Shown here piece after piece: positions 1 to 23,989 of a stretch of 23,989 nucleotides of DNA (its first letter is position 1; every line of letters starts with the position of its first letter). The notes beneath the pieces are model-generated. The model worked only from the letters and a program-made list of their open reading frames with translations, made no database searches and was not told the DNA's origin. A program made the position numbers and the translations under genes. Origin of the DNA: an uncultured bacterium (GTDB lineage Bacteria; Patescibacteria; JAEDAM01; Absconditabacterales; Absconditicoccaceae); contig CAIVDB010000019.1 of assembly GCA_903904545.1 (NCBI GenBank), positions 1 to 23,989 of the forward strand. Reading direction: 5' to 3'.

Positions 1-1297
1 CATCTCAGCCAAGATAATGTTCTTTATCATCTCTCCTAAGAGAAAGTCTTACTCGATATCCATCCAGCATATGCATAGTCGAATAAAATTCTTTTATAAT
101 TTTGACTATAGTCACTACTTCTTGATGAATTTGACTAACACGACAAAAGAGATGTCCATCATCTTGAGTAATAGACCTTACACGAGCAAGACCTGAAAGC
201 TGACCTGCTTTTTCATCACGGTATACTGTAGCAGGTTCGAAATATCTAATAGGCATATCACGATACGAGAATTGATTATCTGCAAAAATCTGCATATGAT
301 GAGGACAATTCATTGGTTTCAAAAAGAAATCTTCATTCGATGTTCCTCCATGCACCTTAAACATATCTTCCAAATAATGCCCGGCATGTCAGGAAGTCTT
401 ATATAAATCTTCCTTGGCTAAGTGAGGAGACCAAACTCTACTATAGCCCCTATCTCTATGAAGAAACCACAAGAAATCTTCCAGTTCTTTACGGATAATA
501 GCTCCATTGGGTTGGAATAATGGCAATCAAGAACCGACCAAATCAGAAATAGTAAAAATTTTTAACTTTTGTCCCAACACTCTATGATCACGTTTCTTTG
601 CTTCTTCCATCATCAACTGATAGGCCTTGAGTTCATCTTTACATCCAAAAGCAAGTCCATAAATTCTGGTCATCATAGGATTTTTTTCATTTCCTCTCCA
701 GTAAGCACCAGCAATCTTTTCACACACAAAAGCATCTGCATCGACTTCTTTAGAAGTCTCTACATGAGGACCTTCACACATATCTAAGAACGTGATGAAA
801 CGAGTTCAAAATTCAGAATTCAGAATTCAGAGTTGGTGTACATAGCTGGTAAGTTTCTCGTATTTTTCTACATATCCTGGTTTGGTATCTTTAAGAAGTC
901 TTTCCTTCGCCTCAGTAGGGATAGTATTGATATAAAATGAGAAATTAGTTTCTCCATTAGCTTGGAATTCATCCATCAATTCAACCTTGAATGCCTCTCC
1001 CATCATATCTACGATCTCTTTCGCTTGAGTATAATCGACATCGATACGGTGGAAGGATTGATTTTCTTTGATGATTCATTGCATCTTTTTGGTAAGCTCC
1101 TTAAGGTGTTCTTCCTTAAATTCCACTCCTTCAGAGAAGATGAAATCATAATAAAATCAGACATCAATTGCAGGACCAATACCTAATCTTGCAGAAGGAT
1201 CGATAGTTCTTTGGACTGCTTGAGCTAGAATATGCGCAAGCGAATGACGTTGCTTATAGAGCATTTCATCATCGTGATTGTGTTCATGGCTACACAT
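1..1297 (-). CDS. thrS: threonyl-tRNA synthetase, 3' end cut by the window edge
   Basis: ThrRS charges tRNA-Thr with threonine in the cytoplasm. About 432 codons are present; the C-terminal part of the catalytic core and the anticodon-binding domain lie beyond base 1. The N-terminal TGS domain is absent: the protein starts almost directly in the editing domain, with HSLAH (H18, H22) and CEGPH (C174, H178) forming the HxxxH / CxxxH quartet. The class II core follows, with GAIIRKELEDF, KTSGHAGHY, MNCPHH and the motif 2 stretch RVRSITQDDGHLFC. In-frame TGA codons (for example 527-529, 388-390, 5-7) lie in GSGLP, TSGH and LGGD, where the family has Gly. I chose the ATG at 1297 because it is just upstream of the RHSLAH start of the editing domain; no Shine-Dalgarno sequence precedes it. 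It lies 52 bp downstream of the four-helix-bundle gene, under the threonine attenuator. A 7-bp repeat array runs through the codons just before CEGPH. Confidence 0.97.
804..831. repeat. period-7 tandem array inside thrS
   Basis: Four 7-bp units: GTTCAAA followed by three copies of ATTCAGA. On the thrS strand they are translated without a frame break as part of LGILNSEFGT, with two TGA codons read as Gly. The segment sits in a variable stretch just before the conserved FLDMCEGPH. Its pattern matches the intergenic 7-bp arrays elsewhere in the window. Confidence 0.85.
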
Positions 1298-1304
1298 GGG
1301 AAAG

Positions 1305-1344
1305 AGTTAATGTTAAAAGTTTAATGATTAATGTATAATGATGG
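1305..1344. repeat. degenerate period-7 array between the four-helix-bundle gene and thrS
   Basis: The gap reads as degenerate 7-mers of the type GTTAATG / TTTAATG / ATTAATG / TATAATG. The 12-mer AATGTATAATGA recurs in the 13.8-kb gap. Confidence 0.6.
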
Positions 1345-1349
1345 ATTTT

Positions 1350-1703
1350 TTATATATTAGCCTGGGCTGTTTTTGTGATTGCAGTAATGATTTTCATAAT
1401 TTCTTCAACGTCCACAAGATAATTCGTGCAATCATGATAAGTAAGGTCGCTTTCTTGAAGTAATTTAAGCCAATACATTGTCTCTCTGCTTTCCTTAGAG
1501 GCAATACTCATTTTATTGATAAAATCTTTCTTTGTTGGTGATGCTGTAGCTTCGTAAACATTAGCTCATATACTCGTGCCACTTCTCAATAACTGCTTAG
1601 AGAGTACATATTCTCATTCCGCTTTCAATATCTTATAAAGTGAGATAATTTTTAAAGAAAATTTGAAAGACTTATCCAAGATAATATTTTCAGTTTTCAT
1701 CAT
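1350..1703 (-). CDS. four-helix-bundle protein (S23 / 23S rRNA intervening-sequence protein family)
   Basis: A 117-residue all-helical protein. It contains the family signature LLRSGTSIGANVYEA, in which the second Gly is a TGA codon, followed by KKDFINKMSIASKESRETMYWLKLL, abbreviated here as KDFINKMSIASKES...YWLKLL, which is the helix-3 pattern of the TIGR02436/S23 family. Members fold as a four-helix bundle and form pentamers; some are encoded in intervening sequences of 23S rRNA genes, and their biochemical role is not settled. The start is ATGATG at 1703 or 1700, with no Shine-Dalgarno sequence; the stop is TAA. It is the first gene after the threonine attenuator and precedes thrS, so it should share that transcript. 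Its position between leader and synthetase suggests a later insertion into a thrS operon, which is an inference. Confidence 0.93.
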
Positions 1704-1762
1704 ATACGATTTAAAAACTAAAAGACTCCAACACTAAGCATTAAGAATTCAAAATTCCATTC

Positions 1763-1791
1763 AAAAAAATCCCACCAGAAGTGTGGTAGGA
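1763..1791 (-). terminator. intrinsic terminator of the threonine attenuator
   Basis: On the minus strand, TCCTACCA (1791-1784) pairs with TGGTGGGA (1777-1770) around a 6-nt loop: an 8-bp stem with one G-U pair. Seven T residues follow (1769-1763). It lies 60 bp before the first structural gene, so it can only be a premature terminator. Confidence 0.88.
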
Positions 1792-1828
1792 GATATAGAT
1801 GCAGAATAACAACTAAAAACTCCTACCA

Positions 1829-1876
1829 TTAGATGGTTATCGTAGTAGTCGTGGTGGTTGTTATCATTAGAATCAT
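1829..1876 (-). CDS. threonine leader peptide (attenuator ORF)
   Basis: Fifteen codons from ATG 1876 to TAA 1829: MILMITTTTTTTITI. Eight of 15 residues are Thr, seven of them consecutive, using ACA, ACC, ACC, ACG, ACT, ACT and ACG, so all four Thr codons and thus every Thr-tRNA isoacceptor are sampled. Ile and Met make up most of the rest, as in enterobacterial ThrL. The stop codon directly precedes the antiterminator strand, and a terminator follows about 40 nt later. There is no Shine-Dalgarno sequence. An internal ATG at codon 4 is an alternative start. Too short to be a functional protein; it is a sensor of Thr-tRNA charging. Confidence 0.92.
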   Translation of the reverse strand: MILMITTTTTTTITI

Positions 1877-1902
1877 GAGAAATATGACATATAAACAAAG
1901 AT

Positions 1903-1930
1903 ATAATACTCTTTTTTCACAAGAAAGCAA
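1903..1930 (-). promoter_or_regulatory. probable promoter of the threonine leader/thrS operon
   Basis: On the minus strand, TTGCTT (1930-1925), a 16-bp spacer and TATTAT (1908-1903). Transcription would begin roughly 20 nt before the leader-peptide ATG, as expected for an attenuator. The match to consensus is only moderate. Confidence 0.55.
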
Positions 1931-1945
1931 GAAAAGATAGAAAAA

Positions 1946-2878
1946 TTACTTCAAACCTGCATGTTTTCTTTTGTAGATAAGATAGAGAACAAATGAAATA
2001 AATAAAGCAACAGCAACATTTTCTACAGGTCATACACGAGGTACTTTAGTAATGGTTGGCTTGGGAGTTGTGGGAGTGGTAGGTGTAGGAGCAGGAGTAA
2101 TACCCGTTACGTTAAAGGTATAACGCTTTTCTCTTCCTCCATTATTTGGCATAAAATTGATGATATGTTCTCCATTTCTTGCGAGAGTAAATTCATATCT
2201 TTCAGTAGACATAGAGACAGTAGTTAGTTTATTGAAAACATTCGCTGTAGGATCCCACAAAAAGATATCTACCTTATCAGAACCATCTACATTGATCCAT
2301 GTAAGTGTAGCTTTGTTTCCATTTATTGTATGACTTACATTAGCAAGATTCATATCAGAACCAGCACTACCATGAGTTGGTTCAGCATAAACACCCTCTC
2401 ATGAAGTAGAATCTCAAAGTTTAATCCAAAGTTCATTAGAAATCTGACCAATAATATTATTTTGGTCTTTAGGGATAATAAAAACATAATACACCTTATT
2501 AGGATCCAAGAGATCTCCACTTGCAGTAAGTTCCATAGTAAGGTTTCCATTAACTACAGGAAAATCAAAGTTTTTATCTTTAGATTGTTCCAAAAGAGAC
2601 GGATTTTCCAAAATTTTTGCAAGAGAATATTCACTATAAGAAACTGTATATTTTTTAATTCTATTACCAAGCTCATCCTGGATAGGAGGAGAACTAAAAA
2701 CTACTTTAGCAGGAGTAATTTGCGTGACTGATATTTTCTGAGAAAGAGTATATCCGAAAGGAATACTATCAGACAAGGTATCCATCCAGCTCCATAAATC
2801 TCCACTAGCAGCACTTGCCACACCTATAAGAAGAAGTACAGACAAAGTTATCCTAGAAAACCAAGAAAATATCTTCAT
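1946..2878 (-). CDS. secreted Fn3-like surface protein with C-terminal membrane anchor
   Basis: 310 residues. An N-terminal signal peptide (MKIFSWFSRITLSVLLLIGV, then ASAASG) is followed by two beta-rich segments that look like fibronectin type III folds (around 45-155, with KKYTVSYSEYSLAKI, and 175-265, with KVDIFLWDPTANVF). A Pro/Thr-rich linker (TPAPTPTTPTTPKPT) leads to GPVEN, a hydrophobic helix and a basic tail (YKRKHAGLK). This three-part C terminus resembles a sorting/anchor signal. In-frame TGA-Gly codons lie at 2414, around 2400 and at 2030; under the standard code the gene would fall apart into three ORFs. The protein is probably held in the envelope facing outward, with the Pro/Thr linker spanning the surface layer. 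Substrate or partner is unknown. It ends 16 bp before the thr-leader promoter and is a separate unit. Confidence 0.85.
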
Positions 2879-3020
2879 ACACTAAAGATAATAAATAAAA
2901 AATCTTATAATGTATACTAAATTTTAAAGACAATGCAAATACTTTTGTAAGAGAAAACAAAAGCAGAATTGACTACTCCAACAAAACATATACAGAAATA
3001 AGATTTTATTTACAAAACAT

Positions 3021-3806
3021 ATGAAAAAAGTTTACAAAGAAATTTTGTCTATGAATATTTGCAAAATAAAATTTTATCTATATACTTTATCCATCATCTC
3101 TATTTTTATCTTTAGCAATAAACTAATGACCGAAACAAAAACAAATGCAGCTCCTCAGGGAGAAAAGACCACAACAGCAAAAACAGTCAAAACAGTCTCA
3201 AAATCCAGTACTTCAAAAGTTTCCAAAGAAGAAGCACTCAAAAAACATCAACAAATGGTCCAATTCGTACAAAACGTACTCAGTGAAATGGAATCTGATA
3301 TCAAGAGAATGCATATGGTGCTCAACCAACTTGCAAAATTCGATCCAGAAAATCCAGACACATGGGAAGAGACAAATAAAGACAGCAACAAAACAATGGC
3401 AGATACAGAACTCAAAACATATAACGAAGAGAATGCTCAGGTTATAGAAGGAAAATTTGATGGATATTTTATGATGGGATCTGATCAAAAAAAATATCCC
3501 GTACCATTGAATTATTCAAGCAAAACTAAATTAGTAGCAGGAGATATTTTGAAACTCAAGATCTTAGAAGACGGAAAATTCATCTACAAACTTATCCAAC
3601 CTGTAGAAAGAAAGCATATTAGAGCAATCCTTTCTCAGACAGAAGACAACAAATTCGTTGCATTGTCTGATGATGGAAAATCATATTTCCTCAATCAAGC
3701 AGCCGTAACTTTCTTCAAAGGAAAGGCAGGTGATGAACTCTACATTCTCGTAAACGAAAAAGAAGACATGGCCTTCGCAGCAATCGAAGCAATTATAAAG
3801 AAATAA
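3021..3806 (+). CDS. membrane-anchored conserved hypothetical protein
   Basis: 261 residues with no TGA codons. One hydrophobic helix (around 17-35, FYLYTLSIISIFIF) acts as a signal anchor. It is followed by a Lys/Thr/Ser-rich linker (44-70), a helical segment (around 71-105, KKHQQMVQFVQNVLSEMESD) and a beta-rich C-terminal domain with VIEGKFDGYFMMG, KKYPVPLNYSSKTKLVAGD and YKLIQPVERKHIRAIL. I do not recognise a named family; the C-terminal part resembles small beta-barrel domains seen in other Patescibacteria hypothetical proteins, a weak recollection. An alternative start at codon 11 (MNICKIKF) would keep the anchor. It is divergent from the 2878 gene and followed directly by a strong terminator, so it is probably monocistronic. 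Confidence 0.8.
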   Translation: MKKVYKEILSMNICKIKFYLYTLSIISIFIFSNKLMTETKTNAAPQGEKTTTAKTVKTVSKSSTSKVSKEEALKKHQQMVQFVQNVLSEMESDIKRMHMVLNQLAKFDPENPDTWEETNKDSNKTMADTELKTYNEENAQVIEGKFDGYFMMGSDQKKYPVPLNYSSKTKLVAGDILKLKILEDGKFIYKLIQPVERKHIRAILSQTEDNKFVALSDDGKSYFLNQAAVTFFKGKAGDELYILVNEKEDMAFAAIEAIIKK

Positions 3807-3827
3807 TTTTTAAAAAATATTTTCAAA

Positions 3828-3856
3828 GAAAGGAAGCCAATCGGCTTCTTTTTTTT
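3828..3856 (+). terminator. intrinsic terminator after the 3021-3806 gene
   Basis: GAAGCC (3833-3838), loop AATC, GGCTTC (3843-3848), then a run of eight or more T. A-T pairs extend the stem outward. It lies about 25 bp after the stop codon. Confidence 0.93.
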
Positions 3857-3923
3857 CTTATTTTTGTCCTTTTTTTTCTATTTTTAATTAAATACAATAC
3901 CAACAAAGACTACAACCACAACA

Positions 3924-4330
3924 ATTGTCATTCCGGTGATATCTCCCGCCTAGGCGGGATGCGACCGGAATCTTAATGGAGAACAATTATTTCATTACCA
4001 AGAAATTTATGAAACACTATTACGTTTACATTCTAGCAAGCAGAAAGATCGGAGTCCTTTATATATGAGTAACTAATAACATAATAAGAAGGATTCGAGA
4101 GCATCAAGATAGAATCAATAGGTGATTCACAAAAAAGTATCGAGTGAAAAAATTAGTGTATTATGAAAGACGGGTAGACATAAATGAAGCCATAATTCGT
4201 GAAAAACAACTTAAAAAATGGAAAAGACAACGAAAGATAAATCTTATAAAGAAGGAAAATCCTAATTGGGAGGATTTGTCCATTAAATTCATAAGATTCC
4301 GGCCGCAAAACTTAACGCCGGAATGACAAT
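3924..4330 (+). mobile_element. 407-bp element with hairpin ends carrying a GIY-YIG nuclease
   Basis: A perfect 13-bp terminal inverted repeat, ATTGTCATTCCGG (3924-3936) and CCGGAATGACAAT (4318-4330), bounds the element. Each end also folds on itself. At the left, ATTCCGGT (3930-3937) pairs with ACCGGAAT (3964-3971) around the perfect palindrome CCCGCCTAGGCGGG (3945-3958). At the right, ATTCCGGC (4296-4303) pairs with GCCGGAAT (4317-4324). The only gene is the GIY-YIG ORF, whose last codons and stop region run through the right-end hairpin. There is no transposase. The layout recalls REP/RAYT-type palindromic elements with the nuclease of a different family. No target-site duplication is evident. 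Confidence 0.75.
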
Positions 4331-4332
4331 AA
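4009..4332 (+). CDS. GIY-YIG nuclease-domain protein
   Basis: 107 residues of the small UvrC-type GIY-YIG endonuclease family. YYVYILASRK (4-13) supplies the GIY-equivalent strand, and LYIGVTNN (17-24) is the YIG motif, with Gly20 encoded by TGA. RRIREHQ (28-34) holds the catalytic Arg; GFTKKY and KLVYYE follow; EAIIREKQLKKWKR (around 64-77) holds the metal-binding Glu. The start ATG at 4009 gives the usual short lead-in. The final TGA at 4324 is read as Gly, and TAA at 4330-4332 ends the gene within the right-end inverted repeat. Small stand-alone members of this family are often found beside palindromic repeats and are suspected, though not proven here, to help them spread. Confidence 0.93.
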
Positions 4333-4372
4333 GCATGGTAGGGAATTTTACTCTTCACTTTTTCTACACACC

Positions 4373-5077
4373 ATGTACTCTAAACTCTTAAACCGATTAC
4401 TCCCCTCTCACTGCATTACCTGTTCAGCTCAGGGAGCATATTTATGTAAAACATGTAAAAAAAGACTGAATCCACATCCAGAGATTTGCCCGTATTGTCA
4501 CAGATTTTCTCCAGATTACACGAGTTGCTTCGACTGCAAGACAAACAAAGAAAACTATCTAGAGGGAATTCTTATTCCCTTCACCTACCAAGAGGAAATG
4601 AAACGCATTATTTTGAAAGTAAAATATTTCCATAAGAAAGATATGGTCAATTTTTTGGCAGAAAGACTCGCCTTAGCGATACAAGCAAATCAGACACTTA
4701 TGACACAAATAGACAAAGGAAGGACAGTCATTACCTATGTCCCCTCCCATCGATACAGAAGAATTTTTATCAAAGGCTATAACCAATCTCAATTACTAGC
4801 AAGAGCAGTAGCCAAACAAACACATATCTCTTGTCTATCAATACTCAAAAAGAGAAAAAATACCAAATCACAAGCACAATTAAATAAAGTCCAAAGAAAT
4901 AAGAATCTAGAAAATGCATTTCAATTATATACACAGCTAGAAGGCAATGAAACTATCATGATAGTAGATGATGTTACCACAACAGGAGCAACACTCAATA
5001 CTTTAGCAAAAACAATCAAATCTAGCTATCCAAAGACTAAGATACGGGGAATTGTGCTCTGTAGACATAGGGGATAA
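4373..5077 (+). CDS. comF: ComF family phosphoribosyltransferase-like protein
   Basis: 234 residues, the full length of the ComF family, and no TGA codons. An N-terminal zinc ribbon has Cys pairs C14/C17, C25/C28, C39/C42 and C52/C55. The type I PRTase domain follows, with YVPSHRYRRIFIKGYNQSQL and the PRPP loop IMIVDDVTTTGAT (around 195-207). In naturally competent bacteria ComF acts in the cytoplasm during uptake of single-stranded DNA; its enzymatic reaction is not established. Patescibacteria commonly keep com/type IV pilus genes for DNA uptake, and pilin-like genes are present in this window at 9-13.7 kb. The start ATG at 4373 follows ACACACC, with no Shine-Dalgarno sequence. It lies 40 bp downstream of the GIY-YIG element and may be transcribed through it. 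Confidence 0.95.
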   Translation: MYSKLLNRLLPSHCITCSAQGAYLCKTCKKRLNPHPEICPYCHRFSPDYTSCFDCKTNKENYLEGILIPFTYQEEMKRIILKVKYFHKKDMVNFLAERLALAIQANQTLMTQIDKGRTVITYVPSHRYRRIFIKGYNQSQLLARAVAKQTHISCLSILKKRKNTKSQAQLNKVQRNKNLENAFQLYTQLEGNETIMIVDDVTTTGATLNTLAKTIKSSYPKTKIRGIVLCRHRG

Positions 5078-5103
5078 GCCAAATAAAAATTAAGTCCATT
5101 TTT

Positions 5104-5131
5104 TTGACAAAAAAGAAGTTCTGAGTATAAT
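5104..5131 (+). promoter_or_regulatory. consensus sigma-70 type promoter for the 5230 gene
   Basis: A perfect TTGACA (5104-5109), a 16-bp spacer and a perfect TATAAT (5126-5131). The 5' leader of about 90 nt would contain the whole 7-bp repeat array. Confidence 0.9.
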
Positions 5132-5140
5132 TGAATAAAA

Positions 5141-5189
5141 GCGTAAAGCATAAAGCGTAAAGCATAAAGCTTGAAGCATGAAGTTAGAA
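5141..5189. repeat. period-7 tandem array in the 5' leader of the 5230 gene
   Basis: Seven consecutive 7-mers: GCGTAAA, GCATAAA, GCGTAAA, GCATAAA, GCTTGAA, GCATGAA, GTTAGAA. They start 10 bp after the -10 box, so they would be transcribed. AATTCCCTTTATACT (5203-5217) follows and recurs after the 13.9-kb array. Confidence 0.92.
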
Positions 5190-5229
5190 TAACCAATATA
5201 CCAATTCCCTTTATACTTTATACTATACT

Positions 5230-6771
5230 ATGGCAATCACCGATGGAACACAAGTAAGCATGAGTTGAGGAAAACCAATAACTCCTCAGACACCAAATAC
5301 ACAACCAGAGATCAAAATAAATCTCAATTTTGATGAACAAAAAAAGGAAGTACCAGAAGAGAAACCAAGCCTAGAAATACCACAAAATTCGGAAATGAAA
5401 CCAGAAGAAATCATTCTTACAGGAATAAAAACAAATGAAACTCTTCCGGTAAGTGAGCCACCTGCATTTCTAAAAATAGATCCTATACAAGAAACAGCTA
5501 AAGAAACAGCTAAAGAAACAAAAGTCATAGAAACACAACAAGAGATAAAAGAAGAGACACAAGTACAACAGACAAACGATCGATTAGTGCAAGAAGATGC
5601 TTTAGTACAAAAAACAGAAAAAACAGCAGGTATAGAAATCATTCCACAAGAAACACAGAAAATAAGTAATCCAGAAGCCAATACGATTTCTGAAACGGAA
5701 AAAATCTCAGACCAAATAGAGATAAAAAAACAAGATCCACTACCAGAAGACATGCCAAATATCACACAAAACATGCCAAATATCACACAAAACATGCCAA
5801 ATATGGACTTACAAGCAGACATGAAAATTATCCAAAATCTTACTACAGAAAGCAAAAAAACCGTAGAAGATGCAGCTCCAGTAATTCAAAAAACAGAAAA
5901 CCAAACGGAACAACAAACAAACACACTAAATCTAGATACCTTACTCCAAAGTACGCCTCAACAATGAGGAGAACAGCAAGCAGTAGTACAGCAAGCAGTA
6001 GTACAACAAACACCGATAGAAGTAGTACAACAACAAGTTCCCCCAAACCCCATCCCATTTCTTACAGAAGAAAAGAAGACAAAAGGAACTAAGATATTAC
6101 TTTTTGTACTCCTATTTGTATCCCTATGAGCAGTAGTTTTCTTTGTTCTCAAGACAATGTATCCCGTGGAGATGGCTTGATTTATTTCATTTCCTACAGA
6201 AACGGTACAAACACCTATCATAGAGGAACCCTTGATAGCAAGTGGCAATATAGAAGAACAAAATATGAGCGGCGATGTTTTGAGCGGAGAAATACTTTCT
6301 GGAAGCATACTAAATAGTACACAAGAGCAAAAAGAGGGCACAGGACAACACGGTAGCGCAGACGATACAATGTTTAATGATTTAGAAGATCTATCTACAG
6401 AAGTAAATAACGCTCCAGATAGCCTTATCAATAAATTACACCTATTTATGGAGCAAGGATCAGCTATCTTCGAAAAAGCAAAAACAGAAAATGACAAAAT
6501 AGGAATGAAATTTTGAGGATATATAAGAAACAAAGCAACAAGTTTGGCAAATAGTCTTGAAAGTGGAGAACAATTGGATACACAGATGGTACAAAATTAC
6601 CTTGCACAATTTTCTGGATATTTATCTCAACTCCAACCACAAGCAAATGAAACAAATACTCAATGATCAGCCGAAGTTTCTCCATCGCTCTCATGAGACA
6701 CCCCAGCCGATATCCTCTCTGGACAAGGAAGTGACTTCTGAAACACAACAGGGATTTTCCAAACACAATAA
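5230..6771 (+). CDS. long repetitive single-pass membrane protein, function unknown
   Basis: 513 residues under table 25; the standard code would break it at many TGA codons (for example in MSGGKP, SLGAVV, FGGYI and TQGSAE). Residues 1-285 are low-complexity, rich in Gln, Glu, Thr, Pro and Lys, with internal repeats: ETAKETAKET, three NMPNI units joined by TQ, and QAVVQQAVVQQ. One transmembrane helix (around 286-308, ILLFVLLFVSLGAVVFFVL) is followed by a Ser/Gly/Glu-rich extracytoplasmic part and an amphipathic helical stretch (ESGEQLDTQMVQNYLAQFSG). I do not recognise a family. The topology suggests a cytoplasmic disordered arm and an external domain, or the reverse. The start at 5230 gives MAITDGTQ and has no Shine-Dalgarno sequence. 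TAA at 6769-6771 ends it just before the recombinase gene. Confidence 0.82.
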
Positions 6772-6805
6772 AAAGATTTTTTTTTCGAAAACCAAAGAAT
6801 CTAAA

Positions 6806-7687
6806 GTGCTCAGTGCACTTATTGATAAATTTATGTTTTATCTCAAATACGAAAAAAACGTCAGTCCCAAGACGATAGAGAACTATAGTCTCTGGCTCAA
6901 CAGACTCGTAGAATTTTTGGGAGACGTAGAGATACAGACTATCAACCGCATGCAGATCCTAGAATACAGAATGGCACTCAACACAGAAGGACTCGGCATA
7001 AAAACTATAAACTATCACATCGTAGCCATCAGAGCATTTCTCAAATTTCTCCTCAAAAACGATATTGATTGTATCAGTCCAGACAAATTAGAACTCGCAA
7101 AGACACCCCCAAGAGAAGTGAGTTTTCTTGACGAAGAAGAAATAGACGCAATACTCAAGGCTCCAGAAGGAGAAACTAAAAATAGTGTCCAACAAGCAAG
7201 AGATATTGCAATTCTTCAGTTCCTTTATGGAACAGGACTCAGAGTTTCCGAACTTGTCGCTTTACAAAAAAAAGACATCAAAATAGATTCTAATCAATTC
7301 TACGTTATCGGAAAAGGGTCTAAAATGAGAGCAATCTTCGCAACTAAACAAGCAAGGAAAGCGCTAGAAAATTATCTTAAACAAAGAAATGAAGACAGTT
7401 TATACCTTTTCACAAGCCTCTCAGGCAACAGTCTAGGAAACGCTCTAAGCAAAAATGCTGTCGAAGAAATTGTAAAAAAATACGCCCAAAGAGCAGGGAT
7501 CAAAAAAAGAGTAACTCCTCATACCCTCAGACATAGCTTCGCTACAAGTTTAATAAAAAAATGAGCAGATATCAGAGCAGTACAGACACTCCTCGGCCAC
7601 TCCTCTATCACCACTACACAAATTTATACTCATATCGATGACAGACATCTCAAAAGGGTTCATGATCTCCTGGAAGAAAACGAATAG
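6806..7687 (+). CDS. tyrosine recombinase, XerC/XerD type
   Basis: A site-specific recombinase of the Xer/phage-integrase family, probably resolving chromosome dimers. The SAM-like N-terminal core-binding domain reads [18 protein letters not shown]. The catalytic residues are Arg in [10 protein letters not shown], Lys in [10 protein letters not shown], HxxR in [11 protein letters not shown], His in [10 protein letters not shown] and the nucleophile Tyr in QIYTHID. A TGA at 7562-7564 (Gly of KKGADIRAV) splits the gene under the standard code; TAG at 7685-7687 ends it. Start choice is uncertain: GTG at 6806 gives a normal family N terminus without overlap. In-frame ATGs at 6557 and 6647 would overlap 125-215 bp of convincing coding sequence of the upstream gene, and ATG 6833 would clip the first helix. 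No attachment site or phage genes are nearby. Confidence 0.93.
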
Positions 7688-7801
7688 AGAGTCTATTAAC
7701 GAATAAAAAAACCTCAACCAAAATTGCAGAAAAAAAAATTCTGAATATACTTAGAGAGAGATGTTTTGGCAAAAACCGATTTATAAATGACTCTATGTAA
7801 A

Positions 7802-8938
7802 ATGAAGAATAAAAACACTCTAAAGGAAAAAACAAAAAGATATGGTCGTAAATTATTTAACATCACCAAATGAGTTTCTACACTGATTCTTACAGCTTTT
7901 CTGGCCAAAAGCATAGTAATGGATTGACCAAGAATGATCAACAAAATCACAAACAAAAACAAATATGAAAAGGCTAAAGATGAATGAAATTTTGAAAAAT
8001 ATAAAGAGTTTAAATTAAAATCACTTAACCCTTCTTTTGAACGGGATGTGATGGCAGACTATTCTACTGAACTAAAAAATCTAGAAGAATCTATTTGAAT
8101 AAGTAATGAGAATTCCATCTTCCATTTCATTGAAAAGCAAAATAGTTGTGTGGTGGTAGGAAATGAAAATTTCAAGCTAGATATCTCTAGTAAGAACATA
8201 TGATTCATCTCATGAATCTTAAAAACAGCAGCCAAAATGAAGAAACAAGGAAATTTTAACAGCGATTTTCCAGATTGGCAAGGAGTGATAAAAAGATACA
8301 ATCAAACACTTAAAGATTTTATTGCTTTGCAAAATAGTCATTTTGATGCATCTTGGTTTTTCTTTGAACCAGGAATGTGAAAATTTAATTGAATTGTTTA
8401 TGCTGCATGAAACATGGCATATAGATTCAAAAAGAACATTTCAAAAATAACAAACAAATGAAATTTTATAAACAAAAGTTCTTTTACATTAGACAATGAA
8501 TGTTGATGAGATGAAATCAAAAAAATAATAAAAGTGTGTCAAAACAATCCTGATAAGAAGTTTCTATTTGTATTTGCATGACATGCATCACAAGGATGAA
8601 TTTCTTTTCCAGATTGATCAGAAGATATAGAAGAATTAATGAAACAAAAAAATCTAAGCATAGTTATTCATGGCTGTTACGTCTGAAGTTTAATTCCCGA
8701 AGATATAGAAGAAATAAATGCAAATATTACATTAATGGCTTGAGACCACGCCACAACAACATTTTCATGAATTAATTATCGACTAGGAGCTCTTGATGAT
8801 AAAGATGCTGATTTTGATGCAAATGAAGACGTCTCTTTCAGCGAAGCATCCCTTTATACAATAATAAATGATCCATATAGCATGCATCCAACATTTTTCC
8901 ACAATCTCAAAACAGGAGAGACTCGACCAATATCATAA
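7802..8938 (+). CDS. caspase/legumain-like (clan CD) cysteine peptidase candidate
   Basis: 378 residues under table 25. A hydrophobic segment near the N terminus (around 24-38, GVSTLILTAFLAKSIV) may anchor it. The C-terminal half carries a clan CD pattern: LFVFAGHASQGG with candidate catalytic His261, then IVIHGCYVGS with candidate Cys292, each at the end of a hydrophobic strand and 31 residues apart. DDKDADFDANEDVSFSEA near residue 340 matches the Asp-rich, SxxEA segment frequent in C13/caspase-like bacterial proteins. The middle (100-250) is unassigned. About two thirds of its glycines (18 of 27 by my count) are TGA, including the one before His261 and a tandem TGA TGA pair. The start ATG 7802 is the first good one after the recombinase; TAA ends it. 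It could be a signalling or toxin-type peptidase; the substrate is unknown. Confidence 0.8.
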
Positions 8939-8955
8939 AGCTTTCCAGCTTTTAT
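8937..8955 (+). terminator. possible weak terminator between convergent genes
   Basis: AAAGCT (8937-8942), loop TTCC, AGCTTT (8947-8952), overlapping the stop codon of the peptidase gene. The T tract is short. It lies in the 62-bp gap between convergent genes. Confidence 0.35.
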
Positions 8956-9000
8956 CTCCATCATCACAATATAAATCACAATAAACCAATAAACTAACCT

Positions 9001-10128
9001 CTAAAATATTACTGTAAAATCACCTCCTATAGATTTATCTGTAGTAGGTTTTTTGATAATAATTTGCACATCATAGCTACGATTACGACCATGCGCATCT
9101 AATAAATAATAAGTATTGGACACGGGTTGAGGGAAAGAAAAACTGTATTCTAGATATGGATACAAGTCACCTTTTTGACTACGAAGAAGGGAAATAAGTC
9201 AAAGAGAAAGTTGGAGTCAACTCACTTCAGGAGAAACAAAAATATCATGAAATGTCATCTGTTTTACTGTTCCAGTGGCAGAAATACTATTGTGCTCGGT
9301 CAAACTCGAAGAAACCAAAAGTGGAGAAAATGAATTTCAGAAAGACAAAGGAAGTATATATGTAGCCAAATTATTGATACGTGAGGCTCTGATTGTAGAA
9401 TCAAAAGGCTCATTTACTTGCATACCACTATAATAAAAGATATCAGGCACTGAAAAAAGTTTAAAGGAGATACCTGCATAAGTTCATGCTAGTCACCGAT
9501 TTACTTTGACCTCATCATACATATCGTCTTGATCAAGATCACAATTATAGGGTTCTGCCGCAGCATCACACAATCATGCATAGATAGTATTACCAAAAGC
9601 AGAATAAACAACACGTGGCAATCTAAGGATACCTGTAAAATCACTACCAGAGAAATACACTATATTATCGGTTCATGTATATCCATAGTACTGTTCACCA
9701 CTTGTAGTCGCATCAAAACTCAAAGGAATAACCTCTAATGAAGTATATCCCATAACATTATAAGAAGAACTATCTCCAGATTGCAATAAAGAATCAGTAT
9801 TCCCCATACCAGAGAGAGGGATACGTGAGGTTCTAGAAGAAATTTGTCGGCTACTCCCTTGAGCATTTCCTGTCAAAAAAGAGATTACTGCATCACTTTT
9901 GGGTCACCAAGTGGTAGATCATATAAAACCACCTGATCATTCAAATCCAGGAGATCTATATTTCAGTACTAGTAAGCCTCTTTCTACAGAAGAAAGTGCA
10001 GAGTAATAAGCAGCATTATATTGAGTAATATTAGAGATTTGTTGAAAAAAAGGAAAAAAGACTGAATACATACTGAGAAATAATCAGACACCTAATGAAA
10101 GTAATAATAAGGCAAAAACAAGAAACAT
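9001..10128 (-). CDS. PilX-like / pseudopilin-type surface protein
   Basis: 375 residues. It begins directly with a hydrophobic helix (MFLVFALLLLSLGVGLFLSM) followed by an amphipathic continuation (QYNAAYYSALSSVERGLLVLKY) in which Ala and Glu are spaced as in PilX-type minor pilin N-terminal helices. The rest is a large beta-rich extracytoplasmic domain with many Ser, Thr and aromatic residues, and the end (SIGGDFTVIF) looks like a pilin-type C-terminal strand. No class III GFTLIE motif is present. There are at least ten TGA-Gly codons (for example FEGSGGFIGSTTWGPK); under the standard code only a 67-residue fragment survives. TAG at 9003-9001 ends it. It lies downstream of the prepilin-rel-zinc-ribbon genes on the same strand, separated by a repeat-rich gap of about 150 bp. 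The pilus assignment is an inference from topology and context. Confidence 0.75.
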
Positions 10129-10135
10129 GGGAATG

Positions 10136-10170
10136 GAATTGAGAATTGAGAATTAAAAATTGAGAATGAG
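10136..10170. repeat. period-7 tandem array
   Basis: Five consecutive 7-mers: GAATTGA, GAATTGA, GAATTAA, AAATTGA, GAATGAG. It begins 8 bp upstream of the start codon of the PilX-like gene, so it would be in its 5' leader. Confidence 0.9.
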
Positions 10171-10196
10171 ATACCAAAACTTCGTAATTCTAGAGT

Positions 10197-10245
10197 TTTT
10201 TTGTACAAAAAAGTTCCGACACTACCTGTCCCGCACCAGGCGGGG
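10197..10245 (-). terminator. possible terminator region of the rel operon
   Basis: On the minus strand a GC hairpin (CCCGC, loop CTGGT, GCGGG; 10244-10230) is followed some 17 nt later by a T run that is itself part of the palindrome TTTTTTGTACAAAAAA (10197-10212). The distance between stem and T run makes a standard terminator uncertain. Confidence 0.35.
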
Positions 10246-10273
10246 TTAACTATTAACTATTAACTATTAACTC
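10246..10273. repeat. period-7 tandem array
   Basis: Three copies of TTAACTA and a fourth unit, TTAACTC. It lies 6 bp beyond the stop codon of the zinc-ribbon gene (10279). Confidence 0.9.
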
Positions 10274-10278
10274 CTCTT

Positions 10279-10743
10279 CTATTCGATATTAGGTGCGCCA
10301 CACTGAGGGCAATAAGCATAGACATGAGGATAACTACGAGAACATTCTTTACATTCCACTTGAAGTTTTTCTCCGCAAGAAATACAACAACTATATTCTT
10401 TAGGATTGAGCGTATGACAATTGACACAGGTAATAAGATTTAATGCACAAGATTCTCTCCAAGGAAGTGCATCTTTTTTATGATAAACAGGTCTAATGAT
10501 GAGGTACAAAGGCAAACCAATCAAGGGAGTCAAAAACGTGACTAACAAGATACTTACCATTTGAAGTCCAGAGTTATTTGTTCTAGAAAGAATATCTTTA
10601 GCAACTCGAATGATTCATAATATCCACAAAGAGATAAGGACAATGAAAACAATTTGAAAAATAGCACCAAGCGACTGAGAAGAAAATAACGAATCAAACA
10701 GACTTACAGAAGAAGAAAGAACTACGCCCACACCAGATCACAT
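10279..10743 (-). CDS. two-helix membrane protein with a double zinc ribbon
   Basis: 154 residues. The first transmembrane helix (around 28-46, AIFQIVFIVLISLWILGII, where one Gly is TGA) and the second (around 63-83, SILLVTFLTPLIGLPLYLII) are followed by a cytoplasmic tail with four CxxC knuckles: CVNCHTLN, CCISCGEK, CKECSRSY and CPQCGAPN. This gives two zinc ribbons. The family is not identified; double zinc ribbons usually mediate protein or nucleic-acid contacts. The start at 10743 is followed at once by TGA (Gly2); without recoding only the 93-residue tail from the second Met would be seen. TAG ends it. It starts 30 bp after the rel stop and is probably cotranscribed with it. Confidence 0.85.
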
Positions 10744-10773
10744 TACTACAAATTTTAAAAAATAAAAAATATA

Positions 10774-12978
10774 TTACAAAATCTTTTTCTTGAGGACTTG
10801 TAAGGAATCATCAATTTTTTTCAAGCTATTCAATAAAAAAGTTATCCTAGCTGGATTGGTAAATGCAGATTCTAAAATAACGATACTCATACCATCCTCT
10901 AAATTTTTCATAGAGACCTGCAAGATTTCTATATTAAGCTCGGAAAATATTTTGATAACATGCATAATGGTACCATACTGAGTAGAAATTTTCAATTCCA
11001 TGCTCAATCTGTAAAGATTCTCAGGCTGATCTATTCGATGAGCTTCCAATAATTTATCAAAACCAACGGTTTTCATAGATCTACAAGAAAGGGTATGAAT
11101 TTTTATCCCATCTCTCCCCGTCTTAGCGATAATTCTATCACCGAGAGAAGGTTTACATTCAGGACAGAAATAGTAGTTCAAAAGAGAATCTCCATCAACC
11201 ACCACACGGTCAAATTCTATAGGCTTAGAAACTGACCTACGAGCAGCAGGTTGTTTGTGAGAAAGCTTCCACTCTGCAGGATATACCTCTTTGACAAGAG
11301 CCGAAAAAGTATCTTTTTTATCAAAAATAGTAAACAATTTTTTCTCTATCTCATCTTTAGTGTACAACTTACTCACTTTATCTTCTTGAGAACCAACTGA
11401 AGAAAGGTGAAGAGATTGTAGATAATTATTGAGATCTTTAAGCATTTGTTTTATAATGTCATCTTTTTGTTGATTTTTAAGAAATCTTGTAAGACTATTT
11501 CTTGCTCCTGGCGTATGTAAAAAATCTAACCAATGCTTATTTGCTGACGACCTATTTTTGAAGGTATTGATATGCACAACATCTCCCATCACAGGAAGAT
11601 AACTGATAGGTTTAATTTCTCCATTGACGATAGCATTTTTAAATCTCAACCCAATATCAGTATGGATAGTGAAAGCAAAATCCAATACACTACTCCCCGT
11701 TGGCAATTCTATAACATCCCCCCTAGGCGTATACAAGAAAATACGCTTATCTAGTACTTCAATATTCAATTCTTTTTTGAATCATTCTTTATCATCTAAT
11801 GTTTTATATGCATTTACAATATCTTGTAATCTTTTGATCCATTCGGTCTGTTGAAAGGGAACTTTCACAGAAGAATTATTTTCAGCATAAGCAAAATGCG
11901 CTGCCACACCGAATTCAGCAACATCGTCCATTTCATGGGTTCTGATCTGTATCTCAGTAGGGAAACGGAACATTCACAAAACCGTAGTATGGATGCTTTG
12001 GTATCCATTAAATTTTGGGACTGCAATATAATCTTTAATTTTTTTGATCAAAGGGGTATAATATTTGTGCACGATACCCAAGACCATATAACAATCAGCA
12101 ACACTTTTGGTTAGGACTCTGTATGCCAATAAATCCATAACACTACCAATATCCTGAGATTGATATCTATGTTCTAATTTTTCATATACTCTATAAGGAC
12201 TTTTTATCCTTCATTTTACTTCAAAATCACGAATTCCTTCCCTTTGCAAAAGCGTAGTAATGATTTTTACTCCTCTTTCTGTATATTTATCTCACTCACC
12301 AAAATACTTTTTGAGATACAAAAAAATTTCCTTAAAGGGACCTGGATGTAAGACCTTAAAAGATCAATTTTCAAGATATAATTGATAATAATACAATCCG
12401 AGTCTCTTGGCAATAGGGACATAAATTTTCATGGTCTCATGTGCGATTTTTTCTCTTTTAGAAGGATTGGGATGATATTCCAAAGTTTGGATATTGTGGA
12501 TACGATCAGCTAGTTTCACAAAAATAACTCTCAAATCATTAGCCATAGCAAGAAAGGTCTTTTTGAGCGTCTCCAAATGTCTATCTTCTCATTTATATTT
12601 AATCTTGGATACCTTAACCATCCCCTCACAAAGGACAGCAACTTCATGACCAAAACGTCATTCTATTTCATCGATTTCCACATTACAATCTTCCACAACA
12701 TCATGTAATAAACAAGTCTGAATAGTCTCCAAATCTGGTTTGAGTTGCATAAGAAAATTTGTAGCCTTAAGTGGATGTACTATATAAGCCTCACCAGAAA
12801 GTCTGAGTTGTCCAGCGTGTTTTTCTGCTGCGAAATCGTAAGCGCTTTGAATCAAAGGAAGTTTGTCTTCTGAAAGATATTTCCCAGCCTTCAATAATAT
12901 CTTATCCAAAATAAGTTGAGGATTTTGGTCAAGAAAAGGGACATAATTGAGATATCTTTCTAGTTGAACAACATCCAT
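10774..12978 (-). CDS. rel: bifunctional RelA/SpoT-type (p)ppGpp synthetase/hydrolase
   Basis: 734 residues, the usual length for a long RSH enzyme. It makes and degrades the stringent-response alarmone in the cytoplasm. The HD hydrolase domain (around 30-190) keeps HDVVED (H92, D93, E96, D97), so hydrolysis is probably intact. The synthetase domain (around 225-345) has SPYRVYEKL, DLLAYRVL, YQSIHTTV and EIQIRTHEMDDVAEFGVAAH. The TGS domain (around 405-460) starts FLYTPRGDVIELP. A conserved Cys region (FCPECKPSLGD...LSCRSM) and a C-terminal ACT domain (around 655-734) complete the ribosome-sensing half. TGA-Gly codons lie at 12658, 12571-12600, 12364 and elsewhere. The start ATG at 12978 begins MDVVQLERYL, with no spaced Shine-Dalgarno sequence; TAA ends it. 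It sits 30 bp after a prepilin-like gene and 30 bp before the zinc-ribbon gene. Confidence 0.97.
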
Positions 12979-13008
12979 CCCTCACAAAAAATAAAGATAA
13001 AATAATAA

Positions 13009-13737
13009 TTATAAGTTATCTGAAGCGAAATTAGATATACTTCCACATAAAGAAACTTCTTGAGTAGGAAGAGATCCATATACTACTCTACTACAAAATA
13101 CATATTCCTTAGGGCTAGAAGATCAACAAGATTGTATATGAGTATAAGGATCCTCCCACGCTCGATCTCAACGAGTACAACCAATAATCTGATATCATCA
13201 AGAGAAAGCAAGATCTTTCATAAACAAACCATATCCATATATTTCTCTAAAATAGGTTCATTCGGAAGTGGCATCAGAAGTACCAGGACAAGCAAACCAA
13301 ACCCCAGAAGAAAGACACAAACGAAATTTCAGATCAATAGCGTCTACCCCATCAGCAAGGTTTAACCTAGCGGAATATCATGTAAGCACAAAATAACGTT
13401 GATTCCCAAGGAATGCAGTATCCAAAAAGTAAGCACCTCAAAACATCCATGGATCATTTTGACATCCAGGAGCAACAGCATCTACCATAGGGTCCATTTT
13501 GAGTCGACATTCATCTTTCTGTGCTGACCATCTCTTCCAGTTTGTATTCCTAATCTGATAGACTGCTTCGATACCTTCTCTTGCAAGATCAAGTGCAATA
13601 ATCTTTTGTCTACTTTCTTGGACATAAGCAAATCATCTTCTCAATACCACAAGTATAGAAAGAAGTCAAACCGTAAGTACTCAGATGATGATAAGCACTT
13701 CTATGATAGTAAATGATTTTTTGCTTGAAAAGCGCAT
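13009..13737 (-). CDS. type IV prepilin-like protein
   Basis: 242 residues. The short basic leader MRFSSKKS precedes FTIIEVLIIIGVLTVGLLSI, a class III (type IV pilin) cleavage and helix motif with Glu at +5; the -1 residue is Ser where Gly is usual. The helix continues as VQESRQKIIALDLAREGIEAVYQIRNTNW, typical of PilV/minor-pilin N-terminal helices, cited here as QKIIALDLAREGIEAVYQ. The C-terminal half is beta-rich with many Cys (GCTRGDRAW, HIQSCGSSS, YVFCSRVV, SLCGSISN), suggesting disulfides outside the cell. TGA-Gly codons are frequent, including two in the helix. It should be processed by a prepilin peptidase and join a pilus or pseudopilus used for attachment or DNA uptake. It heads the rel operon on the minus strand, 30 bp before rel. 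Confidence 0.88.
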
Positions 13738-13811
13738 CAATTTGCATACCTATATAAAGCAATATCAATGTAATGATACTTATGGCATTTTCAATACCAA
13801 TAGAGAAGAGT

Positions 13812-13846
13812 TGAATGTATAATGAAGAGTTAATAATGTATAATAT
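13812..13846. repeat. degenerate period-7 sequence
   Basis: TTGAATG and TATAATG units with a repeat of AATGTATAAT. It shares the 12-mer AATGTATAATGA with the gap upstream of thrS. It also offers TATAAT-like boxes, so it may hold the promoter of a flanking gene. Part of the 223-bp gap 13738-13960. Confidence 0.45.
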
Positions 13847-13881
13847 CAGATTTTTTATTTAGATGGGAGGCCTTAGATCCG

Positions 13882-13937
13882 ATTCCTAATTCCCGATTCC
13901 TAATTCCTAATTCCCGATTCCTAATTCCTAATTCCCT
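13882..13937. repeat. eight-unit period-7 tandem array
   Basis: Eight consecutive 7-mers: ATTCCTA, ATTCCCG, ATTCCTA, ATTCCTA, ATTCCCG, ATTCCTA, ATTCCTA, ATTCCCT. It ends with AATTCCCTTTATACT (13930-13944), a 15-mer identical to 5203-5217, also downstream of an array and just before a start codon. It is the most regular array in the window. Confidence 0.95.
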
Positions 13938-13960
13938 TTATACTCTACAAACCATTTTCA

Positions 13961-14551
13961 ATGACTGAGCAAGTAATCATGTATATCATAAGTTGAATTC
14001 TTTTTGTATTAGTGATTGTTGCCTTTGTAATTGGAACAGAGAAAATGATTAAAGTCATTTTGGGAAACTACATTTTGAGTAGTATCTGTTTAGCTGCAAG
14101 TCAATCATTAGACATCTTGATAAGTTCAATGCAGGCAACCCCAGAAGCAACATTTGCTGGACTTAGTTATGCAAGTATTCAAACATTTTTAGTCAATGGA
14201 CAAACAACCATCATCTTGATTTTGTATATTCTCCTGCTTCTACTTATTTACAAAAATTCAAGGATTCACATCACTCTACCAAGCGATGAAGTAAGTCAAA
14301 AACTCTTACAATTTCTTCTTGTACCGCTTTCTGTCATTAGTATGATTTTCACACTCCAAATAGTCTTGATGGGGATACAGTTTGTAAACGTCCAAAACAT
14401 CCAAAGTATGCTGACTGCAGTTTCCTCAAATCCCTACATTATCCAGTTCTTCTCTATGACTCCCGTCTGGCTGTTGATTCATGGAATCGTAACTATCATC
14501 ATCACCTCAGAATTCAAAATAAGTATAAAGACAGATATTAGTGGTCTTTAG
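13961..14551 (+). CDS. multi-pass membrane protein, function unknown
   Basis: 196 residues with about five hydrophobic segments: MYIISGILFVLVIVAFVIG (one Gly from TGA), VILGNYILSSICLAA, TIILILYILLLLLIY, LLQFLLVPLSVISMIFTLQI and TPVWLLIHGIVTIIIT. Loops carry few charges; the stretch KNSRIHITLPSDEVSQK between helices 3 and 4 is probably cytoplasmic. I recognise no family. ATG 13961 (MTEQVIMY) is chosen because it includes the first helix; the next Met downstream would begin in its middle. It is the only gene in its stretch; a 7-bp repeat array lies 24 bp upstream. TAG ends it. It is divergent from the prepilin-rel operon and close to the pilin-like genes, but no link can be shown. Confidence 0.75.
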
Positions 14552-14656
14552 GTCACAAAATGCATTTTCATTCGTATACTATAATAGCAATAAGAACATT
14601 GATTGCACAAACAAAACATAAAAATACAAATCCGAACAACATCCGTATTTGCTCGT

Positions 14657-14723
14657 ACCGACGACTTTAGATGCTTCAATTTCAAACGAAGTGAAGAAGT
14701 TGGAGATATCTAAAGCGGTCGGT
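14657..14723 (+). ncRNA. long imperfect hairpin (24 base pairs), possible structured RNA
   Basis: ACCGAC (14657-14662) pairs with GTCGGT (14718-14723). After a 2x2 internal loop, CTTTAGAT (14665-14672) pairs with ATCTAAAG (14708-14715). After a small bulge, CTTCAATTTC (14674-14683) pairs with GAAGTTGGAG (14696-14705) with two wobbles. The loop is 12 nt. No T tract follows, so it is not a plain terminator. It could be part of the leader RNA or a palindromic repeat remnant. Confidence 0.5.
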
Positions 14724-14763
14724 GTATAATAGTAGAGTATTTTATATAAAAAATTCAAGAACC

Positions 14764-14874
14764 ATGAATTGTTGGAATTTTGGATCATATACCTTGCCAG
14801 TGATGGCGATCGAAACCGTGGTGGATGACTACAGGAAAGAGTATTTTACCGAGACCAAAAAAGATACTCCATAA
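14764..14874 (+). CDS. 36-residue leader ORF upstream of ABC-F
   Basis: ATG 14764 to TAA 14872-14874; the peptide begins MNCWNFGSYTLPVMAIETVV and ends ETKKDTP. It starts 34 bp after a TATAAT and follows AAGAACC, the ACC-ATG context also seen before comF, the ABC exporter and the GNAT gene. A terminator begins 22 bp after its stop, and its Thr-Val-Val codons overlap the possible antiterminator strand. No homology recognised. It is more likely a regulatory leader peptide than a functional protein. Confidence 0.5.
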   Translation: MNCWNFGSYTLPVMAIETVVDDYRKEYFTETKKDTP

Positions 14875-14895
14875 GACCCCTTCTTGTAATCATCT

Positions 14896-14923
14896 GCTAC
14901 GGAATCCAACCGTAGCTTTTTTT
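14896..14923 (+). terminator. intrinsic terminator between leader ORF and ABC-F gene
   Basis: GCTACGG (14896-14902), loop of 7 nt, CCGTAGC (14910-14916), then seven T (14917-14923). It lies 29 bp before the ABC-F start codon, a premature position. Confidence 0.92.
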
Positions 14924-14952
14924 AAAAGATTTTATGCACTACCCCGAAGATC

Positions 14953-16446
14953 ATGAAGAAAGAAACATCAAAAATCATTCACATTACTCAATGTTCAAAA
15001 TCATTCTGAAACAAAATACTATTTGAAAATATCAGTATCAATTTTCATCCATGAGACAAAATTGGAATCATTGGCAAAAATTGATGTGGAAAAACAACAT
15101 TTCTAAAGTTATTAGCTGGAGAAATACTATCGGATACCTGAGGAATTTGAAATAAGAACAGTGTCGCCCATATGCCACAAGAGATTGAATGTACACACGA
15201 TATAACGGTACTAGACTATATAACACAAGATATGTTATGACGAGAAGAGTATAAGATATATCCCCTAATGGAAGAACTCAATTTACATATTAATCTCCTC
15301 CAAACAGTCAAAAGTCTCAGTGGTGGAGAACAAAAAAAATTACAACTCACGAAGATTCTCTTACAAGATGCAGATGTTCTTCTTCTAGACGAACCGACAA
15401 ATCATTTAGATCAAGCATCATTAGAAATTTTACAAAAGAGAATCACAAATCATCCAGGCATAGTTCTTTTTGTGTCACATGACAGACATTTCCTCAATAT
15501 GATGGCAAATAAAATATTGGAAATGGAAAAAGAAGAGTTTACTGTTTATCATGGAAATTACGAAATATACAAAGAAGAAAAAGAAAAACGTAAAATGAAA
15601 CAACAACAAGAATATATCATTTACACAAAAGAAAAAGAAAAGCGAGAAACTCGGATGACTGAAATGAGACAAAGAGCATCTGTATATATAAACCCCGCAT
15701 TAGGTCGCCTAATCAAAAGCAAAGAGAAATATATAGAAAGAGAGATTTACGCTCATGAAATTGAAAAAATAACAAAAGAAAAATCATTAAAACTTCAAGC
15801 AACCTGATGAACTCATAGAGGAAAACTCATTCTAGAAATGCAGAAGATAAATGTAGGATACGATGACACCATATTAATAAAAGATTGTTGCTTAGAAATT
15901 AGAGGAAAAGACAAAGCTATAATCACAGGAGAAAATGGAAGCTGAAAAACAACACTACTAAAACACCTAATAAAAGTACTTCAAAAAGAAATTGTAGACG
16001 AGAATGTTAGAGTTTGAAATGATATTTCCTATGAATACTTCGATCAACACAATGAGATTCTCCAATCACACGAAAAAGTACTCTCCCGATTTAGCAAAAA
16101 CAATAAAACCAAAATACCTGAAACCAACATAATAGCCCAACTCAGAATGATAGGATTATCTATGCAGGAAATAAATATGACTATCGATACATTAAGTTAT
16201 GGACAGAAAGTAAAATTAAAGTTTTTACAAATGGTAAGTGCACCCACCAATATTCTAATTTTAGATGAACCGACAAATCATTTGGACATACCAACTAGAG
16301 AAACCATAGAGAATATGCTACAAGAATACCCATGAGCAATAGTATTTGTTAGTCACGATCAATATTTTGCAAATAAAATACACATAAACACAACCTACAC
16401 CATCCAAGATAGAAAAATAATAACAACTCACCATTTATCACTATAA
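14953..16446 (+). CDS. ABC-F family ATPase (ribosome-protection/translation factor type)
   Basis: 497 residues, two ABC ATPase domains in one chain and no transmembrane helix, as in ABC-F proteins, which bind the ribosomal E site. Domain 1: Walker A GKNGCGKTT (around 42-50, one Gly from TGA at 15082), signature LSGGEQKKL, Walker B VLLLDEPTNHLD. Linker (around 200-290): long charged helices (YKEEKEKRKMKQQQ, RETRMTEMRQRASVY) corresponding to the arm that contacts P-site tRNA. Domain 2: Walker A GENGSGKTT (Gly from TGA at 15943), signature LSYGQKVKL, Walker B ILILDEPTNHLD. Switch His residues appear in VSHDRHF and VSHDQYF. The start ATG 14953 gives MKKETSKIIHITQ. The terminator upstream and the ABC exporter 11 bp downstream suggest an inducible resistance-type unit; a housekeeping EttA/Uup-like role cannot be excluded. 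Confidence 0.95.
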
Positions 16447-16457
16447 CAAACACTACC

Positions 16458-18236
16458 ATGGACAAGCAAGTACAGAACATCTGACCTATCAGAGTCCTCA
16501 AGTACGCACGAGAAAAATATCTAACAGAAAAAGGTAATTTTCTTCCACTTTTCTTTATCAGAGCACTAACTACATTTGGAACGCTAGTGCCAGCAATATA
16601 TTACAAAGAAATGGTAGATATTATCTCCAAAGTCACTCCGAGCCAAATGAGTGAATGAGCACATCATGCGATAGCAATCTTGTTCATTATTTTCTGGATC
16701 AAGATGGCAAACCTCATGGCGTATAGAATATCCGACTTTTTCCTCATTAGAATGAGTGTAAATATCTCCAAAAAGATTTACCTAGAATGTTTTGCCTATC
16801 TTCAGAAACATTCCTATAGATTTTTCTCCAATAATTTTACGGGAGCACTAATCAAAAAGGTAAATAAACATGTAGGATCTATAGACCGCATCAGCGATAT
16901 TCTATTCTTAGAGATCTCTACTATCACATTAAATAGCCTCTTTATTTTGATTGTAACAGGCACACAGAATGGCTATCTTGCACTGATACTCTGAGCATGG
17001 TTAGTCATCTTTATGGTGGTCCAATATTATCTTTACAAACGAAATTATTCCTATGAAGTATTGTCCAATGTTCGAGATTCTAAGGTATCTGGAGCACTAT
17101 CTGACGCAATTACGAACAATTTTAATATAAAGATTTTTGCAAGTGCAGACAGAGAATCTGCTCTTCTAGAAGAAGTAGTAGAAAAACGAAGAAAGATCAC
17201 AAGAACAAAATGGTTTAGAGCAATGGTTATCCGAACATCTACAGCAATACTTACCGTCATTTTGGAGATGTCTATCTTCTTCTTCGCTATACAATTTCGA
17301 GAACAAGGAATCCTTTCTATAGGAGTCTTCGTCCTACTTCAGATCTATCTTTTTAGAACAATTGACCAGATGCGAAGTATCGGAAACATCTTTAGAAATC
17401 TGTATCAAGCATTTAGCCAGTCAGCAGAGATGTTGGAGATATTAGACGAAAAACATGAAGTACAAGATACAAAAAATGATATATTAAAGATAAAACAAGG
17501 AACTATTGCATTCAATAATGTCACCTTTAGATACGAAGAAAATGATAACGTCTTCGACAATCTTTCTTTCAAAATCAAACCAGGAGAAAAGATTGCTCTC
17601 GTAGGAGAGTCAGGAAGCTGAAAAACAACCGTGGTCAAATTGCTTTTTAGGTTTTTCGACATCCAGGGAGGAAGCATTACTATCGACGGACAAGATATCG
17701 CCCAAGTCACCCAAGACAGTTTGAGAAATAGTATCTCCATGGTACCTCAAGATCCGATTCTCTTTCATAGGACCTTGAGAGAAAATATTGCTTACGGGAA
17801 ACCAGATGCTACCGAAGAAGAAATCATTGCAGCATCCAAGATGGCCAGATGTCATGACTTCATCTTAAGATTTCCAAAAGGATATGAGACATTAGTCGGA
17901 GAAAGAGGAATCAAACTCTCTGGAGGAGAAAGACAAAGAGTCGCTATCGCAAGAGCAATACTCGAAAACAAAAGTATACTAGTTCTGGATGAAGCAACCT
18001 CAAGTCTCGATTCAGAATCCGAAAAAGCTATCCAAGAAGCTATGGAAGCCGCAATGGACAATAAGACCGTCATCATCATTGCACATAGATTGTCTACCAT
18101 TATGAAGATGGACAAAATCATCGTTATGGACAAAGGACAAATCAGTGAACAAGGAAGCCACAAAGAGCTTCTTGCAAAGGATAAGGGAATCTACAAAAAA
18201 CTTCGAGATATCCAAAGTGGAGGGTTCATAGAGTAA
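16458..18236 (+). CDS. ABC exporter, fused membrane and ATPase domains
   Basis: 592 residues, a half-transporter of the MsbA/LmrA type that would act as a dimer in the cytoplasmic membrane. The membrane domain (around 20-320) has helices including FIRALTTFGTLVPAIYY, AIAILFIIFWIKMANLM, LNSLFILIVTG, LILGAWLVIFMVV and LEMSIFFFAIQF. The ATPase domain (around 350-592) has Walker A GESGSGKTT (Gly from TGA at 17619-17621), Q-loop MVPQDPILF, signature LSGGERQRVAIARA, Walker B ILVLDEATSSLD and the H-switch IIAHRLST. TGA-Gly codons also occur at NIGPIR, SEGAHH and LGAWL. The start ATG follows CACTACC, 11 bp after the ABC-F stop, so the two are almost certainly cotranscribed. Substrate unknown: lipid, peptide or drug are all possible. 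Confidence 0.96.
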
Positions 18237-18266
18237 AATTAGTTTTTTATTACTAACACTATTACC

Positions 18267-18818
18267 ATGGAAAACACAAAAATAGTGAACATACCAAACA
18301 ATACACAAAGATTGATCATAGAGAGATTGAGCTTAAAATACATTGAAGAAATATTCAAAGAATTTACTGATGAGGTAACTCAATATCTTAGAGCTTCTAC
18401 TCCCAAAAATATCCAAGAAGAAATTGATCGAGTGGAACGCAGTAAGGAAAAAAGTAAAAAATGAATAGAGATGAACTTTACTGTTAGTGACAAGCAATGA
18501 GATTTCATTTGATGCTGTGGAGTAATGCAGTTAGATACAGTCACTCCTGAAATAGGGCTCTGGATGAAGCAATCCGCTCGAGGGAAAGGATATGGGAAGG
18601 AGATGGTAAGGACTCTTATAGATCGAATGGTTCGCACTAGAGATTTTGAATACATCATATACAGAGTACACATTGACAACATATGAAGCAGAAAAATCGT
18701 AGAACACTTGGGATGAGTAATCCAACTCAATGATCAAGGAGAAGAAAATGTTTTTCAAGAAGAAAAATTCGATCACTCTTCCAGCTTCCCAGTAGTAGAA
18801 TACAGAATATATAAATAA
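18267..18818 (+). CDS. GNAT family N-acetyltransferase (RimJ/RimL-like)
   Basis: 183 residues. It transfers an acetyl group from acetyl-CoA to an amine; the acceptor is unknown. The fold order is visible: an N-terminal strand (NTQRLIIERLSLKYIEEI), central strands (FTVSDKQGDFIGCCGVMQ; EIGLWMKQSARGKGYGKEMV), where QSARGKGYGKE is the acetyl-CoA pyrophosphate-binding motif A, then YRVHIDNIGSRKIVEHLGG, the motif B helix of RimJ/RimL-type members (N-x-x-S...LE-x-x-G-F pattern). Several conserved Gly are TGA codons (DFIG, NIGSR, LGG). The start ATG follows TATTACC, 30 bp after the ABC exporter, so it probably belongs to the same operon. A strong hairpin follows the stop. A modification role linked to drug resistance is a guess from context only. 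Confidence 0.92.
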
Positions 18819-18825
18819 GACGCCG

Positions 18826-18866
18826 AAAATCCCTATCTCATGAAAGTGGGATGGGGAATTTTGTTT
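18826..18866 (+). terminator. strong hairpin/terminator after the GNAT gene
   Basis: ATCTCAT (18835-18841) pairs with GTGGGAT (18846-18852) around a GAAA tetraloop. The stem extends through T34-G53, CCC-GGG and AAAAT-ATTTT (18826-18862) with one bulged A, about 16 bp in total. TTTTG follows and the T tract is interrupted (ATTTTGTTTG), so termination may be partial. Confidence 0.65.
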
Positions 18867-18925
18867 GAAAAAAACAAGGAAATGTATATACACTAGCCAA
18901 CAATTTATTCCATCACGTAAGGGAA

Positions 18926-19363
18926 ATGGATCTAGAAAGAAAGTATTTCTGATTTGAATTTAGTGCTGATTACACTCAAGAAGAGGGGCAATGATCAGCA
19001 TTAGCTATTCTTCAGGTAATCAATGGGCAATTAGAATCAGTATTTCATCCTTGCGACAACTGCGAGGAGACTCTTTGTGGAATAGAAATAGGGGACAACG
19101 AATCCGAATTAGCACTAGTCTATCTCCAAAAAAAATGAGTAAAAGAGCTCTATAGTATCCTGAGGGATACTTTCCCCAAACCAGAACATAATGAGCAACT
19201 TTTATGATTGACAATTTGTTTTGATGGCTGTAAAGAAGAGCTAGACAGTAAGACCCGATATATGTATGAATGATTATATGACGAGGAACATAAATACTGG
19301 GAAAAACAATGTGCAGAATATGGGATTGAATTAAAAAGATATGACAAGAGAAAAGAAAAATAA
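18926..19363 (+). CDS. small hypothetical protein with conserved-looking Cys residues
   Basis: 145 residues under table 25, with five TGA-Gly codons. It begins MDLERKYFGFEFSADYTQEE, has CDNCEETLCG (around 46-55), which could bind metal, and ends in a Lys-rich tail (YDKRKEK). The fold appears mixed alpha/beta, with no signal peptide or transmembrane helix. I recognise no family. The start ATG at 18926 is preceded by AAGGGAA, a weak Shine-Dalgarno candidate and one of few in the window; the ATG at 18881 meets TAG after three codons and is rejected. It lies after the 18826-18866 hairpin and 19 bp before the LysE-type gene. Confidence 0.75.
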
Positions 19364-19382
19364 ATTTTATCCACCACTACCC

Positions 19383-20012
19383 ATGAGAATATTTCGAAAT
19401 GGATTATTGATGGGGCTCGTGTTCCAGTTAGCTATTGGTCCCGTCTTTATATACATAGTCAATATCACACTCCAATGAAATATATCTACGGGATTAGCTG
19501 CAGTAGCAGCCGTCACTTTAGTAGATTATCTCTATATTGCACTTGCTCTATGATGAGTAGGAGTTTTTCTCGAAAAGAAAAAAATAAAAAATATTCTATG
19601 AACCATAAGTGCAATTGTTTTGATAGGATTTGGGATCATATTAGGACTCCATATATTTCAAAATACGAGTAGCATTGAAAATATAATCCAAATACCTAGT
19701 ATACTCAGCAGTTTTTCATCGACCTTCTTACTTACCATTACGAGTCCACTCACTATCATCATGTGGACAAGCTTATTCACCACAAAGGCGATAGAAAACA
19801 ACTATTCCAAAAGAGAATTACGAATATTTGGACTGGCGGCAGGATTAGCAACGTTCCTTTTTATGGGGACAGCTGTGGGTATCGTATCCTTAGTCAAAAC
19901 AGATATCCCAATGATAGTCATCAAGATACTCAATGGAATAGTTGGTACTCTACTTATCGTATACGGTAGCATAAGACTTATCAAAACATCAAAAAATTTA
20001 CTTAACACTTAG
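19383..20012 (+). CDS. LysE/RhtB family exporter
   Basis: 209 residues with about six transmembrane helices, the size of LysE-type amino-acid exporters. GLLMGLVFQLAIGPVFIYIV holds the family's N-terminal GxxxGP-like motif. GLAAVAAVTLVDYLYIALAL with two following TGA-Gly forms helix 2. FLLTITSPLTIIMWTSLF carries the typical NP/SP pattern in the middle of the chain, and the last helices are FMGTAVGIVSLVK and GIVGTLLIVYGSIRLI. The protein would export an amino acid or another small metabolite across the cytoplasmic membrane; the substrate cannot be read from the sequence. The start ATG follows CACTACCC, 19 bp after the previous gene. The stop TAG lies inside a 7-bp repeat tract (20001-20032), so the C terminus NLLNT is encoded by repeat sequence. 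Confidence 0.85.
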
Positions 20013-20032
20013 CATTTAGAAGTTAACATTCC
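20001..20032. repeat. degenerate period-7 array spanning the LysE-type stop codon
   Basis: Units CTTAACA, CTTAGCA, TTTAGAA and GTTAACA, then TTCC. The second unit supplies the TAG stop of the LysE-type gene. It fills the 26-bp gap to tsaC. Confidence 0.7.
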
Positions 20033-20038
20033 CCCCAT

Positions 20039-20623
20039 ATGTCCACCTATCTTACTCTAGAAATCTTTCTCGACAATCAAGACTTCTATATCTCTGAAAC
20101 ACAAGCAGGGAAGATTTTTGTCTATCCTACTGATACCATTTATGGCATCTGAGCAATCTATAATCAAGAAAACAAAGAAAAAATTTTCCAAATCAAACAC
20201 AGAGATCAGAAGAAAATGTTTTCCATTATTGCACCAGATTTCGATTGGATTGCAGAAAAATATAAAATACCTCAGACAGATCCCCAATTCCCAATAAACC
20301 AATTCCCAATTACCAGTACCCCCATCACGATAAATAGCCTCAAGAAATACCTAGAAAACTATCATGGAGTAACTTATATTTTCTCATATGAAACTCCGGG
20401 AGTCAGGATCATCAAACATCCCTTCCAAAATTTTGTCCAAACCTTAAACGATGCTTTTATTACTACTTCTTGTAACATAGCAGGAGAGCCTATCGTTACA
20501 GATGTAAAAAATATACCTGCAGACATCGCACAACAGGTGGATTACATCATAGACGGATGAATTTTGGGTGGCAGACCTTCTGTCCTCATCGACTTAGTTG
20601 CTAATAAAATCATTGAAAGATAA
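20039..20623 (+). CDS. tsaC: TsaC/Sua5/YrdC-type threonylcarbamoyl-AMP synthase
   Basis: 194 residues, the length of the stand-alone YrdC domain. It makes threonylcarbamoyl-AMP from Thr, bicarbonate and ATP for the t6A37 modification of tRNAs that read ANN codons. The N-terminal motif VYPTDTIYGIGAIYN (Gly from TGA) is the classic PTDTxYGLG signature; KHRDQKKMFSIIAP corresponds to K-x-R...P-L. TPGVRIIKHP and TTSCNIAGEPIVTDV match R-x-P and SAN-x-S-G-x-P; DGGILGGRPSVLIDL is the G-x-x-S-T-V-v-D end. Some consensus residues are replaced (for example SCNIAGE for SANxSGE), so activity is probable, not certain. Between residues 82 and 92 the chain is encoded by a 7-bp repeat array. The start is ATG 20039, after a run of C, without Shine-Dalgarno sequence; TAA ends it. 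Confidence 0.9.
20284..20312. repeat. period-7 array inside tsaC
   Basis: CCAATTC, CCAATAA, one extra A, CCAATTC, CCAATTA. It is translated in frame as PQFPINQFPIT. The units resemble the ATTCCTA/ATTCCCG array at 13882-13937. The single extra base brings the array to 29 bp. Confidence 0.75.
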
Positions 20624-20626
20624 GAG

Positions 20627-20654
20627 TTGACAAAAGAGAGTAAATATTTATAGT
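20627..20654 (+). promoter_or_regulatory. sigma-70 type promoter of the 20687 gene
   Basis: Perfect TTGACA (20627-20632), 16-bp spacer, TATAGT (20649-20654, 5 of 6). The start codon follows 32 bp later. Confidence 0.85.
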
Positions 20655-20686
20655 ATATTCCATATTTTATATAGGACAATTTAAAA

Positions 20687-21286
20687 ATGGAAGAATACTC
20701 GTTACACAGTTTATGATTTTGAGACAAACAATATTCATTAACAAAAGAATTAAATATATATTCTTTTTTTGATAATAGATGAAGGAATTGTCTACAAATA
20801 AAAGAAGAAATAGGAATGAGAATACATGCATTACTAAATATTCAAGCAATGAAAGATAATAGATTGAGCAAACATTATGAACAGATTTCAGAAATATATA
20901 ATATAGCAAACTGTCATGGCACTGCTTTATATACATTGGGACATTGCGAAGGAAATGATCGAGATAAATTGGACGTAGATGGAGATATGTTCATATATGA
21001 TGAAGAACAGGATCGAGTCAACAAAAAAATAGCATTCGAAAAAGAGTATCTCAAACCATACTCCCTGGAGTTATTTAAAGAGTTGTCATTACCTCTAGGT
21101 ATTCATTTCACAAACTTATTTCAAAGACACAGCGCTATTCTTTTATGAGAAGACAAAAGAAACTCAGAGTATTACGTCAGTTTTCAAAAGATAGCCTACT
21201 GAGAACCATGGGTAATTGCATCATTTAGAAAAGAAATTTTGAATCTAAGGAAAGATATCCAGTTAATACCAAACAATTATAGATAA
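20687..21286 (+). CDS. hypothetical protein, possible NlpC/papain-like Cys/His hydrolase
   Basis: 199 residues under table 25. After an N-terminal helical part, IANCHGTALYTLGHCEG (around 79-95) places a Cys at the start of a helix, as in NlpC/P60 and related papain-like hydrolases. About 75 residues later RHSAILLGEDKRNSEYYVSF (around 147-166) puts a His at the start of a strand, followed by KIAYGEPWVIASF. The Cys-helix, His-strand order and spacing fit that fold; no family could be confirmed. There is no signal peptide, so if it is a hydrolase it may act inside the cell or leave by another route. TGA-Gly codons include LGFGDK and LLGED. It has its own promoter and is followed by a possible terminator. 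A weak AGGA lies 11 nt before the ATG. Confidence 0.75.
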
Positions 21287-21309
21287 GCTCTTTAATAACC
21301 TGCGTGTAA

Positions 21310-21340
21310 GGAACGGTTTAAAACCTTCTCCTATTTTTTT
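21310..21340 (+). terminator. probable terminator after the 20687 gene
   Basis: GGA (21310-21312) with TCC (21329-21331), and GGTT (21315-21318) with AACC (21322-21325), a stem with an internal loop, then TATTTTTTT (21332-21340). The stem is weak, but the T run and position fit. Confidence 0.5.
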
Positions 21341-21418
21341 GCAAAGGCTGAGTCACACCTCCCATCCAAAAGCAACTTGAAAATTCGACAAGAAACAATA
21401 AACGTGAAAGACCTTCAG

Positions 21419-21440
21419 ACTTTTTATTTTATAAAAAATA
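21419..21440 (+). promoter_or_regulatory. AT-rich 22-bp box 4 bp upstream of the eno start
   Basis: Begins ACTTTTTAT and ends TATAAAAAATA. 21 of 22 bases are identical to 23548-23569, which lies 5 bp before another start codon. Contains the inverted repeat TTTTTAT / ATAAAAA. Possible translation-initiation or promoter element. Confidence 0.5.
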
Positions 21441-21444
21441 TACG

Positions 21445-22698
21445 ATGTACAAAATTCAAAATGTCCGAGCAAGAGAAGTCCTTGATTCTAGAGGAAATCC
21501 AACTGTAGAAGTAGAAGTGACCCTCACTACAGGAGAAATGGGAAGAGCAATTGTTCCATCTGGAGCATCCACAGGAGTCCACGAAGCATTGGAACTCAGA
21601 GATGAGGATAAAACAAGATATCTCGGGAAAGGCGTCCTCAAAGCCGTAAATAACGTAAACACAACCATCAAAGATGCTGTCGTAGGAAAAGAATTCGAAA
21701 CCGTAAGAGAATTAGACACCGTAATGATCGATCTCGATGGGACTCCAACTAAGTCCAATCTCGGAGCAAATGCAATCCTTGGAGTATCTATGGCATTTGT
21801 CGTAGCAGTAGCTAAGGTAAATAATGAACGAATTTATGAATATATCAACAAAGGAGAAGGACACATCTTGCCACATCCTATGATGAATATCTTGAACGGC
21901 GGATCTCACGCTGACAACAATGTCGACATCCAAGAATTTATGATTGTTCCTGTGGGAGCAAAAGATTTCCATGATGGACTCAGAATGGGAGCAGAGATAT
22001 TTCATGCATTGAAAAAGATATTGAAAGGAAAAGGGATGGTAACTTCCGTAGGAGACGAAGGAGGATATGCACCAAATCTTGGCTCTAATGAAGAAGCATT
22101 GCAAGTCATCATGCAGGCCATCACTGCCGCAGGACATGAAGGAAAAATCAAATTAGCACTCGATTGTGCAGCATCAGAATTTTACAAAGAAGGAAAATAT
22201 AATCTTGCAGGAGAAGGAAGAATCCTCGATCATCCAGAACTTGTCCAACTCTACAAAAGTCGAGTAGAAAAATATCCTATCATCTCTATCGAAGATGGAA
22301 TGGCAGAAGATGATTTCGATGGACGAAAAGAAATCACCAAAGAACTTGGAGACAAGATTATGTTAGTAGGAGACGACCTTTTCGTAACCAACATGGAAAG
22401 ATTACAGATGGGAATCGATCAAGGAATGGCGAATGCTATCCTTATCAAACTTAACCAAATTGGATCCGTATCAGAGACTATCGACTGTGTACGCATGGCT
22501 CAAGAGCACGGTATGAATGCTATCATCTCTCATAGATCAGGAGAAACAGAAGATACCTTCATCGCCGACTTAGCTGTTGCTTTGAATACTGGATTTATCA
22601 AGACAGGATCAGCATCTAGGACAGACAGAATTTGTAAATATAACCAATTGATGAGAATAGAAGAAAGATTGGGAACTACAGCTAAATATGGAAAATAG
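21445..22698 (+). CDS. eno: enolase
   Basis: 417 residues, full length. It interconverts 2-phosphoglycerate and phosphoenolpyruvate in lower glycolysis. The N-terminal motif [23 protein letters not shown] is seen here as [20 protein letters not shown], with the substrate loop [17 protein letters not shown]. Catalytic and metal residues are in place: [18 protein letters not shown], the acid/base Glu in [11 protein letters not shown], metal ligands in [20 protein letters not shown] and VGDDLFVTN, the catalytic Lys in [10 protein letters not shown], and [20 protein letters not shown] near the end. It has no TGA codons at all although it has about 40 Gly, unlike almost all neighbours, consistent with high expression. 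The stop is TAG. The TrmB-like regulator begins 15 bp downstream on the same strand. No Shine-Dalgarno sequence; an AT-rich box precedes the ATG. Confidence 0.99.
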
Positions 22699-22713
22699 AT
22701 TTATCAATGTACT

Positions 22714-23472
22714 ATGATCATGCTTCTAGAAATAGTCAAAAATCTATGATTAAATGATAAACAGGCAAAGGTGTACCTGTCCCTTCTAGAGATAGGCACA
22801 TCTCCTGTTACAAGAATTTCTAGCAAAAGCGGAATAAATAGATCAAGTTGTTATGATATCTTACAAGATTTGATACAACTTGGGTACATACAGAAAACAC
22901 AGAAAAAATGAATAGTACAATTTGCTGCAACACTTCCAGAGATACTGGCAGAACAGCTAAAACAAAAACATGCTACATTCGAAAACGCATTGCCACTTTT
23001 TCACGAACTCATAAATTCATATAGCATTAGACCAGCGGTAAGAATCGCTGATGGCTTAGAATGAGTAAAAAACATCTACAGAGACCTCCTGACAGAGAAG
23101 AAGGAAATACTCTCTTTCATAGGGAGTGAGATACAAGACGCCGAACTTCTAAACTTTATAAATCACCAGTTTATCACACAAAGGGTCTGCAAGAAAATAA
23201 AACAAAGGATCCTTTCCACCGACTTAAAAGACCAAAAAAGGGCATATAAAATCGATAAGAAATTTCTTAGAGAGAAAATAAAAATAAACAGCAAGGATCT
23301 TTCTCTAGTATGTGGAATCCACATCTATGCAACGGACAAGATTATGATCAATCTTTTCCAAAAATCAGACATGGTAGCAATGATTATAGAGAGCAAGCTT
23401 CTCTACCAAACACTAAAATCACTTTTCGAATATATACGAAAGATCAACATCACTTTCCTCAAAAAAGCATAA
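22714..23472 (+). CDS. TrmB-like winged-helix transcriptional regulator
   Basis: 252 residues. The N-terminal winged helix-turn-helix (around 1-70) reads LGLNDKQAKVYLSLLEIG (Gly from TGA), VTRISSKSGINRSSCYDILQ with the recognition helix, then DLIQLGYIQKTQKKG, which is the TrmB family pattern (LGL-x-x-x-E-A-x-x-Y-x-x-LL). A coiled segment follows (LAEQLKQKHATFENAL), then a C-terminal domain (around 115-252) that resembles the phospholipase-D-like sensor part of these proteins. TrmB regulators are best known from archaea, where many respond to sugars and control sugar metabolism; bacterial members exist. Its place 15 bp after eno suggests a link to carbon metabolism or to its own operon, an inference. 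Starts ATG 22714 or 22720; TAA ends it. Confidence 0.87.
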
Positions 23473-23512
23473 TTTGTTGATATTTTCGACAACACGTAAT
23501 AGTAATTAGTAA

Positions 23513-23540
23513 TTGACTTATCTGCGTAAATAGATAATAC
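23513..23540 (+). promoter_or_regulatory. probable promoter of the 23575 gene
   Basis: TTGACT (23513-23518), 16-bp spacer, TAATAC (23535-23540). The expected transcription start coincides with the beginning of the 22-bp AT-rich box at 23548. Confidence 0.6.
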
Positions 23541-23547
23541 GTTCGAC

Positions 23548-23569
23548 ACTTTTTATATTATAAAAAATA
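23548..23569 (+). promoter_or_regulatory. second copy of the AT-rich 22-bp box, 5 bp before the 23575 start
   Basis: Differs from 21419-21440 at one position (A for T at the tenth base). The surrounding sequence is otherwise different, so this is more than random AT richness, but two copies are little evidence. Confidence 0.5.
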
Positions 23570-23574
23570 GAGAG

Positions 23575-23989
23575 ATGTCGATCGAACAAATCCAAGAAAC
23601 ACTAATTATCCAACAAACAGAAGAAATTCTCAAACAACAACAAAAAATTATACAAAAATCAGAAACAATAGAAAAAATAAAAGATCTTCTTGGCCTCGTA
23701 GAAGATAATGAGGAGATATATTTCGATGAAGTAACACCTGGAATACACGATTCATCATGAGAATACATCTATTGAGGAAAACTGTTCGAAGATATGAAGA
23801 AAGACTTTCCCAGACTATACTCAAGTATCAAAAGGACCTCAGACAATGTGCTTCCTATACTCCAGACATTTGAAGCAAAAAATGAGAAACGCCTAGAAGA
23901 ATTGGAGAAGTCCACACAAAGAAACAGAAGAAAGCTTTTTTCAATACTTTGGTCCATAGCAAGAGAAAATTCGACAGAAACAAAAGAAG
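23575..23989 (+). CDS. coiled-coil protein, 3' end beyond the window
   Basis: 138 codons are present and the frame is open to the end. The first 45 residues (MSIEQIQETLIIQQTEEILK and onward) are a Gln/Glu/Ile-rich predicted coiled coil. A short acidic segment with VEDNEEIYFDEVTPGIHDSS is followed by TGA-Gly codons (SSGEYIYGGKLFEDM) and more charged helix (EAKNEKRLEELEKSTQRNRR). There is no signal peptide in the visible part. I recognise no family. The frame under table 25 is convincing because two closely spaced TGA codons are followed by uninterrupted coding sequence. It has its own promoter and the AT-rich box just before the start. Confidence 0.75.

Follow-up and report, generated by a model that had tools for sequence, protein, structure and literature searches.

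Examination of the minus strand upstream of the threonyl-tRNA synthetase gene (thrS) in a 23,989-nucleotide stretch of DNA from an uncultured member of the Absconditicoccaceae (the window) reveals an element that we interpret as a ribosome-mediated transcription attenuator controlling thrS, a reading to which we assign a probability of roughly 0.88. The element combines a predicted leader ORF rich in cognate codons, an intrinsic terminator, an antiterminator that excludes the latter, and a further pairing (1:2) between the leader and the RNA downstream of it, which is the set of features that marks an attenuator at the level of sequence. Such a switch would probably let the cell make more threonyl-tRNA synthetase (ThrRS) only when threonine-loaded tRNA runs short.

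The leader ORF, MILMITTTTTTTITI* (1829..1876, minus strand), starts with ATG and comprises 15 codons followed by TAA; threonine occupies codons 6-12, seven in succession, and codon 14, with all four Thr codons present, and many relatives carry Thr-rich counterparts before thrS. It also contains four Ile codons, which are not kept in relatives. Immediately 3' of the leader stop codon lies segment 2 (TGGTAGGAG, 1820..1828, minus strand), the 5' arm of the antiterminator, which pairs over a perfect 9 bp (1828-1820 with 1792-1784) with segment 3, the 3' arm (CTCCTACCA, 1784..1792, minus strand). Positions 1791-1784 of segment 3 double as the 5' arm of the terminator, and this common arm renders the antiterminator and the terminator mutually exclusive. 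The terminator itself extends over 1791-1770 with 8 bp and a loop of 6; its 3' arm is segment 4 (TGGTGGGA, 1770..1777, minus strand), recovered both by the terminator hairpin call and by the fold, and the terminator scan places a T7 tract directly behind it (1763..1769, minus strand). It is the sole terminator-like site in 1300-2000, where shuffled sequences give a mean of 0.2, and the fold of minus strand 1880-1763 beats 200 of 200 dinucleotide shuffles (z -3.65). The coordinates, the leader with its seven consecutive and eight total Thr codons, the 9-bp 2:3 helix and the 8-bp 3:4 stem with its T7 had all been given in a preliminary description of this DNA, and they stand.

The 1:2 pairing calls for a correction of that description, which had placed it at ACCAT/ATGGT. 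This pair is indeed present (1837-1833/1829-1825), but across 26 leaders the corresponding arms show no preference for their own partners, with 1105 of 5000 permutations being as good; three other arm cuts, tried as the first had clipped arms containing the stop codon, gave 1085 to 3670 of 5000. It is therefore unsupported as the main 1:2 competitor with any of the four cuts. A better fit is offered by segment 1 (ATAACAAC, 1857..1864, minus strand), which lies within the leader at codons 5-7, and a partner in the 3' half of region 2 (GTTGTTAT, 1806..1813, minus strand); here 1864-1857 pairs with 1813-1806, and the Thr-codon stretch CTACTA pairs with TGGTAG. No Shine-Dalgarno sequence precedes the window leader, as had been noted, and SD-like 4-mers occur upstream of only 3 of 26 and 4 of 37 leaders in the order and class sets of relatives described below. 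A search for a consensus promoter on minus strand 1300-2000 found none.

These elements suggest the following mode of action. The leader would be translated during its own transcription. When Thr-tRNA is scarce, the ribosome would stall in the Thr run and cover segment 1, leaving segment 2 free to pair with segment 3, so that transcription would continue through an intervening gene of the 23S_rRNA_IVP family into thrS. When Thr-tRNA is ample, a ribosome at the stop codon would cover segment 2, whereupon segments 3 and 4 would form the terminator and transcription would end near 1763. With no ribosome on the RNA, the emerging leader codons would pair with region 2 (1:2), which should favor the terminator. 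We infer from this anatomy both the dependence on Thr-tRNA charging and the transcription-translation coupling.

Folding the window RNA with a ribosome block at every codon in turn, from codon 6 through the stop codon, gives the states that such a switch predicts. The ribosome was assumed to cover 12, 14 or 16 nt, counted in the 3' direction from the base at which its A-site codon begins. Under each of these footprints the antiterminator is predicted when any one of Thr codons 6-12 occupies the A site, and the terminator when the ribosome stands at the stop codon. These alternative states had been anticipated. At Thr codon 14 the outcome is the terminator with the 14 and 16 nt footprints and the antiterminator with 12. 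RNA extending only to 1792 and free of ribosomes folds into the 1:2 hairpin (-16.3 kcal/mol). The minimum free energy structure of the full-length RNA without a ribosome holds the antiterminator and not the terminator, and therefore the outcome of the ribosome-free state would depend on the order of folding.

The thrS gene of the window (1..1297, minus strand) is represented by its 5' part, which continues beyond the window; the protein is cut by the window end, and its match to TIGR00418 (332.2 bits) lies below the cut-off of 383.65. Between it and the attenuator sits the IVP-family gene (1350..1703, minus strand; 117 aa; Pfam PF05635, 83.6 bits), and hence the switch would control both. The small ORFs found in this position vary by lineage: others are seen in L145, L139, L114 and L046, presumably NUDIX-like in L145 and L139 and endonuclease-like in L046 to judge by their motifs, with an unnamed 174-aa ORF in L114. 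Elsewhere in the window, the ORF at 3925-4332 carries what we take to be a GIY-YIG endonuclease motif.

The thrS gene of E. coli is controlled at translation by an operator. The window element does not adjoin the thrS ribosome-binding site as an operator of that type does, its end lying 465 nt before the start codon. One might still entertain an operator like that of E. coli thrS, bound by ThrRS and acting by tRNA mimicry and translational repression, with the Thr codons incidental, given that self-regulation of ThrRS expression in E. coli is cited in PMC2965389; yet that distance, the termination of the element in an intrinsic terminator, the fact that the parts kept in relatives are the codons, the antiterminator and the terminator, and the lack of any Rfam family match at cut-off over the window combine to make it highly improbable.

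The attenuator reading gains further weight from relatives, which were sampled in three partly overlapping sets. Among the best 80 of 215 thrS loci in the genome_contigs sample, those closest to the window, Thr-rich leaders precede thrS in 30, comprising 23 from a first scan and 7 from a relaxed scan, with a terminator as an added requirement, of 56 loci without a first-scan leader; L026 has no upstream DNA, and L016, L054 and a second L033 match were dropped as long or distant. The order of RAAC1_SR1_1 (L014, G001) holds 49 genomes, 47 of them with a thrS match and 45 with readable upstream sequence (in G040 and G043 thrS is present and its upstream region unreadable); 25 of the 45 have a Thr leader before thrS, a count from which G009, G011 and a second G053 match were dropped as distant and weak, and in which G018 (4 in 7, at -705) was kept. 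These 25 and the window form the order set, and a terminator hairpin with a T tract follows the leader in all 26, that of G029 being placed by hand.

In the class of L076 (G013), a thrS match was found in 187 of 192 genomes searched. Sixty further class genomes, taken from a ranked listing, yielded 25 leader matches, of which 22 were accepted (L275, L287 and L297 were dropped as distant or weak); scanning the reverse strand of these 60 produced 2 matches, both weak. Another 30 class loci (L157-L186) have leader matches in 13, and most of their genomes repeat other sets and are not counted separately; three (L163, L166, L172) were included in the class set for the stop-codon and pairing analyses. 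A terminator follows the leader in 34 of the 37 members of the class set; L269, L280 and L299, without a called terminator, were excluded from the pairing tests. No accepted leader is present in 20 of the 45 order genomes and 38 of the 60 sampled class genomes, and the Thr leader is accordingly often lost, absent or unrecognized among relatives. Conservation of the Thr-rich leader and of the alternative stems had been set in advance as the test of the proposal, and both are kept in many, though not all, relatives.

A cluster of at least five Thr codons in seven lies in a short ORF at most 300 nt from thrS in 20 of the 45 genomes of the order and in 11 of the 60 from the class, against a mean of 0.03 in first-order shuffles; clusters of at least five in seven for any other amino acid never number more than 1. 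The Thr codons of the order-set leaders are spread over ACA (82), ACT (49), ACC (48) and ACG (22). Because all four are used, conservation in these predicted leaders seems to act on the amino acid encoded and not on a repeat in the DNA.

Partner specificity of the helices was assessed by comparing each arm with its own partner and with partners from other genomes, using 5000 permutations per leader set. In the order set, 1:2 pairs at -10.9 kcal/mol with its own partner against -8.1 when permuted, and 2:3 at -18.3 against -15.5, with 0 of 5000 permutations as good in either case; for 3:4, whose arms were cut at set positions, the number was 2. Averaging over 12 hand-made sequence clusters, by which relatedness among the leaders is partly controlled, leaves these at 0, 0 and 12 of 5000 respectively, the contrary clusters being i (G012) for 1:2 and k and l (G045/47/48/49 and G051-53) for 3:4. 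Among the other class leaders, 18 of the 21 were tested, and 1:2 and 2:3 each gave 0 of 5000. In 16 Gracilibacteria leaders 2:3 again gave 0 of 5000, so that own partners are best in all three groups; 1:2 was not significant in these 16 (1773 of 5000), perhaps on account of low variation in both arms.

The geometry is equally regular. Measured from the base at which the stop codon starts, the antiterminator arm begins at -3 to +8 nt in 26 of 26 order-set leaders, and its distance from the first Thr codon is 27-39 nt in all of them; spacing of this kind is the geometry that a switch governed by ribosome position requires. Both this spacing and the window state folds, with the assumed footprints, would place segment 2 under a ribosome at the stop codon and leave it free when the ribosome is stalled upstream. 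These observations bear directly on the possibility that the hairpin simply terminates the gene upstream, next to a Thr-rich frame arising by chance, with thrS served by its own promoter. Intergenic terminators are common, an ORF upstream of the window leader does end at 1946, and no consensus minus-strand promoter is seen before the leader; however, the Thr-cluster ORFs lie far above shuffles, they keep their geometry to an antiterminator arm whose 2:3 pairing is partner-specific, and the upstream neighbor is not kept, the frame ending before the leader reading, by eye, GAPNIE or GAPNID in L001 and L014 as against KHAGLK in the window. This explanation is already disfavored, and we regard it as extremely improbable.

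A thrS tree joins the window to UBA5124 (L001) as its sister (support 100/99), and leaders occur in both the Absconditabacteria and the Gracilibacteria branches, with the remaining 28-row branch having one in L060 only. With first-scan labels, 15 changes of the leader trait are required, and hence losses, or leaders missed by the scan, must be many. The leaders of the Gracilibacteria (L022, L033, L035, L040, L041, L046, L051, L052 and L076) have A/T-Q-L preceding the Thr codons, encoded by the DNA word CACAACTTG, which may be kept because its CACAA(C) could pair with a (G)TTGTG that follows the stop codon, as seen by eye in most of these nine, although the 1:2 permutation test of the group was not significant.

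The preliminary description had further tied the switch to a recoded genome, and in-frame TGA is read as Gly seven times in the thrS of the window. Six class leaders (L279, L289, L302, L303, L306 and L307) need TGA as a stop, and the thrS matches of the same six genomes have no in-frame TGA, by virtue of which these genomes read as standard-code. The presence of the switch in leaders that need TGA as a stop rules out a link with recoded genomes alone.

We also considered that the leader senses a general slow-down of translation, or ribosome-targeting drugs, instead of Thr-tRNA. Leader ORFs of that sort exist (for example PMC12121999); nevertheless, what is kept is the number of Thr codons and not one peptide, among leaders that were sought upstream of thrS, and a core pattern that was sought regardless of thrS across 49 genomes was found only beside it, which together render such sensing very unlikely. 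This pattern is strict and misses most leaders, and its 11 matches in 10 genomes all lie beside thrS. The notion that the core motif controls other genes as well was accordingly set aside, as the single pattern searched matched only beside thrS.

Turning to other synthetases, no clear cognate leader was seen at 51 non-thrS loci recovered with PF00587, PF01409 and PF00579; the eight thrS genomes in this comparison were chosen for their leaders, so that their 8 of 8 is not an independent count. Two loci whose starts look serS-like (L196, L197) have Ser at 4 of 7 codons, but no attenuator was called at either: no terminator was called after the cluster in L197, and the cluster ORF of L196 is too long for the anatomy scan. 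That scan, which seeks a short ORF followed by a terminator, returned 23 matches at 128 non-thrS synthetase loci (L102 was left out), and four of these are cognate by eye, namely valS in L091 and L097, asnS in L332 and aspS in L339; the synthetases behind all four are named by NCBIfam models above their cut-offs. An Asn-rich ORF before aspS in L327 is doubtful as a cognate leader. The scans covered synthetases other than those for Met, Cys and Glu/Gln and PheT, and leuS is probably under-sampled in them, as the PF00133 loci are classified in part.

The two valS leaders, MKTNTLSVVVVN in G002 (L091:1330-1428) and MKTSKLSVVI in G001 (L097:1342-1430), look related, and both candidates fold into antiterminator and terminator states. 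The Asn-rich leader MYYCSCNNNTANNQAL before asnS (L332:1044-1160, G005) folds into 1:2, 2:3 and 3:4 states, and so does the aspS candidate, MQRSYMIGRDDDALLTARR, with three Asp codons (L339, G022, position 950 of the reverse complement), which precedes a gene for an aspartate--tRNA(Asn) ligase. A further 104 PF00152 regions, some of them short, gave 14 with an ORF and a terminator, of which asnS L452 is cognate and L471 weakly so; in L452 (G008, position 682 of the reverse complement) the leader MSPRNALMYSMINNNSNNNLHM, rich in Asn, precedes an asnS-like gene, and the fold has 1:2 and a strong terminator and no clear 2:3. The valS, asnS and aspS leaders are thus candidates for single-case attenuators on the strength of their predicted peptides and folds, and on account of their cognate codons we reject a reading in which the device is confined to thrS. 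At somewhat less than even odds, leader-peptide attenuation could be a general means of controlling tRNA charging in this lineage of tiny, largely uncultured and symbiont-like bacteria: the thrS switch would then be older than the TGA-to-Gly recoding, and Val-, Asn- and Asp-codon switches would precede valS, asnS and aspS in single lineages, doing the job that the T-box does in Firmicutes.

How Patescibacteria regulate their genes is, to our knowledge, poorly understood. The cells concerned have about 0.6 to 1.6 Mb of DNA, and if the switch works as we infer, a ribosome must closely trail RNA polymerase at their thrS locus and the supply of threonine would be sensed through tRNA. The element offers a well-defined candidate switch for an essential gene that is open to testing, occurs in enough relatives for comparative work, and could act as a natural reporter for transcription-translation coupling. 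It might also be a starting point for inducible expression, for which systems still need development according to a 2024 article on Patescibacteria biology (PMC11665869); in that article 'riboswitch' occurs in two places, one naming a proposed tool and the other a reference, and 'attenuat' in none.

The closest parallel in design is the thrL leader of the thrLABC operon of E. coli (RF00506, Thr_leader), which combines a leader peptide rich in Thr codons, the 1:2, 2:3 and 3:4 pairing logic and an intrinsic terminator, as the window element does. It differs in controlling biosynthesis, whereas the window leader stands before a synthetase gene and has Thr alone as its kept residue, Ile not being kept in relatives; the RF00506 model matches the window with only 12.9 bits (E 6), far from its gathering cut-off of 55. 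In Firmicutes, thrS is preceded by a T-box riboswitch, which likewise increases transcription of the synthetase gene in response to uncharged cognate tRNA; in the window the sensor would instead be a translating ribosome, and no T-box matches at gathering over the window or up to E 10 in 1700-1960. Indeed, none of the known RNA families in Rfam is found at cut-off over the window.

The preliminary description had stressed control of a synthetase gene by a leader peptide. The leader does precede thrS, with the IVP-family gene between, but this form of control is already on record for synthetases. According to PMC1262725, the gamma-proteobacterial pheST operon is subject to leader-peptide attenuation, and the trpS2 and leuS genes of Streptomyces have attenuators in which a cognate-codon leader and a terminator precede the synthetase gene; PMC2965389 describes the same arrangement for the His-leaders of hisS/hisZ in bacilli. 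The pheST attenuator shares leader-peptide control of a synthetase with the window element and differs in its amino acid (Phe) and phylum, and the trpS2, leuS and hisS attenuators likewise involve other amino acids and other phyla. Moreover, the reports on Streptomyces concern one or two species, whereas the Thr/thrS arrangement recurs across an order and a class. In the open-access literature, as far as its accessible text extends, we recognized no earlier description of a thrS leader-peptide attenuator, or of attenuators in these phyla, in line with the novelty first claimed for the element, although an earlier thrS prediction elsewhere is possible. The proposed mechanism is the classical one of ribosome-mediated attenuation, of which some synthetase genes already offer examples; the pairing of a Thr leader with thrS, the lineage in which it occurs and its breadth there appear to be new.
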